Part shown: piece after piece, positions 1 to 64,000 of the stretch
Numbering within the stretch: the first letter of the stretch is position 1
Layout of the letters: each line of letters begins with the position of its first letter
Assembly: GCA_028876065.1 (NCBI GenBank)
Contig: JAGWTI010000001.1
Location: 1-64,000 of the forward strand
Origin: Nitrospirota bacterium
Lineage (GTDB): Bacteria; Nitrospirota; Nitrospiria; Nitrospirales; Nitrospiraceae
Direction of reading: 5' to 3'
Length of the DNA: 64,000 bases
Notes under the pieces: generated by a model
What the model saw: only the letters and a program-made list of their open reading frames with translations
Database searches by the model: none
What the model was told of the DNA's origin: nothing
Program-made: the position numbers and the translations under genes

Positions 1-230
1 GGAAGAACCTCTATGCGGAAACCTCCAGCTCGGGTCAACCGCTCAAAGCAGCGCCGGACAGTGCCGGGCTCGGGAAAGTCGCCCCCAACTCATTGGAATT
101 GTCCAATGTGGACTTGGGCCAAGAGTTTATCAACATGATCAGCGCGGAACGTGGGTTTCAGGCGAACGCCCGTTTGATTACGACGGCCGACGGTATTCTC
201 CAGGAACTCGTCAACATTAAGCGTGGTTAA
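1..230 (+). CDS. flgE: Flagellar hook protein FlgE, C-terminal end only (partial)
   Basis: Reading frame open from base 3 to the TAA at 228-230; the 5' part lies outside the window. The last 75 residues carry the conserved C-terminal motif of hook/rod proteins (ELSNVDLGQEFINMISAERG, then FQANARLITTADGILQELVNIKR), which forms the coiled-coil D0 domain of the FlgE/FlgG/FlgF family. The ending QELVNIKRG and the position just before fliL favour FlgE (hook) over a rod protein. It is followed at once by a strong hairpin at 241-270. Confidence 0.85.
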   Translation, partial: KNLYAETSSSGQPLKAAPDSAGLGKVAPNSLELSNVDLGQEFINMISAERGFQANARLITTADGILQELVNIKRG

Positions 231-240
231 GGCCTTGGAC

Positions 241-270
241 GGAAGAGGCGCAGGGTGTTGCGCCTCTTCC
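241..270 (+). terminator. Strong hairpin after flgE, probable terminator
   Basis: A perfect 12-bp stem (GGAAGAGGCGCA pairing with TGCGCCTCTTCC) with a 6-nt loop starts 10 nt after the flgE stop. No clear U-tract follows, so it could also act as an mRNA 3' stabiliser. It separates flgE from the fliL operon, which has its own promoter at 453-468. Confidence 0.65.
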
Positions 271-452
271 GCCTTGCTTGGGGAGCCCTCCCTAGATGGT
301 TGGGTTTTTAGGTAGCCATTCAACTGACGTTGTCAAAAGACTGGCTTGGACTGTTTGTGCCCTTGAGCTTTTCATCCGACTCTTGCCTGACTAAACCCGC
401 AAAAATCCTACGCTGACCAGCTCTAATCGGCTACGTTTTCACGGGCAGGACG

Positions 453-468
453 TGGCATATCCATTGCA
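453..468 (+). promoter_or_regulatory. Sigma-54 (RpoN) promoter of the fliL operon
   Basis: TGGCATATCCATTGCA matches the -24/-12 consensus TGGCAYRNNNNTTGCW, with the GG and GC dinucleotides exactly 10 nt apart. It lies 45 nt upstream of the fliL ATG in a non-coding gap. RpoN with a flagellar enhancer-binding protein commonly drives middle flagellar genes. Confidence 0.75.
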
Positions 469-513
469 CAGTCCACGACCACGGAATCCACTTGTCAACG
501 AAGAGGTGTAGGG

Positions 514-1098
514 ATGGCTGAATCAACGACAGAAGGTAAAGACGAGAAGAAAGAGGGGAAACCAGTCGCAGCGGTATCGAACGGGCTGTCCATGAAGATG
601 GTGATCATCATCGGCCTGGGCACCTTGTTACTCGGCCTTGGAGGGGCCTTTGCGGTCCTCAAACTCGGCGGGCAGAACCAGGCCCCGGCCGTGGCCGAGG
701 CTCATGGCGGAGGCCAGGCCAGCGGCCAAACCAGCGGACACGGAGGGGAAACCGGACACGGTGGCGAAGCCCCCAAAGCGGCGGGGGAGAAGGGTGCGCC
801 GGTTTCGATCTTCGACCTAGACCCGTTCATTGTGAATCTGGCCGATGCGGATGTCCGTTATCTGAAATTGACCGTGAAGCTGGATCTGGATCGGTCGGAA
901 ACCAGGGACGAGATCGCGGCGCGGCTGCCGCAAGTGCGGGATGCCATCCTGATCCTGCTTACGAGCAAGGACGCCGCCAGCATCCGCAGCACGCAGGGGA
1001 AATTCCAGCTCCGCGACGAGATCGTCAATCGCGTCAACAGCACGTTGCCGAAGAACGGCGTGCGGACCGCCTATTTCACCGAGTTCGTCGTCCAGTAA
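514..1098 (+). CDS. fliL: Flagellar basal-body-associated protein FliL
   Basis: 194 residues: a charged cytoplasmic start, one membrane helix at about residues 29-49, a Gly/His-rich linker (about 63-92), then a periplasmic FliL domain (from FDLDPFIVNLAD to the end TAYFTEFVVQ). FliL sits around the stator and the MS ring and helps torque generation and stator stability. The GTAGGG ribosome site lies just before the ATG. It is the first gene of the fliL-M-N-O-P operon behind a sigma-54 site. The Gly/His-rich linker is the only unusual feature. Family assignment is secure. Confidence 0.92.
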   Translation: MAESTTEGKDEKKEGKPVAAVSNGLSMKMVIIIGLGTLLLGLGGAFAVLKLGGQNQAPAVAEAHGGGQASGQTSGHGGETGHGGEAPKAAGEKGAPVSIFDLDPFIVNLADADVRYLKLTVKLDLDRSETRDEIAARLPQVRDAILILLTSKDAASIRSTQGKFQLRDEIVNRVNSTLPKNGVRTAYFTEFVVQ

Positions 1099-1120
1099 GA
1101 CGAAAGAGCGGTCAGTCAAC

Positions 1121-1179
1121 GGTGCTCAGTGCTCAGTTTCCTGAACCAACAACTGCAAACTGATAACTGAAACCGAACC
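1121..1179. repeat. Word-repeat imperfect palindrome between fliL and fliM
   Basis: Arm TCAGTGCTCAGTTT (1126-1139) is inverted-repeated as AAACTGATAACTGA (1157-1170), 12 of 14 positions pairing. Each arm is itself a short tandem of TCAGT/ACTGA words. A close relative lies at 2578-2620. The palindrome ends 10 nt before the fliM start, so it occupies the fliM ribosome-binding region. Confidence 0.6.
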
Positions 1180-2151
1180 ATGGAAAAAATTCTCAGCCAG
1201 GACGAAGTCGATGCGTTGCTCAACGGGGTGGTGTCCGGGGACGTTGACACGACGCCCAAAGAGGAGGCGCCGGCCGGCGGGACCCAGAGTTACGATCTGC
1301 TGAACCAGGAACGGATCATCCGGGGCCGGATGCCCACTCTGGACATGATCAACGACCGGTTCATCCGGCTGGCAGCTCTTTCCTGGGCGAATACGCTCCG
1401 CAAGGCGATCGATTTCACCATTGAATCCACGCAAATCGTTAAGTTCGGGGAGGTCGTCAAGAAGTTTCCGATGCCGTCCTCGCTGAACATCTTCCATGTG
1501 GACGGGCTCCGGGGCCATGGGTTGCTGGTGATGGACTCAATGCTGGTGTATTTGCTCGTGGACCATTTCTTCGGGGGCAACGAGCAGACGCATGTGAAGC
1601 CGGAGGGGCGGGATTTTACGCTGATCCAGCAACGGATCATCAAGACGATTGTCGGCCTGGCGTTTGCGGATCTTCAGAAGGCCTGGGAGCCCGTCCATCC
1701 GTTCAAGATCCAGCACGTCCGCTCGGAGAGCAACCCGCAGTTTGCGATGGTGGTCGCGGCGTCGGAAATCGTGGTCGTCATCAAACTGCAGGTGCAGATC
1801 GAAGAGAGCATGCGCGCCTTGTTCCTGGTCTATCCCTACTCGATGATCGAGCCGATCAAGGAAAAACTCTACTCCGGGTTTATTTCCGAGCACCTCGCGA
1901 ACGACTCGCCCTGGATGAATCGGTTCACAGAGCAGTTGAAGGACTGCCAAGTGCAGGCGACGGTTCGACTAGGGACGGCCCGCGTGCGGGTGCGGGATGT
2001 TCTGAACTTTAACCCGGGCGACGTGCTGATGTTGGAGCAGAGCCCGGGCGATCCGATCCAGTGTTACATCGAGGGCTTGCTCAAGCTCGAAGGCGGGGTG
2101 GTGGTGCTGAAAGGCAACCAGGCGTTCCGGGTGAGTCGGGTTCTGGCGTGA
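1180..2151 (+). CDS. fliM: Flagellar motor switch protein FliM
   Basis: 323 residues, full length. The start MEKILSQDEVDALLNGV (residues 1-17) is the classic CheY-P-binding helix of FliM. The CheC-like middle domain follows, and the SpoA/FliN-like domain ends the protein (from about residue 245, with TVRLGTARVRVRDVLNFNPGD). FliM is the C-ring protein that flips rotation sense when CheY-P binds and joins FliG to FliN. fliN follows after a 55-nt gap. Confidence 0.96.
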   Translation: MEKILSQDEVDALLNGVVSGDVDTTPKEEAPAGGTQSYDLLNQERIIRGRMPTLDMINDRFIRLAALSWANTLRKAIDFTIESTQIVKFGEVVKKFPMPSSLNIFHVDGLRGHGLLVMDSMLVYLLVDHFFGGNEQTHVKPEGRDFTLIQQRIIKTIVGLAFADLQKAWEPVHPFKIQHVRSESNPQFAMVVAASEIVVVIKLQVQIEESMRALFLVYPYSMIEPIKEKLYSGFISEHLANDSPWMNRFTEQLKDCQVQATVRLGTARVRVRDVLNFNPGDVLMLEQSPGDPIQCYIEGLLKLEGGVVVLKGNQAFRVSRVLA

Positions 2152-2206
2152 CCAACGAGGCGAAGGGCCCCGTGCGTCCCGCGTTCGTAGCGTAGGAGGA
2201 ACGGCA

Positions 2207-2545
2207 ATGGGAAATCAGGAAGTCGTTCAACAGGGAGCCGCGCCAGGCTTGGCGCCCGCGGAATCGAAAGGCGGCACCGCCCCGGCCAACGGCATTGACT
2301 TCATTCTTGACATTCCGATGCAGGTCTCGGTTCAGCTTGGGGGCACCAGGATGTTGATCCGCGAATTGCTGCAACTGGGTCAGGGGTCGGTCATCGAGCT
2401 GGACAAGCTGGCGGGCGAGCCGATGGAGGTGCTCGTCAACAACAAGCTGGTGGCGAGAGGAGAGGTCGTGGTGGTGAACGAAAAATTCGGGATCCGTCTG
2501 ACCGACGTCGTGAGCGCCACGGAGCGGATTCAGCAGTTGGCGTGA
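2207..2545 (+). CDS. fliN: Flagellar motor switch protein FliN
   Basis: 112 residues. A short variable N-terminus (1-30) is followed by a single SpoA domain (about 33-110; IPMQVSVQLGGTRMLIRELL and the closing FGIRLTDVVSATERIQQLA). FliN forms the base of the C-ring and docks the FliH-FliI export complex. A clear Shine-Dalgarno (GTAGGAGGAA) precedes the ATG. Confidence 0.95.
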   Translation: MGNQEVVQQGAAPGLAPAESKGGTAPANGIDFILDIPMQVSVQLGGTRMLIRELLQLGQGSVIELDKLAGEPMEVLVNNKLVARGEVVVVNEKFGIRLTDVVSATERIQQLA

Positions 2546-2577
2546 AATGAGTGCATGGAAACGGAGTTCTCGGTAAG

Positions 2578-2620
2578 CAGTTATCAGTGCTCAGTTCCGA
2601 AAGCTGAATACTGAAAACTG
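2578..2620. repeat. Word-repeat imperfect palindrome between fliN and fliO
   Basis: CAGTTATCAGTGCTCAG (2578-2594) pairs with CTGAATACTGAAAACTG (2604-2620) at 14 of 17 positions around a 9-nt loop. Its words match the fliL-fliM element at 1121-1179, in the same orientation. It lies in the 100-nt gap before fliO. Confidence 0.65.
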
Positions 2621-2648
2621 AGAATCGACGACTCTTGGCGAGGGAAGC

Positions 2649-2975
2649 GTGGATTTCTGGGAGAGTCTCGTCCGGATGGTGTCGGCCCTGGCCGCGGTGT
2701 TGGGGTTGATGATGGTGCTGGCACTGGCGGCTCGCCGCTGGCTGGGCGGGCGCGTTCTCGTCGGCGCCGACACGCCGCTGGTACAGGTGCTGGGCACCGG
2801 GTACCTGGGGCCCAAGAAAAGCGTGGCCTTGGTGTCCGTGGCCGGCGAACTGCTGATCGTCGGCTCCACGGCGGACGGGTTGGTGCCGCTGGGGCGGGTC
2901 AACGACCCGGAGCAGGTGCGACAGGTGCTGGCCAAGCGGGACGCCGGAACGGCGCTCCCTGAGGTGTCCCGGTGA
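2649..2975 (+). CDS. fliO: Flagellar biosynthesis protein FliO
   Basis: 108 residues from a GTG start. One N-terminal membrane helix (about 10-30) is followed by the small FliO/FliZ cytoplasmic domain ([20 protein letters not shown], about 42-61). FliO helps assemble the FliP ring of the export gate. The stop overlaps the fliP start by 4 nt (GTGA), so the two are translationally coupled. Position between fliN and fliP supports the call for this poorly conserved family. Confidence 0.85.
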
Positions 2976-3739
2976 GAGAGCGGGGGCGGCGGGCGCTGTG
3001 GGTGCGCTGGACGGTGGCGCTGGGCCTGGCGGCGCTGTTGGTGCTCGCCTGGGCCGTCGAGCTTCGGGCCGAAGGACCGTCCATTACCATCGACCTTGGC
3101 GGCACCAAAGGCCAGACGTCGGTGGTGATGCAGATTCTGGGTTTGCTGACGGTCCTCTCCCTGGCTCCGGCCCTCTTCATCATGGTGACCTCCTTCACCC
3201 GCATTGTCATCGTGCTGTCGTTCCTGCGCCAGGCGTTGGGGACCCAGCAAGTGCCGCCCAATCAGGTCCTGATCAGTCTGGCGCTGTTTTTGACGTTCTT
3301 CGTGATGACGCCGGTCTGGCAGTCCGTCTATGGGGACGCGCTCAAGCCCCTGTTCGCCGAGCAGATCTCGCAGGAAGAAGCGCTGACGCGAGGGTTGGTC
3401 CCGATCCGAGCCTTTATGCTCAAGCAGGTGCGGGACAAGGACCTGGAGCTGTTCATCGACTTGGCCAAGCTGCCGAAGCCCAAGTCGGTCGAGGAGGTGC
3501 CGACGCACGTCATCATCCCGTCGTTCATCCTCAGCGAGCTGCGCATCGCCTTTCAGATCGGGTTTCTGGTCTACATTCCGTTTCTGATCGTCGACATGGT
3601 GGTGGCGAGCGTGTTGATGTCGATGGGGATGATGCTGCTCCCGCCCGTCATGATCTCGCTCCCCTTCAAGCTGATTCTCTTCGTCCTGGCGGACGGGTGG
3701 TACTTGGTGGTGGGGTCCATGGTAAAGAGTTTCCATTGA
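2972..3739 (+). CDS. fliP: Flagellar type III export gate protein FliP
   Basis: 255 residues from a GTG start overlapping fliO. It has a cleavable signal or first membrane helix (about 9-29), then the highly conserved FliP core: [59 protein letters not shown] and the C-terminal membrane pair ending near [18 protein letters not shown]. FliP pentamers with FliQ and FliR form the export channel. A 225-nt gap separates it from fliQ, unusual for genes normally abutting. Confidence 0.96.
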
Positions 3740-3875
3740 TGAGGCTGTTGAAAATAGCTTCCAGCGTCGTTCTCGCTTCACTCAACGCTCGACGTACCGT
3801 CAAAGAGTGCGCCTCGGCGACCCGCTCGCTGCGGCCTGGCGGGAAGACCATTTTGAGCATCCTCGACGGGAGCGT

Positions 3876-3948
3876 ATGGCGAATAGCGAATGGTCGATGG
3901 CAAAAAGAAAGACCTTTTCGCTTCCGGCGATACGCCATCAGCCATTAA
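3876..3948. repeat. Word-repeat palindrome inside the fliP-fliQ gap
   Basis: AATGGTCGATGGC (3889-3901) is inverted as GCCATCAGCCATT (3934-3946), 11 of 13 pairing, with neighbouring words of the same kind (TATGGCGAATAGCGAATGG at 3875-3893). It splits two genes that normally abut. The rest of the gap (3740-3870) shows no gene. Related words recur at 15291-15356. Confidence 0.6.
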
Positions 3949-3964
3949 CTCTTAAGGAGAAGCG

Positions 3965-4234
3965 ATGAATCCGGATATCGTCGTGGAACTCGGGCGGCGG
4001 GCGATCGAAACGACGCTCCTGGTCTCGGCCCCGATGCTGGGCTTGAGCCTGGCAGTCGGGTTGCTGGTGAGCGTGTTTCAGGCCATGACTCAGATCAACG
4101 AGGCGACATTGACGTTTGCGCCGAAAATTCTGGCGGTGTTCGTGGTAGCGCTGCTGTTTTTTCCCTGGATGCTGGATGTCTTGGTCAGCTTCATGACCGG
4201 TATTTTGACGAGCATTCCGGATTACGCGTACTGA
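3965..4234 (+). CDS. fliQ: Flagellar export gate protein FliQ
   Basis: 89 residues with two membrane helices (about 15-40 and 52-75) and the family motif QAMTQINEATLTFAPKI. FliQ packs around FliP/FliR in the export gate. A good Shine-Dalgarno (AAGGAGAA) precedes the ATG. fliR starts within a few bases of its stop. Confidence 0.95.
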   Translation: MNPDIVVELGRRAIETTLLVSAPMLGLSLAVGLLVSVFQAMTQINEATLTFAPKILAVFVVALLFFPWMLDVLVSFMTGILTSIPDYAY

Positions 4235-4235
4235 C

Positions 4236-5021
4236 TTGATGACTCAGACCCTCCACATCGTCTTGCCTCAGTTCCAATACCTGCTCGTTATCCTGGTGCG
4301 GATCGGAGGCATTATGGCGGCGATGCCGATCGTGGGGAACCGGTCGGTTCCACCTACGGTCAGAGTCGGGCTGGCGCTAGGGCTGAGCGGGGCGTTGTTG
4401 CCGGTCGTCACGGTGCCGGCCTTGCCCGAAGAGCCTCTCCATCTGGTGCTGGGCTTGGCCGCGGAGTTTCTGGTCGGGGCGGTCATCGGCATCGCGTTGC
4501 AGTCACTCTTTGCCGGGATCGGGTTGGCGGGAGAGCTGATGAGCACCCAGATGGGGTTCGGGGCGGTGCAGTTGTTGGATCCGACGACGTCGCATCAAGA
4601 GTCCCTTGTCGCCAACTTGTACACGATATTTGCGTCGCTGATTTTTTTGTCGATGGACGCGCATCTGATGGTGGTGCAGGCGGTGGCGACCAGCTTCGAT
4701 CTGGTGGCGCCGTTCGGCACGGGGCTGTCCGCAAACTTGATGGATGACATCGTCCGCCTTTCGCAAGGGTTGTTCCTAATCGCGCTGAAGATGGCGGCAC
4801 CCGTCATGGTGACCATTCTGCTGGTGAATTTGGGCATGGCGGTCATGGGTCGGTCGGTCTCGCAAATGAACGTCTTTCTGCTGAGCCAACCCCTGACGAT
4901 CACAGCCGGGCTTTTAACCATGGGGTTTGCCCTTCCATACACATTCAGCCTTTATGAGTCCGAATTCATCCACCTGGAAGAATTGCTCCACGATCTGATG
5001 AGGATGATGGGACATGGCTGA
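4236..5021 (+). CDS. fliR: Flagellar export gate protein FliR
   Basis: 261 residues, hydrophobic throughout with about six membrane segments. The start is either the TTG at 4236 or the ATG one codon later (4239); the ATG is more likely. FliR is the single-copy subunit of the FliP5Q4R1 gate. Its 3' end overlaps flhB by 8 nt, giving translational coupling. Confidence 0.94.
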   Translation: MMTQTLHIVLPQFQYLLVILVRIGGIMAAMPIVGNRSVPPTVRVGLALGLSGALLPVVTVPALPEEPLHLVLGLAAEFLVGAVIGIALQSLFAGIGLAGELMSTQMGFGAVQLLDPTTSHQESLVANLYTIFASLIFLSMDAHLMVVQAVATSFDLVAPFGTGLSANLMDDIVRLSQGLFLIALKMAAPVMVTILLVNLGMAVMGRSVSQMNVFLLSQPLTITAGLLTMGFALPYTFSLYESEFIHLEELLHDLMRMMGHG

Positions 5022-6093
5022 GCAGGACGCGAGTCGGAGCGAACAAGCGACGGAGCGGCGCAAAGAAGAGAGCCGCAAAAAGGGCCAGATCGCGATCAGT
5101 CGAGAGGTCCCAATGACCATCACTTTGCTGGGGGCGCTCGCGGTGTTGTACTGGCTGATCGGGCCGGCTCTCGCAAGCCTGACCCGGTTGATGCGGGAAT
5201 GGCTCGCCATAGCGATGGATCCGGGCCTGCACGGTCGGTTGACTCAGGCGACGGTCCAGGCCCTGGTCGTCAAAATCGGCATCGATACCCTGGGTTTAGT
5301 GCTCCCGCTTTTGGGAGCGGTGACGGTCCTGGGCGTCTCCTCCTACGTGATGCAAACCGGGTTTCTCTGGAAACCCGACGGGCTGCACATGGACCTGGGC
5401 CGCTTGAACCCGATGGCGGGTTTCGGACGGTTGTTCTCTCTGCGATCCGTCGTCGAGTTGATCAAGGCTATCTTGAAAGTGACCGTCATCGCCTGGGTCG
5501 GCGTGATGGCGAATCGTCACGAAATTGGCGGCCTCCCGCAGCTTGTCCAGTACGACTTGGACGGTGTGTTGAGTATGGCTGGTGGCCTTGCGTTCAAGAT
5601 GACGCTGTGGATTGGGCTGACCATCGCGACCATTGCGATTGCCGACTATGCATATCAGCGGTTTGAGTGGGAACGGAGCCTTCGCATGACCAAGGAGGAG
5701 ATCAAGCAGGAGCAGCGTGAAACGGAAGGCGATCCGTTGCTGAAGTCGCGGGTACGCAGCTTGCAACGGCAGATGGCTAGGAACCGGATGATGGCGGCGG
5801 TTCCGAAGGCGGATGTGGTGATTACGAATCCGACACACTTGGCGGTCGCCTTACGCTACGACTTCCAGAGCATGGCGGCCCCTATCGTCGTCGCCAAGGG
5901 GGCCGGTTTCATCGCCGAGCAGATCAAGAAGGTGGCGGCCGCGCACGGGGTGAAGGTGGTCGAAAACAAGTTCGTGGCGCGTACCCTGTTCAAGATGGTC
6001 GACATCGGCGGGGTCGTGCCGTCGGATCTGTACCGGGCCGTGGCGGAGATTTTGGCCTTGGTGTATCGCGCCCGCGGGAAACGGTCGTTGTGA
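5014..6093 (+). CDS. flhB: Flagellar export switch protein FlhB
   Basis: 359 residues. An N-terminal basic segment rich in E/K/R (SEQATERRKEESRKKGQI) is followed by four membrane helices and a cytoplasmic domain with the autocleavage motif NPTH at about residue 272, in VVITNPTHLAVALRY. FlhB switches the export apparatus from hook to filament substrates after cleavage between N and P. All key residues are intact, and its length is normal. Confidence 0.97.
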   Translation: MAEQDASRSEQATERRKEESRKKGQIAISREVPMTITLLGALAVLYWLIGPALASLTRLMREWLAIAMDPGLHGRLTQATVQALVVKIGIDTLGLVLPLLGAVTVLGVSSYVMQTGFLWKPDGLHMDLGRLNPMAGFGRLFSLRSVVELIKAILKVTVIAWVGVMANRHEIGGLPQLVQYDLDGVLSMAGGLAFKMTLWIGLTIATIAIADYAYQRFEWERSLRMTKEEIKQEQRETEGDPLLKSRVRSLQRQMARNRMMAAVPKADVVITNPTHLAVALRYDFQSMAAPIVVAKGAGFIAEQIKKVAAAHGVKVVENKFVARTLFKMVDIGGVVPSDLYRAVAEILALVYRARGKRSL

Positions 6094-6116
6094 GCGGGAC
6101 GAGGAGATAGCCGACT

Positions 6117-8213
6117 ATGAGCGCGCAACAACAGACCATGGGCGGCATCAACGTCGGGAAATATCCCGACATCGTGATGTCCGTGTCGGTGGTGGGCATC
6201 CTGATGATCATGTTGCTGCCCCTGCCCCGGTTCGCGTTGGACCTGCTGCTCTCCTTCAACATCACCTTGGCGATCATCGTGCTGCTGGTCGGGATGCAAG
6301 TGCGCAAGCCGCTGGAATTTTCCGTGTTCCCGTCCGTGTTGCTGATGGTGACGCTGCTGCGGCTGTCGCTGAACATCGCCTCGACCCGCCTGATCCTGCT
6401 CCATGGGAACGAAGGGGCGGCGGCCGCCGGCGAGGTAATTCGGGCCTTCGGGAATTTCGTCGTGGGCGGCAACTACACGGTCGGACTGGTCGTCTTCACG
6501 ATTCTCGTGATCATCAATTTCGTCGTCGTGACGAAGGGCGCCGGTCGCATTGCCGAGGTGGCCGCCCGCTTCACCCTCGACGCGATGCCGGGCAAACAGA
6601 TGAGCATCGACGCCGATTTGAACGCCGGGCTGATCAACGAGGCGGAAGCGCGCCGCCGTCGGAAAGAGATCGCGGAAGAAGCCGACTTCTACGGAGCCAT
6701 GGACGGGGCCAGCAAGTTCGTCCGGGGCGACGCCATCGCGGCGGTGGTCATCATTCTGGTGAACATCGTCGGCGGGTTGACGATCGGGGTGTTGCAGCAA
6801 GGGATGAACGTGGCGGCGGCGGCACAAGTCTACACGCTCCTCACGGTCGGCGAAGGTTTGGTGGCCCAGGTGCCGGCGTTGATCATCTCCACGGCCGCCG
6901 GTATGATCGTCACCCGGGCCGCCTCCGAATCGGATCTGGGTCAGGATATTGCGAACCAGATCCTCATCTCTCCCAAGGTTTTCGCCACGGCGTCGGTGAT
7001 TCTCATCGGCATGGGCCTGGTGCCGGGTTTGCCGCACCTGGCGTTCATCGCGCTGGGGGGATTGGTCGGGTGGCTGGCGTACGAATTGACCAAGCAACGG
7101 CGTGAGCAGGCCACCGTAGTAGCCGCGACCGCCGCGACGGTTCCGGCCAAACCGATGGAGGCCGTGCCGCAGGTGGTCCCGCTGGACCTGATGGAAGTCC
7201 AGATCGGGTACGGCCTGATCGGCATGGTGGATGGGGAGCAGGGTGGGGCGTTGCTGGAGCGCATCAAGGGGCTCCGTCGCCAGACGGCGTCGGATATGGG
7301 GTTTTTGGTTCCCCCCATTCACATCCGGGATAATTTGCAATTGCGTCCGAACGAGTATGCGATTCTGTTGAAAGGGGTCGAACTCGTGCGCGGCGAGGTT
7401 TTGCCGGGACATGTGCTGGCGATCGACCCGGGGACCGCCCAACGAGGTGCGGTTCAAGGAATTCCCACAAAGGAGCCGGCGTTCGGGCTACCGGCTCTGT
7501 GGGTAGCGGAACCGGCCCGCGAACAAGCGCAGATGGCCGGCTACACGGTGGTGGATGCCAGCTCGGCCATCGCTACACATCTGTCGGAAATTATCAAGCA
7601 ACATGCGCACGAACTGATCGGCCGCCAGGAAGTGCAGGCCTTGTTGGACGAAATCACGAAGACCCATCCGAAACTTGTCGAAGAACTCATTCCCAGTCTG
7701 CTGCCGCTCGGCACCCTCGTGCGCGTTTTGGCGAACCTGCTGCGTGAACGGGTGCCGATCCGCGATTTACGCACGATTCTGGAGGTTGTGGCGGATCATG
7801 CGGGAACCACGAAAGACCCGGACAGCCTGACCGAAGCCGCGCGGCAGGCTCTGGGCCGCACGATCACGAGACAATATTTGACTCAGGAAGGAGCCTTGCC
7901 GGTGATCGGCTTGGACCCGCGCTTGGACCGCAAGCTGGCGGAGCAGGTTGTGGCCGCGGCGCAAACCGGGCAGTGGGGCATGGATCCAAGCATCTCCCAA
8001 AAACTGCTGACCTTGCTCAAGCAGGCGGCGGAACGGGTGTTGGCCAAGGGACAGCAGCCGGTCATCCTCTGTTCCCCGACGTTGCGCCGGCACTTGCGGC
8101 GGTTGACCGAGCGGGTCTTGCCGTCGGTGCCGATCCTGGCGCTGAACGAGATCGAGGGCGCGACGAGGGTGCAGGCGTTGGAGACGGTCCGGGCCGGCGA
8201 AGAATCCGCGTGA
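6117..8213 (+). CDS. flhA: Flagellar export gate protein FlhA
   Basis: 698 residues. About eight membrane helices lie in the first 330 residues, including the FHIPEP-family signature region (VFPSVLLMVTLLRLSLNIAS, and the loop around RFTLDAMPGKQMSIDADLNA). A large cytoplasmic domain follows (about 355-698) that forms the nonameric docking ring for chaperone-substrate complexes. Length and motifs are normal. It lies between flhB and flhF. Confidence 0.97.
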   Translation: MSAQQQTMGGINVGKYPDIVMSVSVVGILMIMLLPLPRFALDLLLSFNITLAIIVLLVGMQVRKPLEFSVFPSVLLMVTLLRLSLNIASTRLILLHGNEGAAAAGEVIRAFGNFVVGGNYTVGLVVFTILVIINFVVVTKGAGRIAEVAARFTLDAMPGKQMSIDADLNAGLINEAEARRRRKEIAEEADFYGAMDGASKFVRGDAIAAVVIILVNIVGGLTIGVLQQGMNVAAAAQVYTLLTVGEGLVAQVPALIISTAAGMIVTRAASESDLGQDIANQILISPKVFATASVILIGMGLVPGLPHLAFIALGGLVGWLAYELTKQRREQATVVAATAATVPAKPMEAVPQVVPLDLMEVQIGYGLIGMVDGEQGGALLERIKGLRRQTASDMGFLVPPIHIRDNLQLRPNEYAILLKGVELVRGEVLPGHVLAIDPGTAQRGAVQGIPTKEPAFGLPALWVAEPAREQAQMAGYTVVDASSAIATHLSEIIKQHAHELIGRQEVQALLDEITKTHPKLVEELIPSLLPLGTLVRVLANLLRERVPIRDLRTILEVVADHAGTTKDPDSLTEAARQALGRTITRQYLTQEGALPVIGLDPRLDRKLAEQVVAAAQTGQWGMDPSISQKLLTLLKQAAERVLAKGQQPVILCSPTLRRHLRRLTERVLPSVPILALNEIEGATRVQALETVRAGEESA

Positions 8214-8226
8214 GGGAGGACGCAGC

Positions 8227-9681
8227 ATGAAGATCAAGACGTTTCAGGCCCTGACGATGAGCGATGCCATCAGGTCCATCAAGGAAGAGTTGGGGCCGGA
8301 TGCGGTGATTCTCTCCAGCAAACAGATTCGAAAGGGCAGCGGGGTCTTCGGCATCTTCGGGCGCCCGATGGTCGAGGTGGCGGCTGCCGTGGATGCGCGA
8401 GCCCTGGCCTCACGGAGCCGGACCGGCGGCCCGGGTAAGAGCGCGCTGGATGCCTCGTTACGCGAGCGTCAACGGTCGACCGCCGCGCCGCGGCAGGGGG
8501 GACAGGGCGGCGCCACTCCCCGGGTCGTGCCCTGGGTGCCTCCCCGCGAGGGGGCCCCGAGCCGTCAGGCCCAGCCTCCGATCTCGGCCGATCCGGTCCC
8601 CCACTGGGGTGAACCGAGCCACGTGTCCGGGTTTGAGGAGGCGCTCGGCAGCCAGATGCAGGAAGCCTGGGAACCGGCTCCATCGTTTCGGAACCAGCCT
8701 GCTCCGAGCCGGGGCGGCTCCGAGGCCGCGCCGCAAGGATCGGGGGAGCGTGCCGAATGGGCGCGGATCCGGGAAGAGGTGCAAGGGATCAGGCGGTTGG
8801 TGGAATCGTCCCTGCGGGGCCAGCCCCGACCGGAGGCGGAGGTGTCGTCGCAGACCGTGCCGGGGCCGTTGGCTTCGTGGCAGGCCCATTTGCTGCGGGC
8901 CGGCTTGGAGCCGGACCAGGCCAGACGCCTCGTCACGGAGGCCCAGCGGCGGCTGCAGCCGGGGGATCTGCGGTCCGAGCCGGCGGTCCGGCAGGCGCTG
9001 CACCGGGTGTTGACGCAGGAGGTGAAAGTCAGCGGTCCGTTGCTGGGGCTGGGGGACTGGAAGAAGACCGTGATCTTCACCGGGCCGACCGGCGTGGGCA
9101 AGACCACCACGATCGCCAAGCTGGCGGCCCATTATCGGCTCAAGGAAAAACGGTCGGTGGCCTTGATCACCCTGGATACGTATCGCGTGGCGGCGGTGGA
9201 ACATCTGCGGATGTATGCCAACGTACTGGGGGTGACCATGGATGTGGCGCTGACCAAACAGGAAGCGCTGGAATGCATTCGCAAGCGCAGCAAAGCGGAG
9301 CTGATCCTGATCGACACGGCGGGGCGAAGCCCGCGGGACCAGGCGGGAATGGAAGAACTGCGCCGGTTGATCGCCTTGGACCATCCCCTGGAAACCCACC
9401 TGGTGCTCTCCGCGACGACCAGGGAGCAGGATTTGAAGGACGGGGCGGGGCGCTATGCGGGGATTCCCATCGATCGTCTGCTCTTTACCAAGCTCGACGA
9501 AACGAGCGGGTTCGGCGGGTTGTTCGACCTGATGAAGCGGACGGGGTTGCCGCTGTCCTATTTGAGCGTCGGCCAGCGCGTCCCCGAAGACCTGGATGTG
9601 GCCAAACCGGACCGCGTGGCGGACCTGCTCCTCGACGGAGAGCTGAAGCCGGCGGCGAACAGCGTGAAGCGGGACGCGTGA
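8227..9681 (+). CDS. flhF: Flagellar biosynthesis GTPase FlhF
   Basis: 484 residues. The N-terminal B domain starts MKIKTFQALTMSDAIRSIKE, a Pro/Arg-rich linker spans roughly residues 60-195, and the N-G SRP-type GTPase domain follows with the P-loop GPTGVGKTTTIAKLAA at about 286, DTAGRSPRDQ and TKLDETSGFGG. FlhF marks the pole for flagellum assembly and works with FlhG (next gene), so a polar flagellum is inferred. Confidence 0.95.
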   Translation: MKIKTFQALTMSDAIRSIKEELGPDAVILSSKQIRKGSGVFGIFGRPMVEVAAAVDARALASRSRTGGPGKSALDASLRERQRSTAAPRQGGQGGATPRVVPWVPPREGAPSRQAQPPISADPVPHWGEPSHVSGFEEALGSQMQEAWEPAPSFRNQPAPSRGGSEAAPQGSGERAEWARIREEVQGIRRLVESSLRGQPRPEAEVSSQTVPGPLASWQAHLLRAGLEPDQARRLVTEAQRRLQPGDLRSEPAVRQALHRVLTQEVKVSGPLLGLGDWKKTVIFTGPTGVGKTTTIAKLAAHYRLKEKRSVALITLDTYRVAAVEHLRMYANVLGVTMDVALTKQEALECIRKRSKAELILIDTAGRSPRDQAGMEELRRLIALDHPLETHLVLSATTREQDLKDGAGRYAGIPIDRLLFTKLDETSGFGGLFDLMKRTGLPLSYLSVGQRVPEDLDVAKPDRVADLLLDGELKPAANSVKRDA

Positions 9682-9715
9682 AGAAAGCGAGCCTCCCTGT
9701 GAACGACGCGGCACG

Positions 9716-9752
9716 GGCGACGAGAGACGAACAACGAACGACGAGACGAACG
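9716..9752. repeat. Short ACGA-word repeat before flhG
   Basis: A stretch of tandem near-copies of ACGAAC/ACGAGA words (GGCGACGAGAGACGAACAAC, then GAACGACGAGACGAACGG) fills the gap between the flhF stop and the flhG ribosome site. Only one arm is present, so it is a weaker member of the word-repeat group seen elsewhere in the window. Confidence 0.4.
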
Positions 9753-9761
9753 GAGGTCCAC

Positions 9762-10631
9762 GTGGATCAGGCGACCAAGTTGCGGGAACTGGCGGGCACC
9801 CTGTTGTGCGAAGAGCGTCGGGCGCGGACCTCCGTCCAGGTCATTGCGGTGACCAGCGGGAAAGGCGGCGTCGGAAAGACGAACGTCGTGGCGAATCTCG
9901 CGTTGGCCCTGGCCCACACCGGCAAGCGGGTGATGGTGCTGGATGCGGACCTGGGGTTGGCCAACCTGGATGTGCTGCTGGGGTTGGTGCCGGGCGCGAC
10001 GCTCGAACATGTGTTGGCGGGAGAGAAACACCTGGACGAAATCGTCCTCACGGGGCCGGGCGGCGTGCAGATCCTGCCGGCCAGTTCCGGCATCCAGGAC
10101 CTGACGGCGCTGACGCCGGATCAGCAGCAGCTGTTGCGGGACGAGTTCGACCGGCTGGCGCAGGACGTGGACGTGCTCCTGATCGACACGGGGGCCGGCA
10201 TCTCGTCCAACGTCCTGTTTTTTGCCGTGGCGGCGCAGGAAATCATGGTGGTGGCGTCGCCCGAGCCGACCTCGATCACGGATGCCTATGCCCTGATGAA
10301 GGTGCTGTCCAACCGATTCAGCGAAAAGCGGTTTCGCTTGTTGGTGAACATGGTTCGTCGGCGGGACGAGGGGCCGGAAGTGTATCGGAAGATCGGTTTG
10401 GTGGCGGACCGGTTTCTGAATATCTCGATCGACTACGTCGGGGCCATTCCCGACGACGATTACGTGCCGATGGCCGTGCGTCAACAGCGGGCCGTGTTGG
10501 ACGCGTTTCCCCAGGCCCCGGCCAGCCGGGAGTTTCAACGTTTGGCGCATCAGGTGGCGCAGTGGCGGGTGCCGGAGTCGCCCAAAGGGTCCGTGCAATT
10601 TTTCCTGCAGAGCCTGATCGCACAGGGCTGA
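9762..10631 (+). CDS. flhG: MinD-like ATPase FlhG (FleN/YlxH), flagellar number regulator
   Basis: 289 residues from the GTG at 9762, which has a Shine-Dalgarno GGAGG at 9752-9756 and begins like other FlhG proteins (VDQATKLRELA). An upstream in-frame GTG at 9678 would add 28 low-complexity residues translated from a repeat and is less likely. The deviant Walker A SGKGGVGKTN (about residues 32-41) and VLDADLGLANLDVLLG identify a ParA/MinD ATPase. FlhG limits flagellar number by antagonising FlhF. Confidence 0.93.
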   Translation: MDQATKLRELAGTLLCEERRARTSVQVIAVTSGKGGVGKTNVVANLALALAHTGKRVMVLDADLGLANLDVLLGLVPGATLEHVLAGEKHLDEIVLTGPGGVQILPASSGIQDLTALTPDQQQLLRDEFDRLAQDVDVLLIDTGAGISSNVLFFAVAAQEIMVVASPEPTSITDAYALMKVLSNRFSEKRFRLLVNMVRRRDEGPEVYRKIGLVADRFLNISIDYVGAIPDDDYVPMAVRQQRAVLDAFPQAPASREFQRLAHQVAQWRVPESPKGSVQFFLQSLIAQG

Positions 10632-10675
10632 GACGGATGCACCGGGTGTTCCCAGGGAAGTGAAGGAGAATCGTC

Positions 10676-11422
10676 ATGAAACCAGTCCTTGAGTCCGGAA
10701 TTTCCAAAGGCGCCGATCTGGAGGCGGAGCGCGAGCGGGTGATTCGCGAATTTGCCCCGATCGTCAGGGCCATGGCCCATCGCCTGGCCTTTCGGTTGCC
10801 GGCCCACCTGGATGCCGACGATTTGGTGTCGGTGGGCGTGATCGGCTTGATGGATGCGCTGGAGAAGTACGATCCGTCGCGCGAAGCCAAGTTCAAAACC
10901 TATGCGGAATTCCGCATTCGCGGCGCCATGCTGGACGAGATTCGCTCCATGGATTGGGTGCCCCGCTCGGTGCACGAACGGATCGGGCTGTTGCAGAAGA
11001 CCCACGTGGAGTTGCAGAAGAAGTACGGCCGTCCGCCGACGGACGAAGAAGTCGCGAAAGCCCTGAACCTCTCGTTGTCCGAGCTGGACGACTTTCTCAC
11101 CCGCTCCCAGGGCGCGGTGTTGCTGAGCATCCAGGATTTGGGCGCGCAGGAAGCCGATGGGCACGGGATTTTGCGCATGCTGGTGGATCGACAGCATCCG
11201 GACCCCCTTTCGACGGTGATCAACGACAATATCCGCGAGATTCTCGGCAAGGCGATCGAACAGCTCCCGGAAAAAGAACGGCTGGTCTTGACCCTGTACT
11301 ACTATGAAGAGCTGACGATGAAAGAGATCGGGGGCTTGCTCAAGGTGACCGAGTCCCGCGTCTGCCAGATTCATGCGAAAGCGGTCATCCGTCTGAAGGC
11401 CAAATTGCAATCGGTGCTTTAA
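10676..11422 (+). CDS. fliA: RNA polymerase sigma-28 factor FliA
   Basis: 248 residues with regions sigma-2 (LVSVGVIGLMDALEKYDPSR, about 53-72), sigma-3 (SMDWVPRSVHERIGLLQKTH) and sigma-4 (LTLYYYEELTMKEIGGLLKV, then TESRVCQIHAKAVIRLKAKL). It directs late flagellar transcription and is held by FlgM (gene at 19388). Seven candidate target promoters with the pattern TCAAG-N14/15-NCCGATA are listed separately. Confidence 0.96.
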   Translation: MKPVLESGISKGADLEAERERVIREFAPIVRAMAHRLAFRLPAHLDADDLVSVGVIGLMDALEKYDPSREAKFKTYAEFRIRGAMLDEIRSMDWVPRSVHERIGLLQKTHVELQKKYGRPPTDEEVAKALNLSLSELDDFLTRSQGAVLLSIQDLGAQEADGHGILRMLVDRQHPDPLSTVINDNIREILGKAIEQLPEKERLVLTLYYYEELTMKEIGGLLKVTESRVCQIHAKAVIRLKAKLQSVL

Positions 11423-11773
11423 ATGGAAGTCGCCGAGGCCTCCGCACCCGCAAGGCCGAACGAGAAAGGCTGAACGCCGAACGGGGAGCCGTCCGCGGCC
11501 CTCGTCCATCATTCTTCCGCACGCAGTGCGCTCCCGCTTGCCTCGCTGCCTGTTCCTGCCGGTTGTTGGCGGTTGCCGGTCTGCCTGCCGCGCATTCTTC
11601 AGGAATCGTCCAGGGCTACCGACAAGTAGGCTGACATTCAATAGACGTCGTCCTCGGCGATGAAACGGAAATGGGCCGCCCCACGGTCGGTCCGTTGCCA
11701 CGGGAGCTGTCTGTCCTGATGCGGGCGGGCGGCGGGCCGGGAAAACGGGGTCGGGATCCGGTCGCTGACGGGA
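11423..11773. other. Non-coding gap after fliA
   Basis: 351 nt without a convincing gene. Near 11451-11486 there is a short GGCCGAAC/GGCTGAAC/GCCGAACG word repeat like those elsewhere in the window. A poor sigma-28 look-alike (TCAGG-N14-ACCGACAA, 11599-11625) lies 150 nt before the next gene. I see no terminator with a U-tract. Confidence 0.5.
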
Positions 11774-14230
11774 ATGGGAGACGCACGCTTGGACTACTCG
11801 AAAAAGGGCTCATCCACGGAAGCGTCGCAGCGTCGGCTGGCCGGGTGCGAGCCGGCGGATGCGCCAACCGATTGGTATGCCGTCGCCTTGCCCCTGACAC
11901 TCGTCCTGACCTTGGTCGTCGGACTGGCGATCGGGCTCTACGTGTTGTTGTCCCTGCGCCAGGCGATGATTCAGGAACGGGGCGCGCAGGTGGCCGGGGC
12001 CGCGGCGGATGTCGCCGACCGCCTCGACAATCTGTTGTTCGAACGCTACGTGGATATCCGCTCGCTGGCGGACCATGCGGTCTTAAGGAACGGGACTCCG
12101 GAGGCGCAGGCCGGGGTCCTGCGCCGCTATCAGGAGATTTCCGGCCATTACATCTGGCTGAGCCTCGCCGATGCCCAGGGCCGCGTGGTCGCCGCCAGCA
12201 GCGAAGCCCTCCGCGGCCGCGACGTGGGCCGGGAAGACTGGTTCCTCGGCGTGAGCGAAACGGAGCAGGTCCACCTGGGCGCCGCGCAACGGGCTCCGGA
12301 GGCCGGCGATCGGATCGGGGTGACGATTTCCGCGCCGGTCAGCGGGCCGGACGGCCAGTTCCTGGGGGTCGTGACCGGCCTCGTGGCCCTGGACCGGCTG
12401 CGCATGGTCATCGACGAGAGCGAAAGCGGGCGATACGGGAATTGGGGGCATGCCTCATTGCCGTGGCTCCTCCTCGACCGGGACGGGGCCGTTCTGAACG
12501 GGGGCGACGAGGGGAGGGATCCGGACCGGCCGGCGCCGAACCTGCTCGGTTTGCGTCTGCCGTCGGCCCTCACGGTGGCGTCGGGCGAGCCGGGTGCCAA
12601 GGGGTTCGTCGAAGAGTCCCATTACCGCCGCTCGACTCCCGTGGTGACCGGCTTTGCGCGTCTGCCCGGCCATCGGCGGTTTCTCGGATTCGACTGGACG
12701 GTCTTGGTTTCGGTGGACCGCGAACGGGTCTACGCGCCCGTCGATCGGATGGTCTGGGCGGTCGGCGGCGTCGGCGCTCTCTTGATCGTTCCGTTGACCC
12801 TGTTCGGCTTGTGGGCGTCCCGACGCTTGGTGCGGGACATCGCGCAGCGCAAGCTGGCTGAACAACGGTTGGACGATCTGGCGTACTACGATCCCTTGAC
12901 GGGCCTGCCCAACCGCCGGCTGTTCATGGATTTGCTGATGCAGGCGCTGGCGCGCGCCCGCCGCACGGATCGCCTGGTGGCGGTGTTGTTCTTGGACCTG
13001 GACCGGTTCAAGTTGATCAACGATTCGCTGGGACACGGAGTCGGCGACTCGCTCTTGAAAACCATCGCGACCCGTTTGAGCGGCTCGGTGCGGGCCACGG
13101 ATACGGTCTCTCGCTTGGGCGGAGACGAATTCACCGTGATCCTCGAGGACTTGACGGGCGCCGAAGACGCGGCCCGTATCGCGCAGAAGGTGTTGGATGC
13201 GGTGGCGGTGCCGGTGATGCTGGAAGAGCAGGAGGTGTTCGTGGCCGGGAGCATCGGGATTGCCCTCTATCCGACCGACCACGAAGACCGGGATGCGCTG
13301 ATCAAGGGCGCGGACACCGCGATGTATTCGGCCAAGGAGGAGGGAGGGGTCTTCCGGTTCTATGCGGCCGAGATGAACACCCGGTCGTTCGAACGGTTGA
13401 CCCTGGAAACGAGCTTGCGGCATGCGATTCATCGCCGGGAGTTCGTCTTGCACTATCAGCCACTGGTCGATTTCCGGCTTGGGACCATGGTGGGGGTGGA
13501 GGCCTTGGTGCGGTGGCACCATCCGGAACGGGGCCTGCTGTCTCCGGATAAGTTCATCCCATTGGCCGAGGAGACGGGCCTGATCGTGCCGTTGGGCGAG
13601 TGGGTGCTGCGGACCGCCTGCGCGCAAGTCAAGGTCTGGCGGGACGGAGGGTTCCCGCATCTCCGGGTGGCCGTCAACCTGTCGCGGCGCCAGTTCCAAC
13701 AGAAACACCTGGTGCAGACCATCGCCCGGGTGTTGCAAGACACCGGGTTGGATCCCTGCAGTCTCGAATTGGAGCTGACCGAGAGCCTGTTGATCCAGGA
13801 TGCGGAAGGCACGATCGCCATGTTGAAAACCTTGCACGGGATGGGCATCCGGCTCTCCATCGACGATTTCGGCGCAGAGTATTCGTCGCTGGGCTACCTG
13901 AAACGGCTTCCGATCAATACGTTGAAAATCGACCAATCGTTCGTGCGCGACATCGCCACCAGCGCCGACGACGCCTCGATCACCAAGGCGATTATCACGC
14001 TGGGCCATTGCCTGAACCTGAACGTGGTGGCGGAAGGCGTCGAAACCGAAGGGCAAGCCGCCTTTCTCCGCTCCCAACGTTGCAACGAGATGCAGGGGTA
14101 CTATTTCAGCCATGCGCTGGCGCCGGACGCCTTGGGCCAGCTGCTGGAATCCTGGAAGCCGGGCCAATCCGCCGGCGCGCCTGGCTCCGCCAAAGGCCAT
14201 ACCAAGGGCAATACATGGATATCGGTTTGA
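11774..14230 (+). CDS. Membrane-bound GGDEF/EAL protein with periplasmic sensor
   Basis: 818 residues. A membrane helix at about 36-58, a periplasmic Cache-like sensor (about 60-320) and a second helix (about 335-355) lead to a GGDEF domain with intact motif [12 protein letters not shown] and upstream RATD I-site, then an EAL domain (GVEALVRWHHPERG). The loop reads DDFGAEYSSL rather than the usual [10 protein letters not shown]; the metal-binding DD pair is kept. It could make or degrade c-di-GMP in response to an external ligand. It stands alone between the fliA and flgF operons. Confidence 0.88.
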   Translation: MGDARLDYSKKGSSTEASQRRLAGCEPADAPTDWYAVALPLTLVLTLVVGLAIGLYVLLSLRQAMIQERGAQVAGAAADVADRLDNLLFERYVDIRSLADHAVLRNGTPEAQAGVLRRYQEISGHYIWLSLADAQGRVVAASSEALRGRDVGREDWFLGVSETEQVHLGAAQRAPEAGDRIGVTISAPVSGPDGQFLGVVTGLVALDRLRMVIDESESGRYGNWGHASLPWLLLDRDGAVLNGGDEGRDPDRPAPNLLGLRLPSALTVASGEPGAKGFVEESHYRRSTPVVTGFARLPGHRRFLGFDWTVLVSVDRERVYAPVDRMVWAVGGVGALLIVPLTLFGLWASRRLVRDIAQRKLAEQRLDDLAYYDPLTGLPNRRLFMDLLMQALARARRTDRLVAVLFLDLDRFKLINDSLGHGVGDSLLKTIATRLSGSVRATDTVSRLGGDEFTVILEDLTGAEDAARIAQKVLDAVAVPVMLEEQEVFVAGSIGIALYPTDHEDRDALIKGADTAMYSAKEEGGVFRFYAAEMNTRSFERLTLETSLRHAIHRREFVLHYQPLVDFRLGTMVGVEALVRWHHPERGLLSPDKFIPLAEETGLIVPLGEWVLRTACAQVKVWRDGGFPHLRVAVNLSRRQFQQKHLVQTIARVLQDTGLDPCSLELELTESLLIQDAEGTIAMLKTLHGMGIRLSIDDFGAEYSSLGYLKRLPINTLKIDQSFVRDIATSADDASITKAIITLGHCLNLNVVAEGVETEGQAAFLRSQRCNEMQGYYFSHALAPDALGQLLESWKPGQSAGAPGSAKGHTKGNTWISV

Positions 14231-14434
14231 CCACTCCCTTCTGTTCCCTTCCGCCCATCTCTTTCATTTCCGCCAAGTCGCCGCATGGTCTGCCAGTTCC
14301 CTGACGGGATAGAAGTGCCGGTCCGGGCAAGTTCTGCCTAGTCCTCATGCCTGCGTGATGTGGCGGAGCGCTATTGGCGCGCCGAAAGGGGTGTCCCTAT
14401 TGCTCACGGCCTGCCGCCATATCCTGTCCGTGCA

Positions 14435-14450
14435 TGGCATGCCAATTGCT
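14435..14450 (+). promoter_or_regulatory. Sigma-54 (RpoN) promoter of the flgF operon
   Basis: TGGCATGCCAATTGCT is an excellent -24/-12 match (GG and GC spaced 10 nt, TTGCT end), 62 nt before the flgF start in a 282-nt non-coding gap. It resembles the site before fliL, so rod/ring and C-ring/export genes probably share RpoN control. Confidence 0.8.
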
Positions 14451-14512
14451 TTTCCTTCGGTCGAGATCGCCGTAGGCAGCGTCCATGGGGCGGTTGAGCA
14501 AGGGATGGTCGG

Positions 14513-15283
14513 ATGAACCGAGGCATTTATCCCATCTTATCCGGCGCGCTGGCCCAAGAGGAGCGCATCCAAGTCTTGGCGAACAATATTGCGAACCTGA
14601 AAACCGGCGGGTTCAAGCGGGTCGAGCCGGTCTTTCAAGCAATCTTGGGGACGGCTGGGCGGCTCGCAGGCTCATTCGGACCGGGCGCCGAGCAGCAGCC
14701 GGTCATGGGTGGGTTGCCTCAGGGTGTCAACGAGCGGGTCTTTGTGCAGTCCACCAACCTGGCGACGCATTTTGGCGGCGGGCAACTGAAGAAAACCGAT
14801 AACCCCTTCGATCTGGCCGTCCAGGGCAAAGGATTTTTCGAAATCAACACTCCGCAAGGGGTGTTCTACACGAGGAACGGGGCGTTCCATCTCGACAACA
14901 AGCGGCGCTTGGTCACGGAAGACGGGTCGGCGGTGATGGGGGACAAGGGAGAGATTGTCTTGAAGCCGGGCGATGCCAAAGTGGCTCAGGACGGACGTAT
15001 CCAGGTGGATGACGCTACGGTGGCCAGAATCAAACTTGTGGAGTTCCCCGAGAACCAGCCTCCCCAGCAGGTCGGCGGAGGGCTGTTTATCGGGCAGAAT
15101 CCCAAGCCCGTAAAAGATGTCGCCCTGGTGACCGGACATATCGAGGAGTCGAATGTGAACAGCTTTGCGGAAATGGCTCGCCTCATCGATGTGATGCGCA
15201 GCTACGAGTCTGCGCAAAAGATGCTAACGGCCTTCGATACGATGACGAGTACCTCCATCCAAGAGTTGGGACGGGCGACGTAA
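14513..15283 (+). CDS. flgF: Flagellar basal-body rod protein FlgF
   Basis: 256 residues. The N-terminal rod motif (GALAQEERIQVLANNIANLK, residues 11-30), the central beta domain and the C-terminal motif (EESNVNSFAEMARLIDVMRS) are complete. The length and the first position before flgG favour FlgF, a proximal rod protein. Transcription probably starts at the sigma-54 site 62 nt upstream. Confidence 0.93.
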   Translation: MNRGIYPILSGALAQEERIQVLANNIANLKTGGFKRVEPVFQAILGTAGRLAGSFGPGAEQQPVMGGLPQGVNERVFVQSTNLATHFGGGQLKKTDNPFDLAVQGKGFFEINTPQGVFYTRNGAFHLDNKRRLVTEDGSAVMGDKGEIVLKPGDAKVAQDGRIQVDDATVARIKLVEFPENQPPQQVGGGLFIGQNPKPVKDVALVTGHIEESNVNSFAEMARLIDVMRSYESAQKMLTAFDTMTSTSIQELGRAT

Positions 15284-15284
15284 C

Positions 15285-15356
15285 GGAAAAGAGCCGATAG
15301 CCGATGGCTGATAGTAAGAGACTGATTCCGAGCCATAAGCCATTCGCCATACGCTC
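15285..15356. repeat. Word-repeat palindrome between flgF and flgG
   Basis: GAGCCGATAGCCGATGGCTG (15291-15310) faces an inverted, imperfect partner AGCCATAAGCCATTCGCCAT (15331-15350); the arms pair with one indel. The words are the same family as those at 3876-3948. It ends just before the flgG ribosome site AGGGAGGAAAAG. Confidence 0.55.
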
Positions 15357-15368
15357 AGGGAGGAAAAG

Positions 15369-16160
15369 ATGATTCGTGCCATGTGGACTGCGGCCACCGG
15401 GATGAACGCGCAACAAGCGAACATGGATGTGATCGCGAACAATCTGGCCAACGTCAATACCAATGCGTTCAAGCGCAGCCGGGCTGAGTTCGCCGATCTG
15501 CTCTACCAGATCCAGCGGATGCCCGGCACGAACTCCTCCAACGTGTCCATTAATCCCGTGGGCATCCAGGTGGGCGGCGGGGTTCGGACCACGACGGTGG
15601 CGAAGGAATGGGTCCAAGGCAACATGCGGCAAACCAACAACGAGCTGGACTTGGCCATCGATGGCAATGGGTTTTTTCAGGTGACTCGCCCGGATGGGAC
15701 GATCATGTATACGCGCAACGGCGCGTTCAAAAAAGATAATGTCGGTAACTTGGTCAGCGGTGATGGCGACCAGATGAGCCCGGTCATTACGGTGCCGTCC
15801 GGGGCACTGAAGGTCGATATTGCACAAGACGGGACGGTGTCCGTCCTGCTCCCCGGCGTGACCCAAGCCACACAGATCGGGCAAATCCAGCTCGTTCGTT
15901 TCGACAACCCTTCCGGCTTGATTGCGCAGGGCAATAACTTATTTCTGCCCAGCTTCGCATCGGGCCCGCCGATTCAGGGCACGGGCGGTTTCGCCACCGG
16001 ATTCGGCTTGATCCAACAGGGATACTTGGAGAGCTCCAACGTCAACCTGGCCGAGGAAATGGTGAACATGATCATTGCGCAGCGGAGCTATGAAGTGAAC
16101 TCCAAGGCGATCCAGGCCTCCGACGACATGATGTCCTTAGCCAACAACGTGCGACGGTAA
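15369..16160 (+). CDS. flgG: Flagellar distal rod protein FlgG
   Basis: 263 residues. The start MIRAMWTAATGMNAQQANMD is diagnostic for FlgG, followed by VIANNLANVNTNAFKRSRAE. The C-terminal motif ESSNVNLAEEMVNMIIAQRS is complete. FlgG forms the distal rod on which the P and L rings assemble. The ribosome site AGGGAGGAAAAG lies 6 nt upstream. Family length is normal. Confidence 0.97.
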   Translation: MIRAMWTAATGMNAQQANMDVIANNLANVNTNAFKRSRAEFADLLYQIQRMPGTNSSNVSINPVGIQVGGGVRTTTVAKEWVQGNMRQTNNELDLAIDGNGFFQVTRPDGTIMYTRNGAFKKDNVGNLVSGDGDQMSPVITVPSGALKVDIAQDGTVSVLLPGVTQATQIGQIQLVRFDNPSGLIAQGNNLFLPSFASGPPIQGTGGFATGFGLIQQGYLESSNVNLAEEMVNMIIAQRSYEVNSKAIQASDDMMSLANNVRR

Positions 16161-16172
16161 GGAGGAGCATCC

Positions 16173-16994
16173 ATGACATTGCGGATGCAGGCTAGAGAGC
16201 TACTGCCCAGCGTGATTCGGTGGCATCTTGCCCTTACGGCTGCGGTGCTGTGCGCCGGGGGGCTGGCGGAAGGCAAGGGGCCGCTGCCGGACAGCAAGCC
16301 GAAGGTAGGATTCTCGGCCGCTGCGATGCCTGCCGTGACGGCCAAGCCGGCTACGCAAGAAGTGACGCCGGCGCAGCTTCAGAAAGCCGTGCGGACCTAT
16401 CTCGAACGGCGCTTGAAGGGCAAGGCCGCGGAAATCGAGGTACAGATTCTAGGTCCGGATGAGCCCATTACTGTGGCGCCGGGCGTGCTCGAAGTGCGGG
16501 TCAAGGGGCGTGGGTTGTTGGAAAACTTCGGGCGGCGCTTGTTCGACACGGCGTTGCTGGTCGACGGCAAGGAAGTGCGGACGCTCCGTGTGCTGGCGGA
16601 AGTGACGGTGTCGGCCGATGTCGTGACGGTTATCCGAACGGTCCAACCGCAGGATACCTTGGAAGAAGGGGATCTGGCCATGGCTCGGCTCCCGCTTCCC
16701 GGAGAGAGTCATGATTTTCTGACCGAGCCGGAACAAGCGATCGGCAAGCGGGTGATCAGGCCGATCCGAGCCGAAGCGCCCGTGCGGATGTCCTCGCTGG
16801 CCATTCCGGAGGTCGTTCAAAAAGGCGCGGATGTGACCATCGAGTTCAAGCACGGCGGGCTGCTGATCCAGGCCAGCGGGACCAGCAAGATGAGCGGCCA
16901 TGTAGGCCAAGCTGTCACGGTCTTAAACCAGGACAGCAAACGGGAAGTGCGGGGGATTGTCGTAGGGCCGGGCGTGGTGCGCGTGGAGTTTTAG
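16173..16994 (+). CDS. flgA: P-ring chaperone FlgA
   Basis: 273 residues. It starts with a signal-like hydrophobic segment (about 15-30) and carries the C-terminal SAF/ChapFlgA domain (DTLEEGDLAMARLPLPGESH, then KRVIRPIRAEAPVRMSSLAI, and a final part with LIQASGTSKMSGHVGQAV and VTVLNQDSKREVRGIVVGPG). FlgA is the periplasmic chaperone for FlgI assembly. It sits in the usual flgG-flgA-flgH order. Confidence 0.93.
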   Translation: MTLRMQARELLPSVIRWHLALTAAVLCAGGLAEGKGPLPDSKPKVGFSAAAMPAVTAKPATQEVTPAQLQKAVRTYLERRLKGKAAEIEVQILGPDEPITVAPGVLEVRVKGRGLLENFGRRLFDTALLVDGKEVRTLRVLAEVTVSADVVTVIRTVQPQDTLEEGDLAMARLPLPGESHDFLTEPEQAIGKRVIRPIRAEAPVRMSSLAIPEVVQKGADVTIEFKHGGLLIQASGTSKMSGHVGQAVTVLNQDSKREVRGIVVGPGVVRVEF

Positions 16995-17007
16995 CCGGCC
17001 TCGAAGG

Positions 17008-17694
17008 GTGAAGCGGCAGATGAATTGGCAACGTGGCAGTGCAGTGGTGGTGGCAGCCGGCTTGCTGGCCGGATGTACCAGTCCTCCGCCGATCATCTCC
17101 CAGATCGTGATCCCGCCCTTGCCGCCGCCCAAGACAATCGGGTCTTTGTGGCAGGAGGAGAACGGGCGGGCCTATCTCTATGAAGATCTCCGCGCGATGA
17201 GGATCGGGGACATCTTGACCATCAAGATTCAGGAAAGCCATCAGGGGTCCAAGAGTGCCGATACGAGCGCGGAGCGGGACTCATCGCTCAATGACAGCTT
17301 GACCGGTAACACCATCGGGCTCCCTGCCATGGTGCTCAACAAGTTCCAAGCGAATTCGTTGGGCGTCAATGCCAATGCCCAGCACAAGTTTTCCGGCAAG
17401 GGGGCGACCAATCGGGCGGACACTCTGACCGGCACCATGTCCGCTCATGTGACGCAAGTGATGCCCAACGGAGACTTGCGGATCGAAGGCCGACGGGAAG
17501 TGACGGTGAACAGCGAGAAGCAGACGCTCAAAATCAGCGGCGTAGTCCGGCGCGTGGACGTGGATACGAAGAACCAGGTGCTGTCCACCGCGATCGCGGA
17601 CGCCAGAATCGAATACACGGGCCTCGGCGTCGTGGACGACGTGCAGCGACCGGGCTGGTTCACCAGGGTGTTGGACTGGATTTATCCGTTCTGA
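17008..17694 (+). CDS. flgH: Flagellar L-ring lipoprotein FlgH
   Basis: 228 residues from a GTG at 17008 (an ATG follows at 17020). The lipoprotein signal ends in the lipobox LLAGC, so the mature protein is lipid-anchored in the outer membrane. Family motifs include GSLWQEENGRAYLYEDLRAM, RIGDILTIKI and GDLRIEGRREVTVNSEKQTL. FlgH forms the L ring, evidence for a Gram-negative envelope. Confidence 0.95.
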   Translation: MKRQMNWQRGSAVVVAAGLLAGCTSPPPIISQIVIPPLPPPKTIGSLWQEENGRAYLYEDLRAMRIGDILTIKIQESHQGSKSADTSAERDSSLNDSLTGNTIGLPAMVLNKFQANSLGVNANAQHKFSGKGATNRADTLTGTMSAHVTQVMPNGDLRIEGRREVTVNSEKQTLKISGVVRRVDVDTKNQVLSTAIADARIEYTGLGVVDDVQRPGWFTRVLDWIYPF

Positions 17695-17729
17695 GGGAAA
17701 GCAGAAGGCAGAGAGGGGCGGGAGACAAC

Positions 17730-18872
17730 ATGAAGATGCGTGCCATTGTCAGCCTGATGCTCGTGGCGATCCTGCTTGCCGGCTCCGCCGAAGCGGCCCG
17801 GGTCAAGGACATCGCCACGATCGATGGAGTGAGGGAGAACCAGTTGCTGGGGTACGGTTTGGTGGTCGGCCTGAGCCAGACCGGCGACCAAGTGATCGGC
17901 GGCCAGTTCACGATCCAGGCGATGATGTCCATGTTGAACAAGATGGGCATCAATCTACTCATCGAGCCAATCCAGTTGTTAACCAGGAACATCGCCTCCG
18001 TGATGGTGACGGCCAAGCTTCCGCCCTTTGCAAGGCCGGGCATGACTCTGGATGCCATCGTGTCCACCATGGCCAACGCCAAGAGTCTGCAAGGAGGAAC
18101 CTTATTGCTGACCCCGCTGAAGGCTCCGAACCAAGAAGTCTATGCGGTGGCGCAAGGGCCGATTTCCATCGGCGGGTTTCTCGGCGGAGGAGGCGGGGGC
18201 GGCGGATCCAACAGCGGGAGCTCGACGGTGACGAAAAACCATCAGACGGCCGGAGTGGTACCGGGCGGCGCCATCGTAGAAAAGGAAATAACGGTGAGCA
18301 TCGACAGTTGGGATTCGGTTAGCATCATGCTGCGGCAATCGGATTTCACGACGTCGATTCGCCTCGCGGACGCCATCGACAGCATGTTGGGACCTGGGAC
18401 GGCCTTGCCGGTCAATGCCACGCAGGTGCGCGCTGCGGTGCCGGCCAGCTTTCAAGGGCGGATCGTGCAATATGTCGCGATGCTCGAAGCCTTGGACGTG
18501 GCCGTAGACGTGCCGGCAAAAGTGGTAGTCAACGAGCGGACCGGGACGGTCGTGCTGGGCGAGTATGTCCGGCTGTCCACGTGCGCCATCGCCCACGGCA
18601 ATTTGACCATCTCGGTCAAGGATACGGTTTCCGTCTCGCAGCCGAACGGGTCCATTTTGGGGAACAGTGCGGGGCAAACCGAGGTCATCAAGAATCAGGA
18701 CACGCAGGTTCAGGAGGACCCGGCCCGACTGATGCAGGTGGATGAAACCGTCACGCTGGGAGAGGTCGTCCGGGCACTCAATGCCGTCGGGGTGACTCCT
18801 AGGGACTTGGTGGCTATTCTCGCGGCACTGAAGGCTGCTGGTGCACTTCAGGCAAACCTAGAAGTTATATAG
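17730..18872 (+). CDS. flgI: Flagellar P-ring protein FlgI
   Basis: 380 residues with a signal peptide (MKMRAIVSLMLVAILLAGSAEA) and the typical opening VKDIATIDGVRENQLLGYGL, then VVGLSQTGDQ. A Gly-rich loop (GGGGGGGGSNSGSS, about residues 153-166) is longer than I would expect. The C-terminus (VVRALNAVGVTPRDLVAILA) is intact. FlgI forms the periplasmic P ring around the rod and is helped by FlgA. Confidence 0.96.
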   Translation: MKMRAIVSLMLVAILLAGSAEAARVKDIATIDGVRENQLLGYGLVVGLSQTGDQVIGGQFTIQAMMSMLNKMGINLLIEPIQLLTRNIASVMVTAKLPPFARPGMTLDAIVSTMANAKSLQGGTLLLTPLKAPNQEVYAVAQGPISIGGFLGGGGGGGGSNSGSSTVTKNHQTAGVVPGGAIVEKEITVSIDSWDSVSIMLRQSDFTTSIRLADAIDSMLGPGTALPVNATQVRAAVPASFQGRIVQYVAMLEALDVAVDVPAKVVVNERTGTVVLGEYVRLSTCAIAHGNLTISVKDTVSVSQPNGSILGNSAGQTEVIKNQDTQVQEDPARLMQVDETVTLGEVVRALNAVGVTPRDLVAILAALKAAGALQANLEVI

Positions 18873-18914
18873 AGTTAGGAAAATACTTTAATCTTTCGAT
18901 GAAAGTATCAAATC

Positions 18915-19322
18915 ATGCAAATTGCCCCGCTCCCGATCGCATACGACAAAGATTTGACCAATCTAGGCGGTCTCCAGGGTGTGGAAGGTTTGCCTTCTGA
19001 GCTGCGGCAAGCTCTGGCCAAATCTAATCGAAGTGAAGCTGAAATCAAGCAAGCGGCTAAGGAATTGGACGCCTACTTTATTTCCTATCTGATGAAGACG
19101 ATGCGTGAAACCGTGCCCAAGAAGGGACTTCTCCCCAATAAAGGCGGAGAACAGTTTTATTACTTTTATGACATGGAGATCGGGCGGTTGGCTGCCGAGC
19201 GCGGTGGGCTGGGATTCGGAGCCATGGTCATCGAGGACATGGCGCGACAACGCCCTGCGGATAGTCAAAAAAACCTCTCAAGTCCTGGGTCGGTTCAACC
19301 GATACAGGGGTCGAGCCGGTGA
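18915..19322 (+). CDS. flgJ: Rod-binding protein FlgJ, N-terminal domain only
   Basis: 135 residues matching only the rod-capping N-terminal half of FlgJ (AAKELDAYFISYLMKTMRET, GGEQFYYFYDMEIGRLAAER). The muramidase domain of enterobacterial FlgJ is absent, as in many other phyla, so a separate lytic enzyme must open the peptidoglycan. The 42-nt gap before it is AT-rich with a 7-bp inverted repeat (18883-18889 with 18902-18908). A FliA-like promoter for flgM lies inside the 3' end. Confidence 0.88.
   Translation: MQIAPLPIAYDKDLTNLGGLQGVEGLPSELRQALAKSNRSEAEIKQAAKELDAYFISYLMKTMRETVPKKGLLPNKGGEQFYYFYDMEIGRLAAERGGLGFGAMVIEDMARQRPADSQKNLSSPGSVQPIQGSSR
19278..19305 (+). promoter_or_regulatory. Candidate FliA (sigma-28) promoter of flgM-flgN-flgK-flgL
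   Basis: TCAAG (19278-19282), 15 nt, ACCGATAC (19298-19305), inside the 3' end of flgJ and 82 nt before the flgM ATG. FlgM and hook-associated genes are classical late (FliA) targets. The same TCAAG-N15-NCCGATA arrangement recurs at 36011, 36077, 37342, 37457 and 39517. Confidence 0.6.
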
Positions 19323-19387
19323 AGAGGCATGGAGGCAAAGGTCTGTCACTCTCAAGGAAGGCCTCACCGGTGGAGAGAGGGTAAGTG

Positions 19388-19690
19388 ATGGAAATTTCAG
19401 GACATGGGCGTGCACAGGAATTGGCGTCTCTCTTGCTGGGAACGCAGGATATCGACCAGCAGGCTGCCAAGCCTTCGGCGAGTTCTGCCACACAGCAGGA
19501 CCAAGTGCAAATCTCCGAGTATGCCAAGGATCTTCAGCGGATCACTTCGCTGACCAATGGCTCGGCTGACGCGAGGGCGAGCAAAATCGCGGGGATTCGG
19601 CAGGCATTGGACGCCGGAACCTACGATGTCAGCGGACGGAAAGTCGGGGATGCGTTGATTCGACAGGTTTTGACCGACGCGGTGCTGTAA
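19388..19690 (+). CDS. flgM: Anti-sigma-28 factor FlgM
   Basis: 100 residues from the ATG at 19388 (an in-frame GTG lies one codon upstream). The N-terminal half is polar and likely disordered; the C-terminal half has the FlgM signature (VQISEYAKDLQRI, then ADARASKIAGIRQALDAGTY and VSGRKVGDALIRQVL). FlgM binds FliA until it is exported through the completed hook. A strong 22-bp hairpin follows. Confidence 0.92.
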   Translation: MEISGHGRAQELASLLLGTQDIDQQAAKPSASSATQQDQVQISEYAKDLQRITSLTNGSADARASKIAGIRQALDAGTYDVSGRKVGDALIRQVLTDAVL

Positions 19691-19713
19691 CCGGTTTCTC
19701 CCTCATCCGGACT

Positions 19714-19774
19714 GGTCTTTGGGGGTGCGGTCGGCACACGCGTCGGCAGGAGCCGATCCGCACCCCCAAAGACC
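19714..19774. terminator. Very strong palindrome between flgM and flgN
   Basis: GGTCTTTGGGGGTGCGGTCGGC (19714-19735) pairs with GCCGATCCGCACCCCCAAAG and the following ACC (19752-19774), 22 pairs with one bulged base and a 16-nt loop. It begins 23 nt after the flgM stop. There is no U-tract. It could be a terminator, attenuator or RNA-processing signal that lowers flgN-flgK-flgL relative to flgM. Confidence 0.65.
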
Positions 19775-19803
19775 CCTCGCGCAAACCGGGGAGGGAAGAT
19801 AAC

Positions 19804-20310
19804 GTGCTGGACACTTCGACGACCACCCATCGCCTCAGCGAACTCCTCGAACGGGAACAACGTTGCATCGACGACCTCGGGGCGGTGCTTCATCAGGAGC
19901 AGGACGCCCTCCGCACGCTGTCGAACGATGGCCTCGCCGGAACCAATCAGCGGAAACTCGCATTGTTGGAGGAGATTCGCTCGCTGGAAGGGGAACGAAT
20001 CTCCTTGGTCGAGCAACTGGCGCTCGGCTGGGCCATGCCGTCCGAGTCGTTGACCCTCACGGCAATCGCTGGCCGAGCCGGCGCGGAAGACGCCGGGCGA
20101 CTCCTGTGGCTACAGGAGCGATTGAGTCGGTCCGTCGAAACCCTGCGCGCCGCCAATCGCATGAGTGGGGTGTTGGTCGCCGGCTCGCTGCTCCTGATCC
20201 AAAACATCCTCTCGCTGTGGACGCGTAATATTGCTGCGCCGCCGGTGTATTCGTCTTCGGGGGCATTGCAGGCGAAGGCTTCCGGCACGTTTTTGGCTAG
20301 GAAAGGGTAG
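19804..20310 (+). CDS. flgN: Flagellar hook-associated protein chaperone FlgN
   Basis: 168 residues from a GTG start with GGAGGGAAG upstream. Predicted all-helical with heptad-like leucines (RLSELLEREQRCIDDLGAVL), as in FlgN, the export chaperone for FlgK and FlgL. The sequence is weakly conserved; the call rests on size, helix pattern and position directly before flgK (3-nt gap). Confidence 0.8.
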   Translation: MLDTSTTTHRLSELLEREQRCIDDLGAVLHQEQDALRTLSNDGLAGTNQRKLALLEEIRSLEGERISLVEQLALGWAMPSESLTLTAIAGRAGAEDAGRLLWLQERLSRSVETLRAANRMSGVLVAGSLLLIQNILSLWTRNIAAPPVYSSSGALQAKASGTFLARKG

Positions 20311-20313
20311 GCG

Positions 20314-22341
20314 ATGTCCGGTATCGATTCGCTGTTCCAAATCGGCCAGAGCGCCCTTCAGGCGGCTCAGCAAACGATGACGGTGATCGGCCAAAACGTC
20401 GCCAACGTCAACACGCCCGGCTATTCCAAGCAGACGGCGGTCCTGACCGAAGCCCAAGCTCAGGATGCCAGTCCGGGACAGGTGGGGAGTGGGGTGCAGG
20501 TCGCCCAGATCCTCCGTACGACGGACTCCTTCCTCGAAGGACAATTGAACCTATCCCAACAGAAGCTCGGACAGCTCGGTGCCTATCGTGACGCGCTGTT
20601 CCAGATTCAGGGGCTGTATGGCGATTCCAACGCCCAAGGGGTCGGCGCCGACCTCAACAACTTCTTCGGTGCGCTTCAGGACGTTGCCACCAACCCATCG
20701 GACCCGACTGCGCGAAACGCCTTGCTCGCCAAGGCAGCAACGTTGACGGGGGACCTCAACCAAACGGCGGCCAACTTGAACACCCAACGCAAGTCGCTTG
20801 ATGGGCAGGTTAGCCAAACGATCAATGAAGTCAACACCCTGGCCTCGCAAATCGCCGACTTGAACGTCAAGATCTCCGATGCGACGCATCGTGGCCAGAA
20901 TGCCAATGACCTCATGGACCAACGTGGCCAATTGTTGAACCAACTCGGTCGGGATATTGGCATTGCCACGACCGTGGACGCCTCGGGGCAAGTGTCGGTA
21001 TACGTTGGCCGGGGCCAAGTGCTGGTGGAGCAGGGCCAGACCCGTGCCTTGTCCACCATAGCTCGCGCTGATAACAGCGGGTTGCAGGATATCGGTTACG
21101 CGGTAGGAAGCGGGGCGACCCAGGACATCACGCCCCTGATAACGGGCGGGAAGATGAAGGGGCTGCTGGATGCGCGGGATACGATCATTCCTGGGCAATT
21201 GAAGGCGCTGGATCAGGTGACGGCCGCCTTGACCACGGAGATGAATCAGCAGCATCGGCGGGGATATGGGTTGGACGGCTCGACCGGACAGGATTTCTTT
21301 TCGCCGCTCTCGGTCAGTTCGACGATTCCCGACACGAACACGGGGACCGCTTCTGTGTCCGCCTCCGCCGTCACGGCGCCGAGTTTGTTGACGATGCACG
21401 ATTACGAGATTCGATTCTCCTCCGCCACCGCCTATTCGATCGTCGACACGACCACCGGATCGGCCGGCAAGGGCAACTATACGGGAACCGCCATCACGGC
21501 TCCTACAGCCGGCGCCCCGCTCAACATCGTGACGGGGACGAACGACACCTTGACCGTATCGGTGGATGGCACGGCATCCGGCACCATCACATTGAGCGGG
21601 GCTGCGTCGCCGGGAAAAGCGTATGCCAGCGGGGCGGACCTTGCCACCGAAGTGCAGAACAAGATCAATGCGGATGCAACGTTGGTTGCGGCAGGCAAGA
21701 GCGTCACCGTCACCTACGATACCAGTGCGAACCGGCTGGTTATCACCTCCGATTCCGCTGCGGCCAGCTCGGCCGTGAATGTGACCGGCGGGACGGCACG
21801 CACGGCTTTGGGGCTGGCCAGCGGGACCAGCACGGCAAGCTCCGGAAGCTACGGCAGTCCGTCGACCTTGAACGTGGACGGAATCCAGGTCACGGTCACC
21901 GGCACGCCCGCGGCGGGCGACAAGTTAAAGGTCAACTCTTATACGGGCAGTGCCACGTCGATATCGGTCGCGTTGACCGACGCCAAGCAAGTGGCGGCGG
22001 CAGCCAGTCTGAGCGGAGGCGCGGGCGACAACGGCAATGCGCTGGCGCTGGTGGCCTTGCAGAGCAAGTCCATTGCGGATCTTGGGGGGACTACTTTTAC
22101 CGGGGCGTACCAAAACGCCGCCACGTCCCTCGGCGTGTCCGCCCAGAATGCGGACAGTAGCCTCAAAGCCCAACAATCGCTGGATCTGCAATTGCAGGGA
22201 TTCCGCGGCCAGGTTTCCGGAGTGTCGATGGATGAGGAACTGACCAGTATGATGCAATATCAGCGGATGTATCAAATGGCGGCCCGGTTGATTCAGATGA
22301 CCGATGAGATTCTACAGACACTGGTGGCGATCAAAAAATAG
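20314..22341 (+). CDS. flgK: Hook-associated protein 1 FlgK, enlarged
   Basis: 675 residues, longer than the usual 450-600. The start (GIDSLFQIGQSALQAAQQTM, NVANVNTPGYSKQTAVL) and the end (MDEELTSMMQYQRMYQMAAR, LIQMTDEILQTLVAIKK) are standard. The middle contains an inserted beta-rich, Thr/Ser-rich domain (about residues 345-545). Part of it (from 21541, NDTLTVSVDGTASGTITLSG) is almost identical to a segment of FlgL. FlgK forms the hook-filament junction with FlgL. Confidence 0.95.
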   Translation: MSGIDSLFQIGQSALQAAQQTMTVIGQNVANVNTPGYSKQTAVLTEAQAQDASPGQVGSGVQVAQILRTTDSFLEGQLNLSQQKLGQLGAYRDALFQIQGLYGDSNAQGVGADLNNFFGALQDVATNPSDPTARNALLAKAATLTGDLNQTAANLNTQRKSLDGQVSQTINEVNTLASQIADLNVKISDATHRGQNANDLMDQRGQLLNQLGRDIGIATTVDASGQVSVYVGRGQVLVEQGQTRALSTIARADNSGLQDIGYAVGSGATQDITPLITGGKMKGLLDARDTIIPGQLKALDQVTAALTTEMNQQHRRGYGLDGSTGQDFFSPLSVSSTIPDTNTGTASVSASAVTAPSLLTMHDYEIRFSSATAYSIVDTTTGSAGKGNYTGTAITAPTAGAPLNIVTGTNDTLTVSVDGTASGTITLSGAASPGKAYASGADLATEVQNKINADATLVAAGKSVTVTYDTSANRLVITSDSAAASSAVNVTGGTARTALGLASGTSTASSGSYGSPSTLNVDGIQVTVTGTPAAGDKLKVNSYTGSATSISVALTDAKQVAAAASLSGGAGDNGNALALVALQSKSIADLGGTTFTGAYQNAATSLGVSAQNADSSLKAQQSLDLQLQGFRGQVSGVSMDEELTSMMQYQRMYQMAARLIQMTDEILQTLVAIKK

Positions 22342-22350
22342 GAGGAGACC

Positions 22351-24114
22351 ATGCGGGTTTCCGATTCGCAAATATTCGGGGGCGTATTGGACAATCTTCA
22401 GCAGATTCGGCAGAAGATGGTGGACACCGAGAACCAGATTTCATCTTCAAAGAAAATCGTCCAGCCTTCGGATGACCCGACCACGTTCGGCCAGATCATC
22501 GGGGATAAACAGACGCTCGCCATGATCTCCCAGCGTCTCCGAAACATCCAGTTCGGCGGTCAGCGGTTGAGCGCCGCGGACACGGTCTTGGGCAACGTAT
22601 CGCAATCGCTGACTCGGATCAAGGAATTAGCCGTACAATTGGCGAGCGATACGAATACGGCGTCGGATCGCGCCACCGGAGCGTTGGAAGTGAAGCAGAT
22701 ATTGGCGCAACTCCAGCAAGCGGCCAATACGGACGTCGGAGGCCAAAATCTTTTCGCCGGGACCGCTACGCATGGGCGCGCGACCGGGGTTTCGATCACT
22801 CCGCCTACGACCGTCACGAGCGGAAGCAACGACACCTTGACCGTTTCGGTGGATGGCACGACCTCCGGAACTATCACGGTGACGGCCGGCTCTTACGCCA
22901 CAGGAGCTGCGCTTGCGTCACAGGTCCAGACTCAAATCAATGCCGACGCGACCTTGAAGGCCGCGGGCAAGAGCGTCACGGTCACGTTCGACACCGATCA
23001 TCTCGTGATTGCATCCAATAGTTCCGGCGGCTCCTCCACGGTCCAGGTCACCGGTGGGAGCGCTGTCGGCTCGCTTGGGTTGAATGGAGGAAGCGTTACG
23101 AACGGGGCCTTGCCGTTCGCGTTACGGGCCGTTACGTCGGCCGGCGCGGGTAATACCGGCGGAGCTTTGATTTCGCAAGGAAGCGTGAGTGATTCCAACG
23201 CGGCGACGTTTGACGACTATGTCATCAAATTCAGCGGGGCCAGTACTTTCGACGTCTATGATGTCTCCAAGCCGGTCTCCGTGTCGGTCGCCGGGGCAAA
23301 CACAGGGGGTGCCGTCGCGTCGGATGCAGGCGTGATCGATTCCTCCAAGGTCAAGCTGGACACCTATACCATTCAGTTTACGTCTGCCAGCCAGTATTCC
23401 GTCATCGATGCGACGACGGGCGCGACACTTTCGTCGGGGAATGCCTACACCTCCGGCGCGAACATCGACTTCGACGGCCTCCGCGTGAACCTCATCGACG
23501 GGACGAACGGCGGACCCCAGAGCGGGGATAGCTTCTCCGTTTCCTTGGGAGCGCAAAAGGTGGCGGCGAGTCAGACCTATACCAGTGGCAGTGCGATCAC
23601 CTTTGATGGGCTCCAGATGTCGATCAAAAACGGGACCGCCGCACCGGCAGCCGGTGATCTCTTTCGAGTCCAAACCGGCATCCAGTACCAGGGGAACAGC
23701 GGGCAGCAGGCCATCGAGGTCGGCGACAATCAAACCATCAAGACCAATCTGCCCGGCAATCAGGTCTTTAGCGGTTCCGCCATTGACCTGTTTGCCGCGG
23801 TGAAAGGCCTGGCCAATGCATTGACCGGCAATTACCAGGGCGGCATCAGTCAGGCCAACGCCGACGCCGATACCGCTACAAACCAGGTGGTCTCCGCTCA
23901 GGGCGAAGTCGGGGCGCTATCGAATCGGCTGACCGCGACCACGTCTACGCTCACTCAATTTCAGGGGCTTGTGACAGCGAATCTGTCGAACAAGCAGGAC
24001 ACCGACGTCGTACAAGCGATTTCTCAGCTCCAACAACAGCAACTGGCGCTCCAGGCGACGGCGCAAGTGGCCAGCGAAATGTTCAACGATTCGTTGCTGC
24101 AGTTTCTCAAATAG
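22351..24114 (+). CDS. flgL: Hook-associated protein 3 FlgL, enlarged
   Basis: 587 residues against about 300-400 in most bacteria. N-terminal helices (MRVSDSQIFGGVLDNLQQIR, LSAADTVLGNVSQSLTRIKE) and the C-terminal D0 helix (ISQLQQQQLALQATAQVASE) are flagellin-like. Several inserted beta modules fill about residues 155-450. One (from 22828, NDTLTVSVDGTTSGTITVTA) is shared with FlgK; two further units repeat the theme DDYVIKFSGAS / DTYTIQFTSAS. It joins FlgK to the filament. Confidence 0.93.
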   Translation: MRVSDSQIFGGVLDNLQQIRQKMVDTENQISSSKKIVQPSDDPTTFGQIIGDKQTLAMISQRLRNIQFGGQRLSAADTVLGNVSQSLTRIKELAVQLASDTNTASDRATGALEVKQILAQLQQAANTDVGGQNLFAGTATHGRATGVSITPPTTVTSGSNDTLTVSVDGTTSGTITVTAGSYATGAALASQVQTQINADATLKAAGKSVTVTFDTDHLVIASNSSGGSSTVQVTGGSAVGSLGLNGGSVTNGALPFALRAVTSAGAGNTGGALISQGSVSDSNAATFDDYVIKFSGASTFDVYDVSKPVSVSVAGANTGGAVASDAGVIDSSKVKLDTYTIQFTSASQYSVIDATTGATLSSGNAYTSGANIDFDGLRVNLIDGTNGGPQSGDSFSVSLGAQKVAASQTYTSGSAITFDGLQMSIKNGTAAPAAGDLFRVQTGIQYQGNSGQQAIEVGDNQTIKTNLPGNQVFSGSAIDLFAAVKGLANALTGNYQGGISQANADADTATNQVVSAQGEVGALSNRLTATTSTLTQFQGLVTANLSNKQDTDVVQAISQLQQQQLALQATAQVASEMFNDSLLQFLK

Positions 24115-24225
24115 CGTAACGGGAGAGAATGCAAAGAAGGGGTCATCCAATAAGCCGGGTGAGTGGCTCCGCACATAGGGAGCGCGGGAACGGCGCCGCA
24201 TATTCGGACGCCAGGGAGGGCGACC

Positions 24226-24477
24226 ATGCTAGTCCTGACACGGAAGTTAGGGGAAGGCATCACCATCGGAGACGACATCCGGGTGGTAGTGCTGGAAATG
24301 AAAGCCGGACAGGTCCGGTTGGGGATCGAGGCGCCCAGCGACGTCCAGGTCCATCGCGACGAGGTCTACGCGAAGATTCTCGACGAGAACAAGCAGGCCG
24401 CCAGAGCGCAACCGGCGGCAACCGAGGCGTTGAAACACCTCGGGCGTCCCATACAGGCTGAGGCGAAGCGCGTGTGA
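24226..24477 (+). CDS. csrA: Carbon storage/translational regulator CsrA
   Basis: 83 residues from the ATG at 24226 ([20 protein letters not shown]), with AGGGAGGG upstream. Core strands and the RNA-binding region ([20 protein letters not shown]) are intact; the C-terminus is about 20 residues longer than in E. coli CsrA. With FliW (next gene) it controls flagellin translation; two GGA-rich sites in the fliC leader (59136, 59253) are candidate targets. Confidence 0.95.
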
Positions 24478-24525
24478 GGCCATGCCTTCGAGCTGTGGGC
24501 AGGCGTTACGCCGAACGGAGATGAT

Positions 24526-24966
24526 ATGAAAATCAGCACGAGCCGATTCGGAGAGATCGAATTTCGAGACGAGGTGATGCTCCGGTTCCCATCCGGGATC
24601 ATCGGGTTTCCCCAGTCCACCCGGTACATCATTCTGGACCATGACCGAGAGGCGCCGTTCAAATGGCTGCAGTCGGCGGACGAAGGGGGCCTGGCCTTTG
24701 TGATCATGGACCCGCGCATGTTCAAGCCGGACTACCGGGTCATGCTGGAGCCGGCCGTTCTGGCCGACCTGGGGTCGCCGGCCGACGAGGAGTTGATCCT
24801 GTTCGTACTGCTGACCGTGCCGCCGGGAGACCCGGATCGGATTACGGCCAATTTGCGCGCCCCGGTCGTCGTGCATGAGCCGACCAGGCTGGCCAAGCAA
24901 ATCATCCTGCACGACGACCTGCCCACCCGCTATCCGCTCTTTGCCCAGCCGGTGGCCTGCCCGTAA
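24526..24966 (+). CDS. fliW: Flagellar assembly factor FliW (CsrA antagonist)
   Basis: 146 residues with the FliW pattern: FGEIEFRDEVMLRFPSGIIG, FPQSTRYIILDHDREAPFKW, LQSADEGGLAFVIMDP and a C-terminal part with NLRAPVVVHEPTRLAKQIIL. FliW binds either flagellin or CsrA; free FliW sequesters CsrA and so releases flagellin mRNA. Adjacent to csrA as in many phyla. Transcription converges on the minus-strand gene at 25018. Confidence 0.95.
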   Translation: MKISTSRFGEIEFRDEVMLRFPSGIIGFPQSTRYIILDHDREAPFKWLQSADEGGLAFVIMDPRMFKPDYRVMLEPAVLADLGSPADEELILFVLLTVPPGDPDRITANLRAPVVVHEPTRLAKQIILHDDLPTRYPLFAQPVACP

Positions 24967-25017
24967 GGCGCACGGGGCCCCATCGCACGGCCGCGGACCA
25001 GAAGAACGTGCCGGTTC

Positions 25018-25974
25018 CTACGTGCTGGGCTGGCACTCGCCGGTCGGCAGGCACATCTCGACCCGATTGCGTTGGGCGGAGCGTTTCGCCCGGTAGAGGG
25101 CGGAATCGGCCTCATCGATGAATGCGTCCGGATCGAGGAGCCGCCGCGCCGGCGTCGAGACCGTCACGCCGAAACTCATCGTGACGTGGATCGTGCGGCT
25201 CCGTCCCGACTGCGGGTCGATCGTGATCGGCAACGTTTCGATGCAGGTCCTGATCCGTTCCATGGCCGCATGGGCCTGTGCGAGGTCGCAGCCGGGGAGC
25301 AACACCAGGAACTCTTCCCCTCCGTAGCGGCCGGCCGCGTCGTAGCCGCGCAGGGACCCCTCGAGGGCATCGGCCACCTGCCGCAGCACGGCATCCCCCG
25401 CCAGGTGCCCGTATCGGTCGTTGACGTGCTTGAACAAGTCCAGGTCGCCCAATGCGAGGCCCAGCGGCGCGTCCAGGCGCTGCGCGCGATCGATCTCCTG
25501 CTCCAGGCGATGCATGATGGCGCCTCGGTTCCAGAGACCCGTGAGGGCATCGTGGGAGGCTTGCACACGCAGCGCTTCCCGCGACGCGATCAGCTCGCGC
25601 TGCAGCGCCAGGAGGCGCTGTCCGGCCAGGAGGCGCGCGCGCAACTCGTGCGAGTCGAACGGTTTGGTCAAATAATCGTCGGCCCCGGCTTCCAGGGCCG
25701 AGACGAGGTCCGGCACGGCGTCCTTCGCGGTCAGGACGAGCGTATAGATGTAGGGGCCCACCCGTCGCTTGCGGACCTCCCGGCAGACGTCCGGCCCGCT
25801 CAGGCCGGGCATGTCCCAATTCAGGATCGCCAGTTCCGGCCCGTCCGGCTCGAGCAGGAGGCGCAGGGCTTGGTTGCCGTCCGCGCAACCGATCACCCGG
25901 TATTCCCACTGGGAGAGTTTGGTTTCCAGCGCCAGACGCGAGATCGGGTCGTCTTCGGCGATCAGGACTTGCAC
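25018..25974 (-). CDS. PleD-like response regulator diguanylate cyclase (REC-GGDEF)
   Basis: 318 residues. Receiver domain (1-120: LIAEDDPISRLALE, phospho-acceptor region LAILNWDMPGLSG, LTKPF) followed by GGDEF with active GGEEF motif (GRYGGEEFLVLLPG) and upstream RGYD I-site. A diguanylate cyclase activated by phosphorylation. Its start overlaps the 3' end of the hybrid kinase gene by 13 nt, so that kinase is the likely partner. Confidence 0.92.
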   Translation of the reverse strand: MQVLIAEDDPISRLALETKLSQWEYRVIGCADGNQALRLLLEPDGPELAILNWDMPGLSGPDVCREVRKRRVGPYIYTLVLTAKDAVPDLVSALEAGADDYLTKPFDSHELRARLLAGQRLLALQRELIASREALRVQASHDALTGLWNRGAIMHRLEQEIDRAQRLDAPLGLALGDLDLFKHVNDRYGHLAGDAVLRQVADALEGSLRGYDAAGRYGGEEFLVLLPGCDLAQAHAAMERIRTCIETLPITIDPQSGRSRTIHVTMSFGVTVSTPARRLLDPDAFIDEADSALYRAKRSAQRNRVEMCLPTGECQPST

Positions 25975-28928
25975 GGGGCGGTCTCCTGGAGAAACGCGGT
26001 GAGCGCCTGGGCGAGCGCGACCAGTTCATCGGCCAGACCCAGGCAGGCCTGCACGGCGGTCTCTTGGTCGCGATGTTGGCCTCGACCTTCGAGTTCCGTC
26101 GCCTGGCCCGAGGCGCGCCTGGCGCAAAAGTTGCCCACCATGCCCTTCACCCGGTGTGCGATCCGGGCGATCTTCTCGTAATCGTGCCGGGCCAGGGTCT
26201 CCTGCAACTCGGCGATGACCTGGGGATAGTGCAGCAGGAACAGCCGGGCCATCTGCCGGAGGAGCGCGATATCGCCGTCCAAATTTGCCAAGGCTTCGCT
26301 GATATTGAAGACCGGCTCCCGAGCTGCGCCTGGAGGGGGCGGCGGAGGGGCGCTCGAGTCGTCGCCTTGCTTCCCGTGATGTCCCTGTTGCGCGCCTGCG
26401 CCAGCCGACACCCATCGTGAGAGGACGGAGCGGAGCGAGTCCGTGGTGACGGGTTTCGCAAGGTAGTCGTCCATGCCGGCGGCGAGGCACCGCTCCCGGT
26501 CCCCCGGCAGGTGATTGGCGGTCATGGCGATGATCGGGATGTGAGGCGCGCCGGATTTCCGGTTCGGGGTTTGAGGTTCCGGGTTCGAGGTTGATTCGCC
26601 TCGCGCCCCGCACCCCGTACCCCGCGCCTGGGCTTCCCGTTCCCGAATGAGCCGCGTGGCTTCATAACCGTCCATTTCCGGCATCTGACAATCCATCAGA
26701 ATGCCGACATAGGGGGTCCGCGCCAGCGCGGCCAGCGCTTCGCGGCCGTTGGCGGCCACATCGGCCTGATAGCCGAGCTTCTGCAGCAGTCGGACCGCCA
26801 CGGTTTGGTTGACCTCGTTGTCTTCGACGACCAGCAGCCGGCTGTCGGAAGTCGCCGGCGGTGCGTCGATCCGGCGCACGCGGGTCTCGGCGGAAGTACA
26901 GGTGTCCCCCTCCAACAAGAGCGCGGTCTGCCGTTGAAGCGCGGACCGTGTGATGGGCTTGCCCAGATAGGCGATGCGCGTGCCGGCCTCGGGTGCGAGG
27001 TTGGCTGCCTGTGCGGCCGGGGTGAGCGACAGCACCGACGTGGCCGTCAGCGCCGGATCGGCGACGATGGCCGGGGCCTCGCATGGCCCACGCAAGTTGT
27101 GGTCGAGGATGGCGAGCGTGAACGGCCGCGCTCGTGCGGCCGCATCCCGCAGCAGCATCATCGCGCGCGGGCCGTCGTCCTCGCAGATGTCGGTGAGGCC
27201 CCGGGCGGCGAGGTGTTGGCGCAAGAGCAGCCGTATCGTGTCCGAGCCGGACACGATCAACACGCGGGCGTGGGGCGGCGCAGGGGCCGGTTGCGGCTGG
27301 GGCGGTCGGGCGCGCAACGTCACGGTGAACCAGAAGGTGCTGCCCCGGCCCGGCTCGCTCTCGAGGCCGATGGTGCCGCCCATGAGCTCCACCAGCTGCT
27401 TCGAAATGGCCAGACCCAGTCCCGTGCCGCCGAACTTTCTGGTGGTGGAGCTGTCCGCTTGCGCAAAGGGCTGGAACAAGTGCGCGTGCCGGGCGGTCGG
27501 GATGCCGATGCCGGTGTCCGTCACGGAAAAACGCAGTCGCGTTTCTCGTTGCGCGTCAAGCGTATCTCGCGGGTCGGAAGGAAGCGCTTCACGAGATGCG
27601 AACGACGCTTCACGGTCTTCGAGGTCGACCCGGACGACCACCTCGCCCCGCGCGGTGAACTTGATCGCATTGCCGACCAGGTTGGTGAGCACTTGACGGA
27701 GCCGTTTGGGATCCCCTTGCACCGCCGCGGGGACTCCCGGGGCGACCAGTCCGGCGACGTCGACCCCTTTGCGCGAAGCCTGTTCCGCCAGCAGCCCGAC
27801 GACGTCTTCCACCAGCGCCGGCAGATCGCACTCCACGGTCTCCAGGGCGAGCTTGCCGGCTTCGATCTTGGAGAAGTCCAGAATGTCGTTGATGATATCG
27901 AGTAACACCTCCGCCGACCGCTTGGCCGTGGCGGCGAAATCCGCCTGCTCGGCGGAGAGGGGGCTGTCCCGCAGGAGTTCCAGCATGCCGATGACTCCGT
28001 TGAGCGGGGTCCGGATTTCGTGGCTCATGGTGGCCAGGAACCGGGCTTTGATCTGCGCGGCCTCCTCCGCCTTGGCCAGGGCCAAGTCCAACTCGACATT
28101 CTTGTTCACGACGATGTCCGTGAGGCTGCGCATGGCCCGCTCGGTCCGCCGGATCTCGGTCACGTTGGCGCCGTAGGCGCGGAGCCGTCGGCAGGACGGA
28201 ACGGCGCAGAAGGTCCAGGCGTAGCACAGGTCTTCGATCATGACCTCGACCGGCTCGGCGCAGGTCTGTTCGGTCAGGCAGGCGCGGATCAGATCGGTCA
28301 GATTGCCGGGCAGGGTCGCCGGGAACCCCCGCTCCGTATAGCCGAACCGTTCCAGGAGCCGGAGCATCTCGCGGTTGGCGTAGAGGAGGTGTCCCTCCTC
28401 ATCCATCTCAACGATCGGAAACGGGCTTTCTTCGGGGATCGAGGCGAGGCGCTGCAGGTCTCGTTCCATCTGCACGTGGAGGCTGCGATCAAGAAAGCTG
28501 AACAGGACGCCGGCGGTTTCCTGGCCGAACAGGGGAAGGCATTGGTATTCGACCGGCATCCACCGTCCATTGCGGGCTCGGATCGTGCCCTGCGGGGCCC
28601 AGACCGGCAGACCGGTGTCGAGGACTTGGGCGACCGGGCAGGGTGTCTCGGGCCCGTCCGAGCGAGGGAGGGGCTGCCTCCCGTCCTCTTCCCGACCGGC
28701 CGGTCGCTCGCCGGAGTCCACAAGCCGACACTCGATCAGTTCGTGGAGCGGCCGACCCAGGCAATCGGCTTCGGCCCATCCCAACAGCCGGGCGCCTTCG
28801 GCATTCAGCGAGACGATCCCTCCCCGGGCATCCACCAGGCAGAGCCCCACCGGCACGGCCTGATAGACCGCGTCGGAGAGGGTCCGAGCCAGGCTGCGCA
28901 GGGCATGATGAGGCGTGCGCCGGGGCAT
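25962..28928 (-). CDS. Hybrid sensor histidine kinase (PAS-HisKA-HATPase-REC-REC-Hpt)
   Basis: 988 residues from the ATG at 28928, one base after the upstream HD-GYP stop. Order: PAS-like region (about 15-280), HisKA with phospho-His about 303 ([15 protein letters not shown]), HATPase ([31 protein letters not shown]), a degenerate receiver (SGSDTIRLLLRQHL, lacking the acidic pair), a canonical receiver ([25 protein letters not shown]) and Hpt (IAHRVKGMVGNFCA). The second receiver holds a 26-residue in-frame insertion from a word repeat (26555-26632). Probably phosphorylates the PleD-like protein. Confidence 0.9.
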   Translation of the reverse strand: MPRRTPHHALRSLARTLSDAVYQAVPVGLCLVDARGGIVSLNAEGARLLGWAEADCLGRPLHELIECRLVDSGERPAGREEDGRQPLPRSDGPETPCPVAQVLDTGLPVWAPQGTIRARNGRWMPVEYQCLPLFGQETAGVLFSFLDRSLHVQMERDLQRLASIPEESPFPIVEMDEEGHLLYANREMLRLLERFGYTERGFPATLPGNLTDLIRACLTEQTCAEPVEVMIEDLCYAWTFCAVPSCRRLRAYGANVTEIRRTERAMRSLTDIVVNKNVELDLALAKAEEAAQIKARFLATMSHEIRTPLNGVIGMLELLRDSPLSAEQADFAATAKRSAEVLLDIINDILDFSKIEAGKLALETVECDLPALVEDVVGLLAEQASRKGVDVAGLVAPGVPAAVQGDPKRLRQVLTNLVGNAIKFTARGEVVVRVDLEDREASFASREALPSDPRDTLDAQRETRLRFSVTDTGIGIPTARHAHLFQPFAQADSSTTRKFGGTGLGLAISKQLVELMGGTIGLESEPGRGSTFWFTVTLRARPPQPQPAPAPPHARVLIVSGSDTIRLLLRQHLAARGLTDICEDDGPRAMMLLRDAAARARPFTLAILDHNLRGPCEAPAIVADPALTATSVLSLTPAAQAANLAPEAGTRIAYLGKPITRSALQRQTALLLEGDTCTSAETRVRRIDAPPATSDSRLLVVEDNEVNQTVAVRLLQKLGYQADVAANGREALAALARTPYVGILMDCQMPEMDGYEATRLIREREAQARGTGCGARGESTSNPEPQTPNRKSGAPHIPIIAMTANHLPGDRERCLAAGMDDYLAKPVTTDSLRSVLSRWVSAGAGAQQGHHGKQGDDSSAPPPPPPGAAREPVFNISEALANLDGDIALLRQMARLFLLHYPQVIAELQETLARHDYEKIARIAHRVKGMVGNFCARRASGQATELEGRGQHRDQETAVQACLGLADELVALAQALTAFLQETAPCKS
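26555..26632 (-). repeat. Word-repeat element inserted in frame in a receiver domain
   Basis: On the minus strand it reads as GGGTACGGGGTGCGGGG words, a GCGAATCAAC centre, then CTCGAACCCGGAACCTCAAA words: two imperfect inverted arms. It encodes [20 protein letters not shown] between RERE and IPIIAMTAN of the receiver. An almost identical element lies at 33397-33489 at the same domain position in another kinase. Confidence 0.75.
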
Positions 28929-28929
28929 G

Positions 28930-30246
28930 TCAGCGCCACGCCCCGGCGGTGAGCGGCATCCTCGTCGAGGCCTCGCAATAATGCAGCACATCCACCCGTT
29001 CGACCTCGGCGTCCAGGACGCGGAGAATCGCGCGGGCCGGCTCGCCCGGCTGGGCTTCGGCCAAGTCGATGAGCTTGGGCTGGGCATAGGGACGGCCCTG
29101 GGTATCGGTGATCAACTTGACGCAGGGCTTGAGCCGCTCCTTTTGGTTGACGGCGTACACCACGGCCCGTTCTCCCGTGCTGAGTTCAACCAGGCTGCCG
29201 AAGGGATACACGCCCAGACATTGGATGAGCCACTCCACCAGGGTGCGGTCGAACTGGTGTTTGAGGCCGAGTTGAAACAGTTGGCGCACGGTTTGGCCCG
29301 GAGAGAGCGGAGGGCGGCCTTTCCGCCGGCTGGCCATGGCATCGTAGGCATCCACCAAGCCGACGATCTGACTGGGCAGGGCAATTCTCGATCCCCGGAG
29401 GCCGTCCGGATATCCGGATCCGTCCATCCGCTCATGATGTTCGGCGATGACGGCGCGGGTGATGGCCGGCAGCGGCCCCGTGCCCGAGAGCACGGCCAGG
29501 CCGATCCGGGGATGGAGCCGCAGGAGCGCCAGGTCCTGCTCCGTGTGGCGGCCGGGTTTGTGGAGGAGGTTTTGCGGGAGACGGGTCTCGCCGATATCGT
29601 GCAGCAAAGCGCCCAGGCCGAGTTGCTCCAGAGATCCGTCGGTCAGGCCGTGCGCACGGCCGACGATGAGCGAGAAAATGCACACATCCACCGCATGCGC
29701 GAACAGGTCCGTATCCAGACGCTTCATCTGCTCCAGTTGGGTCAACGTCAGCATCGCGACGGGGTACTCCGTCAGCCGGTCGAGGACGGAGGTGACGACG
29801 GTGCGGAGACCCTGGCTGTCCAGCGGCGCGCCGGCCTTGAGGTCGGTGAAGATCCGTTCGACGGCCGCCCGCGCGTCGGCGCGCAGGGCGCGCGCCTGCG
29901 CCACTTCCTGCTCGAACCGAGCTTGAAACGCCTCCGTACGTTGCGGCGGCTGGGGTGTGGCCTCCGCCGTCCGGGTCGGACGCACAGGGGCATCGGCGGG
30001 TGCCACATCGAGGCCTCGGGAGGGATCGATCATCACCTGGCTGATGCCATAGGCCTTGAGGCGCGCCAGATCTTCTTTCCGCTGGAGCAACCACCGGTGC
30101 TTGAAAAACGGAGTGTGGAACCAGGAGCGGTCCAGCCCCACGATGTACATGCCCAGCCGGACTTGCTCGATGGGAATCGCTTTCCCCTGGCTCATCGCAG
30201 CTCCCTCGACCGATCCGACCGGTGCGTCGTCATTGGGCTGATCCAT
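28930..30246 (-). CDS. HD-GYP c-di-GMP phosphodiesterase
   Basis: 438 residues from the ATG at 30246, preceded by GGAGGGAGGAGTG; a longer open frame upstream is Arg/Pro-rich and not credible. N-terminal DUF3391 (IPIEQVRLGMYIVGLDRSWF, about 20-100), then HD-GYP with LLHDIGETRLP, the HHERMDGSGYP signature and DAYDAMASRRKGRPPLSPGQ. All metal ligands appear present. First gene of the HD-GYP / hybrid kinase / PleD-like operon. It degrades c-di-GMP, opposing the cyclase. Confidence 0.93.
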   Translation of the reverse strand: MDQPNDDAPVGSVEGAAMSQGKAIPIEQVRLGMYIVGLDRSWFHTPFFKHRWLLQRKEDLARLKAYGISQVMIDPSRGLDVAPADAPVRPTRTAEATPQPPQRTEAFQARFEQEVAQARALRADARAAVERIFTDLKAGAPLDSQGLRTVVTSVLDRLTEYPVAMLTLTQLEQMKRLDTDLFAHAVDVCIFSLIVGRAHGLTDGSLEQLGLGALLHDIGETRLPQNLLHKPGRHTEQDLALLRLHPRIGLAVLSGTGPLPAITRAVIAEHHERMDGSGYPDGLRGSRIALPSQIVGLVDAYDAMASRRKGRPPLSPGQTVRQLFQLGLKHQFDRTLVEWLIQCLGVYPFGSLVELSTGERAVVYAVNQKERLKPCVKLITDTQGRPYAQPKLIDLAEAQPGEPARAILRVLDAEVERVDVLHYCEASTRMPLTAGAWR

Positions 30247-30598
30247 ACGGCACTCCTCCCTCCGCACCGGTCGCGCACATTTGATCCGGAGCAGGCCAAG
30301 GCTGTGGCGCCTCGTCCCGGATGGTAGTCTGCAACTCGGTTCGGCACCTTGTGCCGCGCCTCGACGAGCGTCCGGCCGGCCTGGACGCGACGGTGGCGTT
30401 CGGTGACTCCGCAGGGGCGCCTCCCGTGCCGGCGAGGCAGGGCACGACGGGAAGCGTGGGGGGCGCGACGAGGCGGACCGGGCAGGCGGTGGCCCGATCC
30501 TTCGCAAGCAAGGACCGTCGTCGAGGCAATGATCCGATAGTCGGCCGTTCCATGGCGTTCCTTGTCGGGCATTCCCTGCCCGGCGTCGAACCGATCCG
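30247..30598. other. Non-coding gap before the HD-GYP operon
   Basis: 352 nt between the HD-GYP start and the stop of the minus-strand gene at 30599. I found no gene, no FliA-like TCAAG/CCGATA pair on the minus strand and no sigma-54 site. It should hold the promoter of the HD-GYP operon, possibly a housekeeping one I cannot recognise. Confidence 0.5.
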
Positions 30599-32791
30599 TT
30601 AGGTCGTGACGGGCGCCAGCCTGCCTTTCCTGTGCACGCTGGCCTTCAACACGTCCGTCAGCTGCTCGGCCGGCATCGGCCGGCTGAACAGGTAGCCCTG
30701 CGCTTCGTCGCATCCTGCGGTGCGCAGGAAGGCCATCTGCTCCTCGGTTTCGATGCCTTCGGCCAAGACCTGCAATTTCAAGCTGTGCGACATGGCGATG
30801 ATCGCCTTGATGATCGTCGCGTCCTCCTGGTTGACCGTGCAGTCTTTCACGAACGACCGGTCGATCTTGAGCGTGTCCAGCGGGAGGCGGCGCAGGTAGC
30901 TCAATGAGGAATAGCCGGTCCCGAAATCGTCCATGGATAGGTGGACGCCCAACGCGCGCAGCTCGCGCAACGTGGCCATGGATGATTCGCCGTCCTGCAT
31001 GATCATGCTCTCGGTCAACTCCAGGTCCAGACAGCGGGGATTCAGGTCGGTGGCCAGCAGGATGCGCGTGACGACGTGCAGGAGGTTCTGGCGCTGGAAC
31101 TGGCGGGCCGAGAGATTCACCGCAACCCGCAACCCGCCCAAGCCCATCTCGTGCCAGACTCGGGTCTGCGCGCAGGCCCGTTGCAGGACCCACTCGCCGA
31201 GGGGGATGATGAGGCCCGTTTCCTCCGCGATGGGGATGAATTGCATGGGCGACACCAGCCCGAGCTCCGGATGTTGCCAGCGGACCAGCGCTTCCGCCCC
31301 GATGATTCGTCCGGTGTCGAGCGCGACGAGCGGTTGGTAGTGGAGGAGGAACTCCTCCCGCTCCAGGGCCTTGTGCAGGCGGTTTTCGATGGCCAGCCGC
31401 TCGCCCGCCGAGGCGTTCATGGATTGGGAATAGAACTGGTAATTGCTCCGCCCCGACTGTTTGGCGTGGTACGTGGCGGTATCGGCGTTCTTCAACAACT
31501 GGTCGGCGCTCTCGCCGTCGAGCGGGAACAGGGCGATCCCGATGCTGGCCGAGATGAAGATTTCCTGGCCGTCCAGGTGGAAGGGTTTGGCCAAGCTCGC
31601 GAGGATGCGCCGGGCCACTTTGGCCGCATCCGGGGCGCCGGCGATCCGATTCAGCAGGATGGTGAACTCGTCGCCGCCCAAACGGGCCAGCGACGAGCCG
31701 CGCTCCCAGACGCCGGCCAGCGGAGCGTGATCTTCCTGCGGCCGCCCGACCGAGTCGCTGGTGCGCACGCAGGACTTCAGCCGGTCGCTGACTTCCTGCA
31801 GGAGCCGGTCTCCCTGCTGGTGTCCCAGGGTGTCGTTGATCAATTTGAAACGGTCGAGGTCCAGGAGCAACGTGGCCGCCAGGTGCCCCTGGCGCTGCGC
31901 ATCGGCGACGGCCTGCGCCAGCCGGTCGCGGTACAAGAGGCGGTTCGGCAAGCCCGTCAGGCTGTCGTAATAGGCCAGAAAGTCCAGGTGCTCCTGCGCG
32001 CGCTTGCGCTCGGTGATGTCCTGAATGGTGCCGACCAGCGCCGCGGGCCGGCCCGCTTCGTTGCAGACGAGTTCTCCTTGCTGGTGGACGATCCGGATCG
32101 CGCCGTCGGGGCCGCACATTCTGTGATCCAGGCTGAGGCCTGTCCGTTGGGCGACCGCATCGGCGAAGGCCTCGCTGACGTGCGTCCGGTCGTCGGGGTG
32201 GACGCATTGCAGATAGGCGTCATAGGTGGCGCAGGCATCCGGATCCGGACGTCCCAGAAGGCGTCGCCCTTCCTCGGACAGATGAAAAGCCTGGGTGGTC
32301 AGGTTCCACTCCCAGTTGCCCAGATGGGCGATGCGCTGGGCGTTGGCCAGATAGGCCTCGCTCTTGCGCAATGCCTCCACCGTCGAGTTGGCCCGCAGCA
32401 GATAGCGGACGCGGTGGCCTAGGATCGTGCCGTTGAAGGGTTTTTGAGCGAAGTCGGTGGCGCCGGCCTCGTAAGCGCGGGTGATGGACTCGGTATCGTC
32501 CAGTCCGGTGAGCATCAGGATCGGCGTGCGGTTGCCTCCTGGCAACCGGCGCAGCGCGATGCAGGTGTCGAAGCCGTCCATGCCGCCGGGCATCATGACA
32601 TCCAGCAGCACGATATCCGGGCGCAGGCGTTCGAATACGGCCAGGGCGTCCTTGCCGTCGGCGGCTTCTTCCACGGCCAACCCTTCCTGTTCCAGTGCGG
32701 CCCGCGCGAGCAGCCGAAGCATGGCGTCGTCGTCGACGATCAACGCCGACGGGCGTTGGCTGGGCGCGGGCCTGTCGTGAAGGGCCGTCAT
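30599..32791 (-). CDS. Response regulator with REC-PAS-GGDEF-EAL domains
   Basis: 730 residues from the ATG at 32791, which overlaps the upstream kinase stop (ATGA). REC ([26 protein letters not shown]), PAS/PAC (about 160-290), GGDEF ([15 protein letters not shown]) and EAL ([27 protein letters not shown]). A 20-residue insertion (codons 31688-31747, [20 protein letters not shown]) separates the I-site RTSD from GGDEF, which normally lie four residues closer together in the chain. Likely output of the H-NOX-linked kinase. EAL residues look active, so net c-di-GMP hydrolysis is plausible. Confidence 0.9.
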
Positions 32792-35307
32792 TTGATCCCC
32801 GCCAGGTGTTCGACCGGCTGTTGCGTCAGATAGTCGTTCAGAGCCTTGTGGGTGTCCGCAAGATCGGCTTCGACCTGCGCCAGCACCGCCTCGGCTTGGG
32901 CCAGGTCCTTGCCGCGCCCCATGGTCTCCAGTGCTTTGCAACGGTGGGACAGGCCGGTGGCGCCCAGGGCCGCGCTGCTGGATTTGAGGCTATGGGCCGC
33001 CCGTTCAAGAGCGGAGGCATCGCCCTGCCGGAGGGCCTCGCGCATGGCGGCAAGCAGGCCGGGAGAGTCGGCCAGATACAAGCCGATGACACGTTGGACC
33101 AGGCCTGGATGGGTACCTTGCCGCAGCGCGCGCAGTTGCTCCAGCGGCTGGGGATCGAGCGGCGAATGTTGAACGCCGAATGCAGCGTGATGAAGGCCTG
33201 TGTCGGCGATCCGAGTCTTCCCCGTATCCTTCATCATTCCGCGTTCATCGCTGTTTTTCGTGAGCCACTGCATCAGTACTCCCTTGAGACCCTCGCGTTG
33301 AAAAGGCTTCGTGAGCACGTCATCCATGCCGGCGGCCAAACAGTCGGCCCGGTCGCTCTCGCGGACGTGGGCGGTCAACGCGACGATCGGCATCCGGTTG
33401 GGCGTGCCGGGTTCCCGGTTCGGGGTTTGAGGTTCTGGGTTCGAGGTTGATTCGCCTCGTACCCCGTACCCCGTACCCTGCGCCTGGGTTTCCCGTTCTC
33501 TGATGCGGCGGGCGGCTTCCAATCCATCCATTTCCGGCATTTGGCAATCCATCAACACCAGGTCGTATGAGCGGCGGAGCAGCGCTTCAAGCGCCTCCCG
33601 GCCGTTTGCCACGACGTCCACCCGGCACCCGAAACTCTCGATCATGGCTTGCGCCACTTGCTGGTTGACAAGATTATCGTCGGCTAATAGGACCGTTCCC
33701 TTGAGCGGGCGCTCCGATTCTTCCCGCTCTGCGACCGCTGGCCCGGCGTCCGCCGTGCCTATGCAGACGGCCGGTTTGTCGCAGTCGGGGGGGGCGTCGT
33801 CCGCCACGGGCGGGCCGAAGGGGACCATAAACCAGAAGGTGCTGCCCAGGCCCTGCCGGCTCTCGATGCCGATCGTTCCGCCCATCAACAGCACGAGCTG
33901 TTTGGAAATGGCCAAGCCCAGGCCCGTGCCTCCGTATTTCCTCGTCGTGGAGCCGTCCGCCTGGGTGAAGGCGTGAAAGAGCCGACCTTGCTGTTCGGCG
34001 GTCAAGCCGATGCCCGTGTCGATTACTGAAAAACGCAATGTCGCATCGCATCGCTCGTGAAGCGTATCTCGTGGTTCGGTAGGGGGCGCTTCACGGCCTT
34101 CCAGTTCGACGCGCAGAGTGATCGACCCGCGTTCCGTGAACTTGATTGCGTTGCTGATCAGATTGGCCAGTATCTGCCGGAGGCGGCCCTGGTCGCCGCG
34201 GACGAAGACCGGCACCGCGGGCCGGATATCGCAGGACAGCCGTAGGTCCTTGGCCTCGGCCAGCGAGGTGAACAACTGGACCGCTTCCAGAACGGCCTTC
34301 CGCAAGTCGAAGTCCATCGGGTCCAATTCCATTCGGCCTGCTTCGATCTTGGAAAAATCCAGGAGGTCGTTGATGATCCGCAGCAGGGCCTTGCCGGATT
34401 GCTGGATGGCTTCGGCAAAACGGCGCGGCGAGCCCTGGAGCTGGCTGTGCAGGAGCAACTCGGCCATGCCCAGCACCCCGTTCATCGGCGTCCTGATCTC
34501 ATGGCTCATGTTGGCGAGAAATTGACTTTTGGCCCGGTTGGCGGCTTCCGCCGTTTCCTTGGCCTGGTGGAGATCAGCCTCCGCACTCTTGCGTTCGATG
34601 AACTGGCCGATCTGGCTGCCGACGACTCCCAACATCCTGAGCAGGTCGCCGTCCGGTTCCCGGCTCTCGTGGCTGAAGAACTCGAAAATCCCAAGCACAT
34701 CGTTTCCCAACAGGATGGGAAAGGCGAAGGCGCCGTGCAGACCGGCCTGTGACGCGAGCCGCGCCCGGGGAAAGTTGTCGTCCATGGTAACGTCCGGAAT
34801 CCACACCGGTTCCTTGCCGGCCCAGACGCGGCCGGGCAGCCCGACCCCAAAGGCCAAGGTCATCCGCCGCGTCTCGGCTTCGAATGCGGTCTCGCGGCCG
34901 GCCGTCGGATGCCAGAGTTCCACGTGGTGCAGCAGCGCCGTGGCGTGATCCATCTTCCACAGGACGCCCAAGTCCCAGCCCAGCCCCGTGCAGATGATGT
35001 CCAGAATCCTGGAGGCGGCCTCCGCCAGGGACCCGGCCTCCGCCAGGACGCGGGTCGCGGCATATTGCGCGGCCAGGCTGCGTTCGCGCTTGAGGCGCTC
35101 GGCCACTTCCCCGGTCAATCGTTCGTTGGCCAGCGCCAGGGCTTTCGTGCGATTGAGAATCCCCTGTTCGAGCCGATCCGCGGCCGCCCGAAGCTCCTCG
35201 TTGGCCCGGTACAAGTCGAGGCTCTTGGCTTCCAGCAGGCTCTCGGCCTGCTGGCGAGCCAGCCGTTCGCGCGTCAACCGGCGTTGAAGGAGTTCTACCT
35301 CGGTCAT
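32788..35307 (-). CDS. Hybrid histidine kinase (GAF-HisKA-HATPase-REC-Hpt), H-NOX partner
   Basis: 839 residues. N-terminal coiled coil (about 1-75), GAF (about 80-230), HisKA with His about 269 ([15 protein letters not shown]), HATPase ([18 protein letters not shown]), REC ([29 protein letters not shown]) and Hpt ([14 protein letters not shown]). It starts 10 nt after the H-NOX stop, the usual arrangement for H-NOX-associated kinases, and no membrane helix is seen, so NO input through H-NOX is inferred. Two repeat-derived insertions lie in REC (33397-33489) and in the REC-Hpt linker (33161-33252). Confidence 0.9.
33161..33252 (-). repeat. Word-repeat palindrome in the REC-Hpt linker of the kinase
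   Basis: The plus strand has GAATGTTGAACGCCGAATGC (33163-33182) and GTGATGAAGG, then CCTTCATCATTCCGCGTTCA (33228-33247). The arms are inverted relatives with a 7-nt indel. Read on the minus strand it encodes the linker [20 protein letters not shown] and HAAFGVQHS, unlike any conserved domain. Confidence 0.55.
33397..33489 (-). repeat. Second copy of the CGGGTTCGAGG word element, in frame in REC
   Basis: Shares long near-identical stretches with 26555-26632 (for example GGTTCGAGGTTGATTCGCCT in both). It encodes [20 protein letters not shown] after RRIRERE and before MPIVALTAH, the same receiver-domain position. The tandem arm differs by word number (three GTACCCC-type words here). Confidence 0.75.
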
Positions 35308-35317
35308 GCGCCGTTCC

Positions 35318-35872
35318 CTATCTCTGGGGCAGGCGCTGGGTCAAGCTGAAACGAACGGCCGTCCCGCCTCCCTCGTCAAGGTTCGTGCGAGCCAGCTCGA
35401 TCGGCTGGCCGAAATACTCGATACAGCCGAGAATGAGCCCCTCGGCAAGGTCGGAGAACGGACATCGAGAGCGATAGGTCATGTCCATGCGGCCCGGCCC
35501 CGGGTACTGGTATTCGAAATGGGGCAGTTCCGCGTCCGGATAGAGTTTGCGCACTTCGACGTGGATGTAACTTTCGATTTTTCCCAGGAAATCGAAGGCC
35601 GATCCGACCCCGTTGAAAAATTTCGGGTAGGCCTGGGTGAACCGGCCAAAGAGGTGCTGCCCGAAGGTCCGGACGAGGGTCGGCACCGGCAGGCCGGTGG
35701 CGGCGCTCAATTGACCGACCAGGCGGAGCAGCTCTCGGTGATCGTAGGTGCCGACGGTGGTGTAGGCGGCGCCGGACGGCAAGGCCGATTCTTCGATGAT
35801 CCGTTCGACAGTGTCGGCTCCGAAACGGTCTTCGGTCATTTCCAGAAACTCCGTGAAGACGATGCCTTTCAT
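35318..35872 (-). CDS. Heme NO-binding (H-NOX) domain protein
   Basis: 184 residues from the ATG at 35872 ([20 protein letters not shown]), a typical stand-alone bacterial H-NOX length. Proximal heme ligand His104 lies in [20 protein letters not shown]. The heme-propionate motif YxSxR reads Y133-R-S135-R-C137, so the usual Arg is Cys with an Arg one place earlier. H-NOX proteins sense NO and gate a partner kinase or cyclase. Next gene is the hybrid kinase. A FliA-like promoter lies at 36011-36038 upstream. Confidence 0.9.
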
Positions 35873-36010
35873 GGCCTTCCCCTTTCCTGTTTCGCTCACG
35901 ATTGGGCGACGCCGATCAAGCGTCGAACGGATTCCGGATCGACGACGGGTGTGAAGTGCGCACCACGGCGGTCCGAATTCACGCGCGTGCGGCTTGCTTG
36001 TGTTGGAATG

Positions 36011-36038
36011 GTATCGGTTTGCGTCGGAAGTGACTTGA
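36011..36038 (-). promoter_or_regulatory. Candidate FliA promoter of the H-NOX/kinase/GGDEF-EAL operon
   Basis: On the minus strand TCAAG (36038-36034), 15 nt, ACCGATAC (36018-36011): identical elements and spacing to the site before flgM. It lies 138 nt before the H-NOX ATG. Its -35 forms part of a palindrome shared with the divergent promoter at 36077. Confidence 0.6.
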
Positions 36039-36083
36039 CCCGCCGGTCTCGAGGAGAGGGAGACCGGCAAGAGTGGTCAAGTC
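36032..36083. repeat. Palindrome joining two divergent FliA-like promoters
   Basis: Outer arms GACTTGACC (36032-36040) and GGTCAAGTC (36075-36083), inner arms GCCGGTCTC (36042-36050) and GAGACCGGC (36060-36068). The 18 paired bases are interrupted by a 1-nt and a 6-nt bulge. The outer arms contain the two -35 elements, so the axis sits midway between the promoters. Could be an operator or a hairpin. Confidence 0.65.
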
Positions 36084-36104
36084 TGGGCGGTCCCTTGCCG
36101 ATAC
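36077..36104 (+). promoter_or_regulatory. Candidate FliA promoter toward the broken HD-GYP gene
   Basis: TCAAG (36077-36081), 15 nt, GCCGATAC (36097-36104), 69 nt before the ATG at 36173. Divergent from the H-NOX operon promoter. Its downstream gene is truncated, which suggests an intact HD-GYP gene once stood here. Confidence 0.6.
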
Positions 36105-36172
36105 AGGAGCAGCGAGATTGAACCGCGCGGGGCCTTGCCCCGCTCACGCCGAATGCGTTGATTGAAGGATCC

Positions 36173-36400
36173 ATGCGCAAGCGGATTCCCATCGAGCAGC
36201 TCACGGTCGGCATGTTTCTCTGGGGGCTGGACAAACCGGAGCCGGAGAACTCGGCCTACCGGTATCGCCTGCCGATTACGGATCATGCACAGATTCGAAT
36301 GCTCAGCCGTTGCGGCGTCCGATCCGTCGAGATCGAGACGGATCGGGGGGCCGACGTCGTCGACGTGGATGTCTTCGCCCATGCGGGGAGCGAGTCGCTG
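36173..36400 (+). pseudogene. Truncated 5' end of an HD-GYP gene (DUF3391 fragment)
   Basis: About 76 codons closely match the start of the intact HD-GYP gene at 38138 (MRKRIPIEQLTVGMFLWGLD against MRKQISIEQLSVGMFIWGLD, then YRYRLPITD, RMLSRCGVR and VEIETD). Homology stops after HAGSESLG near 36400; beyond that the plus strand reads the antisense of a receiver gene. The open frame continues to 37339 but is not protein-like. No HD-GYP domain remains here, so a rearrangement removed the 3' part. Confidence 0.8.
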
Positions 36401-36780
36401 GGCGCGTCGTCGCCGCCCTTTTCGACGCAGGCGGCGAGCTGGGTGGCGTCGGTGATGGCGGTCAAAAAGATGACCGGCACAAAGCGACCCCCGCACCGGG
36501 CCTTGATCCTCCTAGTGGCCTCGTATCCGTCCATGACGGGCATCATGATGTCCATCAAGACGAGGTCGGGCCGGTCCCGTTCGAAGGCGGCGACGGCCTC
36601 CAGGCCGTTTTCCGCTTGGACGACCCGATGCCCTTCCCGCGAGAGGATGGCTTCCAACACCAGGAGATTGATCCTGGTGTCGTCCACGATCAGGACCGTC
36701 AGCGGGCCGGTCCCGGTGAAGCCGGCCGCCGGTCCAGGTGGAGCCGCATCGGCCGTCGGCCTGTCGGTCACGGAGGGCAT
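36283..36780 (-). pseudogene. Receiver-domain protein truncated at its C-terminus
   Basis: From the ATG at 36780 there is a good receiver: VLIVDDTRINLLVLEAILSR, MDIMMPVMDGYEATRRI, VPVIFLTAITDATQLAACVE, KGGDD. At GGDD (36406-36417) the expected FLTKP motif and last helix are missing. The frame instead runs 41 residues through the antisense of the HD-GYP fragment. The switch Lys is lost, so signalling is probably impaired. It starts one base after the STAS gene stop. Confidence 0.75.
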
Positions 36781-36781
36781 G

Positions 36782-37084
36782 TCAGGCAGCCAGCGCGAAG
36801 AGCTTGTGGAAGTTGGCGATCGACAGGATTTTTTTGATGTCCGCCCTGCAGTTCACGATGCGGATCTTGGCGGAGTCGCCGCCGAGATGCTCGCGCAGCA
36901 GGAGGAGCATCCCCAGCGCGGAACTGTCCATATACTCCGCCCGGGCCATATCCACGACGAACTCGGTGGTGCGGGGGGCATGTTTGTAGGCTTCCCGGAA
37001 CTCCTTATGAACCTTGAAACCAAATCGCCCGGCGATGGTGATGGTGACGGACTGGCCGTCCGGCCCGACCTCTGCGGTGACCAT
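36782..37084 (-). CDS. STAS-domain protein (anti-sigma-factor antagonist type)
   Basis: 100 residues, a single STAS domain (ITIAGRFGFKVHKEFREAYK, then VVDMARAEYMDSSALGMLLL). The phosphorylatable Ser of SpoIIAA-like proteins is at the DSSALG motif. Shine-Dalgarno GGAGGACATC precedes the ATG. First gene of a two-gene unit with the truncated receiver; no partner kinase/phosphatase is present in the window. A FliA-like promoter lies at 37342-37369. Confidence 0.88.
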   Translation of the reverse strand: MVTAEVGPDGQSVTITIAGRFGFKVHKEFREAYKHAPRTTEFVVDMARAEYMDSSALGMLLLLREHLGGDSAKIRIVNCRADIKKILSIANFHKLFALAA

Positions 37085-37341
37085 GATGTCCTCCGTTGGA
37101 ATGTGGTGCGCGGCGCATCAATCAGGAACAATCGGCACGTGAGCAACCGACCGTGTCGCCCGCACCTGTCCGTGTGTCCGTGCGCCGGCCTTCGGATGTG
37201 CCGGGATCTTCGGGCGTCGGTGGTGCCCGCCGCGTCCGCACGTTGGGTGCGGAGCGTGACCATGGCCGGCGTGCACTCGACGGTGCACCGGTCGGGCATG
37301 ACCCGCAGTTCACGAGGCGATGTCGATGCGTGCTCGTAGGG

Positions 37342-37369
37342 ATATCGGCGCGGGGACGTAAAGACTTGA
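37342..37369 (-). promoter_or_regulatory. Candidate FliA promoter of the STAS-receiver unit
   Basis: Minus strand TCAAG (37369-37365), 15 nt, GCCGATAT (37349-37342), about 258 nt before the STAS start. Same spacing as the other FliA-like sites; the first seven bases TCAAGTC match those at 36038, 36077 and 19278. Confidence 0.55.
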
Positions 37370-37456
37370 TTCTCCGTGGGAATACTCATCGCACGAGCGC
37401 TTCATGCGGCACGTCTTGCCCAGCGCCGGTGTGGAGTCGGCAACGTCGGGTGTGGC

Positions 37457-37484
37457 TCAAGTGGCGCCCGAGCCATGCCGATAT
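37457..37484 (+). promoter_or_regulatory. Candidate FliA promoter of DUF420 and HD-GYP
   Basis: TCAAG (37457-37461), 15 nt, GCCGATAT (37477-37484), 142 nt upstream of the DUF420 start; divergent from the STAS site. Confidence 0.5.
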
Positions 37485-37625
37485 AAGGCATGCGATTCTC
37501 CCTTCCTTCAGCGGAGGTAGGGCTACGATGTTCGCAAGCGCGAAACCCGATGCGGGAGGGGACGAGGCGCCACGCGCCCGACGTCTTCTGCCTCATCCCC
37601 GCGAATGATGAATGAATGGTGAACC

Positions 37626-38090
37626 ATGGACCTCAAGACGCTGCTCTGGTTCGGCGTGCTGGCCTGCATCACGGTCGCGTATGTGATCGCCTTGGCGGGA
37701 GTCCGATCCGCCAAGCGCCATGAGGTGGCCTACCATTCCCGCCGCATGATCGTGGCCTGCACGATCGTCGGCATGTGGCTGGTGGCCTACGTCAGCAAGC
37801 AGGCCTTGTTCGGGCGGGAACGATTCGGCGGGACGACGGAACAGTACTGGCGGTTCTATGCGCCGCTGTTTTCTCTGCACATGCTCCTGGCCGTGACGAC
37901 GATCGGGCTCGGATCGTTCAATCTTTACAAGGGGCTGACCAGGCTTCGGTATGGCAGCGTGGGTGCCATGGCGGCCGGCGTGACCCTGCACCGGAAACTG
38001 GGCAAGGTCCTGGTCTGGACGTTCTCGGGCACCATGCTGACCGCGTATCTGGTGTATCTGATGCTGTTTCGATGGTTCCCGGCCTCGTGA
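37626..38090 (+). CDS. DUF420 membrane protein
   Basis: 154 residues with four membrane helices (about 4-24, 42-60, 78-97, 125-147) and conserved His residues (YHSRRM, FSLHMLLAV, LHRKLGK) typical of the DUF420 family. Such proteins are often found with heme-copper oxidase assembly genes; a heme- or metal-linked role is only inferred. Here it precedes an HD-GYP gene by 47 nt behind a FliA-like promoter, an unusual setting. No homologue in the window. Confidence 0.8.
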   Translation: MDLKTLLWFGVLACITVAYVIALAGVRSAKRHEVAYHSRRMIVACTIVGMWLVAYVSKQALFGRERFGGTTEQYWRFYAPLFSLHMLLAVTTIGLGSFNLYKGLTRLRYGSVGAMAAGVTLHRKLGKVLVWTFSGTMLTAYLVYLMLFRWFPAS

Positions 38091-38137
38091 GGGCTTCCGA
38101 ACCTCCCGAAGAGATATCGGGGGTATAGAGGGGTATC

Positions 38138-39457
38138 GTGCGCAAACAAATTTCCATCGAACAACTCTCGGTGGGCATGTTCATTTGGGGGCTGGACAAG
38201 CTCGACCTGGAGACCGCCGCCTACCGCTATCGCCTGCCGATTACGGATCTCGAACAAGTCCGGATGCTCAGCCGTTGCGGCGTTCGTCGCGTGGAGATCG
38301 AAACCGATTACGGGGCCGATGTCGTCGACGTTGACACCTATGCCCATGCGGGGAGCGAACCTCTGCCGGAACCGTCGCCTCCGACCGTCTCGGAAGGGCC
38401 GGCCCAGGAGGCGGCCCTTCCGGAACCGACCCGTCCGGAGCCGGTCCATCCGGAACCGGCCGTCCCGGAAGCGGCGGCGACCGAGACGACCTCGTTCGAC
38501 GAGGAACTGACGGTCGCCAAGAGGGTCTACAAGGATGCCAAGGACATCGTGCAACAGGCGATGACCGACCTGCGCATGGGGCGGGAGATCAATACGGATG
38601 CGGTGGCCCGTGTGGTGGACGGCATGGCCGACAGTGTGTTGCGCAACTTCGCGGCCTTGACCAGCCTCTCCCGCCTGAAATGCTTCGACGAGTATACCTT
38701 CTTTCACAGCGTCAATACGTCGGTGCTGGCGCTCGGCATGGGGCGGAGCCTGGGTATGGACCGGGCGACCTTGCACCTGCTGGGGATGGGAACCCTCCTG
38801 CACGACGTGGGAAAGACACGGATTCCGCTGGCGATCCTCAACAAGCCGGGCCGCTTCGAACCGAACGAATACGAGATCATCAAAGAACATGCCCTGCACG
38901 GCGCGCAGATCTTGTCCAACACGCCCGGTCTCCACGAAGGCGCCATCAAGCCGGCGCTGGAGCACCATGAACGGGTGGACGGGACCGGCTATCCGCATCA
39001 GCGGAAGGGCTATGAGTTGTCGCAGTTCGGGCTGATCGGCAGCATCGTGGACATCTACGACGCCATAACCAGCGACCGGGTATACCACAAGGCCATGCCG
39101 CCGTTCAAAGCGCTGCAATTTCTCTACGATCTGGGGAAGAAAGGCCATGTGGATACCGGGTTGGTCGAGCGATTCATCCGCTGCATCAGCGTCTACCCGG
39201 TCGGGTCCTGCGTGTCGTTGAAAAGCGGGGAGATCGGGATCGTGGCGCAGGTCTATCCAGATCAGCCTATACAGCCCAAGCTGCTGATCGTGCGTGATCG
39301 CGACGGAGGGGCCGTGACGCCTCCCGAAACGTGCAATCTCCTGGAGTATGAGCCGGGCAGTTCCCGCTCGATCAGCCTCGTGCTGGATCCGGCCACGATC
39401 GGCCTGAACCCCTCCGACTATCTGGATCGGCCGGAAGCCGCGCTGGCCGGCTGTTGA
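38138..39457 (+). CDS. HD-GYP c-di-GMP phosphodiesterase, intact paralogue
   Basis: 439 residues from a GTG. DUF3391 (1-85), a Pro/Glu-rich linker of repeated PEP words (about 72-120), then HD-GYP with LLHDVGKTRIP, HHERVDGTGYPHQRKGYELS and DIYDAITSDRVYHKAMPP. All active-site motifs are present. Its first 76 codons are the ones duplicated at 36173. It follows DUF420 and precedes the PilZ gene, so phosphodiesterase and receptor sit together. Confidence 0.93.
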   Translation: MRKQISIEQLSVGMFIWGLDKLDLETAAYRYRLPITDLEQVRMLSRCGVRRVEIETDYGADVVDVDTYAHAGSEPLPEPSPPTVSEGPAQEAALPEPTRPEPVHPEPAVPEAAATETTSFDEELTVAKRVYKDAKDIVQQAMTDLRMGREINTDAVARVVDGMADSVLRNFAALTSLSRLKCFDEYTFFHSVNTSVLALGMGRSLGMDRATLHLLGMGTLLHDVGKTRIPLAILNKPGRFEPNEYEIIKEHALHGAQILSNTPGLHEGAIKPALEHHERVDGTGYPHQRKGYELSQFGLIGSIVDIYDAITSDRVYHKAMPPFKALQFLYDLGKKGHVDTGLVERFIRCISVYPVGSCVSLKSGEIGIVAQVYPDQPIQPKLLIVRDRDGGAVTPPETCNLLEYEPGSSRSISLVLDPATIGLNPSDYLDRPEAALAGC

Positions 39458-39516
39458 TCGCCCGCGGAGCGTGAACCAAGAGGGGGCCTGCGAACGGCGT
39501 TTCACGAACGCCCCGC

Positions 39517-39544
39517 TCAAGGCCTCCGCGTGAACCTCCGATAA
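39517..39544 (+). promoter_or_regulatory. Candidate FliA promoter of the PilZ gene
   Basis: TCAAG (39517-39521), 15 nt, TCCGATAA (39537-39544). The -10 matches the classical GCCGATAA at 7 of 8 bases. It lies only 10 nt before the ATG at 39555, so the mRNA would be nearly leaderless; no Shine-Dalgarno is visible. Confidence 0.5.
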
Positions 39545-39554
39545 GTCCGGTATC

Positions 39555-40256
39555 ATGAGCGAAGCCCCTACCAGTCTGCTCACGGTCGGCGTGTTGCTGC
39601 AGTATACGATCCCGCTCGAGCGGCACGAACTGCAGACTTGCGCCACGCTGTTGGGATGGAAGGAAGGCGCTTTCGTCATCAGCGGCCTGCCGTATCAGGA
39701 GGGACAGCCGGTGGACTGTCAGCCCGGCAATCCCTGCGTCGTACGCTATATCCACGAAGGCAAGGTCGTGGGCTATCGGAGCGAGATTCGGGGCGGACAG
39801 CTGTCGCCGGAACCGCTCCTGTTTTTATCGTTTCCCGAACGGATCGAAGAAATTCTGCTCCGGAAACATCCCCGCATTCCCGTCCATCAACCGATCATGG
39901 TGCGACCGGAAGAGCAACCCGGCGCGCCCTTTCAAGAATCGCCGGCCGTCGGGGTCCTGCAAGACTTGAGCATCGCCGGCTGTCGGGCGGCCCTGACCGG
40001 GGCGGCCCGCTGGATGGCGCCCGGCGCCTCCGTCCGCTTGGAGTTCGAGCTGCCGGGGATCGGGCATGTCACCAACCTCGCCGGGACGGTCAAAAACCTC
40101 TCCGGCTCGGCGGCCAGGCCGCTGATCGGACTGGAATTCCAGTTTTATCGGACGGAGTACATCGAGTTCCGCGGGTGGGGCGGCACCGTGCAGAAAGCGA
40201 TCGAGCAGTTCGTCGCCCAACGTCATCTCCCGTCCCCGGCTGCGGCGAGAGGCTGA
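39555..40256 (+). CDS. PilZ-domain c-di-GMP receptor, YcgR-like
   Basis: 233 residues. An N-terminal YcgR-type domain (about 1-108) is followed by PilZ with both binding motifs: RKHPRIPV (RxxxR) and DLSIAGCRA (DxSxxG). Such proteins slow the flagellar motor when c-di-GMP is high. The location in a flagellar/c-di-GMP cluster supports that role. A nearly leaderless transcript is possible (see 39517). It could instead regulate another surface structure. Confidence 0.88.
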   Translation: MSEAPTSLLTVGVLLQYTIPLERHELQTCATLLGWKEGAFVISGLPYQEGQPVDCQPGNPCVVRYIHEGKVVGYRSEIRGGQLSPEPLLFLSFPERIEEILLRKHPRIPVHQPIMVRPEEQPGAPFQESPAVGVLQDLSIAGCRAALTGAARWMAPGASVRLEFELPGIGHVTNLAGTVKNLSGSAARPLIGLEFQFYRTEYIEFRGWGGTVQKAIEQFVAQRHLPSPAAARG

Positions 40257-40429
40257 GCCCCAGCCCTCCAAGAGCCGGCGCCGTCTTCTCCGTTGTGGCT
40301 GCTTCTCTTCGGTTCTTCCGCGGCGCCGGCCCAGAGCGCGGCATGCCTCAAGTTCAAGTTCATTCCACACGATAGGGTGTCTGCAGGGACGGAATCGGAT
40401 GCCCATGCCGGTGCGCGTGAGGAGAGCGG

Positions 40430-41812
40430 ATGCAGGGCGGATGCTGCCAGATCTGTGGATCGTCGCTGAGGCAGGAGCTGGCCAGGTCTCAGGCCAGGCC
40501 GAAGGGGCCTGACTCGCGGTTCGTTCTCTGTCTGCACTGCGCCCACGTCTATCGGGACCCCATGCCCGACGAAGCGGAGCTGAGCCGCGCGGATGTCAGC
40601 GAGCGATCGCTGCCGCGTCTGGCCGGGCGGGAAGCGGGGCAGTGGCTTGCCGACCTGGTCGAACCGTTGACGCAGCAGCGGACGGTGCTGGCCATCCGGT
40701 CGGCGCTGGATGGGCTGGACCGTCATCAAGGGGTGCTCGCGCCCTTTCGGGAGCGAGGGTGGAGTATCTGCGAAGTAGCGTCCACCTCGGCGCTCCGGAT
40801 CGGGTCGTCCGACTCCGTGTTGGATGCCCGCCGGCCCTGGCCGCGCCGACCCAGCCGCACCTTCTCGTTGATCCTGGGCGGGCCGATCGAACGGCTGCCG
40901 GATCCGGTGCCGGCTCTGCGCATGTTGCGCCGCCATCTGGAGGACGATGGCCTGCTGTTTCTCTCCATGCCCAATCTGTTGGACCCGTGCCCGACCGAGC
41001 GGATGGCACAGGAGCTGTTCCGCGGGTCCCATGCCCGGCTCTACAGTCCGAGCGCGGCGCAGACCTTGCTGGCTCGGAGCGGGTTTCGAACCGACGCGAT
41101 CAGGATGTATCGGGGCGATGGGACGCTGGGGCTTCTCGGCCGACCGGCGGACCTGGTGCCGGACCAACCGCTCGATGACCCGGCGGCGCTGCGGGATCTG
41201 TTTCACGTCTTGCATTGGCCCGGCTCCGCCGAAGTGCTGGGCTGGAATCTCGCCTCCTTGGCGGAAACGCAAGCCCAGGCGCTCCCGGCCCTCTGCCAGC
41301 AGCAAGACCGGTCGGCCTTCTCCGTGCGCCGCAGCGGTGCCTGCGTGGCTGCGTTGGAGGGACGGGCGGAGGGGCGGCTGGTCCCGCTTATGATCTGGGG
41401 CAATATGGATGGGTATCAAGCCGGAGCTGTAGAGGATTTGAAGCGTCAGATCGCCCAACAGACCACGATCATTCAGTTGGGCTTAGGATCAGGAGAAATA
41501 GCCACGCACCTCGCCGAAGGTTTGCGGGACAAGCAACATCTGTTCATCTGGGAGGCTGATCCGGCGCTCGCGAGGACCATCCTCAATCTGGTGGACTTGA
41601 GTCCTCTCTGGCTGTCACAGCAAGTGAGCTTGTTGCTTGGTCCAAATCCGGACTTGCCCCGGGGGGTGGCGTGGCGATTGGCAGAGCCTGCGTTCGTGTT
41701 TTCCACGGACTCGGCTAGGCAGTGGCATCCCTGGACGTACCGGCAGATTGTGAGCCGGTTGACACCCTGCGCGTTGATTACAGACTCGCCGTCAAGCCGG
41801 TCAATTTACTGA
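40430..41812 (+). CDS. Degenerate methyltransferase fused to MAF/DUF115-like N-terminal region
   Basis: 460 residues. A zinc ribbon (CQIC...CLHC, about 6-36) and a class I methyltransferase-like part with the post-core motif (LRMLRRHLEDDGLLFLSMPN) resemble the enzyme at 50466, but the glycine-rich SAM loop is gone. The C-terminal third (IIQLGLGSGEIATHLAEGLR, FIWEADPALARTIL) matches the start of the MAF protein at 56306 (LLGMGLGYLAKALAARLKPG, VYEADPGIFKTAL). The DUF115 core is absent. First gene of the glycosylation cluster. Function unknown, perhaps a binding remnant. Confidence 0.6.
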   Translation: MQGGCCQICGSSLRQELARSQARPKGPDSRFVLCLHCAHVYRDPMPDEAELSRADVSERSLPRLAGREAGQWLADLVEPLTQQRTVLAIRSALDGLDRHQGVLAPFRERGWSICEVASTSALRIGSSDSVLDARRPWPRRPSRTFSLILGGPIERLPDPVPALRMLRRHLEDDGLLFLSMPNLLDPCPTERMAQELFRGSHARLYSPSAAQTLLARSGFRTDAIRMYRGDGTLGLLGRPADLVPDQPLDDPAALRDLFHVLHWPGSAEVLGWNLASLAETQAQALPALCQQQDRSAFSVRRSGACVAALEGRAEGRLVPLMIWGNMDGYQAGAVEDLKRQIAQQTTIIQLGLGSGEIATHLAEGLRDKQHLFIWEADPALARTILNLVDLSPLWLSQQVSLLLGPNPDLPRGVAWRLAEPAFVFSTDSARQWHPWTYRQIVSRLTPCALITDSPSSRSIY

Positions 41813-42013
41813 CCTCTCCCGACATAGTTCTGCCGCGTGGCTCGGCATTCTTTGCCTAGTCGCGGAATGGCCTCGCGGCAAATCCACCAAAACCCCAGTC
41901 AGGAAGGGGGAAGACGGCTCATCTTTTTCTGGCACGCAGTTTGGATAGGAGACTGGCAGGGCTCACGGCTGCCTGATCAGTTGCCGGTCATCGCACCAGA
42001 GAAGGAGGCTTTT

Positions 42014-43135
42014 GTGGGGAAAGAGCAGGGTCGGATCCATGAATACCTGAAGGACAAAGTCGTTCTGTTGACCGGAGGAACCGGGTCTTTCGGTCGCCAC
42101 TTCACGAAAGTACTGACGGAACGGTTTGCCTTCAAGGCCTTGCGCATTTTCAGCCGCGACGAACTCAAACAGTATGAGATGCGGCGCCGGTTCGGCGACG
42201 ATCGGATCCGGTACCTGATCGGAGACGTGCGCGACCCGTCCAGGCTGGATCGTGCCATGCAAGGTGTGGACGTCGTGATCCACGCAGCGGCGATGAAGCA
42301 AGTGCCGGCCTGCGAATACAATCCTTTCGAGGCCGTCCGGACCAACGTGTTGGGCGCGCAGAACGTCGTGGATGCCGCGATCGACCATCAAGTGCACCGC
42401 GGCATCGGGATCAGCTCCGATAAGGCGGTGAGTCCGGCGAATTTGTACGGGGCTACGAAGCTCTGCGCAGAGAAAATCTTCGTGCAAGGCAATGCCTATG
42501 CCGCGAAGCGCTCGACCCGATTCAGTTGTGTCCGTTACGGCAATGTTTTGGGAAGTCGGGGCAGCGTCGTGCCGGTGTTTCTCGAACAGCGGCGGACCGG
42601 CCGTATCACCGTGACCGATCCACGCATGACCCGCTACTGGCTGACGCTGGAGCAAGCCATCCAGTTCGTGTTGCGGTGCCTGGCCGGCGCCAAGGGCGGG
42701 GAGGTGTTCATTCCGCGTATTCCCAGCATGCGCATCGTCGATGTGGTGCCGGTGGTGGCCCCCGGCTGCGAGGTGGATATCGTCGGAATCCGACCGGGCG
42801 AAAAGCTTCACGAGACGCTGATCACCGAGGACGAGAGCCGACACACGCTGGAATACGAAGATATGTTCCGCATCATGCCCGAATACAACGAGTGGGGCGC
42901 GCCCGAAGGCAACGGGAACGGCAATGGCAACGGCCATGGAGGCCGTCCCTTGCCAGACGGGTTCAAATACAGCAGCGAGACCAACACGCAGTGGCTGACC
43001 GCGGAGGGCTTGCGCAGCCTCTTGGTGGTCAGCGGCTATGGAGAACAGCTTGAGGCAAGAGACCAGGAGGGCCGCGTCGAAAAACGGAACGGCGCCGCTC
43101 GCAAGCATTCCCTACGGCCGGCATTGGCTCGATGA
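42014..43135 (+). CDS. pseB: UDP-N-acetylglucosamine 4,6-dehydratase, PseB-type
   Basis: 373 residues from the GTG at 42014 (SD GGAGG at 42004-42008); upstream codons are not conserved. Rossmann GGTGSFG (21-27), catalytic region SSDKAVSPANLYGATKLCAE with Y-x3-K, and the family ending PLPDGFKYSSETNTQWLTAE. It makes UDP-4-keto-6-deoxy-L-AltNAc (first pseudaminic-acid step). Odd: a Gly/Asn stretch (GNGNGNGNGHGG) and a 35-residue tail that overlaps pseC by 98 nt. Confidence 0.9.
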   Translation: MGKEQGRIHEYLKDKVVLLTGGTGSFGRHFTKVLTERFAFKALRIFSRDELKQYEMRRRFGDDRIRYLIGDVRDPSRLDRAMQGVDVVIHAAAMKQVPACEYNPFEAVRTNVLGAQNVVDAAIDHQVHRGIGISSDKAVSPANLYGATKLCAEKIFVQGNAYAAKRSTRFSCVRYGNVLGSRGSVVPVFLEQRRTGRITVTDPRMTRYWLTLEQAIQFVLRCLAGAKGGEVFIPRIPSMRIVDVVPVVAPGCEVDIVGIRPGEKLHETLITEDESRHTLEYEDMFRIMPEYNEWGAPEGNGNGNGNGHGGRPLPDGFKYSSETNTQWLTAEGLRSLLVVSGYGEQLEARDQEGRVEKRNGAARKHSLRPALAR

Positions 43136-44270
43136 CGCCGATGTCCGGGCGGTCAACGCCGTCCTCGCTTCCGACTGGCTGACGCAGGGTCATGTCGTAC
43201 CGGCGTTTGAGGAGGCCGTGGCGATGGCCTGCGGGACGCGCTATGCCGTGGCCTTCTCGAGCGGAACGGCTGCCCTGCACGGCGCGTGCTTCGCGGCGGG
43301 CGTCAGCGACGGCCAGGAAGTCATCGTGCCTCCCATCACGTTTGCCGCGACGGCCAACAGTGTCCGTTATTGCGGGGCCTGGCCGGTCTTTGCGGACGTC
43401 GACGACAGCACCGTCACCCTGGATCCATGGGCGGTGGGCCGTGCGATCACGCCACGGACCAAGGCGATCATGGCCGTGGACTTCGCCGGGCATCCTTGCC
43501 GGATGCATGAATTCAAACAGTTGGCCGATCGGCACGGATTGATCCTGATCGAGGATGCGGCGCACGCGCTTGGCGCGACCTACGACGGCCGACGAGTGGG
43601 ACAGCTGGCGGACATGACGACCTTTTCCTTCCATCCGGTGAAGGTCCTGACGACCGGAGAGGGCGGCATGGTGGTGACCGATCGGAAGGACCTCTACCAG
43701 CGGCTCCAGCTTTTTCGAAACCACGGCATTACCCGCGATCCTTGGTTGTTGCGCACGTCGAATCCCGCGCCGTGGTTCTACGAACAGCAGGAGCTGGGCT
43801 ACAACTATCGGCTTACCGACATTCAGGCGGCCTTGGGACTGTCCCAGCTCGAGCGACTCTCGCATTTCATCGCGCGGCGGCGCGCGATCGCCGCGCGCTA
43901 TCAAGCCTCGCTGTCCGACTTGGGCGGGATCCGGTTGCCCGCGGAACGGGAGTGGGCCGGGTCCGCTTGGCACCTCTTTGTGGTGCGCCTTAACTTGCCC
44001 CTGCTCCGTAAAACTCGCCGCGACGTGTTCGAGGAATTGAGGGCGAGGGGCATCGGCGTCCAAGTGCACTACATTCCCGTCTATGCCCATCCCTATTATC
44101 AGCGGTTCCAACGGTATCAGCGGTGTTTCACGACCTGTCCGAGGGCTGAGCGGTTCTACGCCGAATCGATCAGCTTGCCGTTGTTCCCGAAGATGGCAGA
44201 TGAGGACATTGAGCGGGTGATCGGCGTCGTCCGCGAAGTCATGCACGAGGCCAGCCGTGATCGCGACTGA
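43038..44270 (+). CDS. pseC: UDP-4-amino-4,6-dideoxy-AltNAc aminotransferase, PseC-type
   Basis: 410 residues, DegT/DnrJ/EryC1 family: IPYGRHWLDDADVRAVNAVL, SSGTAALHGACFAAG, DAAHALGATYDGRRVG and PLP lysine in FSFHPVKVLTTGEGGM. It transaminates the PseB product (second step). Order pseB-pseC as in Campylobacter and Caulobacter flm genes. It overlaps pseB and the sialidase-like gene, pointing to translational coupling. Confidence 0.93.
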   Translation: MENSLRQETRRAASKNGTAPLASIPYGRHWLDDADVRAVNAVLASDWLTQGHVVPAFEEAVAMACGTRYAVAFSSGTAALHGACFAAGVSDGQEVIVPPITFAATANSVRYCGAWPVFADVDDSTVTLDPWAVGRAITPRTKAIMAVDFAGHPCRMHEFKQLADRHGLILIEDAAHALGATYDGRRVGQLADMTTFSFHPVKVLTTGEGGMVVTDRKDLYQRLQLFRNHGITRDPWLLRTSNPAPWFYEQQELGYNYRLTDIQAALGLSQLERLSHFIARRRAIAARYQASLSDLGGIRLPAEREWAGSAWHLFVVRLNLPLLRKTRRDVFEELRARGIGVQVHYIPVYAHPYYQRFQRYQRCFTTCPRAERFYAESISLPLFPKMADEDIERVIGVVREVMHEASRDRD

Positions 44271-45252
44271 CTCCAGGGTGGCTCATATGGTGATCGCCAG
44301 GGAGCCACAGACACATATGGCGTTTCCCGATGCCGCACGGTTGGTTTCTGGGGACATTCTGGTGGTGTATCGGGCCGGCCAGCGTCACGTGGACCGCACA
44401 GGACGAATCCTGCTGAGTCGATGCCGGGTGCCGGGGAATGGACCGGTATTCGATGAACCTGAGCTGGTCTGCGACACCGATTTGGACGATCGTGATCCTT
44501 CCGTCGTCCAGCTAGCCGATGGAACGGTGTTGCTCAATTTCTTCCGTCTGGATGCCCGGCGCCGTTCGGTTCGCCTGGCGATGACGATGTCGCGGGACGG
44601 CGGCTTCAGTTGGACGTCTCCGCGCGACATCGACACACCGGGATTTTCAACGGGCTTGGCCGTGAGCGACGCAGTCTTGGAGTTGCCATCCGGTGAACTT
44701 CTGATGGCGGCTTACGGCACCCCCGACAACGGATTCCCCGGGTCGTTTCTGCTCCGCTCGCGTGATGGAGGCGAAACGTGGCCGAAGATTACCCGGTTGG
44801 CAGTGAGTCCGACGATCGTATTCGAGGAGCCGGCCTTGTCGCGGTTACCGGATGGCCGGATTTTGGCCATGCTGCGCTCGGAGAACGGTGGGACCGGATC
44901 TTTACACCAAACCCTGTCTCTCGATGAAGGGTGGACGTGGTCCGATCCGGAACGGCTGGATCTTTGGGGATATCCTGCGGACCTGCTCGTGCTGCAAACC
45001 GGGCAGATCGTCATGGCCTATGGGTATCGCCAATTTCCACCAGGAATTCGTTGTTGCGTGGCTGATGCCGCCGGGCTTTCTTGGTCGATCCATCGTGAGC
45101 GTATTTTGCGCCACGATGGTCACGACAACGGCGAATTAGGGTATCCGGCCACCGTGGCGCTCGGAGGCGGAGATCTCTTGACGGTCTACTATTTCACGGG
45201 GCGAGAGGGTGGGCAGCCGTACATTGCTGGAACGAGATTCACGGTGGAGTAA
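44257..45252 (+). CDS. Sialidase-like (BNR/Asp-box) protein in the pse operon
   Basis: 331 residues, GTG start overlapping pseC by 14 nt (an ATG follows at 44287). A six-bladed propeller is suggested by Asp-boxes SRDGGFSW (112-119), SRDGGETW (168-175) and SLDEGWTW (221-228), and by repeated LADGTVLLNF / LPSGELLMA / LPDGRILAML blade strands. No signal peptide, so it is probably cytoplasmic. Exo-sialidases cleave nonulosonic acids; a role in trimming or recycling them is inferred only. It sits between pseC and pseI. Confidence 0.75.
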   Translation: MIATDSRVAHMVIAREPQTHMAFPDAARLVSGDILVVYRAGQRHVDRTGRILLSRCRVPGNGPVFDEPELVCDTDLDDRDPSVVQLADGTVLLNFFRLDARRRSVRLAMTMSRDGGFSWTSPRDIDTPGFSTGLAVSDAVLELPSGELLMAAYGTPDNGFPGSFLLRSRDGGETWPKITRLAVSPTIVFEEPALSRLPDGRILAMLRSENGGTGSLHQTLSLDEGWTWSDPERLDLWGYPADLLVLQTGQIVMAYGYRQFPPGIRCCVADAAGLSWSIHRERILRHDGHDNGELGYPATVALGGGDLLTVYYFTGREGGQPYIAGTRFTVE

Positions 45253-45255
45253 GCG

Positions 45256-46278
45256 ATGATGCAATCAGAGCGACAGTCCTGGACGATCGGTCGGCGCACG
45301 GTCGGTTCCGGCCAACCGTGCTTCATCATTGCTGAAATCGGGTCGAACCATGACGGGAGTTTGGAGATCGCCAAGACACTGATCCGCGAGGCCGCCAAAG
45401 CCGGCGCGGATGCGGTCAAGTTCCAATCCTTCCGCGCCGCCACTTTGGCCGCTCCCAGGCAGGAGCGGTTGCAGAAGTTTTTCAAGCAGGCGGAGTTGGA
45501 CCCAGCTTGGTACCAGGATCTGATCCGGGTGGCCGATGAAGAAGGGGTGGTTTGGTTGTCGACGCCGTTCGACGATGCGTCTGCGGACGCACTCGGCGAC
45601 TTAGGCATGCCCGTGTTCAAGGTCAGTTCTGGAGACCTCACCGATCATCGATTGCTTCAGCGCTTGGCCAGATGGGAACGCCCGATCATTTTGTCGACGG
45701 GCATGGCGTGGCTGGGGGAAGTCGAAGCGGCCCTTGGAGCGATCCGTACCATCGGCCATCCTCCTCTTGTGCTCTTGCATTGCGTGACGGCCTATCCCTC
45801 GGCGCCGGAGGATGCCAACATCCGTGCGATGGCTCGCATGGGCGAGGCGTTCGGGGTTCCCTATGGCTATTCAGACCATTGCCTGGGCGTCGCGGTTCCG
45901 CTCGGCGCCGTTGCGCTCGGCGCCTGCGTGATTGAAAAGCATTTCACGTCCGACCGGTCGCGTCAGGGGCCCGACCACGGCCATTCGTTGGAAGCGTCGG
46001 AATTCGCCCTGATGGTGCGGGAGATTCGGAGCTTGGAGCGCGCGTTAGGCGATGGGGTCAAGGCGCCGGTGAAGGCGGAACTGCCTGATCGGGTGTGGGC
46101 CAGGCGTGGGCTGTATGCCACGCAGCCCATTGCGGCCGGAGCCACAATCACACCGGCCATGGTGGCGCGGCTTCGTCCCAACGACGGGATCGGCGCTGAG
46201 GATTGGGACCTGGTGATCGGACGGGTGGCACGGCAGGCTATCGAGCCTGGAGCGGCGTTGCATTGGGACCTGCTATGA
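45256..46278 (+). CDS. pseI: N-acylneuraminate/pseudaminic acid synthase, PseI/NeuB family
   Basis: 340 residues: NeuB TIM barrel (IIAEIGSNHDGSLEIAKTLI, AGADAVKFQSFRA, EKHFTSDRSRQGPDHGHSLE) plus a C-terminal SAF antifreeze-like domain (about 283-340; RRGLYATQPIAAGATITPAM). It condenses phosphoenolpyruvate with the 6-deoxy amino sugar to the nonulosonic acid. The stop overlaps the next start (ATGA). Confidence 0.92.
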   Translation: MMQSERQSWTIGRRTVGSGQPCFIIAEIGSNHDGSLEIAKTLIREAAKAGADAVKFQSFRAATLAAPRQERLQKFFKQAELDPAWYQDLIRVADEEGVVWLSTPFDDASADALGDLGMPVFKVSSGDLTDHRLLQRLARWERPIILSTGMAWLGEVEAALGAIRTIGHPPLVLLHCVTAYPSAPEDANIRAMARMGEAFGVPYGYSDHCLGVAVPLGAVALGACVIEKHFTSDRSRQGPDHGHSLEASEFALMVREIRSLERALGDGVKAPVKAELPDRVWARRGLYATQPIAAGATITPAMVARLRPNDGIGAEDWDLVIGRVARQAIEPGAALHWDLL

Positions 46279-47036
46279 CCGTTACCGCCATCATTCAGGC
46301 CCGCATGGGGTCCTCCAGATTGCCCGGGAAAGTGTTGGCGCCGATTCTTGGACAGCCGATGCTCTGGCACATGCTCCAGCGGCTCAAGCATGCCGCCCGC
46401 CTCGGTCAGATCCTCGTGGCCACCACCGATAAGCCGGAAGACAGGCCGATCACGGAGCTGGCGGCGTCGTTGGGTATCGCGTCGTTTACCGGCTCGGAGC
46501 AGGACGTGTTGGATCGCTACTATCGGGCCGCGCGTACCGTCAATGCCGATCCGATCGTGCGCCTGACGGCCGATTGTCCGCTGATCGATCCCCACCTTGT
46601 AGATCAGGTGGTCGAGGAGTTTGTGGCTCACCGATGCGACCACGCCGCGTTGGCGGGGACCTATCCGGACGGCCTGGATACGGAGATCGTGACGTTCGAG
46701 GCGTTATCTACGGCATGGCGGGAGGCCGTCTTGCCCTCGGAGCGCGAACACGTCACCCCCTTTATCTGGACCAGGCCTGAGCGGTTCCGTCTCCGGCAGA
46801 TACGTTCGACGGAGGATTATTCCGTGCACCGATGGACCGTCGACGATCCGCGGGATTTGGAGTTGGTCCGGGCGATCTTTGGCGAGCTTTATCAGGAAGG
46901 GCGGCTGTTCTTCATGCGCGATGTGTTGAGTCTGTTGGCGCGCCGCCCCGACTTGGCGGCCATCAATCGGGGGATCACCAGGAACGAAGGGTATCGCAAG
47001 TCACTCCAGGAGGATGCGGCATGGGTCACCCGATAG
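46275..47036 (+). CDS. SpsF-type cytidylyltransferase-like protein
   Basis: 253 residues from the ATG overlapping the pseI stop. The start AIIQARMGSSRLPGKVLAPI and TTDKPEDRPITELA mark the SpsF / MobA-like nucleotidyltransferase family, distinct from the usual PseF/NeuA (IPARGGSKRIPGKN). Probably activates the nonulosonic acid with CTP. Clusters of the sps/flm type use this family. No other CMP-sugar synthetase is visible nearby. Confidence 0.82.
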   Translation: MTVTAIIQARMGSSRLPGKVLAPILGQPMLWHMLQRLKHAARLGQILVATTDKPEDRPITELAASLGIASFTGSEQDVLDRYYRAARTVNADPIVRLTADCPLIDPHLVDQVVEEFVAHRCDHAALAGTYPDGLDTEIVTFEALSTAWREAVLPSEREHVTPFIWTRPERFRLRQIRSTEDYSVHRWTVDDPRDLELVRAIFGELYQEGRLFFMRDVLSLLARRPDLAAINRGITRNEGYRKSLQEDAAWVTR

Positions 47037-48361
47037 GCGATGGGACAGCCACCGTCACGGACGTTTCCGTGACACCCGCGGTTCCCGTGAGGCGCGAGTC
47101 GGAATCTCTCTGGCGCCGGGCCGAAAACGTCATTCCCTGCGGGACCCAGACGCTGAGTAAGGGGCCCGATCAGTTCGTGCGGGGCGTGTACCCGATCTAC
47201 CTGCAGCGGGGCGAGGGCTGTCACGTCTGGGATGTGGACGGCAACGAATACATCGATTACCCCATGGCGCTTGGTCCGATCCTGCTGGGATACCAATACC
47301 CGACAGTCCACGAGGCGGTGGTGCGGCAGTTGGGAGAAGGCACCACGTTCACGTTGATGCATCCCAAGGAAGTGGAGTTGGCTGAGGCGTTAGTGGAGTG
47401 CATCCCCTGCGCCGAGATGGTTCGATTCGCTAAAAACGGATCGGATGTCACGGCCGCGGCAGTTCGGGCTGCGCGAGCCTATACGAGCCGCGAGCAGGTG
47501 GCGTTCTGCGGCTATCACGGCTGGCAGGACTGGTACGCGGTGACTACGAGTCGGCCCGCCGGCGTCCCGACGATGCTCAAGGGCCTCGCGCACGCCTTCG
47601 AGTTCAACAAGACCGAAACCCTGGAGCGCATTTTTCTGGATCACCCCGGGGACATCGCCGCGGTCATCTTGGAAGTGGGCGGGGAGAACCCGCACCCAGG
47701 GTTCTTGGAGCAGGTCAAGGCGCTCGCACATCGCCATGGAGCGGTCTTCATCTGGGACGAAATCGTGACCGGCTTTCGCCTCGCGCTGGGTGGAGCCCAG
47801 GAATATTACGGGGTGACGCCGGATCTGGCGTGTTTCGGTAAGGGCATGGCCAATGGATTCCCGTTGTCGGCGGTGGTCGGTCGGCGGGATCTGATGAAGA
47901 CGTTCGAGCGGGTGTTCTTTTCCATGACCTATGGGGGCGAGACGCTGTCGCTGGCGGCGGCGTTGGCGACCCTGCAGGTGCTCAGGACGGAGCCGGTCAT
48001 CGCCCATCTCTGGGCTCAGGGAGCCAAGTTTCGGGATGGCGTGGCGGCAGCGGCCGCCGCCGCCGGCGTTCCGGTGAAGCTGATCGGGCAGCCGCCGCGT
48101 TCGGCGCTGATATTTTCGGACCGGTCCGGCGAGGAGTCGACCTTGGTCAAGAGCCTCTTTATGCAAGAGTGCGTGAAACGGGGCGTGCTGTTCGGCGGCC
48201 CTGTCATGATGACCTACAGTCATTCCGATCGGGACATCGCACGGACCCTGGACGTAGTCGGCGAAGCCTTGGCGTTGGTGGGGCGTGCGCTGGACGGCGA
48301 AGGTCCGGCCAAGTATCTGGAAGGGCAACCGGCTCAGATTGTGTTTCGGCCGAAGAGGTAA
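47021..48361 (+). CDS. Class III (glutamate-1-semialdehyde-like) aminotransferase
   Basis: 446 residues from the ATG at 47021 (SD GGAGG 47009-47013), overlapping spsF by 16 nt. Motifs: CGTQTLSKGPDQFVRGVYPI, FAKNGSDVTAAAVRAARAYT, FIWDEIVTGFRLALGG and PLP lysine in CFGKGMANGFPLSAVVG. The context argues for a sugar or small-molecule aminotransferase rather than heme synthesis (HemL). Substrate unknown. Confidence 0.85.
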   Translation: MGHPIGDGTATVTDVSVTPAVPVRRESESLWRRAENVIPCGTQTLSKGPDQFVRGVYPIYLQRGEGCHVWDVDGNEYIDYPMALGPILLGYQYPTVHEAVVRQLGEGTTFTLMHPKEVELAEALVECIPCAEMVRFAKNGSDVTAAAVRAARAYTSREQVAFCGYHGWQDWYAVTTSRPAGVPTMLKGLAHAFEFNKTETLERIFLDHPGDIAAVILEVGGENPHPGFLEQVKALAHRHGAVFIWDEIVTGFRLALGGAQEYYGVTPDLACFGKGMANGFPLSAVVGRRDLMKTFERVFFSMTYGGETLSLAAALATLQVLRTEPVIAHLWAQGAKFRDGVAAAAAAAGVPVKLIGQPPRSALIFSDRSGEESTLVKSLFMQECVKRGVLFGGPVMMTYSHSDRDIARTLDVVGEALALVGRALDGEGPAKYLEGQPAQIVFRPKR

Positions 48362-48365
48362 GACG

Positions 48366-49391
48366 ATGACGATCATCGTGGTGGGATGCGGCTCCATCGG
48401 GCGGCGCCATCTGAACAATCTGCGGGCATTGGGCATGACGGATCTCGTGGCCTGCGATCCTTCTCCTGCTGCCCGTGCCTCCGCTGCGGCGAGCGGCGCG
48501 ATGGTCACCTATAGCGACCATCGCGAAGCCATCGCTCGACATCCGGATGCCGTGGCGGCTGTCGTGTGTACGCCAACGAGCATACATCTCGGTCCGGCCC
48601 TCGATCTGGCCGATCGAGGGTTGCATCTGCTGATCGAGAAGCCGCTTGCGACTCGTGTGGAAGGAGCTGCGGCGCTGGTGGCGTTGGTAGAGTCCAAGGG
48701 ACGCACAGGCATGATGGCGATGTGCTACCGCTTCCATCCCGGCCTTCGGCTGATCAACAGTCTGCTGGAGCGTCGTCAGATTGGGCGGGTCTATAGCGCG
48801 AGGGTGTCCGGGGGGCATTACTTGCCCGACTGGCATCCGCAGGTCGATTACCGGAAGGAGTATGCCGCGCGGGCCGACCAGGGCGGCGGGGTCCTGCTGA
48901 CGAGCGTCATTCACACGCTGGATTATCTGCGCTGGTTTTTCGGCGAGTGCCGTTCAGTCCAGTGTCTGGTGGGCAAGGTCAGCGGGTTGGAGATCGACAC
49001 GGACGATATGGTGGTGGGTCACTTTGTCACCGACGAGGGAGTCGTGGCCCAGTTGTATTGCGATTTCTTACAGCGCAACCGTCAGCACCAGATTGAAATC
49101 GTCGGCGAAACCGGGACGATCCGCTGGGAGTATGCGGAGCATTCCGTCGACTGTTTCCAAGATGGGGCCTGGCAGCGTCTCCCATACACGTTCGATCCTA
49201 ACCAGATGTATCTGGACGAAATGCGGACGTTCCTGGCTTGTGCGGCGGGGACCGACGTGCCGCCGGTTTCGCTGGCCGAAGGGCTGCACGAGGTGGCGAT
49301 CTTGGAGGCCATGCGCGAGTCCAGCCGGAGCGGGGCCGTCCAGTCGTTGCCTGGTTCCGGGGAAGCGTTGAGCTTGACCGGAAGGAGGTGA
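48366..49391 (+). CDS. Gfo/Idh/MocA-family oxidoreductase
   Basis: 341 residues from the ATG at 48366, 4 nt after the aminotransferase stop. NAD-binding loop VVGCGSIGRRHLNNLRA and catalytic Lys in LLIEKPLATRVEGAAAL; C-terminal sheet domain (GHYLPDWHPQVDYRKEYAAR, GGGVLLTSVIHTLDYLRWFF). Such enzymes oxidise or reduce sugar hydroxyls. Likely works with the neighbouring aminotransferase to create an amino sugar. Its stop overlaps the SD of the next gene. Confidence 0.85.
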   Translation: MTIIVVGCGSIGRRHLNNLRALGMTDLVACDPSPAARASAAASGAMVTYSDHREAIARHPDAVAAVVCTPTSIHLGPALDLADRGLHLLIEKPLATRVEGAAALVALVESKGRTGMMAMCYRFHPGLRLINSLLERRQIGRVYSARVSGGHYLPDWHPQVDYRKEYAARADQGGGVLLTSVIHTLDYLRWFFGECRSVQCLVGKVSGLEIDTDDMVVGHFVTDEGVVAQLYCDFLQRNRQHQIEIVGETGTIRWEYAEHSVDCFQDGAWQRLPYTFDPNQMYLDEMRTFLACAAGTDVPPVSLAEGLHEVAILEAMRESSRSGAVQSLPGSGEALSLTGRR

Positions 49392-49393
49392 GG

Positions 49394-50497
49394 GTGACGG
49401 GTAGTCTGCGCATCGGCATTCGAGTAGATGGCGATTCGGCGATCGGCTTGGGCCACTTGGTTCGTTCGCTGGCCTTGGCCGAGGCGTTGACCAGCCTCGG
49501 CGCGAAGGCAACGCTCTTTTCGAGGCCCAGCCCCGTTGTGGCAACAAAAGCCTGGGAAGCGGGGGTGTCGGTGCTATTCAGTCGGGCCCAAAACGAGGAC
49601 GCCTTCTTGCGGGACTGCCTGGTGCGTTGGCACGCGGATGGGGTGGTCCTCGATACCAAAGCTCCCTACGGCGGCGACGAAATTCGCGCCCTCAATGGTC
49701 GGACCTGCGTGGTCGTCATGGACAACGCATGCGAGGGAATGTTCGAGGCCAGTCTGACCATTTTCCCCGTGGCCCATTTGGATGAAGCGGTTGCGGCACA
49801 TCCGCGATGGGGTATGGGAGGGATTTTACTGAAAGGACAAGACTACGTCGTTGTGGCCGACCATATTCGGGCATTGGGAAGGGCAGAGGCGCGGGAGCGG
49901 AGGTCCGCCGGTCAAGGCCTTCTGATCACGATGGGCGGAGCGGACCCGGCCGGCATGACGGAGCGTCTGCTGACATGGCTTGCGCCGTTACCGCTTGAGT
50001 GCCGGCTCGTCGTGCTGGTGGGGGAAGCCTTTGCCAGGAAAGAGTCGCTTCGCATTCTCGCGGGCGATTTGGGGCGTCCGGTGACCTTGTTGCAGGGGTC
50101 CTCTGCGCTCGGTTCGATCAAGTCGGAGATTGCGCTGGCGCTCTGCGCGTTTGGTGTGAGCGCCTATGAAATGGCCTGTCTTGGCATTCCGACTCTGTTG
50201 GTGAGCCACACCGAGGGCCATGCACGCGATGCGGCTCGATTTGCGCAATTAGGCTCCGCCCTCGACCTGGGATGGATTGAACGGGTGGATGGGAGACGGC
50301 TGGCTGAAACGGTGAGCCGGGTTCTAGGCGATGCCGACCTGCGGGCGCGACTGGGGCGGGCGGGTCGCGCGCTTGTGGACGGAAACGGCGTGACGCGGGT
50401 GGCGCAAGCGATTGTGCGTGCAGTCGAGCAATGGGAGCCGCGGTCCGCGGCAAAGGAGGCCTGCTGTGTCGGATCATCACGGCCATACGCTCGCTGA
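49394..50497 (+). CDS. pseG: PseG/SpsG-like UDP-sugar hydrolase
   Basis: 367 residues from the GTG at 49394 (GGAGG at 49384-49388). The opening IRVDGDSAIGLGHLVRSLAL matches PseG, with the catalytic His in GLGHLVRS, and a GT-B fold is suggested by LLITMGGADPAGMTERLLTW and CAFGVSAYEMACLGIPTLLV. It removes UDP from the amino sugar before PseI. The distance from pseB/pseC (over 5 kb) is unusual but the family is clear. Confidence 0.82.
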   Translation: MTGSLRIGIRVDGDSAIGLGHLVRSLALAEALTSLGAKATLFSRPSPVVATKAWEAGVSVLFSRAQNEDAFLRDCLVRWHADGVVLDTKAPYGGDEIRALNGRTCVVVMDNACEGMFEASLTIFPVAHLDEAVAAHPRWGMGGILLKGQDYVVVADHIRALGRAEARERRSAGQGLLITMGGADPAGMTERLLTWLAPLPLECRLVVLVGEAFARKESLRILAGDLGRPVTLLQGSSALGSIKSEIALALCAFGVSAYEMACLGIPTLLVSHTEGHARDAARFAQLGSALDLGWIERVDGRRLAETVSRVLGDADLRARLGRAGRALVDGNGVTRVAQAIVRAVEQWEPRSAAKEACCVGSSRPYAR

Positions 50498-51365
50498 GAT
50501 GTCCCACGGTCTCTCTGTGATCGCCTGCGAGGGCTGCGGGTTTGCCCACCAGCATCCGTTGCCGAGCGAGGAAGAGATGACGGCGTACTATGCAACGCAA
50601 TTTTACGAAACGTTCAGCCCTGCCGACTGGCTGGCGAAAGAGGCGGCGGAGCAATCCTACTGGCGCATTGAGCACCGGGATCGGCTTCAGGCCATCGCTG
50701 AACTCGCGGGAATGTCCGGAGGACGGCTGCTCGACATCGGTTGCGGCGCCGGATGGTTGTTGGCCTATGCCCAAGAGCAGGGATGGGAAGTGCTGGGCGT
50801 GGAGCCTTCCCATGCCGCGTGGCAGGACGCGTCCCGACGGGTGCCGGTACTGCTGGGGACGTTCCCACATCCTGGAATCGGAGCGCACGTCCCCTTCGAT
50901 GCGGTGCATTGCAAGCAGGTGTTGGAACACGTGCGGGACCCGAAGGCCTTTCTTCTGGAGGTCCACGGCGTCTTGAAGCCGGGTGGCCTGTTCGCAGTGG
51001 AAGTGCCGAACGACTTCAATCCCCTGCAGCGGGCTGCCAGACAGTGTCTGGACAAGGCTCCCTGGTGGATCAGCCCCGTTCATCTGAATTATTTTTCCTT
51101 CGAGAGCCTGGTGGGGATGTTGGGGGAGTGCGGGTTTCATGTGCTCAGGCGGGAAGCGACGTATCCGATGGAGCTGTTCCTGTTGCAGGGGACCGATTAC
51201 ATCGGCCGGGATGAGATCGGTCGGACCTGTCACCGACAGCGCATGAATCTTGAGTTGGCGCTCGAAGAAAGCGGCTGCGCGGAGATACGGCGGTCCTACC
51301 GTGCTTGGCTGGCGGAACACAGCATTGGTCGGGAAGCGGTCGTGTACGCGCGTCGAGCGTCATGA
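50466..51365 (+). CDS. Class I SAM methyltransferase
   Basis: 299 residues from a GTG overlapping pseG by 32 nt. A partial zinc ribbon (CEGCGF, residues 20-25), motif I LLDIGCGAGWLLAYA and a post-core motif (FDAVHCKQVLEHVRDPKAFL). Similar layout to the degenerate protein at 40430, but with an intact SAM loop. Probably methylates the nonulosonic acid or another sugar. The first CxxC of the ribbon is missing. Confidence 0.82.
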   Translation: MSDHHGHTLAEMSHGLSVIACEGCGFAHQHPLPSEEEMTAYYATQFYETFSPADWLAKEAAEQSYWRIEHRDRLQAIAELAGMSGGRLLDIGCGAGWLLAYAQEQGWEVLGVEPSHAAWQDASRRVPVLLGTFPHPGIGAHVPFDAVHCKQVLEHVRDPKAFLLEVHGVLKPGGLFAVEVPNDFNPLQRAARQCLDKAPWWISPVHLNYFSFESLVGMLGECGFHVLRREATYPMELFLLQGTDYIGRDEIGRTCHRQRMNLELALEESGCAEIRRSYRAWLAEHSIGREAVVYARRAS

Positions 51366-51395
51366 CGAGTCTTGTCAACGGTAGCAGGAGGGCGC

Positions 51396-51977
51396 ATGAG
51401 CCAGTACCGGTTTTGCAATGAACGTCTCTTGAAGGATTTGCAGGTGGACGGCGAGGGGACGTGCGTGACGTTTCGAACCCCGTCGGAGGTCACGGCGGTC
51501 CACTTCGACGAACAGAGGATCGAGAAAGTGGTCCATGAAGACTTGCACACCGGTCGGGTGTCACAGCTTGGCCCGGAGGCCGCCCATCACATCGTGGTCG
51601 GGTCCGGCAATTGGGAGCGGGATGTCTATCATTTCCTCAAGCCCTCCGAGTCCCCGCATCTGCAACTCAGGTTGGGGCTCACGGTGCATCGGGGCGAGGG
51701 TACGTGGTCCAGTCTGCCGCATCATTTTGAAACCTGCCCGGAGCAGGGGTTTGAAGAGGTCTTTTTTTATCTGCTGCGGGGCGGGACGGAGCGGGCCATT
51801 CAAGTCGGCCGGGGACTCTGGGCCGATGGTTCGCCGGTCGATGCCGTCTGGCCTGTGGCCCATCGTGCGTTTGGGGTGGTGCCCATGGGCTATCACCCGG
51901 TCGTCGGGGAGCCGGGTGTGAAGGTCAGCTATATCTGGGGCTATGTGGCGAAAAAGAAGTCATGGGAAAAGATCTGA
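51396..51977 (+). CDS. IolB/KduI-like cupin isomerase
   Basis: 193 residues from the ATG at 51396 after AGGAGG. The C-terminal half matches the 5-deoxy-glucuronate isomerase fold: WSSLPHHFETCPEQGFEEVF, FYLLRGGTERAIQVGRG, VPMGYHPVVGEPGVKVSYIW and GYVAKKKSWEKI, including metal-ligand His/Glu. IolB acts in inositol breakdown, but no inositol genes are here, so a ketose-aldose type isomerisation of a sugar acid in this pathway is inferred. Overlaps the SDR gene by 16 nt. Confidence 0.7.
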   Translation: MSQYRFCNERLLKDLQVDGEGTCVTFRTPSEVTAVHFDEQRIEKVVHEDLHTGRVSQLGPEAAHHIVVGSGNWERDVYHFLKPSESPHLQLRLGLTVHRGEGTWSSLPHHFETCPEQGFEEVFFYLLRGGTERAIQVGRGLWADGSPVDAVWPVAHRAFGVVPMGYHPVVGEPGVKVSYIWGYVAKKKSWEKI

Positions 51978-52651
51978 AAACCGCTGTCGTGGTGGGAGCG
52001 ACCGGTAATCTCGGCCGGGCTGTCTGTGACGCCTTGGTCCAGCGAGGCTACCACCTCGATCCCTTGTGGTTGAACGAACGCCACCCGGATGCGGCCAGCC
52101 GGGAGGCGTATAAGGCGCTCCCGTCCCCCATACACTTGGCGGTCTATCTAGCTGGCGTCAATGTGGTGGAACGGATGGAACTGTTGACCGATGCCCAGTG
52201 GGATCATGTCCTGGACGTGAATTTGAAAGGCGCGTTCCTGTTTGCGCAAGCGGCGTTTCCCGCATTGTGCGCGGCCCGCCGCTCCTCGTTGATCACGATT
52301 TCTTCCATCATGGCGACGCATCCCTATCCGGGGCGAACGGCCTACGCCGCGGCCAAGGCCGGGTTGGAAGGATTGACTCGCGCATTGGCGATCGAGTGGG
52401 GGCCTTACGGCATCGCCACCCATTGCCTCCGCCTGGGACACTTGGCCGGCCTAATGAAATCCACCGCGGCGAACCCTCAGTTGCTCGACGAGGTGAAACG
52501 ACATACCCCGTTGGCCAAATTGATCGAGCCGGAGGAGGTGGCCCGGTACGTCTGTTGGCTGGCCGATGGAGGCTGCCACAGCGTATCGGGGAGCGTTGCG
52601 GATTTTGATCCGGGCTATACGATCAACCGGTGGCCGTTGCAGACGTGTTGA
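51962..52651 (+). CDS. Short-chain dehydrogenase/reductase
   Basis: 229 residues. NAD(P)-binding VVVGATGNLGRAVCDAL, catalytic region ITISSIMATHPYPGRTAYAA with Y-x3-K in YAAAKAG. Related to PtmA-type oxidoreductases of flagellin modification loci by context only. Acts on a sugar intermediate by inference. Confidence 0.85.
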   Translation: MGKDLKTAVVVGATGNLGRAVCDALVQRGYHLDPLWLNERHPDAASREAYKALPSPIHLAVYLAGVNVVERMELLTDAQWDHVLDVNLKGAFLFAQAAFPALCAARRSSLITISSIMATHPYPGRTAYAAAKAGLEGLTRALAIEWGPYGIATHCLRLGHLAGLMKSTAANPQLLDEVKRHTPLAKLIEPEEVARYVCWLADGGCHSVSGSVADFDPGYTINRWPLQTC

Positions 52652-52665
52652 AGGAGGGGCTGGCT

Positions 52666-53892
52666 ATGCGCGATGCGGTGCTGATCATTGGAGGGGGATT
52701 GCTGCAGATTCCGGCGATCCATATCGGCCGCGACATGGGCCTGGTAGTGGTGGTTACGGACGGCAATCCCAAGGCCCCCGGGATGGAGTTGGCCGATGAA
52801 GCCGTCCCGCTCGATATTTACGACCTCGCCGGCCACCAACGGCTGGTCACGCAGCTTGCCGCCCGCTACCGTTTGTGCGGCGTGTTTGCCGAGGGGGCGG
52901 ATGTCGAACTGACGGTGGCCGTAACGGCGCAGCAGGCCGGCCTGCCCGGGATTCCGGTGGAGGCGGCCCGCCGATGTAAAAACAAGGCGCTGATGCGCCA
53001 GGCCTTCGATCAGGCCGGACTCGGGCAGGTACCCTGGGGCGAAGCCAGCACGACCCAGGAGGCTCGGTCCTGGGCGGAGAAGATCGGTGTTCCCGTGGCA
53101 ATCAAGGCGGTGGACAATTGCGGGTCTCGAGGGTTTACGCGCGTGACGGCGTTGGATGACGTCGAATCGGCGTTCTTGCGCGCCGCGTCTGCCTCCACCA
53201 CAGGGACGGCCTTGGTGGAAGCCTGTCTCACGGGTACGGAGCAAAGTGTCGAACTGTTGTTCGATGCGGCCGGCTCCTGCCATCGGTTGAACGTCGTCGA
53301 CCGGATTTTCGGCGAGGGGCCGTGGGCGGTCGAACTGGGCCATGTGAATCCTTCTCAGCTTCACGGCGCGGTCCAACAGGACCTCTTGGCGTTGGCCGAG
53401 CGGGCGGCGGTGGCGGTGGGCGTGCGCTTCGGCGCCTTCAAGGCCGATACGATCCTGACCGCTGATGGACCCAGGATTCTCGAAGTGACGGCCCGTCTGT
53501 CCGGCGGCTTCGACTGTCAGTACACCACACCTTTGGCGACGGGGCGAAACTTCATCCGGGCCGCTTTGAGCCTCGCCGTCGGCCGCGCGCTGGATCCGGA
53601 GGATTTGCGCGGCTCGTGGCAGCGGTGCGCCGCGGCGTGGACGGTCTTCCCAGAGCCCGGAGTCGTGCAGGCGATCACGGGAGTCGATGCGGCACTGGCG
53701 CTTCCCGGCGTCAAACATGTGTTTCTCCGAAGCCGAGTGGGAGAGGTGATTCCGCCGTATCGAGACTGTGTCGCGCGGCCGGCGTTCGTCATCGTGGAAG
53801 GGCACGATGCCGACGAGGTGCTGGCGAGGGCGAAAGCGGCGGCGGCCATGGTTCAGATCAAGACCGTCATGGAGCCGGTACCGGTGGCCTGA
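52666..53892 (+). CDS. ATP-grasp ligase
   Basis: 408 residues from the ATG at 52666 (SD AAGGAGGGG). Pre-ATP-grasp Rossmann (VLIIGGGLLQIPAIHIGRDM), central ATP-grasp (IPVEAARRCKNKALMRQAFD, GVPVAIKAVDNCGSRGFTRV, LTADGPRILEVTARLSGGFD). The family makes carboxylate-amine or similar bonds using ATP. No GNAT acetyltransferase (PseH) is visible in the cluster, so this ligase might acylate the amino sugar instead; that is inference. Confidence 0.8.
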   Translation: MRDAVLIIGGGLLQIPAIHIGRDMGLVVVVTDGNPKAPGMELADEAVPLDIYDLAGHQRLVTQLAARYRLCGVFAEGADVELTVAVTAQQAGLPGIPVEAARRCKNKALMRQAFDQAGLGQVPWGEASTTQEARSWAEKIGVPVAIKAVDNCGSRGFTRVTALDDVESAFLRAASASTTGTALVEACLTGTEQSVELLFDAAGSCHRLNVVDRIFGEGPWAVELGHVNPSQLHGAVQQDLLALAERAAVAVGVRFGAFKADTILTADGPRILEVTARLSGGFDCQYTTPLATGRNFIRAALSLAVGRALDPEDLRGSWQRCAAAWTVFPEPGVVQAITGVDAALALPGVKHVFLRSRVGEVIPPYRDCVARPAFVIVEGHDADEVLARAKAAAAMVQIKTVMEPVPVA

Positions 53893-53930
53893 AATATGTA
53901 TCCTGCGGAACGAGGCAATCAGTAGAGACT

Positions 53931-56285
53931 ATGCAAATTCACAGGACCATCCCACGGGGCCGGTTGCTCCTCTATCCGGTCTTTCATTTGAACTTGGCCT
54001 TCTCATCCATTCCCGAGGAGGTCTACGCCAGGGTTGTGGACCGATGCTATTGGCCGTTGCTCATGCTGCTGGAAGAGTTCTCCAGTTTCAAAGTGGGCAT
54101 AGAGTGTAGCGGCTATACGCTCGAACAGATTGCCGCGATTGATGAATTATGGGTGAGGGATTTGCGTCGTTGGTGGGAAGAAGGACGCTGCGAATTTATC
54201 GGCTCTGGCTATGCCCAAAGTATTCTCCCGCTGATCCCAGCTTCCGCCAATCAGAAGAACTTGGAGTTAGGACAGATCGCCTATCAGAAAATTCTGGCCC
54301 GGCGTCCCGAGACTGCGTATGTCAACGAGCAGACATATTCGGGTGGGCTGGTCAGTTTATACAAGCAAGCCGGATTTTCCCGCCTCATTATGGACTGGAA
54401 TAATCCTTACAAGTATCACCATTTCCCCAAAGAGTGGCGGTATCAGCCCCAAATGATCCAAGGCTTTGATGGCGCTGAGTTGGCCCTTGTCTGGAACAAT
54501 TCTATCGCATTCCAGAAATTTCAACGCTATGCGCATGGCGAGCTGACATTGGACCAAGTCATGGCGTTTCTGCTTTCCCACTGGTCACCTGACGAGACTC
54601 GTGCCTTTCCCCTGTATGGCAACGATGCGGAGGTTTTTGACTATCGACCGGGAAATGATGGGGTCGGTCCGAATAAGGGGGAAGAATTTGACCGGATCCG
54701 GCGGTTGCTCGAAGTCCTTTCAGCCGATGGCCGAGTTGCCTTTGCGACGCCGGCTGAGGTCGCAGCGCTATTGCAACCTCAGGCTCCCAAGCTCAGGCTT
54801 GAGAGCCCGGAGTGGCCGATTCCGACCAAGAAGCAGGAACGGTACAACGTGACTCGCTGGGCTGTGACGGGGCGTGATGGCGCCAGGCTTAACAGCCAGT
54901 GTCAGCAGCTCCATCAGGCGCTGGAGGGATTGGAGGGCATGTCGCATTGTTTGGAATGTCCAGTGGACAGCCTGCCCCTCTGGCGGGATCTCTGTGCGCT
55001 CTGGGGGAGTGATTACAGGACCCATACGACCGATGCGAAGTACGAAGCCTTTGCCCGCCGGCTGGGAGATGTTTGGGGCGGCATTGGTCGGTCCAGGTCA
55101 GGGTTGATCGAGCGCATTCCTCTTGAAGGAGATTTTGCGTTGATGAATGTGCTCCCCATTCCATGGATTGGCGAGCCGTGCCGCCTGCCATTGCGGTTTG
55201 GACCAGGAGTTGTCGAAGCGGATATTGTGCTGGAGGTGGATGGGCAGGAAGTACCCACGCAAGTTGAAGAGCCTCAACGGTATCGTGACGGAAGCCTCCG
55301 GCAAGCACTGGTAAGTTTTTGTCCGCGCCTCGCCCCTGGGGCGATTGCACAATGTCGGGTTCGCTCGGTCAGGGGCGCTAGCCTTCTCGGGCGGGCGGAG
55401 TGGGGTGGAGCAACGATCGACACCCCAGCACTTACCGTCCAGCTTCTGCCGAGCAAAGGCGGCACACTGAGTGCGGTGACCTTTAAGCAAGTGTCCACGG
55501 TTCCGCTCTGTGGATGGGTTCCGCATGGCTATTTTGAAGACATTGCCTATGGCGTGGATTGGTTCACAGGTGATGTCGTTCTAGTCCAGAAAAATGGACG
55601 GCAGGTGACCGATCTGGCCCAGTCCACGATCGAGTGGCCAGATGGCGGAGCCTGGCCGATTGCGGTACCTGTCCGAGTCAAAACGGTGACCCCAATTGGG
55701 GAGATTATCAAAACCTACCGGTTTTATCAGGCAGTGCCTCGCGTAGATGTAATCTACGATTTTCGCTGGCGCGATATCGAACCTTTGTCACTGCGGGCCG
55801 GCATTGTGACGGCTCTGCCGACCGCGTTCGCGCAGGCATCGGCTTTTTATGCCACTGTGAACGGCGGGACGACCATCGAGCAGTTTGCCTTGAACGGCCA
55901 TGCGGTTACACATGGGCAGGCGGTGAACAGTCTGATTACGGCGCGCCATGGGTTAGGGGCAACTGAGGGCTGGGTCAGCATGGGCGATGCGGACAAGGGG
56001 GTGGCGACGATCCTACGGAAGTACCATACGTATGCCATCCCGATGGTGGAATACCGGGAACTGGACGAAGGGCTATTTTTCCAAATTACCCATTCCTTGG
56101 GTGAAACCGACGAGACAGCGCGAACCTTCTGGCGAGGGCACAGCCGGTTTTCGTTGACCCTACTGGCGCATCGGAACGATTTGGGTTCAGTCAGGACCAG
56201 GAGCCGTATGATCAACCAGGGTTTGATTCTGCGCGACGGCGGGGAACAGGCCAGGGTTCGGCTCGCCCACGAGGCCTCGCTTTAA
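53931..56285 (+). CDS. GH57/GH38-like glycoside hydrolase-fold protein
   Basis: 784 residues from the ATG at 53931. N-terminal (beta/alpha)7-like barrel (HLNLAFSSIPEEVYARVVDR, CEFIGSGYAQSILPLIPASA), with Glu in AYVNEQTYSGGL and Asp in YGNDAEVFDYRPG at the places of GH57 catalytic residues. The C-terminal half is a beta-sandwich like GH38/57 tails. No signal peptide. Base composition is visibly more AT-rich than neighbours, suggesting separate origin. Substrate unknown; no transglycosylase proof. Confidence 0.65.
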   Translation: MQIHRTIPRGRLLLYPVFHLNLAFSSIPEEVYARVVDRCYWPLLMLLEEFSSFKVGIECSGYTLEQIAAIDELWVRDLRRWWEEGRCEFIGSGYAQSILPLIPASANQKNLELGQIAYQKILARRPETAYVNEQTYSGGLVSLYKQAGFSRLIMDWNNPYKYHHFPKEWRYQPQMIQGFDGAELALVWNNSIAFQKFQRYAHGELTLDQVMAFLLSHWSPDETRAFPLYGNDAEVFDYRPGNDGVGPNKGEEFDRIRRLLEVLSADGRVAFATPAEVAALLQPQAPKLRLESPEWPIPTKKQERYNVTRWAVTGRDGARLNSQCQQLHQALEGLEGMSHCLECPVDSLPLWRDLCALWGSDYRTHTTDAKYEAFARRLGDVWGGIGRSRSGLIERIPLEGDFALMNVLPIPWIGEPCRLPLRFGPGVVEADIVLEVDGQEVPTQVEEPQRYRDGSLRQALVSFCPRLAPGAIAQCRVRSVRGASLLGRAEWGGATIDTPALTVQLLPSKGGTLSAVTFKQVSTVPLCGWVPHGYFEDIAYGVDWFTGDVVLVQKNGRQVTDLAQSTIEWPDGGAWPIAVPVRVKTVTPIGEIIKTYRFYQAVPRVDVIYDFRWRDIEPLSLRAGIVTALPTAFAQASAFYATVNGGTTIEQFALNGHAVTHGQAVNSLITARHGLGATEGWVSMGDADKGVATILRKYHTYAIPMVEYRELDEGLFFQITHSLGETDETARTFWRGHSRFSLTLLAHRNDLGSVRTRSRMINQGLILRDGGEQARVRLAHEASL

Positions 56286-56305
56286 CCCTCAGAAAGGGAG
56301 CCGCG

Positions 56306-58963
56306 ATGACGACTTATGAGAAAAACCTCGAGGCACTCGACCTCCGCCATCCGGAACTGGCTGCGTTGCTCGGGACTGACATTTCCATGGACCACATTCA
56401 GGTGGCGTGGGCAAGCAGCGGGGCGGCGAGGCTGCTGGTTACGACGGAATCGGGGGTGCGTGCCGTTCACAATGAGGAGGATCCAGAAGCAGTGGCGGAT
56501 CGGACGGTGGACAAACTGGATCTGGAGTCCGGGGTGACGGTGCTCCTCGGAATGGGGCTTGGTTATCTGGCGAAGGCCCTTGCGGCTCGGCTCAAGCCCG
56601 GTGTGGCTTTGCTGGTCTATGAGGCAGACCCGGGCATCTTTAAAACCGCCCTGCAGCTCCACGACCTGACGGAATTTCTGAGCTCGCCTCGGGTGAAGGT
56701 GCTCGTTGGGCCGGCGGCGCGGTTGGAATCGGAATGCTACCGGTTTCTACTGCTCACCGGCGGAACCGTCCGCGTGGCGCGCGCGGAATCTTCCTTTCGC
56801 TTGGCGCCGGATTTGTACAAGGCTAAGTACGAAAAGGAATTGTTGCCGTTTCTCGAGGGCGCCCTGACGAATATGTTCACGGTGGGGCGGTTCGGTCCTT
56901 TGTTTACCAAGAATCTTTTGGAAGGGATTCCACACATTGCGCTGTCCTCAGGGGTCATCGAACTGCGCGATCTCTTCGCCGGCATTCCGGCCATCCTGGT
57001 CGCGGCAGGCCCCTCGCTGGAAAAGAACGTCTGTCATGTAAAAGAGGCGAAGGGGCGGGCCGTCATTATCTGTGCCGACACGGTGTTGGGCTACCTGCTT
57101 GAACGAGAGATCGTCCCCGACTTCGTCGTCAGCGTGGATGGGCAGACCCGCACCTACGATAAATACGAGAACGTGGACATTCCTCCGGATATTGCGCTCG
57201 TCTATCACCCGGCTTGCAACGACAGTATTTTTAAGCATTTCCCGGGTCCGATGTTCGCCATGTCGGTCGGAATGTTGGCCTACAAGTGGATCGAGCATTG
57301 TTGGCCTGACAAGGGGTCGATCGAGAGCGACACGCAATGCCAGATGCACCTGGGATTCAATCTGGCCGAATGGATGGGATGCAATCCCATCGTCATCGTT
57401 GGCCAGGACCTGTGCTGCACGGATAATCTCATGCACGTTCGAGGCGGGAGTTACCTGACGCCGGAGGAAGAGGCGCAGCATGTGGAAAAGGGGCATCGGA
57501 CGGAGAATATCTTCGGCGAGCCGGTCAGAGCCTATCCGAATTTTTTGATTTACAAGGCGACCTTCGAACGGAAGATTCGCGAGTCCCGCGCGCGCTGTAT
57601 CCATGCTACCGAGGGAGGCCTGAAACTGGAGGGCGCAGAAATCCGCCGTTTAGCCGATGTCGTCGAAGAATATTGCACGCACCGATCCGTCGATGTGCCG
57701 TCCGTCCTCCGACCGCTTCGGGCTCGTACCGGATCGCCGGCCTGGGACGTCCTGATTGAAGAAGTCCAGGGACGGGAAAGGGATCTGTACCGGCTGGAAC
57801 GGGTTTCCACGCGTCTGTGTCGCGTGCTGGAGGAGATCGCCGTCATGCGGAAAGAACAGAACGGCGTGACCAGCGATCTCGAACGACTGACGCAACAGGC
57901 CCAACGGTTGACCGACTTGGTGCCTCGATATGGAAAAGCCTTGGGGCTCATGCAAATGGTGGATTTTGGACTGGAATTGTTCATGTGCCAGGAGGATACG
58001 GGGGCCATCGATCAGATTGAGGATCAGGAGATTCGGCTGGACAGGCAGATCGACCGGGCTCGTCGGTACTACGGGAGTCTGAGGCGACTGACGCCGGCTT
58101 TGCGCGAATATGTGACCCGCCTTCGCAAGCGGGTGGCCGGGTTGCGAGAGCTGGAAAAGCCTTTTGGCGGTCACGGCCATGCAACCGATCTTGCCGTCGA
58201 TCCATCGGTGCGTGCGGAGCGATACGAAGCGCTGGAACTGTTCGCTCAGGCGGCTGCTTGCCTGCCGGATCATCCGACAACCGAGTGTCTGGCCAGCCTT
58301 TCTCTTCGGCTGGCTCTTGCCCTGAATCAGATCGGTCGAGCGCGTTCACTGGTCAACGAAGTGCGCCGCCGTTTCCGGAATAATGGTGCACTCGACGCGT
58401 TGTGCCAACGCGCACAGGACGCCTGGCAGGCGTGGCAAGATCGACGAGAATCGGCGGTGCAATCTATCGTCGACGTCCGCGCAGGAGCGCTGGATGCCGG
58501 CGATTTCTACCTCCGTGTCAAAGAGTATGGGCGGGCGGCATCGGCCTACCGCGAGACGTCGGACAATCCAGCGGTAAGCAAAGAGATACGCGGAGAGGCA
58601 CTTTACCGACTGGCCCGCACGCTGCAACTTCAACATCGAGACGAGCGAGCCGTGGCGGCGTTGGAAGAGGCGCTTGCCGTGGCGCCGGCCGATCCCCGCA
58701 TCTATTTCGAGTTGGGCGTCATAGCATTGGGGCAAGGGCTTGTGGCGCCGGCCGTTCGGTTTTTTCAAAAGGGTGAGGACCTGTCTTTGGGAGAGCCGAC
58801 GTTCAGCGAAGCCGCCGGCGCGGTGCTGCTCGCCGCCGGTGCATCCCATGAGGCGGTCGCATTTTATGAGCGGGCCGTCGAAAAGGAACCGGGCAATACC
58901 GAGTACCTTCGGGGAGTGGCGCGTTGTTACGAGGATGTCTTTGCCTCCGCGCATTCCGCCTAA
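56306..58963 (+). CDS. Motility accessory factor (MAF, DUF115) flagellin glycosyltransferase
   Basis: 885 residues. N-terminal MAF region (LLGMGLGYLAKALAARLKPG), DUF115/MptE-like core (AILVAAGPSLEKN, DFVVSVDGQTRTYDKYENVD, NPIVIVGQDLCCTDNLMHVR), coiled coil (about 490-620) and TPR-like repeats to the end (from about residue 740; EALYRLARTLQLQHRDERAV). MAF proteins transfer nonulosonic acids to flagellin in Campylobacter and others. The gene ends 304 nt before fliC, its likely substrate. Confidence 0.9.
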   Translation: MTTYEKNLEALDLRHPELAALLGTDISMDHIQVAWASSGAARLLVTTESGVRAVHNEEDPEAVADRTVDKLDLESGVTVLLGMGLGYLAKALAARLKPGVALLVYEADPGIFKTALQLHDLTEFLSSPRVKVLVGPAARLESECYRFLLLTGGTVRVARAESSFRLAPDLYKAKYEKELLPFLEGALTNMFTVGRFGPLFTKNLLEGIPHIALSSGVIELRDLFAGIPAILVAAGPSLEKNVCHVKEAKGRAVIICADTVLGYLLEREIVPDFVVSVDGQTRTYDKYENVDIPPDIALVYHPACNDSIFKHFPGPMFAMSVGMLAYKWIEHCWPDKGSIESDTQCQMHLGFNLAEWMGCNPIVIVGQDLCCTDNLMHVRGGSYLTPEEEAQHVEKGHRTENIFGEPVRAYPNFLIYKATFERKIRESRARCIHATEGGLKLEGAEIRRLADVVEEYCTHRSVDVPSVLRPLRARTGSPAWDVLIEEVQGRERDLYRLERVSTRLCRVLEEIAVMRKEQNGVTSDLERLTQQAQRLTDLVPRYGKALGLMQMVDFGLELFMCQEDTGAIDQIEDQEIRLDRQIDRARRYYGSLRRLTPALREYVTRLRKRVAGLRELEKPFGGHGHATDLAVDPSVRAERYEALELFAQAAACLPDHPTTECLASLSLRLALALNQIGRARSLVNEVRRRFRNNGALDALCQRAQDAWQAWQDRRESAVQSIVDVRAGALDAGDFYLRVKEYGRAASAYRETSDNPAVSKEIRGEALYRLARTLQLQHRDERAVAALEEALAVAPADPRIYFELGVIALGQGLVAPAVRFFQKGEDLSLGEPTFSEAAGAVLLAAGASHEAVAFYERAVEKEPGNTEYLRGVARCYEDVFASAHSA

Positions 58964-59055
58964 TGCCATTGGTGAGGCAATGCGGGTGTCGATTGGAATC
59001 GGTTGCGGTCCGTTGTTGCTCTCGCGAGTCGAGCGCTACGGTCGAAACGCCGGCC

Positions 59056-59082
59056 TCAAGTTTTGCGGTGGTGTTCCGATAC
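59056..59082 (+). promoter_or_regulatory. FliA (sigma-28) promoter of fliC
   Basis: TCAAGTTT (59056-59063), 11 nt, TCCGATAC (59075-59082): 7 of 8 and 6 of 8 matches to the enterobacterial consensus TAAAGTTT-N11-GCCGATAA with exact spacing. It predicts a 5' leader of about 180 nt for fliC. Confidence 0.7.
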
Positions 59083-59135
59083 AGTGCTCACGACGGTAGT
59101 CCCACGTATCCGCAAGCTCGGACCAGGCCCTATGA

Positions 59136-59145
59136 AAGGAGGATG
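59136..59145 (+). promoter_or_regulatory. Upstream AAGGAGGATG motif, possible CsrA site
   Basis: AAGGAGGATG at 59136-59145 is identical to the fliC ribosome-site motif at 59253-59262. GGA motifs are CsrA recognition elements; a pair, one on the SD, resembles the hag leader logic of Bacillus. It also serves as SD for the small frame at 59147. Confidence 0.45.
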
Positions 59146-59146
59146 C

Positions 59147-59263
59147 ATGTGCGGCCGTGTTGCAATGCGGACAGCGGGCCACCTGAATCAGATGCAACGA
59201 TGCGGCGGCAAGGAAGCCGACGCGTCGAAGGTCAAACCACATCAGCACGATCAAGGAGGATGA
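59147..59263 (+). CDS. Possible 38-residue leader peptide before fliC
   Basis: ATG 4 nt after AAGGAGG, open for 38 codons with Cys, Met, Gln and His-rich sequence (MCGRVAMRTAGHLNQMQRCG), stop TGA inside the fliC SD region. I recognise no family. It could be a leader for coupled translation or a chance frame. Confidence 0.3.
   Translation: MCGRVAMRTAGHLNQMQRCGGKEADASKVKPHQHDQGG
59253..59262 (+). promoter_or_regulatory. fliC ribosome-binding site and probable CsrA site
   Basis: AAGGAGGATG, 5 nt before the fliC ATG. The GGA core overlaps the ribosome site, as expected for CsrA repression relieved by FliW. Confidence 0.5.
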
Positions 59264-59267
59264 CGAC

Positions 59268-61130
59268 ATGGCACTGTACGTTAATACCAACATCGCGAGC
59301 ATCAATTCCCAACGGAACCTCGGCATTTCTGAAAATTCGTTGAACACAGCCTTGGAGCGACTTTCGTCCGGTCTGCGGATCAACCATGCCGCCGACGACG
59401 CGGCCGGCTTGGCCATTTCGACCAAGCTCGACGCTCAGAGCGCCGGGTTGCAACAGGCGTCACGGAATGCCAACGACGCGATTTCGCTCGCGCAGGTGGC
59501 GGAAGGCTCCCTGAATACTTCTCTGAACATTGTGCAGCGGTTGCGCGCACTGGCGGTCCAAGCGGCATCGGATTCCAATACGTCGTCCGATCGCGCCACG
59601 TTGAATCAGGAGGCCACGCAGTTGACGCAAGAATTGACGCGGTTGGCCAACGCCACACAGTTCAACGGCGGCAACTTGCTGGATGGCTCCTTTACAGGCA
59701 AGTTGTTCCAGGTCGGTTCCAACGCCAATCAGACCCTTTCCTTCTCCCTGGCCGACGCCCGGGCCACGGCTCTCGGAAAGTATACGTCCCAAAGTGTGAC
59801 GATCGGGAGCGGTGCCGCTCAAGGGGTGGCGGGATCCGGGCAATTGACGGCCGGCGTGTTTACCGTCAACGGCACCAACGTGGCGGTAACGTCCGACAGC
59901 AGCGATCAGGTGTCCGTGCTGACGGTCGGCGGCAGCGCTGTGTCGATCGCTGGTACCGCGGGCGTCAATACGGCCAGTCTCGGCGACGTGGTCTCCGCAG
60001 CCAGCCTGACGGTGAACATCAACGGGGTGTCCATCGGCGTCAGCAAGCTGGCGGTCGGAAGCGTCGGTAGCTACACCAGCGTTGGGAGTTTGGCGACGGA
60101 TATCGTCAGCGCCATCAATGCGCAAAACATCACCAACGTGACGGCCCGCGTCGTGAATTCATCCTACGTCGTGCTCGAAGCAGCCAAGGGGACCAACCTG
60201 GCCATCACCGTTTCGGCCGGCGCAATCGGCGCGAGCGCAGTCAACGTGGCCGGCATTTTTGGACTCGCTGCCGGTTTCTTTGGGTCCGGCGCGACGGCCG
60301 TCACCACTTATAACGGACAGTCTTCGGCCATCGCCAAGGCGGCTTCGGTCAACGCCGTCAGCTCAACGACGGGCGTCAATGCGGTGGTCACTTCCACCTC
60401 CGTGGCGTTCTCGAATGCGGTGGGGGCAGGGTCGTTGAACTCCGGCGACTTGATCATCAACGGCACCAATATCGGCGCCGTGACCGTCACGGCCAACGAT
60501 TCGTCGGGCGCATTGGTGGCGGCCATCAACGCCCAAACCGCTACGACCGGCGTGTCGGCGGCAGTGTCCAGCGGCAAGTTGACCTTGACGGCCACCGATG
60601 GACGGAACATCTCCATCGAGGCGGCGTCGAACAACGCCAACGGCGTCAACGTGCAGACCACGATCCTGGGGAACAGCGGCAACCTGACGTTCACGGGAGT
60701 CGACGCGATCGCCCGAGGCGGTCTGACGCTCAATTCCACCAGCAACATTACGATCGGCGGGACCACGACGGACTTTGGGAGCCTCACCCCGACGACCTAC
60801 GTGGCGACCGGTAACCTGAGCACGTTGGATCTGACGACCCAAACCGGCGCGACCAACGCGATCACGCAGTTGGACTCGGCCATCAACTCGCTGAACTCGG
60901 CCCGGTCCACGATCGGCGCCGTGCAGAGTCGGTTGCAGAACGTGATCTCCGCGTTGGACACGGCGTCTCAGAACCAAACGGCGGCGTCTGCCCGAATCAA
61001 GGATGCAGACTTTGCGCTTGAAACGGCGAATTTCACGAAGGCGCAGATTCTGGTGCAGGCCGGTACGGCAATTACGGCCCAGGCGAACAGCAGTGCCAAC
61101 GTGGCGCTGCAGCTCCTGTCAGGGAAGTAA
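59268..61130 (+). CDS. fliC: Flagellin FliC, with large variable domain
   Basis: 620 residues. Conserved D0/D1 N-terminus (ALYVNTNIASINSQRNLGIS, ALERLSSGLRINHAADDAAG) and C-terminus (SRLQNVISALDTASQNQTAA, ENF-like ETANFTKAQILVQAGTAITA). The Ser/Thr/Asn-rich middle (about 170-520) includes flagellin-IN modules (SGDLIINGTNIGAVTVTAND) and offers O-glycosylation sites for the MAF protein. Only one flagellin gene is visible here. Driven by the FliA site at 59056; FlaG and FliD genes follow. Confidence 0.97.
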   Translation: MALYVNTNIASINSQRNLGISENSLNTALERLSSGLRINHAADDAAGLAISTKLDAQSAGLQQASRNANDAISLAQVAEGSLNTSLNIVQRLRALAVQAASDSNTSSDRATLNQEATQLTQELTRLANATQFNGGNLLDGSFTGKLFQVGSNANQTLSFSLADARATALGKYTSQSVTIGSGAAQGVAGSGQLTAGVFTVNGTNVAVTSDSSDQVSVLTVGGSAVSIAGTAGVNTASLGDVVSAASLTVNINGVSIGVSKLAVGSVGSYTSVGSLATDIVSAINAQNITNVTARVVNSSYVVLEAAKGTNLAITVSAGAIGASAVNVAGIFGLAAGFFGSGATAVTTYNGQSSAIAKAASVNAVSSTTGVNAVVTSTSVAFSNAVGAGSLNSGDLIINGTNIGAVTVTANDSSGALVAAINAQTATTGVSAAVSSGKLTLTATDGRNISIEAASNNANGVNVQTTILGNSGNLTFTGVDAIARGGLTLNSTSNITIGGTTTDFGSLTPTTYVATGNLSTLDLTTQTGATNAITQLDSAINSLNSARSTIGAVQSRLQNVISALDTASQNQTAASARIKDADFALETANFTKAQILVQAGTAITAQANSSANVALQLLSGK

Positions 61131-61158
61131 CGAGCCGACCGTCGCTGAAGAGTAAGGA

Positions 61159-61192
61159 GAGAGGAGAGGGGGCTTAGGCGTCCTCTCCTCTC
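61159..61192 (+). terminator. Hairpin after fliC, probable terminator
   Basis: GAGAGGAGAGG (61159-61169) pairs perfectly with CCTCTCCTCTC (61182-61192), 12-nt loop, 28 nt after the fliC stop. No U-tract follows; may stabilise the abundant flagellin mRNA. Confidence 0.6.
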
Positions 61193-61280
61193 CCACTCGA
61201 CTCGACCGAGGCTAAAGGGTTCGTGGGTAGACTTTTGAAGTTAGAAATTTTCGACCAGTTATCATGTTTTAGGTACAGCC

Positions 61281-61613
61281 ATGGCCGGCAACATTTCCAT
61301 TCTCGGAGGTCCTGCGGCCTTCGCAGTGCAGGCAGGCGAGGCTCTATCAGTCGGTCTTCCCGACCATATGGGCCCAGACGTTGCCTTGCCTGAGGCTTCT
61401 GGATCGGCCGCCACAATGGTGCAGAGGGTTGCACCCGTCCCGGCGGCCAGCGACATCAGCTTTAGTATTGACGATGCGAGCGGTCAGATTATCTTTCAGG
61501 TCCACGATCCTTCGACCGGAGCGATGATCAGGCAGGTGCCTTCGGAAGAACAGGTGGCGCTCGAGGCTCGCATCAGGCAACTGCTGGGCACACTGCTCGA
61601 TCGAGCGGTATAG
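61281..61613 (+). CDS. flaG: FlaG family protein
   Basis: 110 residues. The C-terminal part ISFSIDDASGQIIFQVHDPS and MIRQVPSEEQVALEARIRQL is the FlaG signature (D/ETG..I.Q.P.E). FlaG proteins limit filament length in some species. It lies between fliC and fliD, its common place. The 150-nt gap before it has no clear FliA or RpoN site. Confidence 0.88.
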   Translation: MAGNISILGGPAAFAVQAGEALSVGLPDHMGPDVALPEASGSAATMVQRVAPVPAASDISFSIDDASGQIIFQVHDPSTGAMIRQVPSEEQVALEARIRQLLGTLLDRAV

Positions 61614-61683
61614 ATGTCAGGCCGGTCAGGCGGTGGGCGGATAGGCTGTCTCACTGCGTCGGCCTTTGCGGAAAGGGAAGGTC

Positions 61684-64000
61684 ATGGCCACTACGACGGG
61701 GGTTTCGTCTGGAACCGGGCTGGTCTCCGGTATTAACTATAGCTCGATCATCTCGGGCATCGTCGCCGCCGATCAACGACCGATTACCCTCTTGCAGCAA
61801 CAAGAATCGAATCTGCAAAGCACCGAAACGGAGTTTTCCAAGCTCAGCCTGAATCTCTCCAATCTGAACGGAGCCGTCAGCGCGCTCTCCCAGGTCGGCA
61901 CCTTCAACTCCAACACCGTCTCGGTCTCCAACTCCACTTCCGGCGCGTCGCTCTTGTCTGCCTCCGCGGACAGCACGGCGGTACCGGGTCTCTATCAGGT
62001 AAAGGTGAGTCAGTTGGCTCAGGCGAGCTCCATCGCGTCCCAAGGATTCGTGGACCAGACCACGACGGCCGTGTCCAGTTCCGGTGGGACCTTCACGTTT
62101 CGGATTGGAGCGGCGGGACAGGCCACCAGCGTGGCGGTCACCTCGACCATGACGTTGGCGCAGTTGCGGGATGCCATCAATGCGGCCAACGGCGGCGCGA
62201 CGGCCTCGATCATCAGTACGGGATCCGCGTCCGCGCCCTATCGCTTGGTCCTGACCGCGAAGAAGCAGGGGGCGGCCAATTCCGTTACGGTCACAAGCAA
62301 TCCGACGACGTTGGATTTTGTCAACAAGAAGATCGGCGCGGCCTACGGGGCGACCACCAACAGTTTCACCGGCACCGTCAGCTCCAATGCCGGCAACAAT
62401 TATACGGGGAGCACCAACAAGTCCGTGCTGGTTCAAATCGTGTCGGGCGGCGCGGCCGGCACGGCCACGTACAAGTATTCCACGGACGGAGGGATTACCT
62501 ATTTGGGAGCCAACGGGGCTGCGTTCAACGGCTCCAACGGAATTGCCACGCAGTCCACTCTCACGAATTACCTGGATGGCTCGGCATCCGCCAACTCGAC
62601 CAACGAGGGAGCGCAAATCGCTTTCGGCACCGGCACATTGGCGGCGGGCGACACCTTTTCCATCGATGAATTCAATCCGACCCTGCAATCGGCCCAGGAC
62701 GCTGTCATTACGACGGGCAATCAAACGCTGACCCAATCCAGCAATACCTTTACCGGAGCGATTCAGGGGGTGACGCTGAATCTGCTGCAAGCCGATAGCA
62801 GCCAGACCGTCAACGTGACGGTCGGGACGAATACCAGCAACATCACGGGGAAAGTGAACGACTTCGTTACGGCGTATAACCAAGTCATGAGCTATTTAAA
62901 TGGTCAACTGTCGTACGATCCGAAGGGAGGGCCGGCGCAGCCGCTCTTGGGCGAAGGGATCGCGATTCAGCTCAAGCAAAAGCTTCAGAGCCTGATTACG
63001 GATCGAGTGCCGGGCAGCAGCGCCGCCTTGACCGGCCTTGCAACCGTCGGGGTCACGTCGGATCCTATGAACGGACAATTAACCTTCGACTCCAGCAAGT
63101 TCGCCGCGGCCTTGAGCGCCAACGGCCTGACGAACGTGACCCGCCTTTTCGTCGGATTGGGGGCTCCCGACAACCCCGCCGTTCAGTATCTGAGCAAAAC
63201 CGCCGATACACAACAAGGGAGTTACGGCATTGTCGTCAGCACGGCACCGCAAAAAGCGACGGTCATCGGTGGCTCGGTGGTGCCGGCTGGCGGGATTGCA
63301 GCCGGCGAAACCGTGACCGTCAGTCTCTATTCCCATGCCACGCAAGCCGGGAATACACCGCTGGCCACCAGCGTCACGCTCGCGGCCGGGAGCAAAATCA
63401 GCGATATCGTGAATGCACTGAACAGCGCTTTTACGACAAACGGGCTGGCCTTGAGCGCATCCAATAATGCCGGGAAGGTGCAGCTCACGTCGACCAACTA
63501 TGGGGCCGATACCAAGATCGTGGCCATGTCGACCGCCGCAAACAACGGTAGCCAGTCCGGCATCGGGACGACCCCTCTGACTTCGTCCGGCGTGGATATT
63601 GCGGGGACCATCAACGGTCATGTGGCGACGGGCTCCGGGGCGGTGCTGACCGGTGCTGCTGGTTTTCCTGAAAGCGGGTTGCAAGTCAGCGCTCCGGTTG
63701 CCGCGAGCGGCTTGTACGGGACCGTTACGATTTCGTCCGGCATCATGGACCAGATGACCAATGTGTTGGCCGCGGCAACTCAGAGCAACGGCAGCATCCA
63801 AACCCGCATTTCGGGGATCAACGATCAAATCACCCGGCTGCAAGGCCAGGTCGCTCAAAAACAAACCCAGTTGAATACGGAGCAAGCCACTTTGACGGCG
63901 CAGTTCAACCAGCTTGAGGTGACGCTCGGCCGGCTCAAGGCCCAGAGCGATTCGCTTACCCAAGGCGTCAATCAACTCTATGCCTTGGCGACAGCCATTG
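61684..64000 (+). CDS. fliD: Filament cap protein FliD (partial, 3' end outside window)
   Basis: The frame is open from the ATG at 61684 to the window end (at least 772 codons). FliD N-domain: GLVSGINYSSIISGIVAADQ, PITLLQQQESNLQSTETEFS. Middle flagellin-IN-like modules (FTFRIGAAGQATSVAVTSTM, TLTQSSNTFTGAIQGVTLNL). The end shows the C-terminal coiled coil (QITRLQGQVAQKQTQLNTEQ). It caps the filament and folds flagellin. Longer than typical FliD (450-650 residues). Confidence 0.95.
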   Translation, partial: MATTTGVSSGTGLVSGINYSSIISGIVAADQRPITLLQQQESNLQSTETEFSKLSLNLSNLNGAVSALSQVGTFNSNTVSVSNSTSGASLLSASADSTAVPGLYQVKVSQLAQASSIASQGFVDQTTTAVSSSGGTFTFRIGAAGQATSVAVTSTMTLAQLRDAINAANGGATASIISTGSASAPYRLVLTAKKQGAANSVTVTSNPTTLDFVNKKIGAAYGATTNSFTGTVSSNAGNNYTGSTNKSVLVQIVSGGAAGTATYKYSTDGGITYLGANGAAFNGSNGIATQSTLTNYLDGSASANSTNEGAQIAFGTGTLAAGDTFSIDEFNPTLQSAQDAVITTGNQTLTQSSNTFTGAIQGVTLNLLQADSSQTVNVTVGTNTSNITGKVNDFVTAYNQVMSYLNGQLSYDPKGGPAQPLLGEGIAIQLKQKLQSLITDRVPGSSAALTGLATVGVTSDPMNGQLTFDSSKFAAALSANGLTNVTRLFVGLGAPDNPAVQYLSKTADTQQGSYGIVVSTAPQKATVIGGSVVPAGGIAAGETVTVSLYSHATQAGNTPLATSVTLAAGSKISDIVNALNSAFTTNGLALSASNNAGKVQLTSTNYGADTKIVAMSTAANNGSQSGIGTTPLTSSGVDIAGTINGHVATGSGAVLTGAAGFPESGLQVSAPVAASGLYGTVTISSGIMDQMTNVLAAATQSNGSIQTRISGINDQITRLQGQVAQKQTQLNTEQATLTAQFNQLEVTLGRLKAQSDSLTQGVNQLYALATAI

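Follow-up and report, generated by a model that had tools for sequence, protein, structure and literature searches.

In the 64,000-nucleotide stretch of contig JAGWTI010000001.1 that was analysed (the window), flgK and flgL are adjacent genes whose products stack on each other and, in a Nitrospira-type flagellum, join the hook to the filament. Both products passed the curated cut-offs of their families, FlgK on TIGR02492 and FlgL on TIGR02550. The two genes and the features within them, with the evidence for each, are as follows.

20314-22341, + strand: flgK (HAP1), 675 aa; TIGR02492 341.9 bits versus a cut-off of 170.75, with FlgK_D1 and Flg_bbr_C matches
21388-21489, + strand: first half of the FlgK D2-like beta-sandwich (DYEIRFSS...), upstream of the module; Salmonella FlgK alignment, unit comparison
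21526-21828, + strand: shared module in FlgK, aa 405-505; BLASTP, sites in relatives, predicted strands and helices
21541-21573, + strand: 33-nt patch in flgK, 32/33 identical to flgL 22828-22860; DNA repeat comparison, codon simulation
21835-21948, + strand: second half of the FlgK D2-like beta-sandwich (STLNVDGIQV...), downstream of the module; unit comparison
22351-24114, + strand: flgL (HAP3), 587 aa; TIGR02550 200.3 bits versus a cut-off of 127.2
22813-23094, + strand: shared module in FlgL, aa 155-248; BLASTP, sites in relatives, predicted strands and helices
22828-22860, + strand: 33-nt partner patch in flgL; DNA repeat comparison, codon simulation
23206-23286, + strand: first half of the outer D2-like copy in FlgL (DDYVIKFSGAS...); unit comparison
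23356-23556, + strand: inner D2-like copy in FlgL (DTYTIQFTSAS...), set within the outer copy; PF21158 2.2e-7 with its best stretch at aa 316-397, and unit comparison
23557-23694, + strand: second half of the outer D2-like copy in FlgL; unit comparison

The initial annotation had described both proteins as much larger than usual and as sharing an inserted module. The first description holds against the Salmonella chains (FlgK 553 aa, FlgL 317 aa) but not among the module-bearing relatives, where FlgK is 664-675 aa in 10 of 12 genomes (of the exceptions, G014 has an untrimmed start and G028 is cut) and FlgL ranges from 587 to 829 aa across the same 12. The shared module itself was borne out by DNA repeats (87% between 21541-21595 and 22828-22882; 71% between 21622-21723 and 22894-22995), by a BLASTP alignment of FlgK and FlgL in which 70 of 126 positions were identical (E 4e-29), and by a Smith-Waterman score of 269 between the modules, the mean and maximum of 300 shuffles being 49 and 86. 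FlgK 405-505 and FlgL 155-248 are homologous. The repeated segments originally placed from 21541 and 22828 are present, although the true module is wider (21526-21828 and 22813-23094). Its GC is 64.0 in FlgK and 61.3 in FlgL, compared with 60.2 and 58.6 in the remainder of the genes, and the base composition of the two modules relative to the rest of each gene gives no clear foreign signal.

In the structural models (pLDDT 78.2 for FlgK and 87.9 for FlgL), the predicted elements follow the same beta-beta-beta-alpha-alpha-beta-beta-beta order in both modules. In FlgK these are strands 411-417, 425-427 and 435-437, helices 440-453 and 455-459, and strands 464-469, 474-479 and 488-492; in FlgL, strands 161-167, 175-177 and 180-182, helices 185-198 and 200-204, and strands 209-214, 217-222 and 230-235. 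The FlgK module sits in a loop of the D2 beta-sandwich, and nothing in Salmonella FlgK aligns with FlgK profile positions 374-513; the FlgL module lies after D1 and ahead of a doubled D2. The other units reported to recur across the two proteins (DYEIRFSSAT, DDYVIKFSGAS and DTYTIQFTSAS) do repeat, scoring 96-119 with the intervening parts omitted, when shuffled maxima were 55-57 and 0 of 1000 shuffles reached the observed scores. They belong to a D2-like domain already described, of which FlgL holds two copies, one inside the other. The FlgK D2-like family PF21158 matches FlgL in two stretches (31.2 versus a gathering cut-off of 24.2 bits); FlgK itself has no Pfam PF21158 match, yet its halves match both the FlgL copies and the parts of Salmonella FlgK that flank the gap. 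These units correspond to the D2 domains common to FlgL and FlgK in the excerpts of PMC6155364 used here, where quasi-homotypic FlgK-FlgL D2 contacts were proposed for Burkholderia. Relative to the D2 system described in those excerpts, FlgL of this genome holds one copy nested in a second, and the extra module is present in FlgK as well as in FlgL.

FliC and FliD of the same genome carry Flagellin_IN (PF07196), like the modules an insert of flagellar proteins, so the shared segment could in principle be merely this common motif. Against this, no Pfam match to PF07196 was found in FlgK, FlgL or 13 module sequences, and the modules scored near the shuffle level against the genome's own Flagellin_IN stretches (z -1.1 to 2.4). 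Across the wider comparison with own FliC, FliD, their Flagellin_IN stretches and the remaining parts of FlgK and FlgL, z was only -1.1 to 3.4, the highest being the FlgK module versus whole FliC, whose score of 88 equalled the best of 300 shuffles; the module is therefore not equally similar to all flagellin-IN domains. With no sequence match between the two, Flagellin_IN was rejected as the source of the module, and the common-motif explanation is very improbable.

The likeness of the neighbouring genes had also been attributed to recent exchange between them, that is, to gene conversion within this genome. For the module as a whole this was rejected, since the modules group by gene, each has an orthologue that is nearer than the neighbouring copy, and own pairs behave as random ones. 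Across 51 FlgK/FlgL pairs, the module was nearer to another species' orthologue than to its own neighbour gene in 51/51, in both directions; apart from the 33-nt patch, 0/51 pairs had own-genome copies more alike than orthologues, as a recent conversion product should. DNA identity in own pairs equalled that of random pairing (nucleotide p 0.17, n=12; p 0.58, n=51), so these tests detected no concerted evolution of the FlgK and FlgL modules, and compared with the nearest neighbour's FlgL (n=51) the own pair was higher in 21 cases and lower in 24, with six pairs uncounted. In a tree of 41 modules, the FlgL first copies fall on one side of a branch (89/90) and the FlgK modules do not (2 changes), while four groups jointly need 3 changes, the minimum possible.

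Comparing the DNA of both genes with relatives did reveal one unusual feature, the 33-nt patch, while the rest of the module is no closer within the genome than between genomes. Given codon usage, the 32/33 identity has a p value of 0.0013 in codon simulation (this being one of 12 genomes compared on four measures); for the same genome, both the segment score and the 55-nt window gave 0.004. The best 55-nt window (48/55) exceeds all 2550 cross pairs of the 51-pair set, locus L075 also reaching 48/55; G003, of the same genus, gave p about 0.02 on three of the four measures, and at shared residues the third codon positions agree slightly more often within own pairs (p 0.033, n=12). However, outside the patch the module shares 15 of 42 codons versus a cross-genome rate of 0.38, 2 of 168 cross-genome pairs are equally similar in the 55-nt window, the length of the longest exact run is unremarkable (p 0.06-0.07), and p is 0.12 or more in the remaining 10 of 12 genomes. 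Because 12 genomes and four measures were tested, the patch is counted only as a hint of a short conversion tract; it suggests some later exchange, and conversion in this genome is an improbable explanation for the likeness of the two modules. For genome reading, the case warns against claiming recent exchange between similar adjacent genes without first building an orthologue tree.

A different kind of change, a swap of the FlgK module, was also considered. Outside the module, FlgK of G000, G003, G010 and G028 forms one clade (100/100), with G000 joined to G003 at 85/87. Within the module, G003, G010 and G028 share a divergent type, while G000 has the common one. Such a swap may explain the pattern, although an AU test of this group, chosen post hoc, did not reject one clade for the module (p 0.364). 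When a source for the divergent type was sought, every frame found was of FlgK or FlgL size, the best outside the group's own having 64% identity.

Fold searches place the module in a wider setting. The FlgK model matched the sheath of phage Pa193 (residues 353-510; Z 10.3, 2.7 A, 114 aligned), the E217 sheath (364-510; Z 10.1, 2.4 A, 113 aligned), Vibrio FlaB (385-522; Z 8.3, 2.6 A, 96 aligned) and Pseudomonas aeruginosa FliD 103-229 (5fhy; FlgK 384-509; Z 7.2, 3.2 A, 104 aligned). The predicted fold of the FlgK copy thus matches FliD Head 2 and the phage sheath lateral domain, although the matches at Z 7-8 may reflect nothing beyond a common arrangement. For FlgL, D1-driven matches fill the lists, so that its module copy had no match of its own, and there is no sheath among the 50 matches listed per search. 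In the portion of PMC5072837 used here, Head 2 of P. aeruginosa FliD is a loop insertion in Head 1, Head 1 being FlgK-like and Head 2 flagellin-like; the FlgK D2 with its inserted module is arranged alike, but the domain here belongs to FlgK and FlgL instead of the cap, and the sequence searches detected no relationship with that FliD. The part of the sheath that is matched would be the extra lateral domain which, in the sections of PMC12846349 consulted, is noted also in nozzle, auxiliary capsid, FliD and flagellin. DUF3383 (PF11863) matches 8 of the 13 module sequences at E up to 1 (best 1.3e-7), although the FlgK module of this genome, part of a host and not a phage protein, stays at 24.5 bits, under the Pfam gathering cut-off of 34.9. 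PHROG 19400, of unknown function, also matches 8 of 13 modules (best 2.9e-5). Module sequence profiles found no flagellar chain among solved chains in the PDB and one sheath (9khy, E 0.92), which was lost with a wider profile. A phage origin by close sequence was rejected, tblastn of the FlgK module against 50,697 phage records giving nothing at E 0.01. Among the open-access papers searched, we found none on the module in Nitrospira FlgK or FlgL.

Among 24 genomes with both FlgK and FlgL, this one included, the module is in both proteins in 12, in FlgL only in three and in neither in nine, at fixed sites (FlgL from aa 155-161 on; FlgK aa ~400-505; numbering differs in G014 and G028, owing to the start or contig end). 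The matching of the two proteins originally described is partial, as FlgL can bear the module without FlgK. Of 54 loci holding FlgK or FlgL, picked by their match to the module and including a few records identical to the G genomes, 50 have it in both and two in FlgL only; one has it in FlgK beside a cut FlgL, and one in FlgL with FlgK absent from the stretch. In other Nitrospirota, it is present in FlgL and absent from FlgK at 7/7 loci (L141-L147) and is borne by FliD at five (L148-L152); FliD of Pseudomonadota bears it as well. A flagellin-like entry, assigned solely by falling below the FlgL cut-off, is found in 20 of the 24 genomes. Its frame exceeds 600 aa in seven, all with the module in FlgL; a strict coupling of the module to a decorated filament was rejected because 5 of the 13 short-flagellin genomes also carry the FlgL module.

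Taken jointly, these observations very probably reflect an old mobile surface domain of ~95 residues, present in one copy each in FlgK and FlgL, separately inherited and decorating the exterior of the junction. The separation of the two copies would predate the split of the family's sampled genera, each copy having since been passed on independently. Members of the same domain family occur in FliD, the cap protein, of other bacteria, and the domain resembles a phage tail sheath domain and outer flagellin domains. As a refinement, the FlgK module could have arisen long ago by copying of the FlgL module inside the operon. We give this slightly less than even weight: FlgL has the module and FlgK lacks it in 3 of 15 module-bearing genomes and at the seven loci from other families, but FlgK modules are not nested inside FlgL modules in a wider tree (whose forks are weak, with few columns), and FliD is an equally possible source.

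What the data show is the homology of the modules, their site, distribution, tree and predicted fold; with regard to function, the description of the two as decorated junction proteins is a fair inference. As copies of an old surface domain, the modules would decorate the outer face of both the FlgK and the FlgL ring, and equivalent modules of stacked rings could touch, stiffening or covering the joint. A more far-reaching and rather doubtful proposal is that the Nitrospiraceae junction adopted the cap's head architecture, FlgK D2 plus module mirroring FliD Head 1 plus Head 2, with the FlgL module stacking on it to form a continuous outer collar, the domain being exchanged among FlgK, FlgL, FliD, hook protein and phage sheaths and short conversion tracts being ongoing. 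Since FlgK and FlgL stack and bear the same module, the pair allows a test of like-to-like binding between outer domains. Such binding was previously proposed, in the excerpts of PMC6155364, only for D2. The finding also links the junction proteins with a domain that PMC12846349, in the sections cited above, records for FliD, flagellin and phage sheaths, and it is a clear example from nature of a single surface domain serving in several proteins that build one rotating tube.

In the window, the hook-filament junction genes flgK and flgL are neighbors; flgN lies upstream of the pair, and csrA and fliW lie downstream of it:

20314-22341, flgK, adjoining flgL
22351-24114, flgL, adjoining flgK
24163-24477, csrA, directly after flgL (Pfam CsrA, 87 bits)
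24526-24966, fliW, after csrA (Pfam FliW, 122 bits)

The csrA/fliW pair elsewhere controls flagellin translation. Nearby, a frame at 19385-19690 resembles flgM by eye, and an FlgJ-like protein of 135 aa (18915-19322) consists of the rod-binding part alone, with no further Pfam domain at an E value of 0.001.

The initial annotation had proposed that FlgK and FlgL share an inserted module, and this was borne out. The module covers ~95 codons (FlgK aa 405-505, FlgL aa 155-248), and contains a 55-nt DNA repeat at 87% identity and a 102-nt one at 71%; in the protein alignment, 70 of 126 positions were identical (E = 4e-29), and the module-versus-module score of 269 compares with a maximum of 86 among 300 shuffles. 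The rest of FlgK and FlgL, the genome's own flagellin, and its own FliD did not rise above shuffles when compared with the module (z of -1.1 to 3.4), the highest being FliC (z up to 3.4), which equaled the best shuffle. A search of the same genome at E values up to 1 matched the FlgK and FlgL sites only, and the named genomes with the best module matches were Nitrospira and other Nitrospirota, from which the window's genome would belong to Nitrospiraceae. The window's FliD (61666-64000; L060:667-3018), which extends 17 bases beyond the window end and contains Flagellin_IN, had no sequence match to the module.

When a profile of 35 FlgK proteins was aligned with Salmonella FlgK, the matching parts were positions 5-373 and 514-673, separated by only ~16 Salmonella residues: the FlgK module is inserted into one of the D2 beta-sandwich loops. 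The separate, repeated DYEIRF unit lies in the first half of this sandwich and occurs twice in FlgL, one copy nested inside the other; PF21158 matches FlgL at aa 316-397. A likeness between FlgL D2 and FlgK D2 has already been described (PMC6155364). The window's FlgK shares the plan outlined for Pseudomonas aeruginosa FliD, in which Head 1 is FlgK-like and has a flagellin-like Head 2 inserted into one of its loops (PMC5072837).

No Pfam family exceeded its threshold for the module. DUF3383 had hits in 8 of the 13 modules compared (lowest E value, 1.3e-7), reached 24.5 bits against the window's FlgK module, below the cut-off of 34.9, and also covered the module of one of five scanned FliD proteins from other bacteria (L125, 2.5e-6). 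In structure models (mean pLDDT of 87.9 for FlgL and 78.2 for FlgK, the ends of the latter below 50), the predicted order of elements is identical in the two modules. Among solved chains, the FlgK model matched the tail sheaths of Pseudomonas phage Pa193 (residues 353-510, Z = 10.3) and phage E217 (364-510, Z = 10.1). Its match to Vibrio FlaB flagellin (385-522, Z = 8.3) is near, and that to P. aeruginosa FliD 103-229 (384-509, Z = 7.2) under, the level at which a match may reflect no more than a common arrangement. Phage sheaths are described as bearing an extra lateral domain, a seven-stranded beta-sandwich with a flanking helix, which is known too in nozzle proteins, auxiliary capsid proteins, FliD, and flagellin (PMC12846349); the domain matched by the FlgK module would be this lateral domain.

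Among 61 genomes (own genome plus 60 relatives), 15 had the module. TIGR02492 matched in 26 (weakly in G012 and G044, where by length the proteins are other rod/hook proteins), and TIGR02550 exceeded its cut-off in 24. Taking one FlgK/FlgL stretch per genome from 23 relatives and the window's own genome, and leaving out the second FlgK of G006, we found the module in both genes in 12, in FlgL only in 3 (G011, G029, and G048), and in neither in 9; contig ends cut FlgL in G021 and FlgK in G028, and the G011 FlgK is apparently split over two frames. Its site is constant, starting at aa 155-161 in FlgL and spanning ~400-505 in FlgK (G014 and G028 are numbered differently). Seven of the 24 genomes have an FlgL with two further, strongly diverged copies:

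L037, L038, L039, L045, L046, L047, and L053, FlgL of 805-829 aa with three module copies, the second and third diverged

In G011 and G029 (L038 and L046), this three-module FlgL stands beside a FlgK without the module.

A sample of 295 genomes from the phylum gave 58 with a module match at 1e-6; each of the 44 belonging to the window's family carries it at two or three places, counted irrespective of gene. In other families, all seven FlgK/FlgL loci examined (L141-L147) have the module in FlgL and lack it in FlgK, and five loci (L148-L152) encode FliD with the module. Weak copies were found twice in an FlgL-like frame adjoining a cut FlgK without the module (L153), in an 807-aa FlgK (L154), and twice in a hook protein FlgE of another family in the phylum (L155:1739-3721). 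The best 80 of 263 relatives in a further scan, some of which duplicate G-numbered genomes (e.g., L110/G048, L104/G028, and L130/G067), comprised 54 FlgK/FlgL loci (both genes, 50; FlgL only, 2; FlgK beside a cut FlgL, 1; FlgL alone, 1) and 26 FliD-like frames. A FliD-type start was visible in 24 of the latter (L119 and L138 are cut), and all five examined with Pfam had FliD_N and FliD_C; one of the 26 is from Nitrospirota (L137) and the rest are from Pseudomonadota, mostly named Gammaproteobacteria.

Recent exchange between flgK and flgL, which had been proposed as the source of the likeness, was not borne out for the module as a whole. A 41-module tree puts the first FlgL copies on one side of a branch (89/90); the FlgK modules require two changes, and all four groups three, the minimum possible. 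Pairing FlgK with the FlgL of its own genome gave no greater likeness than random pairing, either in 12 genomes (nucleotide p = 0.17, amino acid p = 0.30) or at 51 loci (nucleotide p = 0.58; p = 0.18 for the best 55-nt window), and in none of the 51 pairs was a module nearer to the neighboring gene's copy than to its best orthologue. Third positions at shared residues were slightly more alike in own than in random pairs in the 12 genomes (p = 0.033). The NDTLTVSVDGT stretch spans eleven consecutive codons with one base difference between the window's two genes. Simulations that kept the window's residues and drew codons according to the usage of ten window genes gave p = 0.0013 for a 33-nt stretch so alike and p = 0.004 for the 55-nt window and the segment score; with FlgK and FlgL usage alone, the values were 0.0004 and 0.0024. 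Under either codon usage, the length of the longest exact match was not unusual (p = 0.07 and 0.06). In G003, of the window's genus, p was ~0.02 on three of four measures, and in the remaining ten genomes it was 0.12 or more. The window's value was equaled by 2 of 168 cross-genome pairs in one set and 0 of 2,550 in the other, and by the own pair of one other locus (L075). A short conversion tract may have touched up an old resemblance, which is suggestive but not firm over 12 genomes and four measures; any trace of later exchange is small and uncertain. Outside the module, the FlgK proteins of G003, G010, and G028 (L033, L037, and L045) cluster with the window's FlgK, yet they have a divergent module in common; replacement of their module is possible, not proven.

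The Salmonella junction has been modeled with FlgK and FlgL in 11 copies apiece (PMC12221982), and FlgL D2 is regarded as a likely decoration of its outer surface (PMC6155364). A further outer layer would be formed on the junction by the modules, which would stiffen or shield the joint, perhaps with like-to-like module contact between rings. Ser plus Thr make up 28.7% of the FlgK module and 33.0% of the FlgL module (19.3% and 20.1% in the rest of each protein). At 52630-58963, an ATP-grasp gene and a glycosyl hydrolase 57 gene precede an MptE-like gene:

56306-58963, MptE-like protein whose C-terminal part has TPR repeats, encoded immediately before the flagellin gene

MptE-like genes are linked to flagellin glycosylation, and 52630-58963 is possibly a region for it. 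Because the modules are rich in Ser and Thr and the window holds an MptE-like gene, the FlgK and FlgL modules might be glycosylated as well. The domain that FlgK and FlgL share here is an old one at a new location.

Follow-up and report, generated by a model that had tools for sequence, protein, structure and literature searches.

A putative FliW-CsrA switch and a separate 16S-complementary element in the flagellin mRNA leader of Nitrospirota

Described leaders and the Nitrospirota locus

The flagellin gene hag of Bacillus subtilis, like the gene described here, has a sigma-28-type promoter. The hag mRNA carries a CsrA site over its Shine-Dalgarno (SD) sequence, fliW and csrA are neighbours in that genome, and CsrA contains N55, the residue changed in the N55D mutant used to abolish FliW binding (PMC6529632). 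The flaA leader of Campylobacter jejuni contains one ANGGA hexaloop and, over the ribosome site, a second one, with compensatory base changes among relatives; the loop form CANGGANG is bound with high affinity, and spacings of 18-21 nt are quoted for strong bridging (PMC4894983). A different kind of leader element is the STAB-SD of the Bacillus thuringiensis cry3A mRNA, an SD-like, non-initiating complement of the 16S tail near the 5′ end, which acts against RNase J1 (PMC4113751).

We analysed a stretch of 64,000 nucleotides from a Nitrospirota bacterium (GenBank assembly GCA_028876065.1, contig JAGWTI010000001.1, positions 1 to 64,000), referred to below as the window. No 16S rRNA gene is assembled in this genome, but the 16S rRNA of a same-family genome (G030) contains exact target sites of the Nitrospira probe Ntspa662 and the phylum-level probe Ntspa712, both probe names being in use in Nitrospira papers; this relative points to the family Nitrospiraceae, phylum Nitrospirota, for the window. 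Its flagellin gene, fliC (59268..61130, forward strand), encodes a protein of 620 amino acids with matches to PF00669, PF00700 and PF07196. A sigma-28 (FliA) type promoter, TCAAGTTT-N11-TCCGATAC, was assigned by consensus match only at 59056..59083 on the same strand, and is the sole strict match in the whole window. It places the transcription start at about 59089, and thus predicts a fliC leader of about 179 nt with a predicted, unmapped 5′ end; this agrees with an earlier note on this DNA, which had proposed a FliA promoter and about 180 nt of leader. Most relatives have an equivalent promoter in their flagellin leaders. Immediately upstream of fliC lies a gene (56306-58963) whose 885-aa product combines an MptE-like domain with tetratricopeptide repeats; it may be a motility-associated (Maf-like) gene for flagellin modification.

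The earlier note had also placed csrA and fliW in the window, and both were confirmed as adjacent genes on the forward strand: csrA at 24226..24477 (83 aa; PF02599, E 4.6e-25) and fliW at 24526..24966 (146 aa; PF02623, E 1.6e-35), single-copy neighbours lying side by side at 24226-24966. The predicted CsrA has N55 and also L4 and R44, two residues important for RNA binding by E. coli CsrA. Flagellin of the window's type, counted as present at E <= 1e-20, was found in 148 of 236 genomes of the order, and of these 148 genomes 144 have FliW and 140 have CsrA. The 88 flagellin-less genomes, several of which are fragmented assemblies, yielded FliW in 19 cases and CsrA in 21. CsrA closely tracks flagellin and FliW through the order, which suggests that it serves there mainly to control flagellin. 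In the window's own genus, two genomes (G001 and G002, the latter incomplete) gave no match to flagellin, FliW or CsrA, and the three genes appear to have been lost together.

The sigma-28-type promoter, the presence of fliW and csrA in the genome, and an ANGGA hairpin upstream of a GGA that overlaps the SD are all found here. We consider it quite likely that the fliC leader is the RNA component of a feedback switch made up of FliW, CsrA and flagellin, and that an upstream AAAGGAGG motif, referred to as site 1, is a separate 16S-pairing element. The locus resembles hag in its putative CsrA site over the SD, its neighbouring fliW and csrA genes and its N55 (PMC6529632), but it belongs to a different phylum, has csrA before fliW and carries an extra 5′-proximal 16S-complementary element. 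With flaA it shares two ANGGA hexaloops, one over the SD, and compensatory changes (PMC4894983). The flaA leader is 45 nt long with a 21-nt spacing; the leader here measures about 179 nt, has its two GGA 43 nt apart and contains an additional element near the 5′ end. The fliW gene adjoins csrA here but not in Campylobacter.

A covarying hairpin and the fliC Shine-Dalgarno sequence

Leaders upstream of homologous flagellin genes were collected at 57 loci within the order and at 43 further loci of the phylum (n=100). Named bacterial genomes with a flagellin match were distant Gammaproteobacteria and a few others only, and were left out. In most of the 100 leaders the same elements occur in the same order, a sigma-28 promoter, a hairpin with GGA in its loop, and the fliC SD. 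An Rfam scan of eight leader loci gave nothing near the gathering score, and a search of the available literature found no description of it.

The window hairpin, CGATGCG-G-CGGC[AAGGAA]GCCG-A-CGCGTCG (59198..59227, forward strand), is a putative CsrA site, BS1, recognised by covariation and folding. Its hexaloop AAGGAA spans 59210-59215, with the GGA at 59212-59214, and its predicted MFE is -21.0 kcal/mol (z = -3.86). A GGA-loop hairpin individually beats shuffled sequences at p <= 0.05 in 69 of the 100 leaders. The ungapped alignment A1 comprises 33 leaders, almost every one from a different genus. Its stem scored 0.625 for covariation; shuffles gave 0.195 +/- 0.025 (0/500 as high) and controls with slid partners 0.12-0.17. 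All 8 pairs of the 8-pair stem show changes on both sides, and the four fixed positions of the A-N-G-G-A loop (A, G, G, A) are invariant in the 33 leaders. Since these hairpins were chosen by motif and best stem, their share of paired cells is inflated. The covariation and the slid control are less touched by this selection, and the latter, together with the double changes, carries more weight. In one leader (L115, genome G219), the hairpin is kept as ATGCC-ACGAAT-GGCAT, but its loop reads GAA instead of GGA even though the genome has csrA and fliW; this is, as judged from the loop, a natural loss of the predicted upstream CsrA site.

The other putative CsrA site, BS2, lies over the fliC SD, ATC[AAGGAG]GAT (59250..59261, forward strand), and is marked by a conserved C and pairing flanks. 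The SD consensus among the leaders is T-C-A-N-GGAGG-A. A C precedes ANGGA in 58 of 64 non-redundant leaders. Among the window's other SD-like sites, a control set that includes internal starts, 24 of 102 have this C. The flanks around ANGGAG are able to form at least three pairs in 48% of leaders compared with 5% of control positions. The mini-hairpin is marginal by itself (-0.7 kcal/mol). Its C-ANGGAG-G form with flanking pairs is a signature shared with the hairpin at 59198-59227, and the CANGGANG form found here is like that of the good CsrA binder in Campylobacter flaA (PMC4894983). From the GGA of the hairpin loop to the GGA of the SD is 43 nt in the window, a wider spacing than the 18-21 nt of Campylobacter (PMC4894983).

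Stem conservation does not name a ligand, and CsrA binding is predicted only, so that the hairpin and SD might have been conserved for some other RNA-binding protein, or as a plain structure that tunes translation. We regard this as very improbable indeed: an invariant A-N-GGA within a covarying stem is the signature of CsrA, this signature recurs at the SD, and the flagellin gene is found together with csrA and fliW. Two CsrA sites thus remain the preferred reading of the hairpin and SD. The earlier note had likewise suggested a two-site CsrA switch similar to that of hag, in which the fliC SD and an upstream copy of the AAGGAGGATG motif would be the sites. On comparative evidence the two-site switch and the SD as one site are well supported, but the upstream motif as the other is not; the actual second site would be the covarying ANGGAN hairpin at 59198-59227, which had been overlooked.

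The 5′-proximal element and the 38-codon frame

The window contains exactly two copies of the motif AAGGAGGATG (59136-59145 and 59253-59262), which lie 117 nt apart, so that the two copies previously reported, at 59136 and at the fliC ribosome site, are the only ones. Dinucleotide shuffling gave an expectation of 0.10, with two copies in 1 of 100 shuffles, a lenient model because both copies are SD-like. The 38-codon frame described between them (59147..59263, forward strand; no Pfam match) is also present, running from an ATG at 59147 to a TGA at 59261-59263, inside the second copy. The same reading frame is open upstream back to 59003, and its openness is therefore not special.

Since each copy contains a GGA, and since an ATG follows the first by 4 nt and the stop falls within the second, both copies could be CsrA sites and the frame a translated leader peptide coupled to fliC, much as the earlier note had suggested. 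The comparison of leaders makes this highly improbable. The frame is not conserved, and no conserved small reading frame or start codon was found after site 1 among 27 non-redundant leaders: a start codon lies 4-13 nt past site 1 in 7 of the 27, against 10.8 expected, and an ATG occurs there in the window leader only. The window ATG and its frame are thus best read as chance; the frame is, on this comparison, probably not a functional leader peptide, and coupling of its translation to fliC was rejected. In addition, the frame extends open well upstream of its ATG, and site 1 has neither the C-ANGGAN-G form nor the pairing flanks by which the hairpin and the SD are marked. The distance between the motifs varies among relatives, the upstream one lying 83-180 nt from the start codon, so the 117-nt distance, whose conservation the earlier note had offered as a check, is not kept.

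Site 1, GAAAGGAGG (59134..59142, forward strand), was defined by leader comparison as a complement of the 16S tail with no pairing bases at its flanks; its core, AAAGGAGG, begins at 59135. The anti-SD complement is AAAGGAGG for the class Nitrospira and AAAGGAGGU for Thermodesulfovibrionia (PMC10783764). Site 1 is complementary to the 16S rRNA tail over runs of 8-12 nt. Its consensus in the 27 leaders, G-A-A-A-GGAGG-T-G-A, reflects their selection on AAAGGAGG, but the T-G-A extension exceeds that selection and prolongs the complement. Where the fliC SD has C, site 1 has A in 25 of the 27, and its flanks form 0 pairs in 26 of the 27. The two look-alike GGAGG motifs are thus separable by their sequence features into a putative CsrA class and a 16S-pairing class. 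In the 27 leaders the predicted 5′ end is 29 +/- 7 nt away from site 1 (46 nt in the window) and the start codon 117 +/- 23 nt away, so that site 1 appears tied to the 5′ end.

CsrA is able to bind GGA outside hairpins, and multi-site leaders are known among its other targets. Site 1, which contains AAGGA, could accordingly be a third CsrA site in a leader that binds more than one dimer. We think this unlikely, as conservation at site 1 extends beyond the GGA into GTGA, which fits 16S pairing and not CsrA, and as its location follows the 5′ end and it has no flanking stem. That site 1 is a functionless SD-like run of purines, inherited or arisen by chance, would accord with the ordinary frequency of AAAGGAGG (2 in the window, 1.46 expected) and with the many short-flagellin genera that lack it. 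This too seems improbable, given that a 16S-complementary run of at least 8 at p <= 0.05 occurs in 33 of the 100 leaders, some of them not independent, that these come from several classes of the phylum, and that the distance to the 5′ end stays steady.

Many leaders lack site 1 or have a degenerate form of it, and it is absent in several short-flagellin genera. In L005, the one relative of the same genus that has fliC, site 1 is degenerate (AAAGGGGGTG) but the hairpin is good. Of the two motifs whose conservation the earlier note had proposed to check, the one at the fliC SD is conserved; the upstream one is conserved in many relatives but not in L005 and others. Its loss from close relatives, which that note had named as evidence against its proposal, is thus partly seen, in L005 and the short-flagellin genera, while the hairpin and SD persist. 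Flagellins of the order fall into two size classes, of about 615-660 aa and about 284 aa, and within the order site 1 mostly accompanies the long class. In six leaders of one large genus (L019-L022, L025 and L026) the 5′ part has no site 1, and a long conserved fold around GGGGATGTGGCCACATCTCC replaces it. Leaders L146, L148 and L154, from genomes with several flagellin copies, have neither the hairpin nor site 1.

The closest precedent for site 1 is the cry3A STAB-SD, likewise a 16S-tail complement near the 5′ end (PMC4113751), and on these features site 1 is a probable non-initiating ribosome-binding (STAB-SD-like) element. It differs from cry3A in being combined with a putative CsrA switch and, in the window, in being followed by an ATG 4 nt downstream. 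No CCTCC stretch able to sequester site 1 was seen in the window leader. The cry3A element acts against RNase J1 (PMC4113751), whereas none of 21 genomes of the order gave an RNase J (TIGR00649) score over the cut-off, leaving an RNase J-type STAB-SD mechanism unsupported. As RNase J was undetected and RNase E/G is present in the window's genome, the remaining options are protection from a 5′-end-dependent RNase, or ribosome standby.

A model for flagellin control in Nitrospirota

Binding by CsrA and FliW, repression of fliC and what site 1 does are inferred from the elements described above. One CsrA dimer would contact the AAGGAA hexaloop carried by the hairpin at 59198-59227 as well as the AAGGAG mini-loop formed over the SD (59250-59261); bridging the two, it would cover the fliC SD and block initiation. 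While flagellin is under export, free FliW would bind CsrA and the SD would open; when flagellin is backed up, it would take FliW away, and CsrA would repress fliC. Site 1 would most likely hold a 30S subunit without starting translation, and the held subunit would protect the 5′ end of the mRNA or keep a ribosome on standby.

The leader is, by its predicted features, a known flagellin feedback switch, here phylum-wide in Nitrospirota, and the new part is the added 5′ ribosome-binding-like element, whose conservation makes this leader a variant of the FliW-CsrA switch. The FliW-CsrA-flagellin switch would thereby be extended from Bacillus, Campylobacter and Clostridioides to Nitrospirota, on the evidence of base-pair covariation, and the split between a CsrA class and a 16S-pairing class of motif makes point mutations directly testable. 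As a tentative proposal, to which we give slightly less than even chances, Nitrospirota flagellin mRNAs may pair a CsrA switch with a 5′-proximal, non-initiating ribosome-binding element that keeps the repressed mRNA stable or pre-loaded. If this is true, a stabiliser principle of RNase J bacteria would be in use in an order without detectable RNase J.
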